Below are positions 1 through 43,168 of a stretch of DNA of 43,168 nucleotides, piece after piece. Position numbers and translations under genes: made by a program. Numbering within the stretch: the stretch's first letter is position 1; each line of letters opens with the position of its first letter. Source of the DNA: a virus; the IMG/VR virus record IMGVR_UViG_3300033388_001490, positions 1 through 43,168 of that record; one strand, 5' to 3'. The notes under the pieces are model-generated. The model was given only the letters and a program-made list of their open reading frames with translations, made no database searches and was not told the origin of the DNA.

Positions 1-36
1 ATGTCAGTTTTTTTTACAAGAGTCTGGGAGTTCAGT

Positions 37-453
37 ATGGCAGGTAAAGGACCAGCAAAGACGCCAACAGCTATTTTGGAAAAGCGTGGCTCAAGACTGG
101 TAAAAGATAGGCAAGACGAGCCAGTGTATAATGGGATTCATAACTTAAGGATGCCACTTGGTTTAGGCTACCACGGCAAGAAGATTTGGAACAGGCTTAT
201 GCCGATGCTGACCAGTCAGGGCGTATTAACTGACGCTGACCTTGCAGGGTTTGAACGATATTGTTTTTTGTGGCAGGCATGGAAGGACTTAGCGAAGGCT
301 AAGGAATTAGATATAAACAAGTTAATGAAGATAGAATCCGGGTTTAGCAAGCTTGAGCAGCAGTTTGGATTAACCCCGGCCAGCAGGCCGAATGTAAAGG
401 CAACAAAGAATGCCAAAGAAGACAAAACCAAGCGTTTTTTCAAAGTGGGGTAA
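37..453 (+). CDS. Terminase small subunit (P27-like)
   Basis: This is the DNA-recognition subunit of the packaging motor; it binds phage DNA and hands it to the large subunit. The 138-residue product opens with MAGKGPAKTPTAIL and has a helical body with an aromatic YCFLWQAWKD stretch, typical of P27-family small terminases. The reading frame is open from base 1, but the ATG at 37 has a GGGAG ribosome site six bases upstream and gives the usual N-terminus, so I start there. It overlaps the large subunit by 44 bases. The tail is Lys/Asn-rich. The family call rests on length, N-terminal motif and position before TerL. Confidence 0.85.
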   Translation: MAGKGPAKTPTAILEKRGSRLVKDRQDEPVYNGIHNLRMPLGLGYHGKKIWNRLMPMLTSQGVLTDADLAGFERYCFLWQAWKDLAKAKELDINKLMKIESGFSKLEQQFGLTPASRPNVKATKNAKEDKTKRFFKVG

Positions 454-2056
454 GCTCCTGGAGATGATTCCGGGTTACTCTCCTATCGAGACAGCGGGCG
501 ACTGTTGGTTCGACGATAAGCGTGCGCAGTTCTGTATTGACTTCTTTCACGAGTGCCTTTGTTTCATTGAGGGGGAAAAAGCAGGTGGGCCATTCCTGCT
601 TGAACGATGGCAACAAAGCATTATCGCAAATCTATTTGGTTGGATGCGTCCTGATGGTTCCAGACGATACCGCGAATCCTTTATATTCGTACCCCGTAAG
701 AACGGCAAGACTCCGTTTGTCGCGGGCATCGCGGTCATGGTAGCTATTATTGATGGTGAACCAGGGGCGCAACTGTACGCAGCGGCGGGTGAGCGAGAGC
801 AAGCGGCCCTGACATACCGACACGCCGCTGGTATGATTGCCCGTAATCCGGAGCTTGCGAAGCGGGCAAGGTGTTACAGGACATTCAAGAGTATAGAGTT
901 CTATGATGGCGATTGCATCTTTAAGGCTTTGTCTGCTGATGCCGACACAAAGCACGGCTTAAACGCTCACCTGGTTATCAACGATGAGCTTCACGTACAA
1001 AAGAACCGCGATCTTATCGACACCCTTGAAACTTCTACTGCCTCCCGTCGACAGCCGATGATAATCCATATCACTACGGCGGGGTTTGATAAGCACTCCA
1101 TCTGCTATGAGAAGTACAGCTACGCCCAGAAGATCCGGGACGGTTCGATTGACGATCCGAAATTCTTCCCTGTTATATACGAGGCTTTAGAAGATGACGA
1201 CTGGACAAAAGAAGAAACGTGGGTCAAGGCTAATCCTAATCTTGGCGTTAGTGTATCTCTTGATTATCTAAAGTCTGCTTGTAAAGAGGCTCAGGACGTT
1301 CCCGCTAAGGAAAATACATTTAAGAGGCTTCACTTGAATATCTGGACAGAGCAAGAGACCCGCTGGCTTTCGATGATTAAATGGAATGCCTGTGACGAGA
1401 AGTGCGCCGAGGAAAATCTATTCGGCAGGGAATGTTTCGCAGGGCTTGACCTGTCATCCAATAAAGACATTACCGCATTTGTTATGGCGTTTAAGGTTGA
1501 TAACAATATTGTCTTAATCCCTCGTTTCTGGATACCAAAAGCAAACGCCCACGAGCGAGAACGAAAAGACGGCGTTCCTTATAGTGTCTGGGAACGGCAG
1601 GGATTTCTTAAGATGACCGAGGGCAATGTTATTGACTATGAATATGTAATTGACGACATCCAGAAAGACTTTGAACGGTTCGACGTTCGCGGGGTTGCTT
1701 TTGATCGGTTTGGCTTTGAAGCTGTCCGACAGAGGTTTTTGCGGGTTGGTGCTGACGAAAGCAAGTTTGTTTCCTTTGGACAGGGGTACTTGTCTATGTC
1801 CCCACCGATGAAGGAGCTGGAAAAGCTGGTTTTAGAGGGTGTGATTATACACAATGACAATCCAGTATTGAAATGGATGGCGTCTAACGTGGCTGTATTG
1901 CAAGACCCGGCAGGGAATGTAAAGACAAACAAGGATAAAAGTAGCGAGAAAATAGATGGCATCGTAGCGGCAATCATGGCTATCGGTTTGATGACGGTAG
2001 ACCCCGGCCCGACAAATGTATTCTATGAGAATCATGGTGTAAGGACTATTAGCTAA
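410..2056 (+). CDS. Terminase large subunit (ATPase-nuclease)
   Basis: Packaging motor ATPase and headful/cos nuclease, 548 residues. A Walker A-like VPRKNGKT lies at residues 94-101, Walker B LVINDE at 188-193 followed by LHVQKN, and the C-terminal RNase H-like nuclease begins at FAGLDLSSNKD near residue 340. Length and motif order match the phage terminase_1 (HK97/P27-associated) family. An AAAGG ribosome site lies nine bases before the ATG at 410; an alternative ATG at 464 would cut 18 residues. The stop overlaps the portal start by one base (TAATG). Confidence 0.95.
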   Translation: MPKKTKPSVFSKWGKLLEMIPGYSPIETAGDCWFDDKRAQFCIDFFHECLCFIEGEKAGGPFLLERWQQSIIANLFGWMRPDGSRRYRESFIFVPRKNGKTPFVAGIAVMVAIIDGEPGAQLYAAAGEREQAALTYRHAAGMIARNPELAKRARCYRTFKSIEFYDGDCIFKALSADADTKHGLNAHLVINDELHVQKNRDLIDTLETSTASRRQPMIIHITTAGFDKHSICYEKYSYAQKIRDGSIDDPKFFPVIYEALEDDDWTKEETWVKANPNLGVSVSLDYLKSACKEAQDVPAKENTFKRLHLNIWTEQETRWLSMIKWNACDEKCAEENLFGRECFAGLDLSSNKDITAFVMAFKVDNNIVLIPRFWIPKANAHERERKDGVPYSVWERQGFLKMTEGNVIDYEYVIDDIQKDFERFDVRGVAFDRFGFEAVRQRFLRVGADESKFVSFGQGYLSMSPPMKELEKLVLEGVIIHNDNPVLKWMASNVAVLQDPAGNVKTNKDKSSEKIDGIVAAIMAIGLMTVDPGPTNVFYENHGVRTIS

Positions 2057-3585
2057 TGTTTAATCCCTTAAAACTATTTAAAAGAAAAGCCGTAACCACC
2101 ACGGATACAGAAGGCTGGTTCCCTCTGATGTTTAATGGTAGCGTGATTACTGACGCTGGCGTTGCAATAAGCAATGATACCGCTTTGCAGATCAGTGCGG
2201 TGTTTAATTCTATACGTATTATCGGTGAGGATATTGCTAAACTCCCATTGCAGGTCTTTAAGAGGCTGGACAAAGGACGCGAAAAACGCAGCAACAATAA
2301 TATATGGCGTATCTTTAACGAGTCCCCAAACCCTGAGATGGATGCAATGGCTTTCCGTAACACCTTACAGGGTCACATCTTAGGTTATGGCAATGGGTAC
2401 GCCGAGATAGTCCGTGATATGGATGGCGAAGTAGGACAGCTTTGGATTATCGACCCGGCAAGAGTAACACCGAAACGCAGACAGGATGGGACATTGTTTT
2501 ATCAAGTAACAACGCCTACTGGTCAGGTTAAAGAGGTATCCCCAAACAAGATATTCCGTATCCCCGGTTTCGGTTTTGACGGTGTGACAGGGTATAACGT
2601 GATAACTTATGCCCGCCAGTCGTTAGGGCTTGCTCGTGCTGCTGAGTCGTTCGGGGCTAAGTTCTTTGGGAACGGTGCGAAGGCGTCTCTTGTATTTGAA
2701 ATGCCACAGGAACTTACTGAAAAATCTTCTAAGAACCTTATAAAGTCTATCCAGAGTCAGGTTGCTAACCAGAATCAGCATGGCATTTTACTTGCAGAGC
2801 AGGGCGCGAAGTTTAGTACACTATCTGTATCGCAAAAGGACAGCCAGTATTTAGAGACTCGGCAGTTCTCGGTTGGAGATATTGCCAGATGGTTCAGGAT
2901 ACAGCCGCATAAAATTGGTGATCTGTCAAAAGCAACTTTCTCGAATATCGAACATCAGAGCCAGGAGTATGTAAGCGATACCCTGACTCCGTGGTTCATT
3001 AGGTGGGAGCAGGCGATTAGGATGCAGCTAATGACGCCCGAGCAGCAAGCAGACAATCTATATGTAAAACACAACGCGAACGCATTGCTCCGTGGCGACC
3101 TCAAAAGCAGGTACGAAGCATACGCAAGCGGGATAGTAAACGGTTGGTTTACCCGTAACGAGGCAAGAGAACGCGAAGAACTTAACCCAATCGACGGACT
3201 CGACGAACCACTGATCCCCCTTAATATGGCCGTAGTTGGCGAAGAGCCTGTTGATACGGGAAACACTGACGCCTTTATTGAAGATGTTGCCGGGCGGATT
3301 GCACTTGCTGAAGAGCATGGATTATCAGCAAGAGCTGATAAGGCAGTCGAAGACAGGTCGAGGTTTAATCTCTGGGCTGATGGTTTCTTTGATAAACAAA
3401 GAACATACGTCCTGAAATGTATCGAGCCTCTAGGAAAAATAGGACTCGCAGCATTAGAGATAAAATTCACAGGCGTAGAAAGTATTACCACCTGCAACAA
3501 TCCCGCCGAACATATAAAAACATGGAATAGAAAACAAGAAATAGTAGACATAATCAAAGAGGCTTTACTATGTACGACCAAATAA
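2056..3585 (+). CDS. Portal protein (HK97 family)
   Basis: Dodecameric portal ring through which DNA enters and leaves the capsid. The 509-residue product contains family-typical stretches: SAVFNSIRIIGEDIAKLPLQ near the N-terminus, LGYGNGYAEI, and RWFRIQPHKIGDLSKATFSNIE in the crown/wing region. The C-terminal 100 residues (after about 400) are less conserved and may interact with the scaffold or protease. The start is coupled to the terminase stop, and the 3' end overlaps the protease gene by 16 bases. Confidence 0.95.
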   Translation: MFNPLKLFKRKAVTTTDTEGWFPLMFNGSVITDAGVAISNDTALQISAVFNSIRIIGEDIAKLPLQVFKRLDKGREKRSNNNIWRIFNESPNPEMDAMAFRNTLQGHILGYGNGYAEIVRDMDGEVGQLWIIDPARVTPKRRQDGTLFYQVTTPTGQVKEVSPNKIFRIPGFGFDGVTGYNVITYARQSLGLARAAESFGAKFFGNGAKASLVFEMPQELTEKSSKNLIKSIQSQVANQNQHGILLAEQGAKFSTLSVSQKDSQYLETRQFSVGDIARWFRIQPHKIGDLSKATFSNIEHQSQEYVSDTLTPWFIRWEQAIRMQLMTPEQQADNLYVKHNANALLRGDLKSRYEAYASGIVNGWFTRNEAREREELNPIDGLDEPLIPLNMAVVGEEPVDTGNTDAFIEDVAGRIALAEEHGLSARADKAVEDRSRFNLWADGFFDKQRTYVLKCIEPLGKIGLAALEIKFTGVESITTCNNPAEHIKTWNRKQEIVDIIKEALLCTTK

Positions 3586-4394
3586 TAAACGCATTCAATA
3601 ATCAAGTATGGGCAGTAATGCCAGACCATATGGAAATGATAATGGGATGGCTCGGTCCCCGGTTAGCTGGTGGCGATATGCCAGAGATCGAAGCGGTTCG
3701 GCCAAGGCAACAGAACAGAGTACAGGGCAAAGTAGTTGTATTGCCGATGGTTGGGACAATGACACAACGGGCAAGTATGATGACCGAGCATAGCGGAATG
3801 CTAAGCACGGACACATTCGGCAAGATGATCGACCAGCTTGCGAACGATCCGTCTGTGAAGTCTATCGTGCTTGATATTGATTCTCCCGGTGGAAGCATGT
3901 TCGGTATTGAGGAACTCACTCAAAAGATACGCGCGGCGGCTGGACAGAAAAGAGTTGTCGCGGTTGCAAACTCACTCATGGCATCGGCGGCATACTATAC
4001 AGGATCGGCGGCAACTAAAGTATTCGCGGCCCCCGGTTCATTAGTCGGCAGTATCGGTGTGATAATGACACACATCGACCACAGTGAGGCTTTAGCGGCA
4101 GAGGGTATTAAATACACCTTTGTCACTGCTGGTAAGTATAAAGCCCTAGGCAATGGTACAGAGCCTATAAGTGAGGATGCAATGGCTTACATGCAGGGGC
4201 TTGTAGACGATGGATATAACCAGTTCTTATCTGCTGTAGCCCAGAACAGGAACGTATCGAAAGCAACTGTAAAATCTGACTACGGACAGGGTAAAGTTTT
4301 AACCCCGAAAGATGCTTTAAATGCTGGAATGATCGACGGCATACGAACTCTCGATCAGGTTGTAGATATGGAATTAAGACGGCAAAGAAGATAG
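3570..4394 (+). CDS. S49/SppA-type prohead protease
   Basis: Serine protease that should process the capsid protein or scaffold during head maturation. The SppA-like core is clear: LDIDSPGGSMFG at about 101-112, nucleophile Ser139 in LMASAAYY, and general-base Lys191 in AGKYKALG. The 52-residue Ser-Lys spacing equals that of the known Bacillus SppA dyad. It has no signal peptide, as expected for the phage clade. It sits between portal and capsid, the usual place for this enzyme. Capsid processing is inferred from position. Confidence 0.92.
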   Translation: MYDQIINAFNNQVWAVMPDHMEMIMGWLGPRLAGGDMPEIEAVRPRQQNRVQGKVVVLPMVGTMTQRASMMTEHSGMLSTDTFGKMIDQLANDPSVKSIVLDIDSPGGSMFGIEELTQKIRAAAGQKRVVAVANSLMASAAYYTGSAATKVFAAPGSLVGSIGVIMTHIDHSEALAAEGIKYTFVTAGKYKALGNGTEPISEDAMAYMQGLVDDGYNQFLSAVAQNRNVSKATVKSDYGQGKVLTPKDALNAGMIDGIRTLDQVVDMELRRQRR

Positions 4395-4480
4395 CTTTCA
4401 CGCGGTAGCGGTTAGCGTCTTAGATGTATAGTGTAAATGTAAGTTTAATTTAATGTTAATTTATTTTGAAAGGCTTCATA
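4395..4480 (+). promoter_or_regulatory. Leader of the capsid gene
   Basis: An 86-base AT-rich spacer between protease and capsid genes, the longest gap in the head block. It contains the near-repeat GCGGTAGCGGTTAGCG and ends with GAAAGG seven bases before the capsid ATG. No confident promoter is visible; it probably serves as a strong translation leader for the most abundant protein. Confidence 0.35.
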
Positions 4481-5875
4481 ATGAAGTATTCAGAAATGCT
4501 TGCCAAGCTTAAAGCTGACAATGCCCGCATCGTTGAAATAGACGAGATGGCAGAAGTCACTGACGAGCTTAAGGCAGAGCAAGACGGGCTCCTTACCGCG
4601 TGTGAAAGCATGAAGGGTAAGATTGAGCGTAAAAAGGCTGCTTTGGCAACAGACGGCTATGTAGCTGATGCAGAGGCAAATCCGCCAATGGAGGCTAGAG
4701 TTATAGATGCACTGCCTGTTGTTCAGGATGTAGTCATCGCTGCAAAGCCGATTGTTATCCCGGCAAGGGCAAGACGCTTCAATAACACACTGAGAGCTTT
4801 TAAAGGCCAGGACGCAGATGTAAACGCATTCACTAGTGGCATGTGGCTTTCTGCTGTATTGGGTAATAAAAACTCTGTGGACTTTTGCAACCAGAACGGC
4901 ATCGTAATTAACGCTGTCCACGAAGAGGGCGTAAATACCACTGGTGGTTATCTTGTACCAACGGTACTTCATACCGCGATTATCGACCTACAGAAAGAGT
5001 ATGGCGTAATCCGGCAGGAGTCCGAGATTATCCCGATGACCAGCGACAAGCTTTTGATTCCCCGTACTACGGGTGGACTGACGGCTTACTTTGTTGGTGA
5101 AAGTGAGGATATGACCGAATCGACCGCAAGCTGGGACGATGTAACTCTGTCCGTTAAGGATTGCGGCGTACTGACTCGTGTAACAAACGCACTTGCCAGC
5201 GACGCGATTATTCAGCTTATGGATAATCTGACGGTTAAGATTGCAAGGGCATTGGCTCTCAAAGAAGACCTTGTAGGATTCCTGGGAACAGGCATCTCAA
5301 CTCATGGCGGCATGACTGGTGTTATCACCAAGCTTATTTCCGTTGCGTGGTCGGCACCTGGTGTTGTCGGGGCTGGCAATGGTATCCTCGAATGGGGTAC
5401 TGGCGTTGGTTTTGAGAATATCACATCCGCTAACATTACAAGTCTTATGTCGAAGCTTCCAAAGTATGCTCGTGCCGGTGCTAAGTGGCATTGTTCACCT
5501 GTATTCTTTGATGCTGTATTGACACGACTAGCGTTGGCTCAGGGTGGTTCTACGGCTGCCGAGGTAGTTAATGGCGTACCTATGAACAGGTATCTTGGTT
5601 TCCCCGTTGTTCTGAATGAAACGATGAATATTGCGGGTACTGACCAGGAAATTAGTTTGCTGTTTGGTGATTTGACTCAGGCAACTACTTTCGGTGATCG
5701 TCAGTCAATGTCAATCGCGGCTTCGGATAGTGCAACCATCGGCGGACAGTCAATGTTCACGCGAAATCAAAGTGCTTTACGTGCTATCGAGCGATTTGAT
5801 TTTGTCGCTCACGATGTCGGTACAAGTACGGTTGCTGGTCCGATTGTTGGCTTAATGGCTTACGACGCATCTTAA
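4481..5875 (+). CDS. Major capsid protein (HK97 fold)
   Basis: Shell protein of the head, 464 residues. The first ~100 residues are charged and helical (KYSEMLAKLKADNARI) and fit a scaffolding delta domain removed by the S49 protease. The rest follows HK97-like capsid organisation, with a G-rich N-arm (GVNTTGGYLVPT), a beta-rich P domain and a C-terminal TRNQSALRAIERFD stretch. A TTG 15 bases upstream is in frame but overlaps the ribosome site, so the ATG at 4481 is preferred. The exact cleavage site cannot be placed from sequence alone. Confidence 0.93.
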   Translation: MKYSEMLAKLKADNARIVEIDEMAEVTDELKAEQDGLLTACESMKGKIERKKAALATDGYVADAEANPPMEARVIDALPVVQDVVIAAKPIVIPARARRFNNTLRAFKGQDADVNAFTSGMWLSAVLGNKNSVDFCNQNGIVINAVHEEGVNTTGGYLVPTVLHTAIIDLQKEYGVIRQESEIIPMTSDKLLIPRTTGGLTAYFVGESEDMTESTASWDDVTLSVKDCGVLTRVTNALASDAIIQLMDNLTVKIARALALKEDLVGFLGTGISTHGGMTGVITKLISVAWSAPGVVGAGNGILEWGTGVGFENITSANITSLMSKLPKYARAGAKWHCSPVFFDAVLTRLALAQGGSTAAEVVNGVPMNRYLGFPVVLNETMNIAGTDQEISLLFGDLTQATTFGDRQSMSIAASDSATIGGQSMFTRNQSALRAIERFDFVAHDVGTSTVAGPIVGLMAYDAS

Positions 5876-5891
5876 TCGTAACAAATCCCAA

Positions 5892-5912
5892 TTTTAACTT
5901 GAAAGGTTAAAA
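5892..5912 (+). promoter_or_regulatory. Hairpin overlapping a ribosome site
   Basis: A perfect 7-bp inverted repeat TTTTAAC / GTTAAAA brackets a 7-base loop TTGAAAG, so the ribosome site GAAAGG lies in the loop and first stem base. It ends one base before the ATG at 5914. It could tune expression of the next protein relative to the capsid protein. Confidence 0.5.
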
Positions 5913-5913
5913 A

Positions 5914-6438
5914 ATGATACATGCAAATGAAGGCAAAACCGCGATTTCTCCGGGCATTGCCGTAACTAATGCAACAGCAGAGCATACGCTTGATATAGAT
6001 ACATCCGGCAGCGATCAGCTTAATCTGTACATCAGTTGTGGTGTGCACAATTCTGCTACAGAAGCTATTGATACTATTAGTGTCTACGAAAGCGATACTG
6101 TCACTGAGGCGACTAATATGACCCTGATTGCAGCTCTATCGAGTGGCACAGCAACCAGTACATCGGCAAGTAATATTCTGCCGACTGCTGCTGTTATGGC
6201 TCTTGGTGGGAATGTTCAGGAAATCCAGATCGACTTACGGAAACGCAAAAAGAATGTCGGTGTTGCTGTTGTATCTGGTGTTGTAGCGGCTGGATGCTCT
6301 ATTGGCATCCTTGCTCGTTTAACTAAGAATGAAGAGTCTGCTGATTCGGCTGCTCAGAAAGACCAGCCCGATTTGGGCGCATTGACCGTTAGCGGCTGTA
6401 TGCAGGTCATCACTGTCGAAACTCCAGTTGTTACTTAA
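5914..6438 (+). CDS. Probable capsid-associated structural protein
   Basis: A 174-residue protein of unassigned family directly after the major capsid gene, where decoration or head-stabilising proteins usually lie. Ser/Thr/Ala-rich and beta-prone with few charged residues until about 105, then a basic patch (LRKRKKNVG) and a hydrophobic glycine-rich segment (VAVVSGVVAAGCSIGILA). I see no catalytic motif. The capsid role is inferred from position and composition only. Confidence 0.7.
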   Translation: MIHANEGKTAISPGIAVTNATAEHTLDIDTSGSDQLNLYISCGVHNSATEAIDTISVYESDTVTEATNMTLIAALSSGTATSTSASNILPTAAVMALGGNVQEIQIDLRKRKKNVGVAVVSGVVAAGCSIGILARLTKNEESADSAAQKDQPDLGALTVSGCMQVITVETPVVT

Positions 6439-6466
6439 TCGTCCTTTATCTTGTTAACGCAAGAGC

Positions 6467-6492
6467 GGGGGTTGGCTGCGTGGCTGACCCCC
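6467..6492 (+). terminator. GC hairpin after the capsid genes
   Basis: The inverted repeat GGGGGT / ACCCCC (6467-6472 with 6487-6492) has a 14-base loop and is followed only by TTAAAGG. It could be a partial terminator or mRNA-stabilising hairpin that separates capsid expression from downstream genes. The lack of a T-run argues against a strong intrinsic terminator. Confidence 0.45.
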
Positions 6493-6530
6493 TTAAAGGA
6501 CTTAATTTAAAAGATAAAGGAATAAATATT

Positions 6531-7718
6531 ATGCTAAAACTAAACTTGGGCAGCGGCCCAAAACAACTTGAACTAAAAGGCTATGAGAACATCGATCTCA
6601 AGAACGGGAAAAGTGCGTACCCGCTTGAGTACAACAGTGAGACAGTCGACGAAATACGCGCGTCTCATGTCTTGGAACATTTCCCGAAAAATGAAGTACA
6701 TTTAGTATTGAGAGATTGGGTGGATAAACTCCGTCCGGGTGGAGTGCTAAAGATTGCCGTACCAAATATTGATAAAATATTAGACGATTACAAGGCGGGC
6801 ATAAAACATGATTGCCCTGTCGATGCTTACATATTCGGCGGACAGACAGACGAAAACGATTTCCATAAGTCATGCTTTAACGTACAGAGTCTTACAAAGT
6901 ATCTTGAATTGTGCGGGCTGGTTGATATTCAAGTTTGGGAATCACAGATAAAAGATTGTGCAAGTCTACCGATTTCTTTGAATCTAAGAGGGCAGAAACC
7001 GGGGGGATTAGAAACTAAGGTACAGGCCGTCATGACGCTCCCCAGACTTGGCTTTACCGCTAATATGTTTGCCGCTAGTAAGGTATTCCCTAAGCTCGGA
7101 ATTGGATTCGGCACTGCTTCTGGTGTGTTTTGGGGGCAAAGGCTAACAGAGCTTTTAGCTTTACATACCAATGACGGAACTGAGTACATTATCACGCTGG
7201 ATTACGATACGGCATTTAAAGAAGAGCATGTCCTCAGGCTTATGCAGCTAATGGCCGAAAATCCAGACGTAGACGCTATTATCCCCGTCCAGATAAAACG
7301 AGAAAATAAAACGCCGATGTTTTGTATTGTAGATGAGGACGGGAAGGGCCGCAATGTTGCTTTAACGGAGTTTGACGAAGAACTTATACCTATAATGACG
7401 GGACATTTCGGTTTAACGATATTTCGCGTTTCGGCATTCGATGGACTCGAAAAGCCTTGGTTCTTACCTCACCCAGATCCAGATGGAGGTTGGGGCGAAG
7501 GCCGGATAGATGAGGATATTCATTTCTGGCATAACTTCTATAAATGCGGGAAAAAGGCGTGCCTAGCTCCCGGCGTAATGTTAGGTCATCTTCAAATGAT
7601 GTGTACGTTCCCAGGCCCAGCCAGAAAAGGGTTTGAACCAATGCACTATTATATGAACCAATTAGATCACGGTCAATGGCCAGATCACTGCTTACCTAAA
7701 GTGGAGCTAAAGAAATGA
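6531..7718 (+). CDS. Methyltransferase-glycosyltransferase fusion
   Basis: A 395-residue two-domain enzyme. Residues 1-90 carry class I SAM-methyltransferase signatures: LNLGSGP, EIRASHVLEHFP and LRPGGVLKIAVPN. From about 165 the protein changes to a glycosyltransferase-A-like fold with ITLDYDT (a DxD-type metal/nucleotide-sugar motif) and GGWGEGRIDEDIHFW later. I start at the ATG at 6531 (AAAGGA nine bases upstream); the frame is open further upstream. It is inserted between capsid and connector genes, so virion protein modification is a reasonable guess, but host surface or DNA targets are not excluded. Confidence 0.75.
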   Translation: MLKLNLGSGPKQLELKGYENIDLKNGKSAYPLEYNSETVDEIRASHVLEHFPKNEVHLVLRDWVDKLRPGGVLKIAVPNIDKILDDYKAGIKHDCPVDAYIFGGQTDENDFHKSCFNVQSLTKYLELCGLVDIQVWESQIKDCASLPISLNLRGQKPGGLETKVQAVMTLPRLGFTANMFAASKVFPKLGIGFGTASGVFWGQRLTELLALHTNDGTEYIITLDYDTAFKEEHVLRLMQLMAENPDVDAIIPVQIKRENKTPMFCIVDEDGKGRNVALTEFDEELIPIMTGHFGLTIFRVSAFDGLEKPWFLPHPDPDGGWGEGRIDEDIHFWHNFYKCGKKACLAPGVMLGHLQMMCTFPGPARKGFEPMHYYMNQLDHGQWPDHCLPKVELKK

Positions 7719-7870
7719 AAATAAAACTATTAGAAGCTTACGGAATGGCGGGCAAGGGTGAGATACTTAACCCGTCCCCGGTAATTGCAGGTATGTTAAT
7801 TAAACGTAAAATAGCAAAGGCCATATTACCTAAGAAAAAGAGGGCAAAAAAATGCTCAAATGGCAAGTAA
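7715..7870 (+). CDS. Small basic phage protein, 51 aa
   Basis: A 51-codon gene whose ATG overlaps the previous stop (ATGA) and whose 3' end overlaps the connector start by 19 bases. The product begins MKIKLLEAYG and ends in a very basic KKKRAKKCSNGK tail. Its form (short beta start, G-rich turn, SPVIAGMLIKRKIAKAI helix) resembles small proteins often placed before head-tail connector genes. Function unknown. Confidence 0.7.
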   Translation: MKIKLLEAYGMAGKGEILNPSPVIAGMLIKRKIAKAILPKKKRAKKCSNGK

Positions 7871-8406
7871 CAACCGAACCGGAAGTAGAGCCTATTGATA
7901 TTGACGAGGCAAAGCTGAATTTACGTGTCGACTGTGACGCTGATGATGATTTAATTACCGCTCTGATTGTCGCGGCGCGTAGATGGTGCGAAGATTACGA
8001 GAACCGGGCTTATATCACCCAGACGATCACAGCGAAGACTTTCTGGCTGCCGGATCAGATTATATTACCTCGACCACTCTTACAGTCGGTGACTTCGATT
8101 GCTTACATTGATACGGCAGGCGACGAGCAGACGCTTTCCAGTGATTTGTACGCTGTTGATGTATTCAGGGAACCCGGACAGGTAACAAAGGCTTACAACG
8201 CTACCTATCCATCCGTTAGAGGTGACGTAAACGGCGTGACGATTGTATATAAGGCGGGTTACGGCGATGCGTCTACCGATGTCCCACAAGAGACGATACA
8301 GGCCATACAGATAATGATACAGTACTTTTATGATGACCGGGCGGGCGAAGGCAAGATACCCCCGGCCGTTAAGAATTTACTTAATAAAAGGGTTAAAACA
8401 GTATGA
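7852..8406 (+). CDS. Head-tail connector (gp6-like)
   Basis: Adaptor ring protein that docks under the portal. The 184-residue product has the gp6/phage_connect layout: helical N-terminus with EAKLNLRVDCDADDDLITALIVAARRWCEDYENRAYI, then beta strands around LPRPLLQSVTSIAY, and a C-terminal helix QAIQIMIQYFYDDR. The first gene of a tight head-tail joining cluster; overlaps the next gene by four bases. Confidence 0.9.
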   Translation: MLKWQVTTEPEVEPIDIDEAKLNLRVDCDADDDLITALIVAARRWCEDYENRAYITQTITAKTFWLPDQIILPRPLLQSVTSIAYIDTAGDEQTLSSDLYAVDVFREPGQVTKAYNATYPSVRGDVNGVTIVYKAGYGDASTDVPQETIQAIQIMIQYFYDDRAGEGKIPPAVKNLLNKRVKTV

Positions 8407-8750
8407 ATCCCGGCGATTTCAGACATAGAATTGAAATACAGACGAACACACCAGCCAAAGACCCTAACGGCGGCGAGGTTGCTTCGTGGGCTACTACCTC
8501 GACGTTCTGGGCGTCCGTACAGACGCTTACAGGCAAGAAGCTTGAGATTGCCCGGCAGATAGACGCCGAAGCCTCTGTGCAGGTGCGTATGCGTTACTGT
8601 AGCTCGTCTGGGTCTGGGCAAGTTACCGTATTGAATCGGTTGTTGTTCGGAACCCGCATATTAGAGCCGATTCTTGTCGTGAACGAGCATGAAAGAAACA
8701 TCATGTTGCAGATTCTTTGTAAGGAGAAACGGGGGGCTTTAGATGGCTGA
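8403..8750 (+). CDS. Head closure / head-tail adaptor
   Basis: A 115-residue protein opening with MNPGDFRHRIEIQTNT and containing PNGGEVASWATTSTFWASVQ, the typical start of phage head-tail joining (SPP1 gp16-like) proteins. It should plug the connector channel after packaging. Overlaps both neighbours (ATGA upstream, 8 bases downstream), as usual for this cluster. Confidence 0.9.
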   Translation: MNPGDFRHRIEIQTNTPAKDPNGGEVASWATTSTFWASVQTLTGKKLEIARQIDAEASVQVRMRYCSSSGSGQVTVLNRLLFGTRILEPILVVNEHERNIMLQILCKEKRGALDG

Positions 8751-9201
8751 TGGAATAATATTGCAAACAAGAGGCTTTGAAATATTCGACGCCCAGCTTA
8801 AGCACCTTGAAAGAAAAGTTGCGAAACAGATCGTCAAGACTGCGACAAGAACAGCCGCAAAGAATACGCTAAAAGAAGTCAAAGCGAACGCTAAAAGCCT
8901 AGTCGGCGGTGAAATGGGAACATTACTTGCTAAGCACGCAAAGATTATTGTTTTCAAGCATCAAAGGCGTGGCAGTTGGGGTGTCCAGATCGGAATGAAA
9001 GCTGGTATACCAGAGTTTACGGAATATTCAAAAATTGGGAAAAGAAATTATATCCCGTCTGCTATTGAGTTCGGGCATGGTAACGCAAGGCCGATACCTT
9101 TTATTAGGTCGGCATGGGCAAAAACAAAAGCACAAGACGTTAGGATTATGGGTAAGGAACTAAAAAAAGGCATCGAAAGAGAGGCAAAACGTGGCAGATA
9201 A
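8743..9201 (+). CDS. HK97 gp10-like neck protein
   Basis: A 152-residue protein of the HK97 gp10 type, acting at the head-tail joint or tail completion step. Features: basic amphipathic helices in the first 60 residues (LERKVAKQIVKTATRTAAKNTL), then IEFGHGNARPIPFIRSAW near 110-125, which matches the family's C-terminal signature (G..G...RPIPFIRPA). Position after the head closure gene fits. Confidence 0.87.
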   Translation: MADGIILQTRGFEIFDAQLKHLERKVAKQIVKTATRTAAKNTLKEVKANAKSLVGGEMGTLLAKHAKIIVFKHQRRGSWGVQIGMKAGIPEFTEYSKIGKRNYIPSAIEFGHGNARPIPFIRSAWAKTKAQDVRIMGKELKKGIEREAKRGR

Positions 9202-9379
9202 GGCAAAAGATATGTGGCTTAAGGTTTTAGTGAGTCTCTTGATAGTTCTAATACTGTCATCGTTTGGGTTTACGGCTACTAAATTAGACAAAGACGCCAT
9301 GAATAAACACGAACAATATGAAAAAGAGAAGTTTGAGGCTGTCATGGAATATTTGATACGAATCGACAAAAAGACTTAA
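9191..9379 (+). CDS. Small single-span membrane protein
   Basis: A 62-residue protein with a positively charged N-terminus, one hydrophobic span (about 10-30, WLKVLVSLLIVLILSSFGF) and a charged helical tail. The GTG at 9191 is chosen because GAGAGG lies six bases upstream; an ATG at 9211 is possible. A single span near tail genes could be a holin or spanin component or a virion membrane-piercing factor; I cannot decide between them. Confidence 0.65.
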   Translation: MADKAKDMWLKVLVSLLIVLILSSFGFTATKLDKDAMNKHEQYEKEKFEAVMEYLIRIDKKT

Positions 9380-9389
9380 AGAGGTACTT

Positions 9390-11267
9390 ATGAGTAAATA
9401 CTACGGCAATATAATAGAAGACGCGACGATAGAACTGGCATTCAATACGTTTGATTCTGACGGGGCAAGCGTCACGGTAACAGACCTTGCAACTACGGAT
9501 GTTGTAGTATATAAAGACGGCGCTATCTTATCTGACCCCGATGCCGGTGTTTCATTATCTCTTGATGTGGGCACTATCGTCGGTTCGCACTTAGTCATCA
9601 TTGATACAAGCGCCGATGCGGAATATGCAGTTGGTTCTAATTACGAGGTTAGACTTGTAGGGATTACCGTCAATGCCCAGACGCTTAATGTCTTTATTGG
9701 GTCGTTCTCTATCGAAAACCGAGTAGCACAAGACCCTAGTATAAAATCCAAGACTAAAGACGCAAATCTCAATGATTCCATAAAGAATGTCATAGATGTC
9801 ATTGAAAGTAACCGGCCGCATCATACTCATTTGTCGATAGGTAGTATTTTCTATGTCGACCCTGTCAATGGGGATACATACGGTAATGGTAATCGGGGCG
9901 GCATATCTGACCCTCTGTTGACGATACAAGATTGCCACGACAACCTTGTTACTGATTCTAACCATGATTTAATTATCTTAGTGCCGGGTGCGAGCGGGGG
10001 AGCGACAACCCACACAGTAGCTGCAACTACTACCTTAAGCAAGAGATATACATTTCTGCGTGGGCCGGGCAGGGATTTCATTATAACCCGCACAGGAAAC
10101 GGTGATACGATTGCTTGTACTGGGGAAGGCGTCGAAGTGTCGGGAGTGCAGATTGGCACTGCTGCAACGGGATCAGGTGACGGAATTGATATTACCGCTG
10201 ACTTTGCGTATATTCATAATTGCTGGATAAATGATACTCGGGGTAATGGAATCTTAATAAATCAAGCTGAAAATTGTATTATAGATGATAATCGTTTCCA
10301 AAATACAGGAGCGGGTGGAGCGGGAGATGGCGTACAGGTAAGCGGCACAGGTACATCATCGAGTAATAATGTAATCAGAAGAAATATCATGGAAGATGTT
10401 CAGGGTGACGGGATTAAGTTAGTTGGCGGTACGATTCTTGATACGATTATTCAGGGTAACACGATTCACGGTTCAACAGGATGGGGTATAAATATCGGAG
10501 CAGATTCGACTGATGCTTTTGTGTCTGGTAATAAGCTGGGTAATAATACTTCTGGGGATATTCAGGACAACGGTACAGATACCGTTAAATGCAATAATGA
10601 GCAATGGGGAACAGATGAACTCACCGCTGACGCTGTTTGGGATGAACTACTTACTGGTTCGCTGCATAATATAGCAACTTCAGCAGGTCGCAGACTAAGG
10701 CAAATAAACACCCCCGTACTATTAGATGGCACATCTCCTGATTCGGGCGGTACGGCTAATACAGCAACAAGAATTGAGCTTGATGGCGACGCAAGTGCTG
10801 TCGACGGGACTTATGACCCCGGGACAGTGAGCATTTACGAGGGAACTGGAGCAGGTCAATCAAGACAAATATTTGAGTATGACGGGTCTAATAAATACGC
10901 ATATATAAATCGCGATTGGAAGGTAATTCCCGATGACACCTCAAAATACATTGTTGTTGCAGGTGCTGGCGATACTCATATTAACGAAGGTGTGGCAACT
11001 GGCGGCGGTCCTAGTACAATAACGCTTAATACTTTAGCTGATAGCGTCAATGATGACGTATACAAAGGGCAAGTTGTCTTTATTGTTGCCGGTACGGGTC
11101 AGGATCAGGCCAATAGGGTTGCATCGTATGTCGCATCTACGAGGGTTGCCACAATGGACACGCCGTGGGTAGTTGAGCCTGTGGCCGGTAGTATTTATGC
11201 AATGTTGCCGATTCAAGGCGAGTTAATGCGAGGCACAGATAACGCACTAAAAGGTACTGTACTCTAA
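9390..11267 (+). CDS. Beta-helix virion protein with repeated C-domain
   Basis: A 625-residue probable fibre, spike or neck appendage. Residues 1-115 form a beta-sandwich-like N-domain (FNTFDSDGASVTVTDL) of a kind common at the start of phage appendage proteins. Residues ~145-400 are a right-handed parallel beta-helix with N/G-rich turns (RGNGILINQAENCIIDDN, NTIHGSTGWGINIG). Residues ~440-620 hold two related modules: IELDG...GTGAGQSRQIFEYDG...WKVIPDDTSKYIV and ITLNT...GTGQDQANRVASYV...WVVEPVAGSIYAM. Position before the tail terminator is unusual for a fibre. Binding target unknown. Confidence 0.75.
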   Translation: MSKYYGNIIEDATIELAFNTFDSDGASVTVTDLATTDVVVYKDGAILSDPDAGVSLSLDVGTIVGSHLVIIDTSADAEYAVGSNYEVRLVGITVNAQTLNVFIGSFSIENRVAQDPSIKSKTKDANLNDSIKNVIDVIESNRPHHTHLSIGSIFYVDPVNGDTYGNGNRGGISDPLLTIQDCHDNLVTDSNHDLIILVPGASGGATTHTVAATTTLSKRYTFLRGPGRDFIITRTGNGDTIACTGEGVEVSGVQIGTAATGSGDGIDITADFAYIHNCWINDTRGNGILINQAENCIIDDNRFQNTGAGGAGDGVQVSGTGTSSSNNVIRRNIMEDVQGDGIKLVGGTILDTIIQGNTIHGSTGWGINIGADSTDAFVSGNKLGNNTSGDIQDNGTDTVKCNNEQWGTDELTADAVWDELLTGSLHNIATSAGRRLRQINTPVLLDGTSPDSGGTANTATRIELDGDASAVDGTYDPGTVSIYEGTGAGQSRQIFEYDGSNKYAYINRDWKVIPDDTSKYIVVAGAGDTHINEGVATGGGPSTITLNTLADSVNDDVYKGQVVFIVAGTGQDQANRVASYVASTRVATMDTPWVVEPVAGSIYAMLPIQGELMRGTDNALKGTVL

Positions 11268-11282
11268 GAACGGAGATTTAAA

Positions 11283-13475
11283 ATGTCAGTTATAGATTTT
11301 GGATTATTTTTCGATAGTCACTTTGGAACTGCTTCTAATTCAGGCAGCGAGTGGTTTGAAGAGTCAGAGGTTGATCTTACGGCAGCAATGGTAGCTTTTA
11401 ATGCTGCTGTTGTGGACGTCATAATCAACGGCGGAGATTATGCTAATGTCGCACCTACTGATTATGGTCCAAATGGAAATAAGAATATGCAAGACGGCCA
11501 GACAGTTTTATACGATCATGGGACATATACAGATATAACTTCTGCTCCGAGATTCACCTGTATAGGGAACCATGATTTCGATCACACCGCAAATACTAAG
11601 GCAGACTTTATGACCGCCTTAAATCTGATAGCCAGTCCTGATGCAAACAGTGAATTATCAGAGGCGAACGGCGATAAAACTTATGGGTATTATGATATTG
11701 GAAATCTCAGGGTGTTTGTTTTGGATAGTGCGTTTAACTCAGTCGGTGGCGAATCTTCAAGCATCCCCTCTTATGTATCTAGTACAGAATTAGCATGGTT
11801 AGAGGATCATCTGACGATTGCAGACGCAGCGGGAAAGTGGTCAGTCATTTTCATGCACGTTCCACCAGTCGCTAAAGATTGCTCTGGAACCCATTTCGAG
11901 ATAAACGCTTACCTGGAGAATGCACTGGAATTTATGGCCGTATTAAATGGGCATAGAGTTGCGTGTGTTTCTGGAGGTCATCGCCACGGATTATACCACA
12001 GCCTTGCTGATGACACTTGTGTTGATATAAACGGCAAAAGAATACTCTTTAAACGTATGGGGCCATTGATACAAAGTGCTTCCAGCGAAAACGCAGGTTA
12101 CAGTATTTTGTCTGTCGATGACGTCACTGGTGAATGGTTTTATAGTGTCACTGGTAATGATGCTTACGAGCAGGGAGCTAGAGAGATAAGGTGGACGGGT
12201 GCAGTAGATGATGATCCTACGCAGGTAGGAAATTGGGATTATCGTAACAGTGCAGGTGCATGGGTTACCGTTGACACGCTTGATACTGACTTGAGTATTT
12301 TATTTGACGATGATTACATTGAAGGAGGCGGTGCAACATTTATTGAAGGTATTGAGTTCCGAGCATGGCAAGGCGGAGTTACTCAAATAGAGGTTATGAA
12401 CAACTGGACACTTCCCATCGGGGCTAAGGCGTCCAGTAATATCGGCTTTGCTACTGAGAGGATCGGGCTCATAAAGATTGCCGGTGCATTTGCTGGCAAT
12501 GTTAAAGAATCTGTGGACATTACATGGTTTAACGCCAGGCAAGGATATGGTGAAGTTCTTGTTAATGGAATTGCGGGAAACGGCGGTAAGTACATTCACA
12601 TTTCAAATAATAATGGCGAAGGAAATGCCAATTACGCATGGACCAGCGTTACCGTTGAATTACCAGACGACGATTACAAAGTAAGTTTCGAGGATAGCGA
12701 TGACGATCCTATGTCAATGCGGAATCTTGACTTAAGAGGTGGACGTGTGCTATTTATAGACGTTCATGGGAGAACAACTGATCCGAGCTTGGGTGGGGCT
12801 ACTATTTCTAAAGGAAGGTTGAGTTTCGTGAGAAGTGCTCTCGATGTTGCTATGGATACAGGTCCGATCATTCTCGCTGGTGGATCAGTAGATATAGTTG
12901 GGACCAACGCAGCAAACGGCGTTTATATTGAAAGCATTACGCACGTTAACACAAGCTTACAAAGTGGAATAGTGAAAGTTGGGTACATTACAGGTGCAGT
13001 AAATTTAACATACGGGGCGTACCAGCCAAACGGCACAGTTAGAACAGCAGCCGGTACGTCACTTGTCGAAGCTGCTGACTCGGGGTATTACTTTGCAGCC
13101 GATGCCGCACTTATAGCTGGCGATACGATTGTTGTGAAAGACGGTTCTACTTTTGTTACTGCTGGAATATATCAACCTGAATCTGTTGTCACTAATATTG
13201 ACGTTACCGCAGGAGTGATAGATCAAGTAGCCTTAGTGGATACCACTACAGAAAATACAGATATGGTCGGGACCGATGATGCGGCAACTGAAGACAAGCA
13301 AGATATTATAACTAACCTAATAGAAAGAGACGAAGTATTTGACCCGGCTGCCGGGACTGTCACTTATTTAGAAAAAGGCACGGAAAGCGAAATAGGAAAG
13401 AAAGACCTGAAAGACCCGGACGGAAACGCGGTTAATTCAACAGAAGACATTATAGTGGAATCGAGAGAAGCATGA
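11283..13475 (+). CDS. Virion-block metallophosphoesterase fusion
   Basis: A 730-residue protein. Residues 1-250 contain the whole calcineurin-like metal-site set in order: D11-S-H13, G51-D52, G95-NHD-98, H192 in MHVPP and G232-H-R-H235. It should bind two metals and cleave phosphodiester or phosphomonoester bonds. Residues ~300-730 are beta-rich and Gly/Thr-rich, like phage appendage proteins, and end in a charged tail (DLKDPDGNAVN). It lies between the beta-helix protein and the tail terminator, so a virion-borne enzyme is likely. Possible substrates include surface phosphopolymers, phospholipids and nucleic acids. Substrate is not predictable here. Confidence 0.82.
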   Translation: MSVIDFGLFFDSHFGTASNSGSEWFEESEVDLTAAMVAFNAAVVDVIINGGDYANVAPTDYGPNGNKNMQDGQTVLYDHGTYTDITSAPRFTCIGNHDFDHTANTKADFMTALNLIASPDANSELSEANGDKTYGYYDIGNLRVFVLDSAFNSVGGESSSIPSYVSSTELAWLEDHLTIADAAGKWSVIFMHVPPVAKDCSGTHFEINAYLENALEFMAVLNGHRVACVSGGHRHGLYHSLADDTCVDINGKRILFKRMGPLIQSASSENAGYSILSVDDVTGEWFYSVTGNDAYEQGAREIRWTGAVDDDPTQVGNWDYRNSAGAWVTVDTLDTDLSILFDDDYIEGGGATFIEGIEFRAWQGGVTQIEVMNNWTLPIGAKASSNIGFATERIGLIKIAGAFAGNVKESVDITWFNARQGYGEVLVNGIAGNGGKYIHISNNNGEGNANYAWTSVTVELPDDDYKVSFEDSDDDPMSMRNLDLRGGRVLFIDVHGRTTDPSLGGATISKGRLSFVRSALDVAMDTGPIILAGGSVDIVGTNAANGVYIESITHVNTSLQSGIVKVGYITGAVNLTYGAYQPNGTVRTAAGTSLVEAADSGYYFAADAALIAGDTIVVKDGSTFVTAGIYQPESVVTNIDVTAGVIDQVALVDTTTENTDMVGTDDAATEDKQDIITNLIERDEVFDPAAGTVTYLEKGTESEIGKKDLKDPDGNAVNSTEDIIVESREA

Positions 13476-14281
13476 CTATAACAGCTTCAAATGTTGGTCA
13501 AAATGCAGGCGTAGTAATGCCCGCTGTAAACGATGTAAGGCTTGCCGAGAAGTACGGATGGCCTGATACCAGAACAGGTACGCTTGACCCTGGGTCGTCT
13601 CCACCTGACGCACCTGTGATTACTAACGTAGTAGACAACGGCGACCAGGACAGCGTAACCGTATCGCTCACAGGGACAGGTACTTTAACGCTTTATTACA
13701 GGCAGAAAAGCATATCGGCATGGACAACCGGCGAAACAAGGGCGGGTGACGGCGATATTGTTCAAACAGGACTTATCGCTGGTACGTGGTACGAAATGTA
13801 TGCTACGGCGACCAGTGGAGGCACTTCGGCTCCGTCGAATCTTGTAACGATATTTCTTGCTCAGGCCGAAGGTGCTGGAACTCTTAAGACGGCTATTGTT
13901 GCAATCCTTATGGGCGATGATGATGTGCAGGGGATTGTAGACGGCAGGGTAAATCCTGGCGGCGATCCTACGCGGGAACAAGCGTTTGTGAATTACCACA
14001 GAATAAGCCGGGTAAGCGAGCCAAGAATGGAAGGGCCTGATACACTTGCTCACACGACGATACAGATCAATTCGTTCGGGGCGAGAGACTTCACCTCAGA
14101 ACAACTATCAGACGCTGTGCGTAACGCTCTTGACGGATTTAGTGGAACAGTAAATGGAGTCTCAATAGCGTATATTGACCTTCAGGACGAAAGCGATTTA
14201 GATGACTTTATACCAGGAAACAAAGAAATAAGCCGGCACGGTGTCCGGCAGGATTATTTAGTAACATATACAGAAAATTAG
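13472..14281 (+). CDS. Fn3 - tail terminator (DUF3168-like) fusion
   Basis: A 269-residue protein. After a short N-terminus, residues ~45-130 look like a fibronectin type III domain (PDAPVITNVVDNGDQDSV ... GTWYEMYATATS ... SAPSN). Residues ~138-269 match tail completion/terminator proteins of the DUF3168 type: LKTAIVAIL, GRVNPGG, FVNYHRIS, TTIQINSFGARDFTSEQLSDAVRNAL. The C-domain would cap the tail tube and join it to the head; the Fn3 domain would then project from the neck. Overlaps the metallophosphoesterase gene by four bases, suggesting joint assembly. Confidence 0.8.
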   Translation: MTITASNVGQNAGVVMPAVNDVRLAEKYGWPDTRTGTLDPGSSPPDAPVITNVVDNGDQDSVTVSLTGTGTLTLYYRQKSISAWTTGETRAGDGDIVQTGLIAGTWYEMYATATSGGTSAPSNLVTIFLAQAEGAGTLKTAIVAILMGDDDVQGIVDGRVNPGGDPTREQAFVNYHRISRVSEPRMEGPDTLAHTTIQINSFGARDFTSEQLSDAVRNALDGFSGTVNGVSIAYIDLQDESDLDDFIPGNKEISRHGVRQDYLVTYTEN

Positions 14282-14293
14282 AAAGGGTCTATC

Positions 14294-14761
14294 ATGGCTG
14301 GAATAGCAGGCTTTGGCATTAAAATAAACGGAACAGAAAACTTTAATACGGCGGCAAATTCAAGCGCCACGAATGTTGCCGCTCTTGCGGCATTCATGGG
14401 CGAAGTTACGAATATTAGTATGCCCGAAATAACTGTTGGGGAAATCGACGTAAGCTCGTTTGACTCGGCAGAGAATTTCATGGAATATGTCAGCGGGCAG
14501 AAAGAACCGGGAACACTTGACATTGAACTCAACTACGATCCAGATGATCTCGAACTGGCTCTGGCGGCTATTGGTAACACAAATGAGATATGGCAGCTTA
14601 GCTTTCCTGATGAATCAATATTTAAAAGTGCCGGGTTCCTCAGTAAGGCATTGGGCGGCGACACTAATCCGAACGGTAAAATATCAGGAACGGCGGCTAT
14701 TAAATTGAGCGGAAAACCTACGGCATCGACAAGCTTTATTGCACCGGCAGCACCCGCATAA
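14294..14761 (+). CDS. Major tail tube protein
   Basis: A 155-residue tube protein with the family's pattern EVTNISMPEITVGEIDVSSFDSAENFMEYVSGQKEPGTLDIELNYDPDD near the middle, followed by AALAAIG-type and AAIKLSGKPT strands. It should polymerise as hexamer rings around the tape measure. Good AAAGGG ribosome site upstream. Position before the chaperones and tape measure is diagnostic. Confidence 0.9.
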   Translation: MAGIAGFGIKINGTENFNTAANSSATNVAALAAFMGEVTNISMPEITVGEIDVSSFDSAENFMEYVSGQKEPGTLDIELNYDPDDLELALAAIGNTNEIWQLSFPDESIFKSAGFLSKALGGDTNPNGKISGTAAIKLSGKPTASTSFIAPAAPA

Positions 14762-14787
14762 ACAACAACTTTTAAAAGGAGAAAATT

Positions 14788-15159
14788 ATGTTAAGTAAAT
14801 CAGACATCCTTACAGCAAAGGATATTGAAAGCGAAGTAGTAAAGGTTCCTGAATGGAATGGCGAGGTAATGGTCTACGGGCTTACCCTCGCCGAAAAGGA
14901 CATCTGGACAGACTCTATTATTGTTGATGGTAAGGCAACTATGGACGGAGCCACAACCCGTCTATGTGCTTTATGTATCCGCGATGAAAAGGGTAAAGCG
15001 ATATTTACTAGTCACGACATTACAGCCTTGTCGGCTAAGTCAGCAAAGGCCCTTGATAGAATATTCCAGGTTGCACAAAGGTTGTCCGGCATCGGTCAGG
15101 AAGAGATCGAAGAGACAGTAAAAAACTCAGGGCAGACCACGACACCCGCTTCAGATTAA
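14788..15159 (+). CDS. Tail assembly chaperone (G-type)
   Basis: A 123-residue tail assembly chaperone (gpG-like), the short product of the frameshifting pair. It is helical and acidic (GLTLAEKDIWTDSI, DRIFQVAQRLSGIG) and ends just after the slip site. With the -1 product it should coat the tape measure before tube growth. AAAGGAG lies seven bases before the ATG. Confidence 0.87.
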   Translation: MLSKSDILTAKDIESEVVKVPEWNGEVMVYGLTLAEKDIWTDSIIVDGKATMDGATTRLCALCIRDEKGKAIFTSHDITALSAKSAKALDRIFQVAQRLSGIGQEEIEETVKNSGQTTTPASD

Positions 15160-15449
15160 AGTTGTGTCGAGAGGTCTTTCATTGCACGTTATCAGAACTT
15201 GGCCAGCGTATGTCGGCCAAAGAGTACAATCTGTGGATTGCTGAGTACGGAATAGAACCGCATGGCGAAGAAAGAGCCGACCTGCAAGCGGGAACTATTG
15301 TAAAGAGTAACTTAATACCGCATACAAAGAAAGATATACCATTGAAAGATTGCATGTTAAATTTTGAACCGCCAAAGAAAAAGACACCTGAAGAGATATT
15401 TGCAATGCTCAGGGGTTACACTAAGGCTATGGGTGGAAAGGTTAAATAA
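14788..15449 (+). CDS. GT-type chaperone made by -1 frameshift
   Basis: Predicted long product: frame 0 is read from 14788 to 15126, then ribosomes slip back one base at A AAA AAC (15120-15126) and continue to 15449, giving about 220 residues. The -1 frame is open through the junction (L-R-A-D-H-D-T-R-F-R-L-K-L-C-R-E...). The added part contains LGQRMSAKEYNLWIAEYGIEPHGEERADLQAG, the W..Y..EP.GE.RADL.AG pattern of T-type extensions. This mirrors lambda G/GT. Slip frequency is unknown. Confidence 0.85.
15120..15126 (+). promoter_or_regulatory. -1 ribosomal slippery site
   Basis: A AAA AAC in the correct register (the first A ends codon GTA, then AAA AAC), a canonical X XXY YYZ heptamer. It lies 11 codons before the frame-0 stop, within the overlap of the two tail-chaperone frames. 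Confidence 0.88.
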
Positions 15450-17035
15450 TGGCAACTATTTCGACACTCGCTGTAAACCTTATCGCGCGAACCTCTGTCT
15501 TTGAGAAGGGGATGAAGCGTAGCCGTAGGTCTCTAAAAGGATTCAAGAACGACACTGCTCTAGCCACAAGAAGATTAGTAAGTTTTGCTAAAGGCTTACT
15601 AGTCAGTGGCGGTGCTGTATTTGCGATAAAAGAGTTTACTAATGCCGCTTCTAGGGCGCAGGAAACTATGAATCTGTTTAATGTAGTTTTCGCTGAGAAT
15701 GCAGCCGAAACGGCAAAATGGGCGGATAGCTTCGCTAAGAATATAGGCAGAAGCCGAACCGAAGTAAAAGAATGGGCGGCAACCCTACAAGACACGTTTG
15801 TTCCGTTAGGTTTCGCTCGTGATCGTGCAGCCGAGTTAAGTAAGACACTAGTTGAGCTTGCGGTTGATATTGGCTCATTCAAGAATATCGCAAGTGACGC
15901 TGAGGTAATAGACGCCTTAACCAGTGCTATAGTTGGAAATCATAGAGCGGTCAGGCGATTCGGCATAGTCATAACCGAAGGAGAGATAAAACTAGAAGCA
16001 ATGAGGGTTGGAATACAGAAGAACTTTAAAGAATTAACTAGTCTTGAAAAAGTCCAATTAAGATACAACATCATCCTAAAAGCTTCAAGGGACGCGCAGG
16101 GAGACGCAGTAAGGACAGCAGATAATTATGCTAACCGTGTAAAAAAACTAAAGGGCCAATGGGTAGACCTGAAAGAAACGATAGGTAAGACTATATTGCC
16201 TGCCATGACAAAGCTACTAGGAAGTTTAATTAAAAATAAAGATGCTATCGTGGGGGTGACTAAGAAACTGTTGGTTTTTGTGGCAAAGACAGTCATTATA
16301 GTAGGTTCGATAAACCTGGTTATAAAAGCAGTGTTATTGCTTGTTAAGGCCTTTAAGGGCCTTGCTGTAGCAAGGGCCATAGTTTTATCGCTGGCGGGTC
16401 CGGCTGGATGGGCTGTCTTAGCGGCTTCTGCTGCCGTTGCTGCGAGTGCTATAGTAGTAATAAATGACGCCATAGACGGCGTTGTCGATGGGATAAAGAA
16501 TATAGGGACAGCAGCTAGCGACATTAGGAGGCCTCTTCGCACCATAAAGGAGCTAGAAACAAGAATATCGTCACTTAAAAAGGCTCTTAAGCAAGAGAAG
16601 TCTATCAGCGGAAGTGTTTCGGGAGCTTTTGGTGTTCCGAGCGATTTTGGGATAACTAGCTTAAAAAAGATGATACAAATAAGGCAAGAGCAGCTTGATA
16701 TTCTCGTTAAAGAAAAAAGGGAACAGGCTGCTATCGCCGCACTTGAAGCAAAGCGACTTAAAGATAAAGAGCATTTCCTTGCCTTAGTAAAGCTCGGCGG
16801 CGAAGCTATTAAGAAGCGACTTGAAGCGAATCTGGACCTTAAGAAAATCGAAGACCCTGATAAGGCTGGCATTGGTAGATTCCAACAGATACGCTCAGAG
16901 TTCATAGACGTAGCTGCTCTGAATCCTGCAGCAAATACGGTTACTGAATTACAACAGTTAAATAAAAAGACAGACGTAAGCAATGAGCTACTTCGAGAAC
17001 TAAATAGAAACGCTATTGGAGTATTCCAAGCATGA
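15449..17035 (+). CDS. Tape measure protein
   Basis: A 528-residue helical protein that sets tail length and is ejected with the DNA. The N-terminal half has family-like stretches (FTNAASRAQETMNLFNVVFAENAAETAKWADSFA, VNRFG-type FGIVITEGEIKLEAM, ANRVKKLKGQWVDLKETIG). A long hydrophobic stretch lies at about 270-350. The C-terminus is coiled-coil (LKKALKQEKS, KKMIQIRQEQLDILVKEKREQAAIAALEAKRLK). At about 0.15 nm per residue this predicts a tail near 80 nm, short for a siphovirus. The ATG overlaps the chaperone stop (TAATG). Confidence 0.92.
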   Translation: MATISTLAVNLIARTSVFEKGMKRSRRSLKGFKNDTALATRRLVSFAKGLLVSGGAVFAIKEFTNAASRAQETMNLFNVVFAENAAETAKWADSFAKNIGRSRTEVKEWAATLQDTFVPLGFARDRAAELSKTLVELAVDIGSFKNIASDAEVIDALTSAIVGNHRAVRRFGIVITEGEIKLEAMRVGIQKNFKELTSLEKVQLRYNIILKASRDAQGDAVRTADNYANRVKKLKGQWVDLKETIGKTILPAMTKLLGSLIKNKDAIVGVTKKLLVFVAKTVIIVGSINLVIKAVLLLVKAFKGLAVARAIVLSLAGPAGWAVLAASAAVAASAIVVINDAIDGVVDGIKNIGTAASDIRRPLRTIKELETRISSLKKALKQEKSISGSVSGAFGVPSDFGITSLKKMIQIRQEQLDILVKEKREQAAIAALEAKRLKDKEHFLALVKLGGEAIKKRLEANLDLKKIEDPDKAGIGRFQQIRSEFIDVAALNPAANTVTELQQLNKKTDVSNELLRELNRNAIGVFQA

Positions 17036-17901
17036 CAATTCCATATAATTTCCAAATCGAAGGATGTACTGGCGAATTTTCGTCAGAGATTAACGGGTAT
17101 TTGTTTACGCGAACGCTTAAACTCATGGACGTAGTAGAAGAAACTGTTGGAGACGATGCGGATATACATCAAGCTTTCTCTGCTCTCGTAGACTTCTTTG
17201 TGCCCTTAGTGGGGAATGATTTAAGTCATGTATCGCTAGACTTGACAGGATGTTGGCTCCGTAATATCAAAGCAAACCCACTTGGCAATAATCAATGGCG
17301 GGTGGTCTTGCAATACCAACACAGCCCGTTCAATATCACTGTCAACACGATCCAGGTAAGCTCAGGCACACAGGTCAGTCAGGTAGAATCCAATAAAGAC
17401 AGGGACGGCGTATCTATTACTCTTAAATACCTATGGCCCGATGATTACGGGGGAGAGAGCGCGACTGAGGACGATAAGCTTAAAAGGGGCAAATTCTCTG
17501 GTGAGCAGGGGGGCACGTATTCTAGGCTAGTACCAGAAAGCACTAGAATCTATAAATTAAGAGAAGAACGTGACCCTAAAACGATGAGGGATTTAGTCGG
17601 CAGCGTTAACAATGCGGATTGGCTGGATCCCGGTGATTCCGGTAATTGGTTCTTTGCTAATGTAACAGGCTCAACAGACGATAGCCAGCAATTGCCTCCT
17701 CAATGGGTGAATAGCTATAGTTTCCAATACCGCAAGGATGGGTGGAAGCCGGAAGTTGTCTTTACTGATCCCAAGACTAATGAGCCGGTTCCTGATCCGG
17801 AATTTCAATATGGGCAAGATGAAACTGGGTTTGGAAGCAAAACGTTAGTAGCTGCCTATGATACGATAAACTTCTTGTCAACATTCCCGGAGTTTACATG
17901 A
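17032..17901 (+). CDS. Distal tail protein, unassigned family
   Basis: A 289-residue protein directly after the tape measure, where distal tail/baseplate hub proteins are encoded. Beta-rich, with W-rich strands (CWLRNIKANPLGNNQWRVVLQY) and a Pro/Asp-rich end. I do not recognise Dit or Tal signatures. A tail-tip role is inferred from gene order. Overlaps tape measure and the next gene by four bases each. Confidence 0.7.
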   Translation: MTIPYNFQIEGCTGEFSSEINGYLFTRTLKLMDVVEETVGDDADIHQAFSALVDFFVPLVGNDLSHVSLDLTGCWLRNIKANPLGNNQWRVVLQYQHSPFNITVNTIQVSSGTQVSQVESNKDRDGVSITLKYLWPDDYGGESATEDDKLKRGKFSGEQGGTYSRLVPESTRIYKLREERDPKTMRDLVGSVNNADWLDPGDSGNWFFANVTGSTDDSQQLPPQWVNSYSFQYRKDGWKPEVVFTDPKTNEPVPDPEFQYGQDETGFGSKTLVAAYDTINFLSTFPEFT

Positions 17902-18956
17902 TAAACCCATTCAAACAATTTAATAGATCAATCCTTAAGCCTCTCGGCATTTTGTGGGATAAGGTACATTCACTTGAAAACATGCGGGGCGATGGGCTTA
18001 TAAACATAAAGCGATCAGGCGCGGGTACCAGTATCGGTTTGAATCTGACAGAGGCAAGGAAACGAATAGCGAAAACTCAAAGAGATTTTTCGACTAAGAT
18101 ATTTCAGGTCCGGTCTTTCGCGGAGATACCAGAGGGATTCGAGCCGGACGATGACAATTCTGTATTGGGTATATATAACTGTATCGAGCTTATTTTAAAC
18201 GAAAATTATGAACGCAATAGGATTGCCGATAAATCTGGATTTACTCCTTACAGGAACAACAACATCAGCCTTGGTGCAGATTACCAAGAGTGGGATAACT
18301 CAACAAGCTATGATGTAGGTGATATAGTAGAGGTCACAACGACAAGAGTAATCATACCAAGAGTGACAGTAAGGACGTATCAGGCAAAGTTTGCAAATAC
18401 AGGCAAAAACCCAGCCCTTAATCCGGTGTCTGATATTAGAGACAGTCCGGGCGTATGGATAGATTTAACTGTTCAGGTCTTGAATCTGTCGGAGTCATAT
18501 ACCGCTGCTATTGGGTTTACCGTAGCACTACAGCCTAAGCTAGGTAAAACCGATCTAATACAAGCGTCTGTTATGACAGATATAAGCGGGGCGTCAAGAT
18601 GGGCAGGTACAGATTCAGCAAGCAGCATAAGAACTTTTAAGTTAAATGGAGACGAGGATGTTGGTGCTACACCGACAGGAGACATGCTGTATGGCGACAT
18701 AACCACAACACCAGTATTAGCCCAAGAGGGTGAGTTGAATTATGGAATACGACTACAGAATTTAGGTAATCTCAACTTTAATGGCCAGACTACTTGGATG
18801 ACGGGTTACTGGACCAAGGGTGTTTGGTTCATGGTTCCTTACTTCATTCCGACTCTCGGGCAAGGAATAACGTCATCTGGAACAAATATCGAAGCTAAAG
18901 TAGATGGAGTAACAATAGGATTTACCGGCACAAGCCAACTTAAACAATTACCGTAA
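17898..18956 (+). CDS. Tail-tip protein with CBM-like segment
   Basis: A 352-residue protein of unknown family. Residues ~130-200 show the pattern W-x(6)-Y-x-x-G-D-x-V ... Y-x-A-K ... NPALNPV ... W (YQEWDNSTSYDVGDIVEV to GVWIDL), which resembles small chitin-binding (CBM5/12-like) modules. The rest is beta-rich and ends in a hydrophilic strand. Probably tail-tip or receptor binding; the CBM resemblance is by eye only. Confidence 0.62.
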   Translation: MINPFKQFNRSILKPLGILWDKVHSLENMRGDGLINIKRSGAGTSIGLNLTEARKRIAKTQRDFSTKIFQVRSFAEIPEGFEPDDDNSVLGIYNCIELILNENYERNRIADKSGFTPYRNNNISLGADYQEWDNSTSYDVGDIVEVTTTRVIIPRVTVRTYQAKFANTGKNPALNPVSDIRDSPGVWIDLTVQVLNLSESYTAAIGFTVALQPKLGKTDLIQASVMTDISGASRWAGTDSASSIRTFKLNGDEDVGATPTGDMLYGDITTTPVLAQEGELNYGIRLQNLGNLNFNGQTTWMTGYWTKGVWFMVPYFIPTLGQGITSSGTNIEAKVDGVTIGFTGTSQLKQLP

Positions 18957-18966
18957 GGAGTAAATC

Positions 18967-20238
18967 ATGGCAATAAATCAATGGCTAGGGACAGCAGCAG
19001 TAGTGGCGCAGGTAGACACATACACGCCGGGCGGCACTATCGAAGCCGACGATCTGTTTATATTAACGATTACAGGCTTTGACGGGACTACTGAGGTTGT
19101 TAGTGTGGCAGCAGGCGGAACGGCAGTAGCGGACGTTACGGCGGCACTGACGACAGCGTGGAATCTTGCAGATGGAGATTTAATAGAATCTATTACCGCA
19201 GCCGATAACACAACGAACCTAACCCTGACAGCAGACACAGCAGGAGTTGCGTTTAAAGTTACTCAGACAACGACCGAAGCTGGAGGCGGTGCGGCTGACG
19301 ATCAGACATTCGCAAAGGCTTCGACCACGGCGAACGGCGGTCCTAGTGACTGGCAAGACGCTGATAATTGGTCACTCGGAACGGTTCCCGGCGAAGATAC
19401 AGGCGACGATACAGAGGAGGTATATGTAACCGATTCAACCGTAGACATTCTTTACGGTCTTGACAATACCGGAGCTACGTATTTCCTGAAAAGCCTACAT
19501 ACCGATATGACTTATACCGGCAAAATCGGTTGGGATGAAGAAGCCGGTTTTATTGGGGCTTATCTTCAAGTAGAAACTGCCTTATTGTTTATAGGTGAGA
19601 ATTTCGACGACTCAAGATCGTCCGGCTCGACCCGTACAAAGATAGACGTAGGCTCCACTAATCCTTGCGAGATAACTGTATATAATACCAGTTCGCGATC
19701 AGACACAAATAAACCGGCCTGTAGGCTTATGGCTGACCATACAGACACTATTATAAGAGACATTAGAAAAGGAACCGTGGGCTTTTCGTTCCTTGACCAA
19801 GAAGCAGGCAGGCTTGAAAGTGCTTTTCAGTCATACGCTAATCCAACCTCTAGGGCTTCCGATAGTCAGCTAAGCATAGGCCGGGGCGCGACCATAGATA
19901 CATTTGTTAATTCTGTAGGTGGTAAGACTACCATCAAATGTGCGGTTCCTGTAATAACAAACAAGGCAGGCACTTTGCTGACAATAGGCTCGGGAGCAAT
20001 CACAACACTCAATTCAAACGGCGGTACTGTTACGCCAGCGTCAACCGGAACTATAACCACTACCGTAGTCAGAGGAGGTGTTTGTGATTTCACGGCATCG
20101 GCAGAACCCAGAACGGTTACAAATCTACAGGTTGCGGCAGGGGCTACGCTTAAAATAGACACGTCTGTTGTTACTGCTACTAATGGGATAGTTCCGCTAG
20201 AGGCAGGCAGGCTTCAATATACAGTATCAGACGCATAA
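18967..20238 (+). CDS. Tail appendage protein, beta-rich
   Basis: A 423-residue acidic, Thr/Ala/Gly-rich protein, last of the rightward late block. It holds DWQDADNWSLGTVP, a motif of beta-solenoid surface proteins, and repeated short strands after 280 (IGRGATIDTFVNSVGGKTTIKC, LLTIGSGAITTLNSNGGTVTPA), so the C-half may be a beta-solenoid. A receptor-binding or fibre role fits but is not shown. Followed 45 bases later by a terminator. Confidence 0.68.
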   Translation: MAINQWLGTAAVVAQVDTYTPGGTIEADDLFILTITGFDGTTEVVSVAAGGTAVADVTAALTTAWNLADGDLIESITAADNTTNLTLTADTAGVAFKVTQTTTEAGGGAADDQTFAKASTTANGGPSDWQDADNWSLGTVPGEDTGDDTEEVYVTDSTVDILYGLDNTGATYFLKSLHTDMTYTGKIGWDEEAGFIGAYLQVETALLFIGENFDDSRSSGSTRTKIDVGSTNPCEITVYNTSSRSDTNKPACRLMADHTDTIIRDIRKGTVGFSFLDQEAGRLESAFQSYANPTSRASDSQLSIGRGATIDTFVNSVGGKTTIKCAVPVITNKAGTLLTIGSGAITTLNSNGGTVTPASTGTITTTVVRGGVCDFTASAEPRTVTNLQVAAGATLKIDTSVVTATNGIVPLEAGRLQYTVSDA

Positions 20239-20282
20239 TAGGAGCAGCTCCATAGAGACATTTTCTCCCTCCTCCTTTAAGG

Positions 20283-20309
20283 CCCCCTATCGTAACTGGT
20301 AGGGGGTTT
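20283..20309 (+). terminator. Intrinsic terminator of the late block
   Basis: CCCCCTA (20283-20289) pairs with TAGGGGG (20300-20306), 7 bp and a 10-base loop, followed by TTTA. It ends the rightward late block. On the other strand no T-run follows, so it is directional. Its T-run overlaps the stop codon of the converging leftward gene. Confidence 0.8.
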
Positions 20310-20463
20310 ATTCAAACTGCCTTAACATATCTTCCGCCGCGTCGACGGTCTCTTTTCTTTCGGCAAGCTTTTCGATGTAAGTCTGGTCCTCGCCTGGCTC
20401 TTGGAAAGCGTTGAGGACTGACCTTAATGTGTCTTTGAGTAGTTTGATTTTATTATCGTTCAT
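20308..20463 (-). CDS. Small helical protein, 51 aa
   Basis: A 51-codon gene, last of the leftward block, coupled by ATGA to the gene before it. The product (MNDNKIKLLKDTLRSVL start) is acidic and wholly helical, with TYIEKLAERKETVDAAEDML suggesting a short coiled coil. Function unknown. Confidence 0.65.
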   Translation of the reverse strand: MNDNKIKLLKDTLRSVLNAFQEPGEDQTYIEKLAERKETVDAAEDMLRQFE

Positions 20464-20816
20464 TTTAATTCCTCAGCATGGTCTCCGTCGTCAATAGAGG
20501 CGAAGTGTTTCTTAGGGTGACTACCGAACTCAAACTCAAGTAAGCACATATTAGCGGCATCCACTAGATGTTCCGTGTTGCCATCTGCCTTATATTTCTC
20601 TACCCGTTTAATGGCCTCGCCTGCCATGTCATAATTCCAAGGTTTTGATCGCTTCTCTGAGAACGGTTGATAGCGAAACGAACCCATAATAAGCCTGTTC
20701 CGCATAAGCTTCTCGAACTGCGGTGACCATTCTGATTCCCTTAGGTCTTCCATTGTGGTCTTTATCACTCCGGCCTTTCGCAAGAGCCTGTCTCTCATTA
20801 TGTCGTGATCTTTCAT
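20460..20816 (-). CDS. Conserved phage protein of unknown function
   Basis: A 118-residue protein if started at the ATG at 20816, which overlaps the preceding stop (ATGA); the frame is open nine codons further up. It contains SEWSPQFEKLMRNRLIMGSFRY and LVDAANMCLLEFEFGSHPKKHFASIDDGDH, a pattern I recognise as a widely shared phage protein without a known role. Charged and helical. Not a structural gene by position. Confidence 0.7.
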   Translation of the reverse strand: MKDHDIMRDRLLRKAGVIKTTMEDLRESEWSPQFEKLMRNRLIMGSFRYQPFSEKRSKPWNYDMAGEAIKRVEKYKADGNTEHLVDAANMCLLEFEFGSHPKKHFASIDDGDHAEELK

Positions 20817-20965
20817 TTCTGCCGGCCCTTCCAGTTTACACACTCATCATACATAGCCTCTACCGGCACGCTACACTTCTTGCCGGTCTTGTCACAGGCT
20901 AAACCCTTACCCTCTGGGGAGGCGTGGGCGCAGGTTTTGCATATTACTAATGTTCTTAAGCTCAT
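20813..20965 (-). CDS. Cys-rich mini-protein, 50 aa
   Basis: A 50-residue product with CxxC (VICKTCAHAS) and later Cys residues (LACD, KKCSV, DECVNW) that could bind one or two zinc ions. Overlaps the next gene by ATGA. A TTAAGGAGTAAGCAA leader supports the ATG. Function unknown; similar small Cys-knuckle proteins recur in this block. Confidence 0.65.
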   Translation of the reverse strand: MSLRTLVICKTCAHASPEGKGLACDKTGKKCSVPVEAMYDECVNWKGRQK

Positions 20966-20985
20966 TTGCTTACTCCTTAAATAGT

Positions 20986-21028
20986 AGCCCCGCCCGATCT
21001 TGGTACTTCTTCGCGGACGGACGAGGCT
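20986..21028 (-). promoter_or_regulatory. Long intergenic hairpin
   Basis: On the minus strand AGCCTCGTCCG pairs with CGGGCGGGGCT over 11 bp including two G-U wobbles, loop 21 bases. The wobbles pair only in the minus-strand RNA, matching gene direction. No T-run follows. It may shield or attenuate the message between the 21043 and 20813 genes. Confidence 0.5.
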
Positions 21029-21042
21029 GTGTGCATGAACGG

Positions 21043-21306
21043 TTAATATCCAAATGAAGGCACGGTTACAGGAGCAGGGCCACCAGTAGTTCTTTTCTTT
21101 TTCTTGACCACTTTCTTTTCGCTGACCAAATCCACCTGCTCTTCGTCAAACCATTTAGAATCTATGAACTCACCGCCTTCTTTGCATTTTGGCTGAATAG
21201 AATACTGTACACACCCATTCATGTATTCAATTTTTTGCGTAGCCACGCCTTTGAAACCAGTAACTCTATCTACTACCTTCTTGCCTAAAAATTTCTTCTT
21301 TGCCAT
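21043..21306 (-). CDS. Small SH3-like basic protein
   Basis: An 87-residue protein. FLGKKVVDRVTGFKGVATQKIEYMNGCVQYSIQP has the look of a small SH3-like barrel of the kind found in phage accessory proteins; KWFDEEQVDLV follows, then a basic KKVVKKKKR stretch and a Pro/Gly tail. It might bind nucleic acid. Function not assigned. Confidence 0.6.
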   Translation of the reverse strand: MAKKKFLGKKVVDRVTGFKGVATQKIEYMNGCVQYSIQPKCKEGGEFIDSKWFDEEQVDLVSEKKVVKKKKRTTGGPAPVTVPSFGY

Positions 21307-21307
21307 C

Positions 21308-21583
21308 TTACATTTCCTTTAAATTAGATTCGGTTTTAATTCTAACCCCAGTGTAGGGGTTGTACTTGAACTCAATGTTATCTGTCTTGCCCTGCCAGTC
21401 TTTTATCTCAGTGAAGTCTTCATCATGGTACAGCCCGCCTAGCCCCGTACTCATAAAGAGCGTATTAACCTTAAGACGTGAGCCGTCCGGCCTGTCTACG
21501 ATAAGCTGCCCACACCCCGCCAGACAGCACACCACGGAGAGGGCTAGGATTGTGTAGATGATTTTGGTTAAGATAGGTTTCAT
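21308..21583 (-). CDS. Small lipoprotein
   Basis: A 91-residue secreted protein: basic start (MKPILTK), hydrophobic core (IIYTILALSVVCC) and lipobox LAGC with the lipidated Cys at 24. The mature part is about 68 residues and polar. Options are a surface-exclusion lipoprotein or an o-spanin (Rz1-like), but there is no Pro-rich stretch and no i-spanin next to it, so spanin is the weaker choice. Confidence 0.7.
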   Translation of the reverse strand: MKPILTKIIYTILALSVVCCLAGCGQLIVDRPDGSRLKVNTLFMSTGLGGLYHDEDFTEIKDWQGKTDNIEFKYNPYTGVRIKTESNLKEM

Positions 21584-21587
21584 TTTA

Positions 21588-21968
21588 TCAGTCCTTCGCT
21601 TCGAGTCCGTTAATTTCTATTTGTATTTTCCGTTTTTTAGCCCGCAGTTTAGCTACTTTGCTTTGCTTTATGTCCTGTTTCTTGTGGCATTCATACAATT
21701 CCACGCAAGCCAATATGAACCTAAGGAATGTATCTGGTTTAAGGTTCACAGCAGAAAAAGCACCCTGTGTTCTTAGAGAGAAAAAACTTTCATTAACGAG
21801 ATTTAGTTCTATTTCATTCTCATTCTCAAACCAGTCTGCATCGGTTGACACTTGGTACAGTGGTTCTAAGTCAGGGCTCGCTAAGGACTTAAGGATTTCT
21901 TCATTTATGGCGTAGACCTCGGAAATCTTAGCTTTTCTCTCTTTTATTAACGCTGCGGTAGTTTTCAT
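21588..21968 (-). CDS. Hypothetical protein, helical ends
   Basis: A 126-residue protein with a charged N-terminal helix (ALIKERKAKISEVYAINEEIL) and a C-terminal helix (KVAKLRAKKRKIQIEINGL) likely to form a coiled coil; an acidic centre lies between. ATG overlaps the previous stop (ATGA). No function recognised. Confidence 0.6.
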   Translation of the reverse strand: MKTTAALIKERKAKISEVYAINEEILKSLASPDLEPLYQVSTDADWFENENEIELNLVNESFFSLRTQGAFSAVNLKPDTFLRFILACVELYECHKKQDIKQSKVAKLRAKKRKIQIEINGLEAKD

Positions 21969-22129
21969 TCTACTATTCCTTTCAAAAGTCTCTTCTTCTG
22001 TTTATACGCCCTAACCGCCTGACAATGCGGACAAGAGCCGTGACTCCTGCAAGAGCTGTCTATGGCTTTTGAGCCGTAATACTTTTTACGCTTTTCCTTG
22101 CCGTGCTTTATTGCTTTATCAAGGCTCAT
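21965..22129 (-). CDS. Small basic Cys/His protein, 54 aa
   Basis: A 54-residue product (MSLDKAIKHGKEKRKKYYGSKAIDSSC start) with C-x3-H-x2-C-x2-H-C after a basic helix, probably one zinc knuckle. I recognise the layout from other phage mini-proteins but no function is known. A second ATG three bases upstream is equally possible. Coupled at both ends. Confidence 0.7.
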   Translation of the reverse strand: MSLDKAIKHGKEKRKKYYGSKAIDSSCRSHGSCPHCQAVRAYKQKKRLLKGIVE

Positions 22130-22358
22130 CATTCACCTCTTTAATAATATTATTGATGTCTTGTTGGGTAGGGCCTGACAGCTTGAACTCGCCACACCAG
22201 TCAAACCCGTCAGTAACGACAAACCAGCCATGCTCTTTTTCCTCTAGTGGTGCATTGTTTTCTATTATGCCTCTCTGAGTGGGTGGATTTCTATGACAAA
22301 ACCCTTCATTGTCGCCAATGCCTTCCCAGTATTCACACTTGTCGCATAGCTTATTCAT
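22119..22358 (-). CDS. Cys-rich small protein
   Basis: A 79-residue protein with MNKLCDKCEYWEG (CxxC), GFCHRNPP and DWCGEF, spaced as a single zinc site seen in many phage and bacterial mini-proteins that start CxxCxxW. The C-terminus is acidic and helical. Overlaps the next gene by 11 bases. Confidence 0.65.
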   Translation of the reverse strand: MNKLCDKCEYWEGIGDNEGFCHRNPPTQRGIIENNAPLEEKEHGWFVVTDGFDWCGEFKLSGPTQQDINNIIKEVNDEP

Positions 22359-22359
22359 T

Positions 22360-22554
22360 TTACTTATCCTTTCTTGTGTTCCATTTTAATAAAGCTTCTT
22401 GCGCATCGTAATACTCATGTCCTATATACATTTGATGAGCAATGCAGTCTTCGTTTTTACATCCAACAATATATGATTCGCTATAGTCGGCAAAGTGTGT
22501 GAACTCATAGACTCCTTCGCTATCACAGAACGGGCATTTTATAGCCTCACACAT
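22360..22554 (-). CDS. Lar-like restriction alleviation protein
   Basis: A 64-residue protein with the Lar pattern: CPFC near the start, VGCKNEDC-x-AH in the middle and the WNTR ending. Lar of Rac modulates type I restriction; most phage homologues are untested. AAGGAG lies eight bases before the ATG. It is paralogous to the N-terminal half of the 24103-24456 product. Confidence 0.7.
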   Translation of the reverse strand: MCEAIKCPFCDSEGVYEFTHFADYSESYIVGCKNEDCIAHQMYIGHEYYDAQEALLKWNTRKDK

Positions 22555-23246
22555 TTTGTTTGCTCCTTATCAAAGTAATACCTTGCAAGGTACTCAAGCT
22601 GGTCTGGCGTGAGGTGGGCGGGGTCTTCATAGCCGAACATTAAATCACCATTTTTATTAGTCCAGTTCTTATCCAGCATATCCGGCCACACCTCAAGCAA
22701 TAGCTCTGCACAATACCTGTTACAGATCATCTTCGTCTTGCTCGGCTTCCAGATGTTATGCTTGGAGATAAAGCTAAAGAAAGCCGCTCTCTTGTCATAC
22801 TTGACGTGGTTGGGGCCGTATTCGCATTCGGTTATTTTAACACTAGGGTTATTTACCCATCCAGCAAAACCCTTGCATACATCCGCCATCTCACAGCCCT
22901 TAGCAAATATCCTAGCCTCTTGCTCGTCAGTACAGGGGATACAAAGAGTAGACCAGCGGTAAGGGTGCGAGTAGCCGATCATCTTGAACCGCCCCCCGTT
23001 ACAGCCGTCCGACAAGGTGCAGGAGTTGCTGATATCGCCGTATCTACTACTGTGTTGGACTTCGGTATGCAATCCGTTAGTACGGGCCTTCCTGAGCCAC
23101 TCAGAGGCTGTGAGCTTATCGCCGTAAAGCATTAACATCTTAGCATTTTTTGTTCTTAGTTTTATGAACTTAATATCAGGGTTATCCCCTTGCTCACACC
23201 AGTCTTTGTATACGTCACAGCCTTTGCGGCATTCTTTTGTACTCAT
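22539..23246 (-). CDS. Hypothetical Cys/Trp-rich protein
   Basis: A 235-residue protein of unknown family, the longest unassigned gene in the left part of the early block. It starts with a Cys cluster (ECRKGCDVYKDWC), has paired Cys further on (CTLSDGCNGG, CIPC, CEMADVC, ECEY), then a helical C-half (DPAHLTPDQLEYLARYYFDKEQ). Multiple metal sites are likely. The first 15 bases of the next gene overlap its end. Confidence 0.65.
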   Translation of the reverse strand: MSTKECRKGCDVYKDWCEQGDNPDIKFIKLRTKNAKMLMLYGDKLTASEWLRKARTNGLHTEVQHSSRYGDISNSCTLSDGCNGGRFKMIGYSHPYRWSTLCIPCTDEQEARIFAKGCEMADVCKGFAGWVNNPSVKITECEYGPNHVKYDKRAAFFSFISKHNIWKPSKTKMICNRYCAELLLEVWPDMLDKNWTNKNGDLMFGYEDPAHLTPDQLEYLARYYFDKEQTKCVRL

Positions 23247-23443
23247 TTTTTCTCCTTTTCTATACCGTCTGCAAATTGAATTAGCTTCTTAGCTATGTGC
23301 CGGGCTTGATCTGGATCACAAACAAAGCTTTCGTAGTTCTCTGTCTCGATCTCGATTTTACCACCATAAGGGTAAGCCGTAAAGCGACCTTTGTAATACC
23401 CATATCTAATCAGCCTGTCGGTGTCTATCATTTTCCTTGCCAT
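23243..23443 (-). CDS. Small hypothetical protein
   Basis: A 66-residue protein with a beta-hairpin-like N-part (GYYKGRFTAYPYGGKIEIETENYE) and a helical C-part (DPDQARHIAKKLIQFADGIEK). ATG shares bases with the HNH gene's stop. No function recognised. Confidence 0.6.
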   Translation of the reverse strand: MARKMIDTDRLIRYGYYKGRFTAYPYGGKIEIETENYESFVCDPDQARHIAKKLIQFADGIEKEKK

Positions 23444-23931
23444 TATATCCCTTTCAGTTCAGTGTAAGCTATCTCATAATCGTTCGCTATATACTTCCTA
23501 TCGTGCTTGTGTTCATTAAACCAAAGCCACTGACCTCTGCGCCACTCCTTAAGCCAAACAAGGAATTCTTCAGCAGAGACAAGGTTACTATGGGGGGATA
23601 TTTGGACGTTGAGCAAGTGGTGGTCGGCACATAAGCATATACCATTACTTAGGTCACGGTCGAGGCTTGTCCAGATAGACTTCGGGAGCAAGTGGTGTGC
23701 GTTTAGTTCGTCTGTACTCTGGCATATCTCACAGCAACCTACAGCCTTGACCTCAGCAGCCCAGAGCTTCTCTGATTCATCTTTATACTTCTTTCGGGCA
23801 AAGAGTTTGATTGCGGTGGCAGTGTAGCCTACCTCGATGCCGATAGTCTTATAGTCGATTCCAGCCCTGACCATCTCCCACGCTTTGCGGGATTTCTGGG
23901 ATTTCAGTTTGCTACTTTTCTTTAATGCCAT
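23443..23931 (-). CDS. HNH endonuclease
   Basis: A 162-residue nuclease. The N-terminus (SQKSRKAWEMVRAGIDYKTIGIEVGYTATAIKLFARKKY) resembles a helix-turn-helix, followed by a zinc-bound HNH core: CEIC, NAHHLLPKS (the first H of HNH), NGICLCADHHLL. It could be a free-standing homing nuclease or a recombination nuclease. No intron is seen nearby. Confidence 0.82.
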   Translation of the reverse strand: MALKKSSKLKSQKSRKAWEMVRAGIDYKTIGIEVGYTATAIKLFARKKYKDESEKLWAAEVKAVGCCEICQSTDELNAHHLLPKSIWTSLDRDLSNGICLCADHHLLNVQISPHSNLVSAEEFLVWLKEWRRGQWLWFNEHKHDRKYIANDYEIAYTELKGI

Positions 23932-24113
23932 TAGTCTTTCTCCTTACATCTATCAGTACACCAGTTTACGCACATCTCCCCGCATACCTCGGGGCAGGGC
24001 CACTTGCTGTCTTTGTGTAGGTTTCGCTGACATAGAGGGACGTAGGATTCTAGTTTCTTTGTGTTCGCTACCATCTCTTCAAAGCTTATTATCTTGCCTA
24101 GCTTATTTCCCAT
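23931..24113 (-). CDS. Cys-rich mini-protein, 60 aa
   Basis: Starts at the ATG at 24113, six bases after AAGGAGA; the frame continues upstream but without such a site. The 60-residue product ends in a dense Cys motif: LCQRN, PCPEVCGEMCVNWCTDRC, compatible with a zinc cluster. Function unknown. Confidence 0.65.
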   Translation of the reverse strand: MGNKLGKIISFEEMVANTKKLESYVPLCQRNLHKDSKWPCPEVCGEMCVNWCTDRCKEKD

Positions 24114-24456
24114 TGCTATTCTCCTTGTCATCTCTTAAGATACACCCTTGTAAGTTTTTTCGGCTAAGGTAATCAATTGCTTTATCAGCTATGTCCTGAC
24201 CTGCGCATAGTCGCCTGAGAAGCATTGCTAAGTCTTCTATCGTAAGGTCTTTGTCGGGTTGGCGGTGGTTCCAAGCGGCGATGGCGTCCTCTGGTGGTCT
24301 ATCAAGAGGACTTTCAGTGTAAACCATTTTATGAGCTACGCATCCAACAAAAGCACATCCGAGTGAATAGAATTCGCCGTGATGATCTTCGTCGAGGAAA
24401 TATTGTCCTTTTGCACCACAGAACGGGCAATCTTTCAATTCTTCTTTATTTCCCAT
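24103..24456 (-). CDS. Lar-like protein with extra helical domain
   Basis: A 117-residue protein. Residues 1-65 match the Lar pattern (DCPFCGAKG, LGCAFVGC-x-AHKM, DAIAAWNHR). Residues 66-117 are a separate helical domain (TIEDLAMLLRRLCAGQDIADKAIDYLSRK). The linker HRQPDK is shared, down to the DNA, with the 24913-25182 gene. Possible anti-restriction role; untested. Confidence 0.7.
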   Translation of the reverse strand: MGNKEELKDCPFCGAKGQYFLDEDHHGEFYSLGCAFVGCVAHKMVYTESPLDRPPEDAIAAWNHRQPDKDLTIEDLAMLLRRLCAGQDIADKAIDYLSRKNLQGCILRDDKENSNGK

Positions 24457-24913
24457 TATTGTTCTCCAGTCTTACGAGCCTTCTTTGTTTTAACCTAACA
24501 TTCCATAGTTTATTACATATCTTTTTACTAGGGCCTGCGTCATTGTAAGATGGCGTTATTACCTCTGTCACTATATCGCCATCAACAGACAGCAAGCCTA
24601 TTCCTAATTCCTCAAACGTCTGCGTAGACTTTGGCCTCATGCGACCTATAAAGTCAGCGGGCATGGCGCAATACGATAGGTGGCACTCGTACAAGTTGTT
24701 TCTTGCCTGCCGGAGAACCTCGGCTGTCTTTTCTAATTTAAGCTCTACACAAACTAACTCGTGTAATTCTGGCTTACGGTTGCTAGTTCTATGTTCCCAT
24801 TTAACGCCAACCACATCACAAAGACCACTGCATATTACTCGTTCATAGGCAACGAAATAGCCTTGAGTCCTTAGCCATTCAGTAATGGCGGGTGTCATTT
24901 CTATTTCAAGCAT
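24446..24913 (-). CDS. Possible PD-(D/E)XK nuclease-like protein
   Basis: A 155-residue protein. ITEWLRTQGYFVAYERVICSGLCDVVGVKW followed by LVCVELKLEKTAEVLRQARNNLYECHLSYCAMP gives the order D-x(n)-ELK-Q of restriction-endonuclease-like folds, in which the Asp, Glu and Lys bind metal. It could be an active nuclease or a helper of recombination. The call is by pattern only; fold comparison would settle it. Confidence 0.6.
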   Translation of the reverse strand: MLEIEMTPAITEWLRTQGYFVAYERVICSGLCDVVGVKWEHRTSNRKPELHELVCVELKLEKTAEVLRQARNNLYECHLSYCAMPADFIGRMRPKSTQTFEELGIGLLSVDGDIVTEVITPSYNDAGPSKKICNKLWNVRLKQRRLVRLENNNGK

Positions 24914-25182
24914 TAGCCATTCTCCTTGTGCTTACCAAGTGCAGCGTTCGCTATCTCAATAACCGCCCCATAGCCATCTACGCAGGTAGTTCCGCAGATT
25001 TCTTCCAAAGCATCTACAAGAGTTTTGTCGGGTTGGCGGTGGTGTTCTATGGCTCTCATATGGTCATCAATAGATTTCTCACAATGCTTCCATTGCTCAG
25101 TCATAGACTGATATGTGAATACGTGAGCTTTAATGTCACTCTTGAGATTTTCTATTTCATTTTCCAATTCTTTACTTGCCAT
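24913..25182 (-). CDS. Coiled-coil small protein
   Basis: An 89-residue helical protein (ELENEIENLKSDIKAHVFTYQSMTEQWKHCEKSIDDHMRAIEH) then HRQPDKTLVDALEEICGTTCVDG. TAATG couples it to the 20-codon ORF upstream. The HRQPDK segment is a 20-base DNA repeat shared with the 24103 gene. Unknown function. Confidence 0.6.
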   Translation of the reverse strand: MASKELENEIENLKSDIKAHVFTYQSMTEQWKHCEKSIDDHMRAIEHHRQPDKTLVDALEEICGTTCVDGYGAVIEIANAALGKHKENG

Positions 25183-25244
25183 TAGTCATTCTCCTTAATA
25201 AGTTTGCATAGGGCGGCGGCGGTCATTAGGTCTTTACTGGTCAT
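25182..25244 (-). CDS. Micro-ORF, 20 aa
   Basis: MTSKDLMTAAALCKLIKEND, linked by ATGA to the gene before and TAATG to the gene after. Its last codons carry the AAGGAG ribosome site of the next gene. It could be a true micro-protein or just a translational coupler. Confidence 0.4.
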   Translation of the reverse strand: MTSKDLMTAAALCKLIKEND

Positions 25245-25450
25245 TTGGGGCCTCGCTTTCTAGGCAGGCGGCAGTTCAATTCAATTCCGCATACGCCAAC
25301 ACTGACGATCCGGTAGGGTTTCTTGCGTTTAAATCTTTTCGCTAAAATTTTCAATACCTCCAAGATGTCGCAGGTGTCATCGTAGCTATTAACAGTTGGC
25401 CATTCCATAGCGAAGTGTCCATCGTCTAGCGACATGTGCATTTTATTCAT
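25241..25450 (-). CDS. Small hypothetical protein
   Basis: A 69-residue product, started at the ATG at 25450 (GTG three bases upstream is the other choice). It has an acidic N-half (SLDDGHFAMEWPTVNSYDDTCDIL) and basic C-half (KRFKRKKPYRIV, PRKRGPK). Unknown function. Confidence 0.55.
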   Translation of the reverse strand: MNKMHMSLDDGHFAMEWPTVNSYDDTCDILEVLKILAKRFKRKKPYRIVSVGVCGIELNCRLPRKRGPK

Positions 25451-25845
25451 CACTCATCGCCCCCTTCTTGATCGCATAGAGCGGGGAGGTCTGGTATTGA
25501 CATCCAGTGGGTAACGTCTCTTTTTGCGAACATCTCTGAATCGTACACTTCAATATGACCAGATGGTTCCAGCCAGAAAACTTCTTCATCTGGATTATCA
25601 GGTAAGTTTTCACCGCCTTCTTTAATCTTAATCCATGGACTCTCGGCGAGTTGGGCTTGGAGGTCGGCCTCGATCTCATTAAGCTTAATAATGCTGTCGT
25701 CGCGGAGGTCGACCTCTTTCTTCAACCGCGCAATCTCATTGTCGGCGTGATAGATTAGGTCTTTGGCCTTTTGGAGTTGCTTATCCTTTTCGGAAAGCTT
25801 AAATTTTAGATGCTGGATATATTTCTTATCGTTTTCCTTGCTCAT
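25450..25845 (-). CDS. Coiled coil plus DUF551-like domain
   Basis: A 131-residue protein. Residues 1-68 are a coiled coil (SEKDKQLQKAKDLIYHADNEIARLKKEVDLRD). Residues 70-125 follow the DUF551 pattern W-I-x-I ... LP ... HIEVYD ... VTHWMSIPDLP. DUF551 occurs in many phage early regions with unknown role. The alternative frame at 25443-25679 is a shadow. Confidence 0.68.
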   Translation of the reverse strand: MSKENDKKYIQHLKFKLSEKDKQLQKAKDLIYHADNEIARLKKEVDLRDDSIIKLNEIEADLQAQLAESPWIKIKEGGENLPDNPDEEVFWLEPSGHIEVYDSEMFAKRDVTHWMSIPDLPALCDQEGGDE

Positions 25846-26078
25846 TTCGCTACCTCGTTAAAATGTAAATGGCCTTCGATTTCTTTTCTATGTTTCCATA
25901 GGAAAACTTGAACCTCAAAGCATAGGATATATATAGCAATCTTCCATGATCTGAAATCTTTTGCTAGCCCGTATGGGTCAAGTGAATGGTCATGGGTAAC
26001 TATTCCAAAAGCTAACCCCCATACAGATGGTTGAAAGAATATACGCAGTCTGTTATTGTATGCTAGTTTTTTCTTCAT
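25842..26078 (-). CDS. Small hypothetical protein, aromatic
   Basis: A 78-residue product rich in aromatic residues (IFFQPSVWGLAFGIV, WKIAIYILCFEVQVFLWKHRK). The second stretch is hydrophobic enough for membrane association. AAAGG precedes the start; ends with ATGA into the next gene. Unknown function. Confidence 0.55.
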   Translation of the reverse strand: MKKKLAYNNRLRIFFQPSVWGLAFGIVTHDHSLDPYGLAKDFRSWKIAIYILCFEVQVFLWKHRKEIEGHLHFNEVAK

Positions 26079-26120
26079 CTTTCTACCTTTCTGCCCTGCC
26101 GGACATTGTTAAATTCGGAG

Positions 26121-26744
26121 TTATTTTGGCTTCTCGCATCTTTCAAATTCATAGACAAATACCCAGTCATTACGTTCCCATGAGCCGGGGTAGAGGGAGT
26201 TCCAGAGGGCTATGAACAAGCCAAACGTGTCATCAATCATATTCTTGCCGGGAGCCGGTAATATTCCTTCTGATGCGGCGTCAAAAAGGCTTATATCTTG
26301 AATCCTCTCCACCCTTACCGCTGTAACCTTAAGGAATATGCGGGCAAGCTCTTTAGGCATGAATATTGACGGCCTTTTGTGATAGCCAAGATGGTAACGG
26401 TCAACCGGTTTAATTACTGTTGATCCGGGCTGGAAAAACAAGTGAGGTACTATATGTTTTGGCGGTTCAGCAGGTGCAAACCTTTCTTTCGGACGGTCAA
26501 GCTTATTGCAGGTTTCGGTTGTCGTTTGATATGAACCCCACTGCCAAAACGCCTCCCGCACATACAGAACGTCCCCGACTTGGTATTTGGGGCCTGTCGA
26601 ATTATGCACCGCCCACTGCCAAGCGTCATCTTTGTCAACGAACTCCCCCAGACCTTTTTTGAATTTTATCGGCCTTCTATCCTGCGTCTGTCTACCAGCA
26701 AGGATATTCTGGACTACTTGTTTGTTGCATAGTAATGGTTTCAT
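26121..26744 (-). CDS. ASCH-like phage protein
   Basis: A 207-residue protein starting MKPLLCNKQVVQNILAGRQTQDRRPIKF and containing YQVGDVLYVREAFW, HKRPSIFMPKELARIFLKVTAVRVERIQDI and a W-x(4)-FVYEFERC end. This is the layout of common phage proteins with an ASCH/PUA-like fold expected to bind modified bases or RNA. GGAG lies seven bases before the ATG at 26744. The frame is open upstream to 27005 and the segment just before the ATG also reads protein-like, so a longer form is possible. Confidence 0.7.
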   Translation of the reverse strand: MKPLLCNKQVVQNILAGRQTQDRRPIKFKKGLGEFVDKDDAWQWAVHNSTGPKYQVGDVLYVREAFWQWGSYQTTTETCNKLDRPKERFAPAEPPKHIVPHLFFQPGSTVIKPVDRYHLGYHKRPSIFMPKELARIFLKVTAVRVERIQDISLFDAASEGILPAPGKNMIDDTFGLFIALWNSLYPGSWERNDWVFVYEFERCEKPK

Positions 26745-26895
26745 TATCTTGCTCCAATTAAGTTCTTTAAATTCGCCGGAGTCAGCAACGAGCCAACCCC
26801 GGCCTGTTGTTCCCTCTGCTTTGTCGGTCAGAGGGGTTGTACCAGAATAAGCGTAGCACTGAGGAATCCTTTCGCAGTTGCTTATTCCAGTGGAG

Positions 26896-27105
26896 TTAAT
26901 CTTTACTTGGGCCAATATGCCATTCACAATCACCGTCAGCAGGGCACGTTTCAGGGTCGCATTTACAAAAATACCCAGCTTCGCAGTCATCGAATGCTTC
27001 ACCACACGGCATTAAATCATCTATCTTGCAGCCACATGCTTCGCCGTACAGCCCATCGTACAAATTGTCTTTCAAGTATTTCTTGAGCATATCTTTAATA
27101 TTCAT
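26896..27105 (-). CDS. Cys-rich phage protein (DWHIGP type)
   Basis: A 69-residue protein: helical start (MNIKDMLKKYLKDNLYDGLYG), then ACGCKIDDLMPCGEAFDDCEAGYFCKCDPETC and the end CEWHIGP. I recognise it as a widely shared phage and bacterial mini-protein of unknown function, likely zinc-binding. AAGGAG lies eight bases upstream of the ATG. Confidence 0.75.
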   Translation of the reverse strand: MNIKDMLKKYLKDNLYDGLYGEACGCKIDDLMPCGEAFDDCEAGYFCKCDPETCPADGDCEWHIGPSKD

Positions 27106-27117
27106 TATCTTAACTCC

Positions 27118-27432
27118 TTATATAAAACCTTGTTTCTTCTTATATGCTTTTATATCTTTCATTATCTGGGCCGTTTTTGATATTTCCACGACCGGCTCAG
27201 GCTCGATCTGAGGCTCTTTAGTCTCAGTGTGCCCGATTATACCCTCGGGCCTGCGGAATTTGATTCTAGGGGGCTTCTCGTGTTTCAAATCAGGCTTTTG
27301 ACGCAACGCCCAGTCCTTGCCCTCCTCGCAATCCCTGGAATCTTTCATAAATTCCTTATCCGCTCGGAGTTTTTCAACTGTCCACAAGTGTATTTTAACG
27401 TGATGCTTGTCTTTGTATTCTTGTAGGGTCAT
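27118..27432 (-). CDS. Hypothetical charged protein
   Basis: A 104-residue product started at the ATG at 27432 (GGAG seven bases upstream). Strongly charged (MTLQEYKDKHHVKIHLW, EEGKDWALRQKPDLKHEKPPRIKFRRPEG) with a basic C-terminal helix. Two bases separate it from the PAPS-reductase-like gene upstream, so the two are co-translated. Unknown function. Confidence 0.6.
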   Translation of the reverse strand: MTLQEYKDKHHVKIHLWTVEKLRADKEFMKDSRDCEEGKDWALRQKPDLKHEKPPRIKFRRPEGIIGHTETKEPQIEPEPVVEISKTAQIMKDIKAYKKKQGFI

Positions 27433-27433
27433 T

Positions 27434-28294
27434 TTAACTCCATAATTCACTCATCCCTAGACACGGGGAGTCATCTCTTTTTCTTGTACCACTTACCCAC
27501 CAATCCCAAAATCCTTGAGCGGAACCAAAATCCTCAAAGTATCGCCGTTTCCCTTGCTTTGTTGGCACCCCGCTCCATTTATCCCAAAATCTATCGAACG
27601 CCCTGCGCCATAGAAACTCATATCGAGGCCAACGGTCAAATCCGATTCTCTGTTGTCTTGCTCCTGCCATCGGACAACCGATACATCCTAGCCGATCAAA
27701 ACCCTCGCTGTAAAGGCAACAAGAGGACATTCTTTGATCTCGGTGGAAATCCCATACGTCCTTATCCGTCCAATATAAAATCGGGTTCACGATGCAAGTT
27801 TTGTTGTTGTTGTTATTGATTATTACTTGCTTCCATGCCTTTTTTCTACGAGGGCTTTCGGCTGCTCTAATCCCTAATATTTTCCATTGTTGATTGCCTG
27901 TGTTTTCTTTGTACTTTTCACAGCACCATCTCATTAGCCTAGTTGGGGGGCCTTTACAACTTGTATTTTCTACCATTTCAGTAAGAAGTGCCCTTGGTTG
28001 TCGATGAAAAGTCGCGTTGTAATTATCCTTGATATGTCGCACAAGCTCAGGAGGATCAAGTGTAGTTACTGAGTAATCCATTGTATGACGAATACCCGCA
28101 ATTTCTGCTAGTTTTGCTATAACCGCGGAATCCTTTCCACCTGAAAAAGCCAAGCAGTAACCATCATCCGACATATCTATCGCGTTGGATTCGTACTCTC
28201 CAATTAGCGAAATAGCCTTATCAATTTTAGTATTCAGTGGAATGTCATACGCTTGCTGGATGATCAGGTCGTCATTGAAAAGAAAATTACTCAT
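27434..28294 (-). CDS. PAPS-reductase-like PP-loop protein
   Basis: A 286-residue ATP-pyrophosphatase-fold protein. The PP-loop SGGKDS is at 51-56. A Cys-rich C-half (MRWCCEKYK, SSCCLYSEGFDRLGCIGCPMAG) could hold an iron-sulfur cluster as in DndC/CysH relatives. Family members act on sulfate activation products, tRNA thiolation or DNA phosphorothioation. No dnd partners are seen here, so the role is open; nucleic acid or nucleotide modification is the main alternative to sulfur assimilation. Coupled by ATGA to the replication-like gene. Confidence 0.8.
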   Translation of the reverse strand: MSNFLFNDDLIIQQAYDIPLNTKIDKAISLIGEYESNAIDMSDDGYCLAFSGGKDSAVIAKLAEIAGIRHTMDYSVTTLDPPELVRHIKDNYNATFHRQPRALLTEMVENTSCKGPPTRLMRWCCEKYKENTGNQQWKILGIRAAESPRRKKAWKQVIINNNNNKTCIVNPILYWTDKDVWDFHRDQRMSSCCLYSEGFDRLGCIGCPMAGARQQRIGFDRWPRYEFLWRRAFDRFWDKWSGVPTKQGKRRYFEDFGSAQGFWDWWVSGTRKRDDSPCLGMSELWS

Positions 28295-28995
28295 GCTGGT
28301 TTCCTATAATCAAACTCATCTTTCATTCTGGACATGAAAAGGGCTATTGGCTTGTCGCCTGTCTTCTTACATTCTTGCGCGACCCGCCAAGCCTTATCAA
28401 AAACTTTTTCATCCAGGGATTTCGATAAATGCTTTGCTACGTTTTGCAGTGTTGTTCTATCGGCTTTCTTTGCAACTCCAAATAACTTACTGGTAAGATC
28501 GTAGAATTTCAATTCTTCCGAAGCGACCGAAATACGAGATTTGTGAGAAAAAGACGAACCGCTCGTTTCGTTATTTCCATTATTCCCTTTGTTTTCGTTC
28601 GTTTCGTTATTATCATTATTGTTAGTGGTTGCTTGTTGGTTAGGCGTTGGTTGCTTGATGGTTGCTTGATGGTTATCTTGTTGGTTGTTGAGCGTTTTAT
28701 TTATATCATAAACCCTTGCGTCTGCTAGAGTTGCGATAGTTCCCTTGTTGGTTGCTTTGGTCGCTATAAAATTCCATTCCTCTAATTTAGATAAAGCCGT
28801 TCTGTATTGTTGCCTTGTGAGTCCGCAACTTTTATAATCTCCAATTAAAGCTTCACCTAGCTTTAGGCTGTGAATGTTAAAAGCGTCCGTCCGTCTTGCT
28901 CTAATGGCTATGATAGTCAGCAAAGCGAATGCGTTCGGATTTGATAATAAAGCTAAAGTGTCATCGGATCTTTTGAGCATTATATAAGTGTCCAT
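28291..28995 (-). CDS. Winged-helix replication-type protein
   Basis: A 234-residue protein. Residues 1-105 form a winged-helix-like domain (FALLTIIAIRARR, GEALIGDYKSCGLTRQQYRTALSKLEEWNFIATKATNKGTIATL). Residues ~108-145 are an Asn/Gln/Thr-rich linker, and a helical C-domain follows (LTSKLFGVAKKADRTTLQNVAKHLSKSLDEKVFDKAWRVAQECKKTGDKPIALFMSRM). The layout resembles phage replisome organiser and DnaD-like proteins. With no polymerase or helicase encoded, it probably recruits host replication proteins. A promoter lies upstream. Confidence 0.72.
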   Translation of the reverse strand: MDTYIMLKRSDDTLALLSNPNAFALLTIIAIRARRTDAFNIHSLKLGEALIGDYKSCGLTRQQYRTALSKLEEWNFIATKATNKGTIATLADARVYDINKTLNNQQDNHQATIKQPTPNQQATTNNNDNNETNENKGNNGNNETSGSSFSHKSRISVASEELKFYDLTSKLFGVAKKADRTTLQNVAKHLSKSLDEKVFDKAWRVAQECKKTGDKPIALFMSRMKDEFDYRKPA

Positions 28996-29118
28996 CGATT
29001 ACCTGCTAATGAAAAAAGACCGAAACAGGCTGCTTAGACACAACCACGATGGGGAATGTACCCGTTCCGATCTATAATTATTAGAGTTCAACTGTGATTG
29101 TATACTAAGCATATTTAT

Positions 29119-29147
29119 ATACTACTCCATCAATGGTTATCTGTCAA
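29119..29147 (-). promoter_or_regulatory. Promoter for the replication gene
   Basis: On the minus strand TTGACA (29147-29142), a 17-base spacer and TAGTAT (29124-29119), followed by TATAAATATG. A direct repeat TAGTATA lies at the -10 and again 17 bases downstream, a possible operator. It precedes the 28995 gene by about 125 bases; the rest of 28996-29118 has no gene. Confidence 0.55.
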
Positions 29148-29168
29148 GAGAAATCCAAAAAGTTTATT

Positions 29169-29399
29169 TCATTTAAACTTAAAAAACTCAAACCCGCTCT
29201 GGGCGTAATCATTTGCATCGGTGTCTACCATTGCCCCGAACTTGCATTTTGCATGATTAAATAAAGATCCGTTCGGCTCTGTGGTCAGAATCTTCTCAAG
29301 CTGCTCAGGTGTAAAGCAGTGCAGGTTCTCTATTAGCATATTGCTTAGCGGGGTTTTTCTCGTCGCGTGCTGTTGGTTGTATGGGGTTTTGTTGTTCAT
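29169..29399 (-). CDS. Small hypothetical protein
   Basis: A 76-residue product: polar N-terminus (MNNKTPYNQQHATRKT), a helix (SNMLIENLHCFTPEQLEKILTTEP) and a mixed C-part. The helix LxxFTPEQLEKIL is typical of short protein-binding modules. Function unknown. Followed by the promoter region. Confidence 0.55.
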   Translation of the reverse strand: MNNKTPYNQQHATRKTPLSNMLIENLHCFTPEQLEKILTTEPNGSLFNHAKCKFGAMVDTDANDYAQSGFEFFKFK

Positions 29400-29405
29400 T
29401 AGAAC

Positions 29406-29756
29406 CTACTCTCGAATAGCTTTTCTTAGTAACTTCTTTGCTTTTGTCGCTATTGAAATAAGAGCCTTTGTTGGGTTTGGTTCTTCACTGGTCGCTATTT
29501 GGGTCATAAAGTCTGTGAATTCCTTGTGCATATTCCAGCAGTTCATAATATGAAGGGCGTTCAAGTGTTTCTTTTCTTTTGTGAATGGGCTGTCTCTAAG
29601 GTTTGCAATCTCCGCGCCCATGTTCAACTCCTTGCAAGCCGTGACACATAGATAGTTAATGTTGCCGGACGCTACTTCTAAGTCGGCTTTCTTTTCTTTT
29701 TGATAATAGCCAAGCAATTCACCTTTTGTCCGTTGTATTGTTCTTTCTTCGCTCAT
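29406..29756 (-). CDS. Hypothetical helical protein
   Basis: A 116-residue helical protein (RTIQRTKGELLGYYQKEKKADLEVA, NMHKEFTDFMTQIATSEEPNPTKALISIATKAKKLLRKAIRE). GAAAGGA ribosome site eight bases upstream. No motif recognised. Confidence 0.58.
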   Translation of the reverse strand: MSEERTIQRTKGELLGYYQKEKKADLEVASGNINYLCVTACKELNMGAEIANLRDSPFTKEKKHLNALHIMNCWNMHKEFTDFMTQIATSEEPNPTKALISIATKAKKLLRKAIRE

Positions 29757-29805
29757 CTTTCATTCCTTTCGTTTAGTTATTCCGGCCTCTTAGCCTTTAG
29801 TTCTT

Positions 29806-30366
29806 CTATTTCGTTTTGTTTTCATACCATTTCGGATCGGGTTTTTTTATCTCTGGATACGCTTCCCATATAGCGTCATTCCAGGCTTTAATACGGGACA
29901 CAGCGATCTGGTTTATGCTCTTTAGGATTATCGGGTAAACCATACCTTGCATACAGTGAGGGCACTTGCGGCCCGTGATGTCCCCTTGCACGATTTCCCA
30001 CGGCCAAATAAGTTTACGGCACGAAGCGATCCTGCATTCCCAAAAGAATACCCCTTTACCTTTTTTGCAGTTCTTGTCAGTCAAGTCTCGTACGAATATC
30101 TTGCGACCATGAGTAATTTTTAAGAATCTCTTGGCGTCTTCAAACTCCCAACCCTCACCCACAAGGTACATTATAGGCCCGTCCTTGCAGTGTAGCCAGC
30201 CGTTCTGCTTTTTCGATATACAACTCTTAGAGTCGTGCTTAATCGTCTCTATGGCCTCGCCACGCCCGCAAGACAGGAGCAAGTCTGAATACTCTCGCAT
30301 TAGTTGGCCGTAAGGTTTTTCGTATGTCGGTTGGCCGTTGAATATGTCTATTACTTCGTGTGTCAT
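29806..30366 (-). CDS. Zinc-ribbon protein of unknown function
   Basis: A 186-residue product started at the ATG at 30366 (AAAGGA seven bases upstream; six more codons are open). The second half has Cys pairs (WECRIASCRK, RKCPHCMQG) spaced as a zinc ribbon. IDIFNGQPTYEKPYGQLMREYSDLLLSC opens the protein. Unknown function. Confidence 0.6.
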   Translation of the reverse strand: MTHEVIDIFNGQPTYEKPYGQLMREYSDLLLSCGRGEAIETIKHDSKSCISKKQNGWLHCKDGPIMYLVGEGWEFEDAKRFLKITHGRKIFVRDLTDKNCKKGKGVFFWECRIASCRKLIWPWEIVQGDITGRKCPHCMQGMVYPIILKSINQIAVSRIKAWNDAIWEAYPEIKKPDPKWYENKTK

Positions 30367-30368
30367 CG

Positions 30369-30560
30369 TTACATCCTTTCCCACTCGTCACGAGTCTTTA
30401 AGTGAGCGTGTATTTGATTTTCAAGGTGGGGCTTTAGCCAGGATTGACCAATAAGCCAATCGAGATACTCAACGTCAATATCGCTGGCGTATTTGCCTTG
30501 ATGCTTTCCGAACGGGATTATCGGGTCCGGCGTTTCGTCCATGAGTTCGTCAAAGTCCAT
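30369..30560 (-). CDS. DUF3820-like protein
   Basis: A 63-residue protein containing IPFGKHQGKYASDIDVEYLDWLI, the PFGKH.G......P..YL.WL pattern of DUF3820, a small module often found with exonucleases or alone in phages. Two bases precede the next gene's ATG. Function unknown. Confidence 0.72.
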   Translation of the reverse strand: MDFDELMDETPDPIIPFGKHQGKYASDIDVEYLDWLIGQSWLKPHLENQIHAHLKTRDEWERM

Positions 30561-30742
30561 TATCCATCCCTCTTAATATTGATATTCTTATCCTTAAGCT
30601 GACAGTTTACCGGGAAATCGCTGCTCGATGGGCATTGTATAGTCATGCAGTTACTTAGTACCACACAGCAATAAAACTTATCGTCAGGGCGACTAAACTT
30701 CCGCAGCGGGCATTCGGCGGGGTTAGATACATTAACGTCCAT
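30560..30742 (-). CDS. Cys-rich mini-protein, 60 aa
   Basis: Started at the ATG at 30742, with GAGGG eight bases upstream directly after the stop of the preceding mini-gene. The 60-residue product has ECPL, FYCCVVLSNCMTIQC and NCQL, suggesting metal binding. The frame is open to 30784, but the upstream part overlaps the other gene. Confidence 0.6.
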   Translation of the reverse strand: MDVNVSNPAECPLRKFSRPDDKFYCCVVLSNCMTIQCPSSSDFPVNCQLKDKNINIKRDG

Positions 30743-30753
30743 TATTTCGCCCT

Positions 30754-30885
30754 CTAGAACTTCCACCATTTGCGGTGGTAGCATATAAATCTATTTGTGT
30801 TTAGACAGGTAAACCCCGGATAAAAAGCGTTGTAATGACAACACTTACCTAACGCCCACCATTTACAATCCTTACATCGTTTCAT
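30754..30885 (-). CDS. Cys/Trp-rich mini-protein, 43 aa
   Basis: MKRCKDCKWWALGKCC start, then TCLN, FICYH and the WWKF end. GGAGAT lies eight bases before the ATG. CxxCxWW openings mark zinc-binding phage mini-proteins. Unknown function. Confidence 0.65.
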   Translation of the reverse strand: MKRCKDCKWWALGKCCHYNAFYPGFTCLNTNRFICYHRKWWKF

Positions 30886-30920
30886 TGTTTATCTCCAACA
30901 GTTTTAGTGGCTATAGAGTT

Positions 30921-30984
30921 ACCCGCCCGGCACCGAGCCGGACGGGGTGAACGTGATGAAACTCTGATTAAATTATTTAATCAG
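30921..30984 (-). terminator. Two hairpins after the ERF gene
   Basis: CTGATTAAA / TTTAATCAG (30964-30984, perfect 9 bp, TTA loop) is followed in the leftward direction by a GC-rich stem CCGGC / GCCGG extended by ACCCG / CGGGGT (30921-30948). No T-run follows either, so they may stabilise or partly end the recombination-module message. Confidence 0.5.
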
Positions 30985-30992
30985 CTTGCGTC

Positions 30993-31841
30993 TTACTTTT
31001 CGGGTTCAAACTCTCCCGGCGTTTCGGTTGGATTATCAGGGCAAGGCTCATGAAGATCGTTTGCGTATTTCTCCATAAGCTGACCGGCACAATGGTCGAC
31101 CTGCTCAAAGACAAGAAAGTCTCTGGCTTTCTCGATCAAGATAGCTGTGATGCGACCTTTGTTCATTACGTAACTCGGACCTGGAGGCGGTAATTTCTCG
31201 CAGATCGCGTCGATCACTTCAAGCTCGGTTGTTGAGGCTGGCCGGACTTGTGGAGTTTGGGCCTGAGGCGGCGGGTTACCGTCAGTGTCCTTAGTTGGGA
31301 TATTCCAGATCATACAAAGCAAATACCTTTGCCCATACGAAACAGAGGTCGCCTTGGCATGTATCGCGGTCATATTAACAACGCCTTTTATCCCTACTCC
31401 GCCCAACGGGACATCATAGTGATAGGATTCCTTGTGTCCGTCCTTGTGTAAGACAGTAGCACCGACCCGAATATGTCCATCGGCTTCAGTTGATCCCTCG
31501 TAAAAGGTAACAGAAAAATGATGCTTTTCGCATACAGCCTTTGACATTTCAATAACGTCATCAAGTCCAGCATACATGCTGTTAGTTTGATTGTTCTTTC
31601 TTTTCTTTACAACCCCGCCTACGTCCGCCTGTGCTGCTGCAAAAGCAGAGGCGTAGGCTTTCCTGGCCTCGTTAGCTTCAAACTGCTCTCCCATTTCTTG
31701 CATCGCTTTCATCTGCTCAACATCGATCTTGACGCCATTGTCTATCATCATAGCCAGCCTTGTCATTAGTGGCGCGTCGTCAGGTATTGCTATTCGCTGT
31801 AGCTGTTGGGGCGGTTCGTTTACTTTGGTTATTTCTTCCAT
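30993..31841 (-). CDS. ERF-family single-strand annealing protein
   Basis: A 282-residue annealing protein. The ERF core is seen at about 40-185: MGEQFEANEARKAYASAFAAAQADV, KKRKNNQTNSMYAGLDDVIEMSKAVCEKHHFSVTFYE, GATVLHKDGHKESYHYDVPLGG and SYGQRYLLCMIWNIPT. Anneals complementary strands during recombination or genome circularisation, working with the exonuclease next door. ATG at 31841 chosen (AGGAG seven bases upstream) over the TTG two codons before. Confidence 0.92.
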   Translation of the reverse strand: MEEITKVNEPPQQLQRIAIPDDAPLMTRLAMMIDNGVKIDVEQMKAMQEMGEQFEANEARKAYASAFAAAQADVGGVVKKRKNNQTNSMYAGLDDVIEMSKAVCEKHHFSVTFYEGSTEADGHIRVGATVLHKDGHKESYHYDVPLGGVGIKGVVNMTAIHAKATSVSYGQRYLLCMIWNIPTKDTDGNPPPQAQTPQVRPASTTELEVIDAICEKLPPPGPSYVMNKGRITAILIEKARDFLVFEQVDHCAGQLMEKYANDLHEPCPDNPTETPGEFEPEK

Positions 31842-31852
31842 TGTCAATCTCC

Positions 31853-32485
31853 TTAAAATTGTGGGCCTGTTATCTTTTCAATTCTTGATTTCAGTTCATC
31901 TACGAATTTATTTACCTTAACTTCAATTTCGGCAATCTTCTTTTCGTCCCGTTGTATCCTGATGCTCCAGTACGGTTTCACTACACATTCGGGGCAGTAA
32001 CTCACAAAGTCCCACCATTTGCATTCAGTGCCGCGACACCACATATTACCGTACACCTGTGGGCTATAGGTCGTTGGTAGTTTTTTGCCTTCAATATATT
32101 TGCGTTGAGTTGACAGGATAACGCGTTTCATTTCTAACCCGTTGGGGCCAATCAGACCATCGGGACTTGCGCCAACAAGTTCGCTTCGCTGAATGAAACC
32201 AACCTGCCGGATTTTGCATTTATACCCATCAAAACTGTTTCGCCTTTCGTATTCAATCCGAATCTCCGGTTCTGCCTCTATGCCATTAAGCATCAGTGCG
32301 GTTTGTATGGATTCCTTGCGTTTCTTTGACAGGAATTCTTCAACAAGATCGTCCTGTAGCTTACCCCTACCGGTGCCTTTCGACATTATCGTACCGAATT
32401 TTGTGGCCGAGACAGGGACTTTGAGTTTGATAGCATACCACTCAGGCGAACCTTGCTCCATCGTATGTATTATTGGGTATTCCAT
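31853..32485 (-). CDS. YqaJ-like recombination exonuclease
   Basis: A 210-residue nuclease of the lambda-exonuclease/YqaJ kind. QGSPEWYAIKLKVPVSATKFGTIM is the family start, LVGASPDGLIG gives the catalytic Asp109, and LEMK (117-120) the Glu-x-Lys. It should resect dsDNA 5'-to-3' to give substrate for the ERF protein. Paired Cys (MWCRGTECKWWDFVSYCPEC) add a likely zinc or Fe-S site, unusual for short YqaJ proteins. AGGAG six bases upstream. Confidence 0.88.
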   Translation of the reverse strand: MEYPIIHTMEQGSPEWYAIKLKVPVSATKFGTIMSKGTGRGKLQDDLVEEFLSKKRKESIQTALMLNGIEAEPEIRIEYERRNSFDGYKCKIRQVGFIQRSELVGASPDGLIGPNGLEMKRVILSTQRKYIEGKKLPTTYSPQVYGNMWCRGTECKWWDFVSYCPECVVKPYWSIRIQRDEKKIAEIEVKVNKFVDELKSRIEKITGPQF

Positions 32486-32493
32486 GATTACTC

Positions 32494-33384
32494 CTAATAG
32501 TTAATTGTTACGTGTGGGATTATACCTTCATCAAGAGCAGTCACAACGGCACTAGCATGGTCATTGTCGCCGAGGAATTCTGCCAAGAAGGTCATGATTT
32601 CTTTCTTAATTAGAGTTTGATGAACCAAATCGGCTTTTCGTTTAGCTTCTTTCCTATCAAGTTCATCCTGCTTGTTCTTTTCTTCAAGCTCTTTTGCAAT
32701 GCGGTCGTTGTCGGCTTGATGGGCCTTTGCTTTTTCCTCGGCGATGGCGTCTTGTTTTTCTTGCTCAGCTTTCTTATGAGCCTGAGCTGCATCAAAAGCG
32801 ACCTGCTTTGCCAGTTCGTTGGCATCGTGTATGACTTTGGCGGCTACGTCCTTCTTGTCCTGTTCGACCTGAGCAAGTGCGGCATCAACAGCATCCTTTT
32901 GTTTCTTGCCAGCCAGTACCTTAGCATTTATCGCGTCGATTTCGGCTTTCTTATCACGCTTGGCTTGCTCGTCTGCATCAATGATGGCCTGAGCTTTTCG
33001 CTCTCGATAGTCAAGCCATGCTAAACGCTCGTCTTCTTCATACTCGGCCTGCAGGCGGTTTTTCTCGGCAAGATCGTCAATCTCTTTTTGAAGAGCAGCT
33101 TCGATATCGTCAAGTACTATCTTGTGAGGCAATTCCATAACATCAAGCCGGACTTGGATAGTTTTAGCCTCTGCGTCAACCTCACGCTTTAGTCTGAGGT
33201 ACTCTGCCCCGGCCTCCTTGCGAATCTTATCAAGCGCGTTAGTTCCTTTGCGGAGCTTGCGATACCATTTCCGGCGTTCATCTATACCATCCGGTGTATC
33301 GGGAAATTCCATCCCCGCGTTAGATTCTTCAAGCGTTGCGAGGTCTGTTTCAAACTGTTTAAATACTGTAATTTCGGTACTCAT
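32494..33384 (-). CDS. Long coiled-coil protein of recombination module
   Basis: A 296-residue, Lys/Glu/Ala-rich coiled coil from about 60 to 260 (QKEIDDLAEKNRLQAEYEEDERLAWLDYRERKAQ). The N-terminal part (FPDTPDGIDERRKWYRKLRKGTNALDKIRKEAGAEYLRLKREVDAEA) resembles phage proteins next to RecT/ERF-type genes. ATG at 33384 follows the previous mini-gene's TAG by one base. Probably a structural or regulatory partner; no enzymatic motif. Confidence 0.72.
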   Translation of the reverse strand: MSTEITVFKQFETDLATLEESNAGMEFPDTPDGIDERRKWYRKLRKGTNALDKIRKEAGAEYLRLKREVDAEAKTIQVRLDVMELPHKIVLDDIEAALQKEIDDLAEKNRLQAEYEEDERLAWLDYRERKAQAIIDADEQAKRDKKAEIDAINAKVLAGKKQKDAVDAALAQVEQDKKDVAAKVIHDANELAKQVAFDAAQAHKKAEQEKQDAIAEEKAKAHQADNDRIAKELEEKNKQDELDRKEAKRKADLVHQTLIKKEIMTFLAEFLGDNDHASAVVTALDEGIIPHVTINY

Positions 33385-33385
33385 G

Positions 33386-33499
33386 CTATTCATTCCTCTC
33401 ATTATATAAATCGGTTATTAAAATTTGCTCATCGGCATCTAATTCGCTGTACGGCTTGCCGAAACAATCATTCGATAGACTATCGTATTTGCAGGGCAT
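33386..33499 (-). CDS. Mini-protein, 37 aa
   Basis: MPCKYDSLSNDCFGKPYSEL start; acidic helix end (DADEQILITDLYNERNE). AGGAG lies six bases before the ATG. Its TAG ends one base before the coiled-coil gene's ATG, which supports both. Unknown function. Confidence 0.6.
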   Translation of the reverse strand: MPCKYDSLSNDCFGKPYSELDADEQILITDLYNERNE

Positions 33500-33508
33500 A
33501 CACGTCTC

Positions 33509-33823
33509 CTATTTCTGTTTTGCCGCCCCGTAAGCGTCAAAGGCGATCTTGTGGAGAGGAACCCACGCGACACATCCTAGTCGAGCATTTTCCGATGTTC
33601 TGGCTTCGATTAAACTAAGAGCATAGGCAGCAGCATCAAGCTTCAACTGGATAACAAGCGTTTTGTCGATAAGTTCATTCCATGCTTTCAAGGTTACGGT
33701 GCATTCGACTTGTTGCTCTGAAGCATACCGCGAGTCAATGCCGGCCTTGCGGGAATCTTCTTTCGTCCATGTAAAGAACCGCAAGACCCTGGAAAACTTC
33801 CCTGTCTTTTTTATGATGTTCAT
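33509..33823 (-). CDS. Hypothetical protein
   Basis: A 104-residue protein with one of the strongest ribosome sites in the block (AAGGAGG, seven bases). Composition is mixed helical (ELIDKTLVIQLKLDAAAYALSLIEARTSENARLG). ATG overlaps the upstream stop. No family recognised. Confidence 0.6.
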   Translation of the reverse strand: MNIIKKTGKFSRVLRFFTWTKEDSRKAGIDSRYASEQQVECTVTLKAWNELIDKTLVIQLKLDAAAYALSLIEARTSENARLGCVAWVPLHKIAFDAYGAAKQK

Positions 33824-34077
33824 TTCGCCACCTCCTTACAAGGTCGCCAGACGGGGACGTAGACGGTTTTGTTAGCGTAATCACCAGCAGTCATAGCGGA
33901 CCAGATAGGCCAGCCGTCAGCAAAAACAATCAATTCATCCTCTATTTTACGCTTAAATCGAGCAAGTCCCATAGGATGCCTAAAAGTTCCTTCCACATTA
34001 AACGTTTCTCCCTCTCCAATACAAGAGAACGGGACCGCTTTAAGGTTGAGCTTCTTTAGTGTTTGTTTGTCGATCAT
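33820..34077 (-). CDS. Hypothetical beta-rich protein
   Basis: An 85-residue protein with strand-rich pattern (LKAVPFSCIGEGETFNVEGTFRHPMGLARFKRKIEDELIVF) and VPVWRPC end. It follows the structured 34111-34234 RNA, so its expression may depend on that element. AAGGGA precedes the ATG. Unknown function. Confidence 0.58.
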   Translation of the reverse strand: MIDKQTLKKLNLKAVPFSCIGEGETFNVEGTFRHPMGLARFKRKIEDELIVFADGWPIWSAMTAGDYANKTVYVPVWRPCKEVAK

Positions 34078-34110
34078 CTTACTTTCCCTTTCGGTTAATT
34101 GTTATTAAAT

Positions 34111-34234
34111 GCATCGGTGGCAAGCCTCGTAGTCTCGCCTCAGTACTAACTTGTCAATTCAAGCCGCCCGATGCCCTAAGCCGTGTTTTGTCAGTCCCTG
34201 ACAGGGTGTAGGCCGAAGCTGGCTTAGATACACC
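34111..34234 (-). promoter_or_regulatory. Pseudoknot-capable intergenic RNA
   Basis: A 155-base gap between genes. In minus-strand order: GGTGTA (34234-34229), CTAAGCC (34227-34221), GCTTCGGC tetraloop hairpin, TACACC (34210-34205), hairpin TGTCAG-GGA-CTGACA (34203-34189), GGCTTAG (34182-34176). The first and third, and the second and sixth, pair and cross, giving an H-type pseudoknot. A further stem GCATCGG / CCGATGC joins 34174-34168 to 34117-34111. Every stem is perfect. Likely a cis-acting leader or small RNA. Confidence 0.6.
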
Positions 34235-34839
34235 TATTTCTTAAATCCCCCAGTGTTCATGTCGTACTTAGCAATGATAGCTCGCAAATCGTCCTTAGTT
34301 GCATCTTCTGGCTTAATACTAGCTGATTCAAGTATAACCACTTCGCTCGCTATCATCTCCATATTAACGAAATGGCAGTCACAATCGCACACGTACCACA
34401 TTCGACCTAAATTATTCCTATGTGCTAACCCGACCCGACAACATCCGCTCCATGCTACAACATAAGAGGATTCGTCCTTAATCTTAGAGAAGTAGGCTTT
34501 AATGGCATCACGTTGCTTTGTGCCCCATTCAGTCACATCGTCCATCAAGTCTGTATGGCCGATTTTCTTCAAAGCGTGCGTTTCTGCGTTACTGTAGATT
34601 TTTGCCTCTCCGGTATCGTCCGAAACACAAAGTGCACCACAGCTATGCTTGAAAACTATACCTTGCCATTTTTCGACTTCATGCTCTACTACATCCCCCA
34701 CAGCGGGCACGTAGTCAGGCTGTGAAGTCGAAGTTGTGGTAAGTGACGGTGTAGCTGTCTTCGCTTCCGAAATCGCAGCCAAGCCATCTTGATCGGTCAG
34801 GTCCGCTTGCGGTCCCTGTCCTGCTTTTGGCAGAATCAA
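34234..34839 (-). CDS. Hypothetical protein, possible -1 fusion partner
   Basis: Up to 201 residues. The only start near the front is a TTG at 34839 that overlaps the previous stop (TTGA), and no ribosome site is well placed. The frame is -1 to the gene before, which has C CCT TTT just before its stop, so it may be made as a fusion. The first 45 residues are linker-like (Ala/Thr/Ser), then VGDVVEHEVEKWQGIVFKHSCGALCV, C-rich CCRVG...CDCDCH and a C-terminal KDDLRAIIAKYDM helix pair. Unknown function. Confidence 0.58.
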   Translation of the reverse strand: MILPKAGQGPQADLTDQDGLAAISEAKTATPSLTTTSTSQPDYVPAVGDVVEHEVEKWQGIVFKHSCGALCVSDDTGEAKIYSNAETHALKKIGHTDLMDDVTEWGTKQRDAIKAYFSKIKDESSYVVAWSGCCRVGLAHRNNLGRMWYVCDCDCHFVNMEMIASEVVILESASIKPEDATKDDLRAIIAKYDMNTGGFKK

Positions 34840-35081
34840 AAAGGGGCGCCGTCTACCTCTATTTCGAGGTTGTTAAGATTTCCCTTGACGTTGGGTTTGG
34901 TGCGGACTTTCTCATAAGCCTTCAAGATCGATACGAGCTTCGATGTGCCACCGACTCTAATAATCCCGCTATCGTTGTCAATGGCGCTTACTCGGGTTGT
35001 CTCTACGACGCGGTTTTGGGTGGTGTCGAATACTTCTGATACCACGTCGATTGATACGTTGTGCATTTTTTCTGTACTCAT
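34836..35081 (-). CDS. Hypothetical protein, frameshift donor
   Basis: An 81-residue protein (STEKMHNVSIDVVSEVFDTT, SAIDNDSGIIRVGGTSKLVSILKAYEKVRT) predicted to be alpha/beta. AAAGGA lies eight bases before the ATG. It ends EVDGAPF-stop at C CCT TTT TGA, which allows -1 slippage into the 34234-34839 frame. Unknown function. Confidence 0.6.
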   Translation of the reverse strand: MSTEKMHNVSIDVVSEVFDTTQNRVVETTRVSAIDNDSGIIRVGGTSKLVSILKAYEKVRTKPNVKGNLNNLEIEVDGAPF

Positions 35082-35132
35082 AATACATTCCTTTAAAAAG
35101 TGTTATAAAACATTATCCCAGCCCCTATAGGA

Positions 35133-35624
35133 CTAAGGGAAATTCAATCTTGCAAACTCGCCATGGTATTTATTAGCTGCTGAGTCGTAAGCCGTCGCTG
35201 CTTTTATAAGGCAGGTAAATAAACCTAAATGAATAACTTTACCATCAAGACGTATCTGAGACCTCCATTTATTGGCGCCTTTCTCCCAGCAGACGCCTTT
35301 GAATCCGCATTTGTTATTTGCGTTAATCTTCCTGTTCTTTGCGTTTTCGGCTTGAGTACAATGACGTAAGTTGGACCGTTGGTTGTCAAGAGTGATGCCG
35401 TTTCGGTGGTCTATTTCTTTGCCATTGACGCTTCCCAAGATAGCAACGTGCATTAGTAATGTCGTCCATTTACCATTGGCCTTGATGCCGCGTTGGGCAT
35501 AAAGCTTGTTTTCCTTAGGTTCATGTGCGTGCCATTTATATTTATTAAGTTCTTCGCAGTCACTGTCGTCTACCAACGTGAATGTGTTTGGGAATTTCTT
35601 AGTACTGATGTCAATTTTCTTCAT
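35133..35624 (-). CDS. HNH homing-type endonuclease with AP2-like end
   Basis: A 163-residue nuclease: HNH core LLMHVAILG, EIDHRNGITLDNQRSNLRHCTQAENAKNR, then GFKGVCWEKGANKWRSQIRLDGKVIHLGLFTCLIKAATAYDSAANKYHG, an AP2-type DNA-binding motif. This pairing is typical of free-standing phage homing nucleases. GGAG lies seven bases before the ATG at 35624; the frame further up covers the structured leader and is not coding. It has its own promoter. Confidence 0.88.
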   Translation of the reverse strand: MKKIDISTKKFPNTFTLVDDSDCEELNKYKWHAHEPKENKLYAQRGIKANGKWTTLLMHVAILGSVNGKEIDHRNGITLDNQRSNLRHCTQAENAKNRKINANNKCGFKGVCWEKGANKWRSQIRLDGKVIHLGLFTCLIKAATAYDSAANKYHGEFARLNFP

Positions 35625-35644
35625 GGTAACTCCAATAAAAGAGC

Positions 35645-35726
35645 CAGCCGGAGTTGTTACGCAGTATGGGCTTGAACCCGGATTGCCTCCGGCTGACTTC
35701 AATTGATTGTTTTGTACTGCGTAACA
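35645..35726 (-). promoter_or_regulatory. Pseudoknotted leader of the HNH gene
   Basis: In minus order: TGTTACGCAGTA (35726-35715), CAGCCGGAG (35695-35687), hairpin GGG-TTCAAG-CCC, TACTGCGTAACA (35666-35655), then after one base CTCCGGCTG (35653-35645). The 12-bp and 9-bp stems are perfect and cross, forming an H-type pseudoknot with a one-base junction. CTCC of the last arm is complementary to the gene's GGAG ribosome site 21 bases further on, allowing a switch. The predicted transcription start lies at the first base. Confidence 0.65.
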
Positions 35727-35733
35727 TACCATA

Positions 35734-35761
35734 AGTATAACCGATATTTCTGGAAAGTCAA
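35734..35761 (-). promoter_or_regulatory. Promoter of the HNH leader
   Basis: TTGACT (35761-35756), 16-base spacer, TATACT (35739-35734) on the minus strand, with the shared extension TTGACTTT and GTTATACTTAT also found in the main early promoter at 37905-37932. Start predicted near 35727. Confidence 0.7.
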
Positions 35762-35935
35762 CTAATTTTATTATTATTCTAAAGGGTGGCCGAAACTGTG
35801 AGGCCGCAGCCACCTGATCTATTAACGGTACTACCCTTTTATGAGGCACTATGCTAGTTAGGCATGATTGCTGCACTCCTTTCGGTTAAGGTCAATAATG
35901 CCCGTCTCTCCGGGCTGTCACGGTTGGCTTTTGTT

Positions 35936-35972
35936 TCGGACTTTCTACCGTTTCTGTCCGACCCTTGGTAGA
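35936..35972 (-). ncRNA. Compact H-type pseudoknot in the large RNA
   Basis: TCTACC (35972-35967), TCGGAC (35961-35956), GGTAGA (35949-35944), GTCCGA (35941-35936). First pairs with third, second with fourth; both stems are 6 bp and perfect, with loops of 5, 6 and 2 bases. Part of the 35780-36430 element. Confidence 0.6.
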
Positions 35973-36033
35973 CATTTAGAGACCGTCTTGAAGGATGAAA
36001 CCATCCAGTCTTTTCGTGAGCTTTCACTCAATG

Positions 36034-36106
36034 TCCTCGGCTGGACTCGAACCAGCAACCGTTTCTAATGGGATTAAGAAAGCTCTACCATTTGAGTTAC
36101 GAGGAC
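36034..36106 (-). tRNA. tRNA-like cloverleaf, abnormal anticodon loop
   Basis: Acceptor stem GTCCTCG / CGAGGAC is perfect 7 bp with discriminator A; T arm GCTGG-TTCGAGT-CCAGC is canonical; the D arm has three pairs plus an A-C mismatch with loop AAATGGTA. The anticodon stem TTTCT / AGAAA closes a loop of 10 bases (TAATCCCATT) instead of 7, so no anticodon can be assigned. CCA is not encoded. It may be a decayed tRNA, a tRNA mimic within the large RNA, or a tRNA with an unusual loop. Confidence 0.7.
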
Positions 36107-36435
36107 GGGTGGGGCAGGCAATGTTACAGCAGTGTCTTTTATTGGCTAGCCTTCGCTGTAGAACACGTCACTGCCCCATATTAACTTATTCAAAGAACTG
36201 CACGGCGGGCAGGCTATTCGTGTTCCCGTATTCCGGCAATGTTACGCCGCTTACCGGCTTATAGACACTGCCACGCCGTGCTATATCCATTGTCGGGGCA
36301 GGATTCCCCACTCTGCACCTAAAGCCGTTCTGAACTTGAACAATGCAAGCTAGGCAGTTGCAAAGCACTTGGTTCTGGCCTCGTCCGTTCCTTACCCGAC
36401 GCTACCACGCCGCCCGATAATGGGATATATCTGTT

Positions 36436-36463
36436 ATTCTATTGTCTTAAAGAGCCTGCTCAA
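36436..36463 (-). promoter_or_regulatory. Promoter of the large RNA
   Basis: TTGAGC (36463-36458), 16-base spacer, TAGAAT (36441-36436) on the minus strand. The start is predicted at about 36429, the first base of the long 5' stem. Confidence 0.55.
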
Positions 36464-36480
36464 GAGAAGATGGGCGGGGG

Positions 36481-36633
36481 TTAGGCTGGTTTTGCTTTCA
36501 TAAGCTGACAGGCAGGCATTTCTGGCAATCTGAAAATTGACTCTGGGTTGACGCCACATAAAGGATCGAACCCCTCTATTTGACTATGAAAAGCACAATC
36601 TTTACACTTGGGATGTTCTTTCGGTTCATTCAT
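36481..36633 (-). CDS. Cys-rich mini-protein, 50 aa
   Basis: MNEPKEHPKCKDCAFHSQIE start (CxxC), then PLCGVNP and PACQLMK, four Cys in a zinc-knuckle spacing. GGAG lies nine bases before the ATG. Last gene before the noncoding region. Unknown function. Confidence 0.62.
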   Translation of the reverse strand: MNEPKEHPKCKDCAFHSQIEGFDPLCGVNPESIFRLPEMPACQLMKAKPA

Positions 36634-36684
36634 CTGTCATTACTCCTATAAAGGTTAGCCCCTGTGAGGGGGAGATTGCGTGAG

Positions 36685-36876
36685 TTAAGCCTTTGCAGCT
36701 TCAAGCCGGTCAAGGGCCTGTTCCATCGCGTATACATGCTTATCTGCTGCGTCCGTATGCCCCTCGATATAGCCCCTGACACCGGCATACTCCGACTTTA
36801 TTATCATCTTGTGTACGGTAATGTCTAATACTTCCATACGAATTTTAATAGACGTCCTGCGTTGTTCTGGTGTCAT
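36685..36876 (-). CDS. Small helical protein, 63 aa
   Basis: A 63-residue product, mostly helical (MTPEQRRTSIKIRMEVLDITVHKM, GHTDAADKHVYAMEQALDRLEAAKA). AGGA lies eight bases before the ATG. No family recognised. Confidence 0.6.
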   Translation of the reverse strand: MTPEQRRTSIKIRMEVLDITVHKMIIKSEYAGVRGYIEGHTDAADKHVYAMEQALDRLEAAKA

Positions 36877-36941
36877 GGGTAAATCCTTTTAAGTTAAATA
36901 ATGCCCCACCCCAGAGAAGATGGGCAGGAGCGGGAATTGGT

Positions 36942-37277
36942 TTATCGGCTTACTTTTATAACGAAGTCGGGGTTGATTTCACATGCAGTAAGAACGGACT
37001 GAAGGAAACGCAAGAAATCGTCGTATGTTCCCCATCCATTAGGGGAACCCAAAGCTCTAAAGTGTTCGGGGTCATGTTCTAGTAATCTTATTCCCTCTTT
37101 AAGGATGGGAACAACTTCTGAAGTTAAATCATATCCATTTTCTTCGGGTCGCCATAAGCATTTATAAACACCCGCTTCAGCAGCCATACGGCCTAGATTG
37201 TGAGTAATATTAAAACTCTCGTATTCTATATGCCCACAATGGCTACATTTACTTTCTATACTAAAATCTAAACCCAT
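36942..37277 (-). CDS. Phage protein with N-terminal CxxC
   Basis: A 111-residue protein: MGLDFSIESKCSHCGHIEYESFNITHNLGRMAAEAG, then GYDLTSEVVPILKEGIRLLEHDPEHFRALGSPNGWGTYDDFLRFLQSVLTACEINPD. The layout (zinc knuckle, THNL motif, GWG-YDDFL) recurs in phage early proteins without known role. AAAGGGAAAC ribosome site upstream. Confidence 0.68.
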   Translation of the reverse strand: MGLDFSIESKCSHCGHIEYESFNITHNLGRMAAEAGVYKCLWRPEENGYDLTSEVVPILKEGIRLLEHDPEHFRALGSPNGWGTYDDFLRFLQSVLTACEINPDFVIKVSR

Positions 37278-37287
37278 TGTTTCCCTT

Positions 37288-37485
37288 TCAAAAGTTTACA
37301 AAATACTCAAAGGCGAAATCATTAATAACCTTAAAGCATCCTGATTCGTCTTCATTGGTAGCTTTATCTATAACTTTCTCTAAATATATCACTCTATCCC
37401 TTAGGTTGCATTTACATTTCTCACGGCCAACAGTAGGTTTTATTAACTTACAGCACCTATCGCAATATTCGTTCTCCGCTCTCAT
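37288..37485 (-). CDS. Small Cys-rich protein, 65 aa
   Basis: A 65-residue product with EYCDRCCKL and KCKCNL Cys pairs then a helix (LRDRVIYLEKVIDKATN). AAGGA seven bases upstream. Overlaps the previous gene's end by 29 bases. Unknown function. Confidence 0.6.
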   Translation of the reverse strand: MRAENEYCDRCCKLIKPTVGREKCKCNLRDRVIYLEKVIDKATNEDESGCFKVINDFAFEYFVNF

Positions 37486-37678
37486 ATTGATCCTTGCTCA
37501 TTATATACATTATCGCGTCACATAATTCTTTATCAGGTGACCTTTTTAATAGCTGTTTAATTATCACGATAGATTTGGAATAATCCTCAATTAAATCGTT
37601 GGGATTATATTTCCCACTTCCAAGGTCGGAGTTCGCTGCTTTCGCAAACTCCGCTATTTCTTCAATTGTGTAATCCAT
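37457..37678 (-). CDS. Small helical protein, 73 aa
   Basis: Started at the ATG at 37678, coupled by TAATG to the gene before. MDYTIEEIAEFAKAANSDLG, then helices to the C-terminus (SKSIVIIKQLLKRSPDKELCDAIMYIMS). Unknown function. Confidence 0.6.
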   Translation of the reverse strand: MDYTIEEIAEFAKAANSDLGSGKYNPNDLIEDYSKSIVIIKQLLKRSPDKELCDAIMYIMSKDQYESGERILR

Positions 37679-37857
37679 TACCATTTTCTGTTCATTTTCT
37701 TTTCTATAGTTACATTGCATTGGTGTCTGAAAAGCTCACATTCAGGCCCAGCAGCGTAAAACATCCCATAAGCCTTGATGTCTCTTGCGTATTCCAGTTG
37801 TTTGATTGTTAGTGTCTTAAGTTCGTTATATACTTTGTTTAGTGTTGAGCTTTTCAT
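37678..37857 (-). CDS. First early gene, 59 aa
   Basis: A 59-residue product (MKSSTLNKVYNELKTLTIKQ start; GPECELFRHQCNVTIEKK later). AAGGGA lies seven bases before the ATG, about 40 bases after the predicted start of the early promoter, making it the first leftward gene. Such first-expressed genes often counter host defence, but nothing in the sequence shows that here. Confidence 0.65.
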   Translation of the reverse strand: MKSSTLNKVYNELKTLTIKQLEYARDIKAYGMFYAAGPECELFRHQCNVTIEKKMNRKW

Positions 37858-37883
37858 TTTAGTCCCTTTCGTTTGTGTTATTA

Positions 37884-37912
37884 TTGACTTGTCTTACTAT
37901 AATAAGTATAAC
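37884..37912 (+). promoter_or_regulatory. Rightward promoter in the divergent region
   Basis: TTGACT (37884-37889), 17-base spacer, TATAAC (37907-37912) on the plus strand, start near 37919. Its -10 shares bases with the -10 of the leftward promoter, so the two probably cannot be used at once. Confidence 0.55.
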
Positions 37913-37932
37913 ACGTACTTCGTCAAAGTCAA
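37905..37932 (-). promoter_or_regulatory. Main early (leftward) promoter
   Basis: TTGACT (37932-37927), 16-base spacer, TATACT (37910-37905) on the minus strand. Near-consensus and the strongest in the window by eye. Start near 37898, about 40 bases before the first early gene. Confidence 0.75.
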
Positions 37933-38027
37933 TTAAAAACTTGATAAATTTTCAAGGTTTTTTATAAATAAACATAAATAGCCCCTCACGATACCGAAAA
38001 GGGCGATAAATAATAATAAATAATTGT

Positions 38028-38055
38028 TTGCTTTGCTTAACTTTTGTGGTATACT
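38028..38055 (+). promoter_or_regulatory. Second rightward promoter
   Basis: TTGCTT (38028-38033), 16-base spacer, TATACT (38050-38055), start near 38062, right before the AGGA ribosome site of the first gene of the right-hand block. Confidence 0.6.
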
Positions 38056-38073
38056 TTAACAGGAAATAGAGAT

Positions 38074-38253
38074 ATGAATGAAAGAATTGACGAAATCAAC
38101 CACGCAATGCAGAATATTCATCGCAATCTTGCCCTGATGATAACCCCGGATGCGTCAAGAGATTTAAGGATAGCAGTGGAACAGGCCCAGCAGGGCATAG
38201 AAGAATATGAAGAATACACAATAGGCAGGTTAAAAGAGGAACTAAACAAGTGA
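38074..38253 (+). CDS. Small helical protein, 59 aa
   Basis: Started at the ATG at 38074; the frame extends upstream only into the promoter. The 59-residue product is a helical, acidic protein (RIDEINHAMQNIHRNLALMI, QAQQGIEEYEEYTIGRLKEELNK). Stop overlaps the next GTG start (GTGA). Unknown function. Confidence 0.6.
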   Translation: MNERIDEINHAMQNIHRNLALMITPDASRDLRIAVEQAQQGIEEYEEYTIGRLKEELNK

Positions 38254-38633
38254 AAAACCGTCCTATAGTTAAAAAACTAAAGCTTTTGACCTCAACCATG
38301 ACAAAGACACAGCTTCAAAGCTTGCTTGCTCAGGTCAAGGCTAAGGGCTATGAGCAGATTACAGTGTGGTTTAACGCACAGGGTGATCCTCTGACGGCAG
38401 ACGACTTTAAACAGCTTAATAGATGGGGTGTTATCGCCGTTAGATGGCTTATAGGAGATTGGAAGCGTGACCGCAAAGAGGCTTATGTGGCGGGTAAAAT
38501 CAAAGACCTGCTTATAGAGGCAAGGCTTGACGCTATTGACTACATGACAGATCGGGGCGAAACAGAGCAAGAAGCAAAAGACATCTTCAAAGAAGGCTTT
38601 AGGGCATTCTCTGAGGAGGTGTTAAATGGCTGA
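38250..38633 (+). CDS. Hypothetical protein, 127 aa
   Basis: GTG start at 38250 supported by AGAGGAAC nine bases upstream; an ATG at 38298 would drop 16 residues. KTQLQSLLAQVKAKGYEQITVWFNAQGDPLTADDFKQLNRWGVIAVRWLIGDWKRDRKEAYVAGKIKDLLIEARLDAI is mixed alpha/beta. Overlaps the beta-helix gene by eight bases, so it may serve as its assembly helper. No family recognised. Confidence 0.58.
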   Translation: MKNRPIVKKLKLLTSTMTKTQLQSLLAQVKAKGYEQITVWFNAQGDPLTADDFKQLNRWGVIAVRWLIGDWKRDRKEAYVAGKIKDLLIEARLDAIDYMTDRGETEQEAKDIFKEGFRAFSEEVLNG

Positions 38634-40101
38634 TGTTACTTTATTTTGGGGAGGTACAGGCACGCAGGCTGACGCTGTTGCTATTCCGGGGATTGTCAAT
38701 AATACTTGGCTGCTCTTTAACAGCCCATCAGATTCCATGACAGCTAATGGCGGGGCGTTAATAGCATCTGAAACAGGTGTAACCGCCGTGTCTGGTGCTT
38801 TCACTACCGTAACTAAAATAGGGGCCTTTGCGGGCCTGTCTGTTATCGCCGATATGTATATGTACGTTTCTGCAACCGGAGGGACGTCAGATTTAGAGTA
38901 TTATGAGATTCAGTCTGTTGATAGTGATGATGTTATCACAGTAGAAACAGTTGGTACACTAGAAGGAGGGACGTTAGTCACTGCCGAAACTATTACATTC
39001 TCAGTTGGCGGAGCTGGCGATATAAGCTCTAACACAGGCGGGGATACAGACTTGCAAGATCAGATGGACTTTATCGGTGTGAGACTGAGTGGTTCGCATA
39101 ATTTCGACATTCTAATGAACCGCGACTGCACGATTGATACCACTGTTGACATAGACGCTATCTCAGGCTCAGCCACAACAAGAGTGCGTGTTATCGGGTC
39201 TGATAGCGATTTCGAGGATGACGGGACGCAGGTTGAGATAACAACTACAAGCACACTGGCCAATGGTCTTGTAAAGTTTTTCGATGAATCAGATTACACT
39301 TTATGGAAGAACTTTGATTTTAATGGCGGAGGAAAAGATGCTTCCCGAGCCGTATATGGAGTTTTCAACCCAAGTACCGAGACATCATCTATATTTCATG
39401 TTTTTGAGGAATGTAAATTTCGAGGAGCGTCGAACGATGGGGCAATATTTAGGTCAGGGGCACAAACTTTCGCAAATTGTGAGTTTGACCTGAACGGAAG
39501 ATATGGGATAAATAGTTTTAGCGGTTCCAGCATGGTGTTTGAATCGTGTGTTTTCTCAAATAACGATAATCATGGAGCGTTTATCGACGGCCCAACTTCT
39601 GTGTTCAATCACTGTATATTCCCAGATAACGGAGGTAGTGGGTTAAATATCGACGATGGGGGAGATAACGCCCGGATAGATCATTGTGTTTTCTTCGGTA
39701 ATGCTGTAAGTGGACTTCGTCTTGATATTCTCGCTGACAAAACAGTAGTGGTGAATTGTTCATCAATCAACAATCTTGGCGTAGGATATGACCTTGACGG
39801 AGATGCTATCAGGCCGATTCTTTTATTCAGGAATAACCACAGCAAAGATAACCTTTTTGTGGCCGATAAAGATGGAGCCACAAGCCATTGTTCTGAAACT
39901 GCCACTCTAGCAGCTTTCTTAGTATTTAGTTCAGGAAGTAATATAACCGGCGATCCGTTATTTACAGACTTTATTCCTGCCGCTGGTAGCCCACTAATCG
40001 ACGCAGGCGTAGGCGGCACAGGTGATACCATCGGAGCTCTTGCCGCTACAGCAGGCGGAGCGGGTGGCGGGGTGATGCCGATGACGGGACTAATATCATA
40101 A
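38626..40101 (+). CDS. Parallel beta-helix spike-like protein
   Basis: A 491-residue protein with an N-terminal beta domain (residues 1-120) and a right-handed beta-helix of about ten turns (FEECKFRGASNDGAIFRSG, FANCEFDLNGRYGINSFSG, FESCVFSNNDNHGAFIDG, FNHCIFPDNGGSGLNIDDG, IDHCVFFGNAVSGLRLD). Each turn has an N/C-x-x-F ladder. The DPLFTDFIPAAGSPLIDAG ending is a choice-of-anchor/pectate-lyase-like cap seen in secreted and phage beta-helices. Likely receptor binding or polysaccharide cleavage. No catalytic residues can be named. Confidence 0.78.
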   Translation: MADVTLFWGGTGTQADAVAIPGIVNNTWLLFNSPSDSMTANGGALIASETGVTAVSGAFTTVTKIGAFAGLSVIADMYMYVSATGGTSDLEYYEIQSVDSDDVITVETVGTLEGGTLVTAETITFSVGGAGDISSNTGGDTDLQDQMDFIGVRLSGSHNFDILMNRDCTIDTTVDIDAISGSATTRVRVIGSDSDFEDDGTQVEITTTSTLANGLVKFFDESDYTLWKNFDFNGGGKDASRAVYGVFNPSTETSSIFHVFEECKFRGASNDGAIFRSGAQTFANCEFDLNGRYGINSFSGSSMVFESCVFSNNDNHGAFIDGPTSVFNHCIFPDNGGSGLNIDDGGDNARIDHCVFFGNAVSGLRLDILADKTVVVNCSSINNLGVGYDLDGDAIRPILLFRNNHSKDNLFVADKDGATSHCSETATLAAFLVFSSGSNITGDPLFTDFIPAAGSPLIDAGVGGTGDTIGALAATAGGAGGGVMPMTGLIS

Positions 40102-40424
40102 TGCCAAACAAAGCCATAACATTAAGCCAGTTAAAGCATCCGACACCAAGGCCGGATAATAGGCCCAGTTCGTCAAGGCGCGGATATGGGGCAAGATGGC
40201 AGAAAGCCCGTATGTTCTGGCTTATATCGCATCCTTTATGTGTTATGTGCAAAAAAGAGGGGTTTGTAAAGGTTGCATCCGTAGTCGATCACAAAATCCC
40301 TCACAAAGGCGATATGCAAAAATTCTGGGATCGATCCAATTGGCAAAGCTTATGCGTACCTCACCACAATCAAAAAACAGCCCGAGAAGATGGCGGGTTT
40401 GGACATAAAACTAATTTAAGATAA
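40101..40424 (+). CDS. HNH endonuclease, terminase-associated type
   Basis: A 107-residue nuclease of the HK97 gp74 kind: SSSRRGYGARWQKARMFWLISHPLCVMCKKEG, ASVVDHKIPHKGD (HNH His), FWDRSNWQSLCVPHHNQKTAREDGGFG. Such proteins work with the terminase in specific DNA cutting. It lies 2.8 kb before the window end, which would be just upstream of the terminase if the genome is circular. The usual CHN is HHN here, a small variation. TAATG joins it to the spike gene. Confidence 0.88.
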   Translation: MPNKAITLSQLKHPTPRPDNRPSSSRRGYGARWQKARMFWLISHPLCVMCKKEGFVKVASVVDHKIPHKGDMQKFWDRSNWQSLCVPHHNQKTAREDGGFGHKTNLR

Positions 40425-40434
40425 AGGAAATATT

Positions 40435-40767
40435 ATGAACAGACGACAATTTTGCAAAAATTCAATACTTGGGGTGTCAGCGTTGGCTATTTCAGGCTCG
40501 GCGATAGCCAGTAGCAAAGGCGAATTTCAACGAATCAATGATGGAGTTAGACTTCTTAGGGGCAATAAAAACATGGAAATCACATGTATTGACCTCGGAG
40601 AAGTTATTAATGGGTTTAATTATGATGTAATTGATTGTGAGGTCGTATCTGGAAATGGAACTAAGAACATTAAGTTAAATCCCACCAAAGAAGATTTTAC
40701 TATAGAGTTCCCTGATGGATCGATTTGGAGGTCAGATTGCATCCGCAAAAGAATAACTAATTTTTAA
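40435..40767 (+). CDS. Tat-signal exported protein
   Basis: A 110-residue protein with a twin-arginine signal: R3-R4-Q-F-C-K followed by a mildly hydrophobic stretch (SILGVSALAISGSAIA) and a likely AxA cleavage site near 26. The mature part is polar and beta-prone (ITCIDLGEVINGFNYDVIDCEVVSG). Phage Tat substrates are rare; possible roles are envelope modification or lysis. No family recognised for the mature part. Confidence 0.68.
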   Translation: MNRRQFCKNSILGVSALAISGSAIASSKGEFQRINDGVRLLRGNKNMEITCIDLGEVINGFNYDVIDCEVVSGNGTKNIKLNPTKEDFTIEFPDGSIWRSDCIRKRITNF

Positions 40768-40779
40768 GGAATAGAAATC

Positions 40780-41181
40780 ATGGCAGACGGCGACCAAACA
40801 ATAGTATTGACAAGCGAAACGCCCTATGATGGGTTAAATAAGATAAAAGACGCTAATGTATGGGAAATGGTGATAACGGCGACATTCGATGCCGACGATA
40901 CCACCGCATTAAGTCTCCCAATTCCGTTTAATGGTATACTGAGACATATCACGTTTTTTGTACCACAGACTACAACATCAAGAACAAAGCAACTACAGAT
41001 TAACGATAATGGCGATAATAACATATTCGATACAGGTGCTTTGGCTCATGTAGCAGGGGCAGCGACATATAATTATAATATTGATGAACCGCTATCAGGG
41101 ATAATAGACGCCGTAGTTACTATCGCTGGTACGCTCGGCGGCTCTGGCGTGGCAATGGTGATAACCCTAAGAGGCATATAA
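40780..41181 (+). CDS. Small beta-rich protein, 133 aa
   Basis: A 133-residue acidic beta-sandwich-like protein (TFDADDTTALSLPIPFNGILRHITFFVPQTTT, VDAVVTIAG-like repeats). It resembles small phage structural proteins placed near spikes. TAATG overlap with the LamG gene suggests a shared product set. Unknown function. Confidence 0.6.
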   Translation: MADGDQTIVLTSETPYDGLNKIKDANVWEMVITATFDADDTTALSLPIPFNGILRHITFFVPQTTTSRTKQLQINDNGDNNIFDTGALAHVAGAATYNYNIDEPLSGIIDAVVTIAGTLGGSGVAMVITLRGI

Positions 41182-41768
41182 TGCGAAAGCAAGCCAGACA
41201 CCCACAATTCAGCGATAAGGGATTAGTAGCTCATTACAAGCTATATGCAGGGCTTAACGCTACTGCTAAGGTATTTGATTATTCATTAGGTGGATTTACC
41301 GGAGTTCCGGCAGGTACAGATATTGCTCCGGCATATCCTGGGTTTTTGTTTAATGGGACTGATGACGAGATCGGCATAGCAACAGGTCCATCCAGCGTCA
41401 GCACGGTTCTTATATGGGTTAAACCTGATGATGTGGCTGGGGTAGATTTAGCAATGAACCTGAACGATACTGATCGCTTATCTATCGACACAGGAACATT
41501 AACAAAGGCCGGATTCGCAGGCGGAACGACGGTATTGTATACTGATGGGATAGCATCTACGACAGTTACAGCAAATTGGCACTTAGTAGGCATAACAGAT
41601 ACAGTAGCTAAAGACGCATCAAGTAATGCGAAGATTGGTAATTTCGACCCCTTCCAGTTCATGGCAGGCAAGATCGGCGAAACAATGCTATTCGATAGAG
41701 TATTGACACCCGCCGAGATGAAGAGTATATATGAATTAACTAAATGGCGATACCCGAACAATAATTAA
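41181..41768 (+). CDS. LamG/concanavalin-like protein
   Basis: A 195-residue protein. LVAHYKLYAGLNATAKVFDYSLGGFTGVPAG, FLFNGTDDEIGIATGPSSVSTVLIWVKPDD, WHLVGIT and GKIGETMLFDRVLTPAEMKSIYELTKW follow the LamG/jellyroll lectin pattern (YKL.....D.S...G, F.G......I, W.H......, I....LFDRALT..EI..LY). Likely a carbohydrate-binding part of a virion appendage. Confidence 0.75.
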   Translation: MRKQARHPQFSDKGLVAHYKLYAGLNATAKVFDYSLGGFTGVPAGTDIAPAYPGFLFNGTDDEIGIATGPSSVSTVLIWVKPDDVAGVDLAMNLNDTDRLSIDTGTLTKAGFAGGTTVLYTDGIASTTVTANWHLVGITDTVAKDASSNAKIGNFDPFQFMAGKIGETMLFDRVLTPAEMKSIYELTKWRYPNNN

Positions 41769-41785
41769 GATAAAGGAAAATGATT

Positions 41786-42091
41786 ATGAATGAGCAAGTA
41801 AAAGAAATCCTAGAGTGGTACGAAGTACAGAGGTTCAATATTTTCGACAGCGAATCGCCGGAGTTATTTGAAGCCCTTAAGAGTGCCTATGAATCCCCCC
41901 TCCCCCGCAAAGAAGTAATAAGCATACAGCCGGGAGATGTGGTAGCGGTAATGTATCCAGGGTCGCTTAGTACTAAAGTCTCGATTTGTCTCAAAGAACA
42001 AATTAGAGAGATATTTCCTCGCACTGACGTTATCATACTTGAAGATGGCATGTCCCTAGAAGTATACAGAGAGCAGGTGAAAGATGGCTAG
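41786..42091 (+). CDS. Hypothetical acidic protein
   Basis: Started at the ATG at 41786, eight bases after AAGGA (an ATG two codons before is too near). The 101-residue product has an acidic helix start (MNEQVKEILEWYEVQRFNIF) and PGDVVAVMYPGSLSTKVSICLKEQI, an alpha/beta layout. No family recognised. Confidence 0.58.
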   Translation: MNEQVKEILEWYEVQRFNIFDSESPELFEALKSAYESPLPRKEVISIQPGDVVAVMYPGSLSTKVSICLKEQIREIFPRTDVIILEDGMSLEVYREQVKDG

Positions 42092-42257
42092 GAATAAGTT
42101 GAGCTATAACGAAGGGCCTTGTCCGATGTACGATTGCGATTACTACAAGGACATTTCAGAGATGTGCCCCCATTGCACAAATTGGGCTTATCATCCTGAT
42201 TATGGCACGAAAACCATTCCAGAAGGCGAAAAAGCGACAATAAGGAGCGTAGCATGA
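42084..42257 (+). CDS. Cys-rich mini-protein, 57 aa
   Basis: MARNKLSYNEGPCPMYDCDY start, then MCPHCTNWAYH: two Cys pairs, probably one zinc. Overlaps neighbours by 8 and 4 bases (ATGA). Shows that zinc mini-proteins are not limited to the early block. Unknown function. Confidence 0.62.
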   Translation: MARNKLSYNEGPCPMYDCDYYKDISEMCPHCTNWAYHPDYGTKTIPEGEKATIRSVA

Positions 42258-42496
42258 TTAAAGACATAGGCATAGAAGGGCTGAGGTGCCCACCCTTGCA
42301 TTTAGAAACGCATGGAAGCATCCGAAGGTTCAATAAAGCTATGTCTATAGCTAAAGAAAGAGTAAATAGACTGAATATGGGCGAAGTTGTCATATTAGAG
42401 CAAGGGAGCAAAATAGAGTTCATAGACGTTACAACAGCGGATGACACCGAACGTAAGTTTATACCATGTATGACAGGCAATCAAGGAACAATGTAA
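42254..42496 (+). CDS. Hypothetical protein, 80 aa
   Basis: An 80-residue product with helical centre (SIRRFNKAMSIAKERVNRLNM) and a strand pair (GEVVILEQGSKIEFIDVT). ATGA overlap upstream, TAATG downstream. No function recognised. Confidence 0.58.
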   Translation: MIKDIGIEGLRCPPLHLETHGSIRRFNKAMSIAKERVNRLNMGEVVILEQGSKIEFIDVTTADDTERKFIPCMTGNQGTM

Positions 42497-42786
42497 TGAG
42501 CTTACAGATAACAATGAAAAGCCCATCAGGTATGGAAGCCGTCGCAAGGAACGCTGGCGGTAAGTGGTCTGTTGGCGATAGGGTTATGGTGTATATTAAC
42601 GATAACTGTATCGGCATGGGCGATGACACATGCAAGCCTGCCATCATAAAGAAGCTGTATAAACGTGACACCGAGACAGGTGTTAGGGAATTTGCAGATG
42701 TTCTTTTCGATGGTTCAGACAAAGTAAGCGAAGGGTATTACAGTATGTTCTTCAATGAGATAATAACCATTAAAGATAAAGGATAA
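42496..42786 (+). CDS. Hypothetical protein, 96 aa
   Basis: Started at the ATG at 42496 that overlaps the previous stop (TAATG) with AAGGA upstream; a longer form from 42466 would overlap more. The 96-residue product is beta-rich (RVMVYINDNCIGMGDDTCKPAIIKKLYKR) and could be an SH3-like barrel. No function recognised. Confidence 0.58.
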   Translation: MSLQITMKSPSGMEAVARNAGGKWSVGDRVMVYINDNCIGMGDDTCKPAIIKKLYKRDTETGVREFADVLFDGSDKVSEGYYSMFFNEIITIKDKG

Positions 42787-42790
42787 GACA

Positions 42791-42982
42791 ATGGGCCCAG
42801 TAGAAAGCAGGAAAGCACAAGAGATGATAGCGAATGCTATCATTGACCCAGCAATGAAAGAGATGGTTAAACTTCACTATGAAGTGTATAAAGAGTATCT
42901 TCAAGCAGGATTCAATGAAGATCAAGCATTGAGTATGACCAAAGCATTGTGTCAACTCGGAAAGAGTAGTGACAATGACTAA
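42791..42982 (+). CDS. Small helical protein, 63 aa
   Basis: A 63-residue helical protein (SRKAQEMIANAIIDPAMKEMVKLHYEVYKEYLQAGFNEDQALSMTKAL). The FNEDQALSM end resembles a short helical hairpin seen in small phage proteins. Unknown function. Confidence 0.58.
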   Translation: MGPVESRKAQEMIANAIIDPAMKEMVKLHYEVYKEYLQAGFNEDQALSMTKALCQLGKSSDND

Positions 42983-42990
42983 ACAAAATA

Positions 42991-43104
42991 ATGAGCGAAG
43001 TAATAATATACAATCTAACGGGATACCACCTGTTGGCTATCGGAGTCTTCATATGCACAGTCGTATATGCAGTCCAATGGTTCATCAGGCGACCCTGGCA
43101 TTAA
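42991..43104 (+). CDS. Short membrane protein, 37 aa
   Basis: MSEVIIYNLTGYHLLAIGVFICTVVYAVQWFIRRPWH-type product with one membrane span (about 10-30) and a basic end. No good ribosome site is seen, so it is a weaker call. Position just before the window end/terminase and a single span fit a small holin-like or accessory membrane protein. Confidence 0.42.
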   Translation: MSEVIIYNLTGYHLLAIGVFICTVVYAVQWFIRRPWH

Positions 43105-43168
43105 CCGACCGTAGGCGTCCTCTTTAAGGGGGGCGGGTCAAATCTCTATCGATTGTAAGCTTAAAGAC

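Follow-up and report, generated by a model that had tools for sequence, protein, structure and literature searches.

The DNA analysed here, referred to as the window, is the 43,168-base virus record IMGVR_UViG_3300033388_001490, which includes a terminase large subunit gene. Its minus strand encodes an HNH-AP2 endonuclease (Table 1), a protein of 163 aa that scores 30.7 bits with Pfam HNH_3, over the cut-off, and 30.2 bits with AP2, under the cut-off of 33.3, and that matches the PHROG HNH endonuclease at 2.7e-39. Directly ahead of this gene, on the same strand, lies the element under study. A preliminary description had taken it for the 5′ leader of the HNH gene and had proposed two long stems that cross with a one-base junction, and both points were borne out on the minus strand. 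All 12 pairs of the first stem, S1, are Watson-Crick. The second stem, S2, also has 12 pairs, 11 of them Watson-Crick (nine in one run) and one U-G, so that of the lengths given before, 12 and 9 bp, only the first stands. The two stems cross, with a single base (35654) between their 3′ arms. Here the earlier account was right, however, it had overlooked the GGG/CCC hairpin within loop 2.

The transcript should start at about 35727, which lies 7 bases past a sigma-70-type promoter and one base ahead of S1. This position comes from a promoter scan and agrees with the start at S1 predicted before; in the 6 kb around the element the scan gave 16 promoter-like sites, as compared to 10.8 by chance. 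Behind S2 follow CTTTTATT, GGAG and, 17 nt beyond S2, the ATG. S2 (-26.6) together with CTTTTATT has the parts by which a terminator is recognised, a G+C-rich stem and a U-tract at once behind it, and a U-tract in this place speaks for transcription termination no less than for translation. The S2 loop of 33 nt is long for an intrinsic terminator, and S2 is missing from the output of a simple terminator scan, which allows loops of 3-8 nt only.

Table 1. Features of the HNH-AP2 leader and its surroundings in the window
Feature	Position	Strand	Basis or remark
HNH-AP2 endonuclease gene, 163 aa	35133..35624	minus	profile and PHROG matches
Sigma-70-type promoter TTGACT-16-TATACT	35734..35761	minus	scan, 10/12 consensus; within the aligned L046 stretch
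S1 5′ arm TGTTACGCAGTA, at the start of the predicted transcript	35715..35726	minus	4/12 S1 pairs changed on both sides, five leaders
Loop 1, 16 nt, A-rich	35699..35714	minus	
S2 5′ arm AGTCAGCCGGAG	35687..35698	minus	5/12 S2 pairs changed on both sides, five leaders
Loop 2, 20 nt, holds a small hairpin	35667..35686	minus	
Loop-2 hairpin GGG(TTCAAG)CCC, three pairs	35668-35679	minus	pairs kept in 5/5 close leaders
S1 3′ arm TACTGCGTAACA	35655..35666	minus	
S2 3′ arm CTCCGGCTGGCT, one base past S1	35642..35653	minus	
U-rich tract CTTTTATT, terminator-like, abuts S2	35634..35641	minus	sequence
Shine-Dalgarno GGAG	35630..35633	minus	sequence
Alternative hairpin burying the Shine-Dalgarno if S2 is open	35625..35649	minus	predicted fold, -9.3 kcal/mol
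Second leader of the same build	29017..29103	minus	0/2000 shuffles as good; U-tract and ATG follow

Conservation and apparent movement of the leader

A gene 2 kb from the element led us to L046, which is part of a 46,971-base record. Positions 10775-10937 of L046 share 77% DNA identity with the promoter and leader of the window, and this leader of the same type precedes another HNH-AP2 gene, where HNH_3 and AP2 are both under their cut-offs. Promoter, leader and HNH gene of L046 make up a 645-nt insert (10781-11425), the flanks of which are homologues of two window genes that lie 8 nt apart. Because they are inserted between homologues of adjacent window genes, promoter, leader and gene appear to move together. 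The leader also appears to have been exchanged between nucleases, since the HNH proteins behind these alike leaders are just 40% identical; L046's record encodes two further HNH-AP2 proteins that are nearer to the window protein (53% and 50-52%), and these have other leaders.

Paired changes are already present among three leaders, where 6 of 27 pairs are changed on both sides and 96.3% of 81 cells are paired. In an alignment of five partly related leaders (that of the window, two in G022, one in G021 and one in G013), both-side changes affect 9 of 27 pairs, counted in cells 15 of 135, with 96.3% of the cells paired, and none of 500 shuffles reached these values. Control alignments in which the leaders were slid had at most 5 pairs with a change on both sides. 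The count of further pair types was not above shuffles (75/500 for five leaders, 207/500 for three). The 5 of 135 cells that do not pair belong to the terminal pairs of the two stems, and the GCAATYCGGG part of loop 2 is almost invariant across the five. Arms conserved as pairs in homologues had been proposed beforehand as a check on the element, and they were found, each of the two stems having pairs changed on both sides.

A search model containing S2 and the hairpin, with the S1 pairs left out, was run on 623,165 bases from 98 sources chosen among the loci. It returned ten places: the five parents and five outside the alignment (E 4e-7, 0.0029, 0.0075, 0.051 and 0.7). Both S1 and S2 pair in all five extra places, with 0/500 shuffles as good in four of them and 1/500 in the weakest, and a start codon follows four of the five. 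The copy at L270:4994-5103, which neither an HNH gene nor a ribosome site follows, keeps its pairs; it falls within the opening codons of a long frame of a different kind. We regard it as nearly certain that a conserved crossing RNA fold exists in the leader.

It is highly improbable that the pseudoknot arose by chance or reflects coding constraint from a longer HNH frame passing through the leader. Such a frame is indeed open (247 aa in the window, 199 aa in L046), however, the leader differences between window and L046 number 7, 6 and 8 on the three codon positions, and a reading frame through the leader was rejected for this absence of bias. The S1-to-ATG lengths of 102, 105, 105, 105 and 100 also break the frame. 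Chance is opposed by the paired changes in relatives, where so few cells break a pair, and by shuffling. On a simplified, reduced stacking-energy table of our own, used for ranking only, the leader's crossing pair reaches -48.1 and the best among 5000 leader shuffles -39.3, so that none matched it (0/5000). A whole-window energy scan gave -38.7 for the next independent crossing pair and a peak of -35.9 in four shuffled windows, and in a Watson-Crick-only scan 21 bp in crossing stems was the window maximum, with 60 dinucleotide shuffles of the window peaking at 15-20. The non-crossing fold of the last 110 upstream bases has a z of -3.3 already, and a wider fold of the plus strand, the wrong strand, is unremarkable (z -0.55). 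Some scripts drew new random seeds from one run to the next.

Matches by primary sequence were few. A 21-base part of the element had no exact match in the viral contigs, where a looser pattern gave four stretches, one of them the L046 record; the other three lie inside long coding frames with the arms absent and were taken as chance. A DNA search of named phages returned only E-values of 2 or worse. Out of 1055 named-phage HNH records found, 11 loci were examined, and the leader was found in none of these 11: eight genes overlap the gene upstream or come no more than 12 nt after it, and in the three with a gap the crossing pairs are ordinary (z 0.2 to 1.2).

Leaders of other HNH-AP2 genes and of non-HNH genes

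HNH relatives from viral contigs (80 of 507 kept) and from genomes (74) made 154 loci. Twelve were excluded because the match was incomplete or the DNA upstream too short, and six for want of a start codon, leaving 136, which with three leaders of our own gave 139 upstream regions, among which L062 duplicates the L051 gene. A crossing pair with z below -4 was present in 20 of the 139 regions (18 distinct arm pairs) versus 1 of 129 first controls, which often overlap coding DNA; counted as at most 1/100 shuffles as good, the figures were 21/139 and 7/129. A fairer control set (n=32) includes two regions that carry the element itself ahead of non-HNH genes. The same leader ahead of other HNH-AP2 genes, which had also been suggested as a check, was thus found both in L046 and in the survey.

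Eighteen of the 20 strong leaders have 12-26 nt between the end of the last stem and the ATG. At least 5 T occur in the 8 bases after S2 in 13 of the 20, compared with 3.2% at the same distances in fold-less HNH leaders; the remaining seven have fewer than 5, three of these with 0-2. A terminator-like stem with a U-tract before the ATG was found in 24/139 HNH-AP2 regions versus 3/129 controls. Strong cases are concentrated where the upstream space allows: by a crude gap rule they number 13 among the 51 regions offering 80 or more free bases, 3 among the 75 crowded by an upstream frame and 1 among the 10 in between. The gene lies within 40 nt of an upstream frame, with no room for a leader, in 75 of 136 cases, and our own scan found no strong pseudoknot in 38 of the 51 regions with room. 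Several strong leaders have, by eye, another promoter type, TAnnTTTG, which we take to be Bacteroidetes-like, with S1 again just downstream. In L060, L085, L066 and L109, S2 is a terminator hairpin whose 8-nt loop pairs with an upstream stretch, and the arms of L060 and L085 are identical.

Sister HNH-AP2 genes carry an RNA that is already in Rfam. int-alpA (RF02996), which Rfam types as an sRNA, is the leader of the third HNH-AP2 gene of G013 (L051; 52.2 bits, cut-off 35.8) and also stands right before HNH-AP2 genes in G016 (48.7 bits) and G018 (41.9 bits); int-alpA-led HNH genes were found in 3 of the 20 HNH records searched. The genes with this leader include L058, the closest HNH relative (64% identity), and L104. 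It also precedes the L215 gene, from another HNH family with a PHROG HNH match and no Pfam HNH. In one bacterial class it occurs in 39 of 369 genomes, and by simple count 31 of the 37 loci read (L212-L218, L220-L249) have, 5-28 nt past it, the ATG of a frame of 60 aa or more, 26 of these 31 at 14-25 nt and one cut by a contig end. An Rfam RNA is now placed directly before start codons, and by position int-alpA is probably a 5′ leader. By eye, several of these loci have a small hairpin at the ribosome site. The accessible part of PMC12370729 merely lists the name int-alpA, and we found no description of its role in the literature searched.

int-alpA resembles the window element in being a compact, leader-sized RNA right ahead of sister HNH-AP2 genes. 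Read from the sequences, an int-alpA loop can pair downstream in a crossing fashion, a pairing that the Rfam structure line does not mark, and by this reading the two elements would share a structured, seemingly crossing fold before the ribosome site. They differ in that int-alpA has two hairpins inside an 8-bp stem, whereas the window has two crossing 12-bp stems. No int-alpA match was found in 35560-36500 (E up to 10) or in the window record (E up to 0.1), and the window element is not a member of int-alpA. The int-alpA leaders score weakly in our scan (z -1.1 for L058), therefore the scan misses some crossing leaders.

The build is also found ahead of other kinds of genes. A scan for a pseudoknot followed by a U-tract, a ribosome site and an ATG, covering 15 pieces of eight virus records, the L046 locus and the window, gave 20 places versus 2 in shuffles. 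Among the best 15 of these 20, nine precede HNH-AP2 genes (some under a Pfam cut-off) and one, in L263, precedes an HNH gene of another family, PF01844. At L270:7919 the frame starts HNH-AP2-like, continues differently and has no Pfam match. The other four stand before other genes: L270:1772, L265:4575 (HTH_36, weak DnaD_N), L046:18033 and window 28995, where the gene behind the second leader of Table 1 (28291-28995, minus) encodes 234 aa. Some of the five weaker places probably arose by chance, and L046:6420, a short-stemmed leader of an HNH gene, is also among them. Because the same build precedes non-HNH genes, including two of the 32 fair controls, the leader is best described from these comparisons as an expression module of these phages that is often used by HNH cassettes and is not HNH-specific. 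L270:7919 and L270:4994-5103 are perhaps remnants of lost cassettes. On the minus strand of L046, a ribosome site followed by ATGAAGTAG, a two-codon frame, lies at 6982-6962, upstream of a weaker pseudoknot leader (6939-6848).

A putative attenuator and its alternatives

The order of promoter, crossing stems, U-tract and start codon is kept by paired changes and moves with the gene, as judged by sequence comparison. We hypothesize, with a probability of roughly one half, that the leader is an intrinsic-terminator-like attenuator built of S2 and the U-tract. It would stand between promoter and gene, with the 5′ end of the transcript (S1) pairing into the S2 loop. S1 would be complete before the last S2 arm is made, therefore the 5′ end would already be threaded through the terminator loop when polymerase stops or goes on. 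Most polymerases would stop at S2 and the U-tract, freeing a knotted RNA of ~95 nt, and those reading through would make the HNH mRNA; the endonuclease would be scarce because most polymerases would stop at the attenuator. Whatever alters S1 or loop 2, such as a protein or the speed of polymerase, could shift this choice. Termination cannot be the whole story, because of the seven strong leaders with fewer than 5 T of 8, and some members may have a second layer in which opening of S2 lets its free arm cover the ribosome site.

That layer could also be the entire mechanism. In a translational switch without termination, the closed pseudoknot would leave the ribosome site free, the 3′ arm of an open S2 would bury it, and the U-tract would be no more than standby space for the ribosome, a reading we consider possible though doubtful. 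Folds were predicted for 16 leaders, one of them lacking a recognisable Shine-Dalgarno, and a site was counted as buried at a cut of 3 paired bases and -4 kcal/mol. A closed pseudoknot buries the site in one leader and an open S2 in eight, including that of the window, and a ribosome site mostly free in the pseudoknot would also suit a translation 'on' state. In 18 of 20 leaders the distance from the end of the pseudoknot to the ATG is 12-26 nt, close to where a ribosome footprint has its edge. The burying fold is absent, however, in half of the 16, and the enrichment of U-tracts is left unexplained. A switch at the ribosome site had been proposed before in the form of the CTCC arm pairing with GGAG. 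This pairing is possible in 3 of the 5 closest leaders, two with a wobble, and its bases are already in S2; it is not conserved, and in this form the idea is not supported. The idea survives as the alternative fold with the S2 3′ arm over the Shine-Dalgarno (8/16), though not for all members. The accessible part of PMC3014915 describes structured leaders that restrict the translation of homing endonucleases.

The RNA could instead be a product in its own right, from a free small RNA gene of ~95 nt that is bounded by its own signals, promoter and terminator, and that the HNH gene would simply follow. Such an RNA would act in trans, possibly by partnering the encoded protein. It has its own promoter, a compact fold and a terminator-like end, L270:4994-5103 keeps the pairs with neither HNH gene nor ribosome site behind, and int-alpA, which stands ahead of sister genes, is an Rfam sRNA. 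This seems unlikely to us given a start codon 12-26 nt downstream in 18/20 leaders and other protein kinds following the same build. In a particular form of the idea, the knotted ~95-nt RNA released at the terminator would act with or against the HNH-AP2 protein, as a guide-like cofactor or a brake; the layout of promoter, pseudoknot RNA, terminator and nuclease resembles that of IscB or type III toxin-antitoxin pairs. We think this improbable; were it true, one would take L270:4994-5103 for a remnant or for an RNA on its own. Similarly improbable is a 5′ stabiliser or insulator, a paired 5′ end that protects the mRNA and blocks upstream ribosomes or read-through with no switching. S1 does start close behind the promoter in close leaders, however, such a device needs neither S2, crossing nor a U-tract, all of which are kept or enriched.

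Several known RNAs were considered and rejected. The tRNA T-loop motif is GTTCRANNC, and a T-arm motif in the loop-2 hairpin, GGGTTCAAGCCC, raised the idea of a tRNA-like element. The motif is confined to the window and lost in four close relatives, the hairpin loops of the five leaders being TTCAAG, CGAAAG, TGAAAG, CTCGCG and TGCAAG, and a standard run called no tRNA at the element. In an HDV-like ribozyme the two 3′ arms are separated by P4 and a catalytic strand; here there is one base between the arms and no P4 region, the predicted start is at S1 and there is no Rfam match, and an HDV-like or other self-cleaving ribozyme was set aside. An IscB/HEARO system was rejected on a 163-aa protein with only HNH_3 and weak AP2 in Pfam and on the lack of an Rfam match. 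Type III toxin-antitoxin loci have tandem pseudoknot repeats ahead of a ToxN-type RNase, whereas the window has a single element with an HNH gene behind.

Other phage and bacterial leaders are closer in kind. In T4 I-TevI, Aeh1 mobE and T4 segB, structured leaders hold, or are thought to hold, endonuclease translation down by covering the ribosome site (PMC3014915, accessible part), whereas the window pseudoknot is followed by a U-tract and ends before a site that is predicted to be mostly free. The mRNA leader of T4 gene 32 likewise holds a pseudoknot, to which gp32 binds and which lies 67 nt ahead of the start codon (PMC3014915, accessible part), while the window leader has no known protein and lies nearer its ATG (17 nt). 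The HMP-PP (thiS) riboswitch has its aptamer embedded in a terminator stem, with a possible pseudoknot, as set out in the accessible part of PMC6478431, and thus shares with the putative attenuator a regulatory fold within a terminator stem. It differs in that the partner strand in the window is the transcript 5′ end, the genes are phage rather than thiamin genes and no ligand is known.

Together these comparisons suggest an undescribed RNA control element travelling with selfish phage genes. We found no description of such a leader in the literature searched, most subscription papers and preprints falling outside it, which is weak evidence of novelty. Free-standing homing endonuclease genes need enough expression to spread and little enough not to harm the phage, and a defined leader, promoter included, appears to travel with them. 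Each pair offers a mutant-and-rescue test, therefore control of these selfish genes is testable.

Other sequences near the element

A second promoter at 37902-37936 (minus) is 77% identical over 35 nt to the HNH-leader promoter; behind it, the whole-window scan list has no crossing pair of -30 or better. Within 35956-36019 (minus), ~50-60 bases are 84-93% identical to mostly unannotated stretches of Schitoviridae and of four viral contigs. The Schitoviridae matches are in RiverRider and Pokken, inside tRNA gene clusters, and also in PB119. This stretch is probably a conserved non-coding RNA; it has no Rfam match over the gathering score, and crossing CTACC/GGTAG and CGGAC/GTCCG stems can be seen by eye. 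At 36110-36281 (minus), adjoining a tRNA-Gly(ccc) gene (36032-36106), there are closed, tRNA-sized stems, GGGGCAG..CTGCCCC and GCACGGCG..CGCCGTGC, which a standard ARAGORN run does not call as tRNAs. The RiverRider and Pokken tRNA clusters (L002, L003) have long gaps with stretches that by eye are alike in both, and these are perhaps unknown RNAs.

Follow-up and report, generated by a model that had tools for sequence, protein, structure and literature searches.

A compact pseudoknot in a virus genome, probable member of a new class of structured RNA carried by phages mainly of Proteobacteria

The window analysed here is the whole 43-kb virus record IMGVR_UViG_3300033388_001490 (43,168 nucleotides), whose minus strand from about 37.9 to 20.4 kb resembles an early operon that includes the recombination genes YqaJ and ERF. 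In the upstream part of this operon, between small ORFs and an endonuclease gene, lies the region 35780-36430, for which the original prediction had proposed a single large RNA with its own promoter, many stems, a compact pseudoknot and a cloverleaf. The absence of a credible gene, which had also been claimed, was confirmed: the ORFs of 57, 66, 89 and 60 aa found in the interval match no PHROG family. The features of the region are collected in Table 1.

Table 1. Positions of the features in and around the RNA region, numbered along the window.
Feature	Position	Strand	Remarks
HNH_3/AP2 homing-type endonuclease gene	35133-35624		neighbour of the RNA region
Second hairpin, UGACA-GCCCG-GAGAGA-CGGGC (UGAC + GRRAGA loop)	35900-35922	(-)	recurs in relatives
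Pseudoknot core	35959-36013	(-)	CM R1, 70.1 bits; single copy in window
Stem B (pseudoknot), 3' strand AAGGGU	35961-35966	(-)	partner of AUCCUU 35991-35996
Stem A, 3' strand GUCU	35980-35983	(-)	partner of AGAC 36008-36011
Stem B (pseudoknot), 5' strand AUCCUU	35991-35996	(-)	partner 35961-35966 (AAGGGU)
Position R	36001	(-)	tied to position S at 35967
Stem A, 5' strand AGAC	36008-36011	(-)	partner 35980-35983 (GUCU)
Small hairpin UGAGUGAAAGCUCA	36017-36030	(-)	between tRNA-like domain and core; conservation in relatives not seen
Embedded tRNA-Gly(ccc)-like domain	36032-36106	(-)	ARAGORN; Rfam tRNA 41.4 bits, threshold 29
Putative 5' domain, strong local stems	36107-36430	(-)	no excess folding stability; membership in RNA putative
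Candidate sigma-70 promoter TTGAGC-N16-TAGAAT	36436-36463	(-)	9/12 match

The stems that had been found by hand did not exceed chance when the 651-nt interval was folded (z = -1.9; two out of 20 shuffled sequences folded just as well). The plus strand folded equally well (z = -2.4), and the mean z of 150-nt windows was -0.8 inside the interval and -0.5 outside it; folding energy was negative as evidence for an RNA on both strands and in windows. The proposed promoter lies where it had been placed, reading from 36463 to 36436, yet as a real promoter it is near chance level: 4 promoter-like sites were found in the area, while 1.5 ± 1.4 were expected. A better string, TTGACT-N16-TATACT (35761-35734), comes after the region, which does precede another promoter as had been said. 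Because the folding is unremarkable and the promoter matches are near chance level, the hand-found stems alone are insufficient for the claim, and it is the conservation of the core, in place of stems or folding energy, that supports the RNA.

As to one RNA of 650 nt, relatives were found for the core, the GRRAGA hairpin and the tRNA domain, and for no other part. The 5' domain had no homologue among the phage records, and a base-by-base comparison with five Schitoviridae loci found none either; the 3' part (35780-35890) showed neither a homologue nor excess stability. The length of 650 nt and the own promoter are thus given here as a hypothesis. The closest relative phage that we found (L111) is without the core in the stretch compared. 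We also considered a hairpin that would always precede stem A; it showed only a weak excess over shuffles.

When the region was compared by BLASTN with 50,697 phage records, only a block of about 50 nt matched, at 82-91% identity; the phages it matched are Schitoviridae that infect Xanthomonas and Stenotrophomonas. Further members were collected by pattern scans of IMG/VR and GTDB genomes and from annotated phage records, giving 95 loci in total with 74 distinct cores. The carriers, whose hosts are mainly Proteobacteria, are lytic Schitoviridae, lambdoid/e14-like prophages, Burkholderia phage Mica and many metagenomic phages. A control pattern with every anchor reversed hit 1 contig against 81 for the true pattern, and removal of the GGATG anchor brought no extra contig. 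In the R1 search, each complete phage or genome carrying the core had one copy. Of the 296 Enterobacterales and 300 Burkholderiales genomes scanned, none matched apart from the two that had served as search centres, in a search whose filters lose weak matches, and the reading as a host-chromosomal RNA was rejected on this ground; the plasmids searched gave no match. By its distribution, the core appears to be a rare phage-borne RNA and no host RNA.

The compact pseudoknot of the original prediction is the part best borne out: it is 55 nt long in the window and is backed by covariation in homologues, found for both helices as the prediction had called for. The consensus of the core reads 5'-[A: nnGAC] UGGAUG R Y U n [B: nnnnUU] CAAGACG [A': GUCnn] n UAAAUGUCYAC S [B': AAnnnn]-3'. 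It is a pseudoknot because stem B joins the loop of stem A to sequence 3' of stem A. In the class the core has about 57 nt, about 22 of them essentially invariant, and three unpaired blocks (UGGAUG, CAAGACG and AAAUGUC-AC) hardly vary. The pairs of stem A are formed in 73-74 of the 74 cores and occur as AU, GC, UA and CG; stem B has six pairs, each changed on both sides, with 95.3% of the cells paired. Positions R and S keep to fixed combinations in every one of the 74 distinct cores (AG in 43, GC in 30 and GU in 1).

Covariation was measured on an alignment of 71 sequences with nine clean pairs and shuffle controls. These pairs were formed in 96.7% of the cells, with both-sided changes in eight of the nine, and 155 cells were changed on both sides compared with 44.9 ± 5.5 in shuffles. 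The covariation score was 0.672 against 0.163 ± 0.015, a value that none of 500 shuffles reached, and the signal was abolished when stem partners were slid by 1-3 columns. The broadest search pattern left the stems unconstrained. The loop blocks, however, belonged to the search patterns, and part of their strict conservation therefore comes from the way in which members were gathered; members from mEp390 and Klebsiella have altered invariant loops and score 33-34 bits with R1. Since 37 cells are G-U and 7 are A-C, the RNA is on this strand, that of the neighbouring tRNA genes. The window has all the features of the class, namely stem A, stem B, the R-S tie and the loops UGGAUGR, CAAGACG and UAAAUGUCYAC, and R1 run over it with filters off gave 70.1 bits (E 3e-14), the window being among the 71 sequences from which the model was built.

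Other readings of the core did not hold. UUCAA cannot be read as a T-loop, because covariation pairs its UU with AA, and a T-box-like pairing of UGGA with tRNA ends is not general, L008 having UGAA. Conserved codon structure was sought in the core and is absent, the spacer lengths differing by non-multiples of 3; a short conserved peptide (M-x-S-F-K-T-V...) was rejected because spacer changes of 1-3 nt lose the frame while the pairing persists. Two annotated hypothetical proteins overlap the core in other phages, mEp390_036 in phage mEp390 (L051:4880-5122) and UZV39821.1 in phage PB119 (L003:3047-3136), and are probably annotation artefacts. With covariation across 74 distinct sequences, the suggestion of an unnamed class has been upheld, and the core at 35959-36013 is, as far as comparison of sequences can tell, almost certainly a member of a new class of structured RNA.

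The predicted cloverleaf is present as well, in a degenerate form: its anticodon loop has about 10 nt, its D stem is mispaired and CCA is not encoded. Its score of 41.4 bits is low, and it is either a decaying tRNA or a domain resembling one. Of the tRNAs lying within 700 nt of the core, all 40 share its strand; they come from 23 of the 74 loci and are 2.8 times as dense as elsewhere, and in all the locus DNA examined 124 of 126 tRNAs lie on the core strand. A canonical tRNA occurs somewhere in the locus DNA in 29 of 75 distinct loci, and in six loci a tRNA 3' end comes within about 7 nt of stem A, mostly touching it. In the Schitoviridae phages matched by BLASTN, the core belongs to a tRNA cluster, where it occupies stretches of several hundred nt that hold few genes, in most of these phages flanked by tRNA-Gln and tRNA-Arg. 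Arrays of 28, 20 and 15 tRNAs were found in L089, L092 and L094; in arrays the core often stands after the tRNAs instead of ahead of them.

In L097, a permuted tmRNA lies about 180 nt downstream of the core. On this 4.3-kb phage contig it spans 1592-2015 (RF04321, 106 bits, tag ANDDSYRPQLRIAA), and the contig also holds tRNAs and a sub-threshold Proteo-phage-1 RNA. The segment L094:8149-8263, at the end of the 15-tRNA array, matched the Y RNA-like model (YrlA) with a sub-threshold score of 41 bits. Enlarged anticodon regions were seen in tRNA-like domains of the L008 group (118 nt), L026 (167 nt) and L038. The L008 genes (L008:11620-11738 and the relatives L012, L019 and L022) are about 118 nt long and lie about 150 nt downstream of the core; the D arm, T arm and acceptor stem are normal, and the anticodon arm is swapped for a larger structure.

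Downstream of the core, the hairpin with UGAC and a GRRAGA loop was found 31 times within 300 nt in 28 of the 74 loci, where about 0.7 (0.65) were expected, and once on the opposite strand. Cronobacter phage ESP2949-1 and DIBBI, which are without the core, have this hairpin too. In enterobacterial members the slot after this hairpin holds either a simple hairpin or a tRNA-like structure (L038); in DIBBI the same slot reads as a genuine tRNA-Ser. The DIBBI stretch (L052:1550-2420) belongs to about 1.5 kb without annotated genes upstream of terS, and reads as several unannotated tRNAs that alternate with structured segments, some of them of the GRRAGA type. In L009, L021, L029, L042 and L046 a CGUAAG-type hairpin (GCCGC-CGUAA-GCGGC), perhaps an alternative module, replaces the GRRAGA hairpin about 45 nt downstream of the core. 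Pantoea phage AH07 is 92-94% identical on both flanks, with about 260 nt containing the core and hairpin replaced. On this comparison, the core itself appears to be an exchangeable module.

In lambdoid/e14-like prophages the core lies in an untranslated stretch of about 0.7-1 kb that leads from the repressor to the left operon. Genes downstream of the core are of early recombination types such as ERF, RdgC, DUF2303 and YqaJ. In about nine loci the core comes after a tyrosine integrase gene. In Burkholderia phage Mica it is flanked by the integrase gene on one side and a two-way terminator on the other; as there are only convergent genes beyond the terminator, the Mica core can be no leader and is likely a product itself.

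Membership in GOLLD or ROOL, which had been put forward as one possibility, was not supported, nor was membership in OLE or HEARO: positions 35000-37000 of the window gave no Rfam 15 match to them even at E <= 10, the GOLLD model being that of its conserved 3' domain. In five Schitoviridae loci the core was unmatched by Rfam 15 at E <= 5, and in nine further loci of the family no model fell on the core. A group I intron or RNase P, considered from the strings AAAUGUC and GAAAGA, had no model match. For OLE, a Gram-positive host, an OapA neighbour and the Rfam model would be expected, and here no model matches; HEARO (IscB omega-RNA) likewise has no model match, and the neighbouring HNH gene is of the HNH_3/AP2 homing type, as opposed to IscB/IsrB.

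The analogy with GOLLD and ROOL stood in part, the genomic niche and the embedded tRNA being shared and the family match being absent. GOLLD and ROOL are RNAs of phages and prophages found in tRNA islands, sometimes with a tRNA in a linker (PMC12286853), and they resemble the present RNA in having a conserved part with variable parts, pseudoknots, a place in tRNA islands and an unexplained function (PMC12286853). Phage origin near tRNA genes applies here too, but this likeness is at the level of the niche and is not specific. The conserved core here has about 57 nt, whereas GOLLD and ROOL have a fold of several hundred nt, and the hosts here are mainly Proteobacteria. GOLLD is longer than about 500-800 nt and forms a closed 14-mer cage; the present RNA is known from sequence alone.

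Small structured RNAs of early leaders, some with tRNA-like processing, include the c4 antisense RNA of P1/P7 and the CI immunity RNA of P4. Rfam finds no c4 (RF01695) in the window or the family loci, and R1 found no core in the P1 stretch compared. Proteo-phage-1 RNA (RF03044), the YrlA Y RNA-like element and permuted tmRNA share the same phage stable-RNA islands (L097 and L094) as separate elements elsewhere in them, none overlapping the core. Neither the motif strings nor a described class was found in the open-access papers searched. Judged against Rfam 15 and open-access papers, the class is previously undescribed, and its niche is common to GOLLD and ROOL.

We give about an even chance to the core acting in trans as a stable RNA. 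It would be made together with phage stable RNAs, in a tRNA/tmRNA island or as the leader of an early recombination operon, and then released as an RNA product. Through its invariant loops, folded into a single tertiary surface, it would bind one fixed partner, most likely a part of the host translation/tRNA machinery or other copies of the RNA; the flanks, which vary and include the tRNA-like domain, would serve as exchangeable modules. A product acting in trans is suggested because the complete phage Mica has no downstream gene for a leader to control, and because something required on both early operons would hardly be present in a single copy. The invariance of the loops points to one fixed partner, and the genomic neighbourhood makes tRNA, the ribosome or self-assembly likely candidates. 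Against this, the position from repressor to left operon in temperate enterobacterial phages suits a cis leader equally. It is doubtful, if conceivable, that we are dealing with large modular phage RNAs built around an invariant pseudoknot, a counterpart of GOLLD and ROOL in phages of Proteobacteria; such RNAs would carry tRNA-like domains and either dock on the host translation machinery or form RNA-only particles.

The main rival is processive antitermination in cis as in phage HK022, where put consists of two stem-loops (about 70 nt) present in two copies, putL and putR (PMC9378689), and acts via the zinc-binding domain of the RNA polymerase beta' subunit. As it emerges, the pseudoknot would attach to the transcribing host RNA polymerase, which could then read past terminators in tRNA arrays and in long leaders that are not translated. 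The prophage position corresponds to that of putL, after the repressor and at the head of the left operon, and both are compact RNAs in early transcripts (PMC9378689); early recombination genes follow, YqaJ and ERF in the window, untranslated arrays require protection from termination, and by eye both RNAs have a short AGAC/GUCU-type helix and then UAAA. We nevertheless hold it to be rather unlikely: the present RNA is a pseudoknot, occurs once per phage and not as a pair, is found also where there is no downstream gene (in Mica no gene of the same direction precedes the terminator) and often follows the tRNAs of an array, R1 gave no significant match on HK022, and AH07 keeps the operon without the core.

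An RNA-processing element or small self-cleaving ribozyme, maturing nearby phage tRNAs or separating them from mRNA, would agree with the tRNA 3' ends at or near stem A in six loci and with a compact pseudoknot whose roughly 22 invariant nucleotides resemble a catalytic or ligand-binding core, but canonical tRNAs are missing from the locus DNA in a clear majority of the distinct loci, no Rfam ribozyme family matches, and a single core accompanies arrays of up to 28 tRNAs, so that we regard it as quite unlikely. It is highly unlikely that the pseudoknot and tRNA-like domains are a decoy or counter-defence RNA absorbing host nucleases or sensors that attack tRNA; the degenerate domains with swollen anticodon regions (window, L008 group, L026 and L038), the occurrence in lytic and temperate phages and the exchangeability of the module speak for it, whereas degenerate tRNAs are expected from decay too. 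The ordinary reading, a decayed tRNA gene with chance stems in an intergenic gap, fits the unremarkable energy of the 651-nt fold and the degenerate tRNA, yet chance cannot yield the covariation and recurrence of the core, and this reading can hardly be right; it is refuted for 35959-36013 and possible for 36107-36430 and 35780-35890.

As the core is present in isolated phages that can be grown in the laboratory (RiverRider, Pokken, Paxi, Piffle, PB119, Mica and mEp390), its function is directly testable. The class shares its tRNA-island niche with GOLLD and ROOL, themselves unexplained, and would be evidence that this niche has repeatedly taken up mutually unrelated RNA folds; the role of such RNAs for phages becomes experimentally accessible.

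A second structured element was noticed at 35614-35773 (minus strand), where the promoter string TTGACT-N16-TATACT is followed by a leader. It has an 11-bp stem (35715-35725/35656-35666) and a loop (35687-35694) complementary to 35646-35653, which would form another pseudoknot. The phage records searched gave no match to this cassette. The same cassette is present in L111 (8775-8937) ahead of a different gene, and about four compensatory double changes between the two copies could be seen by eye.
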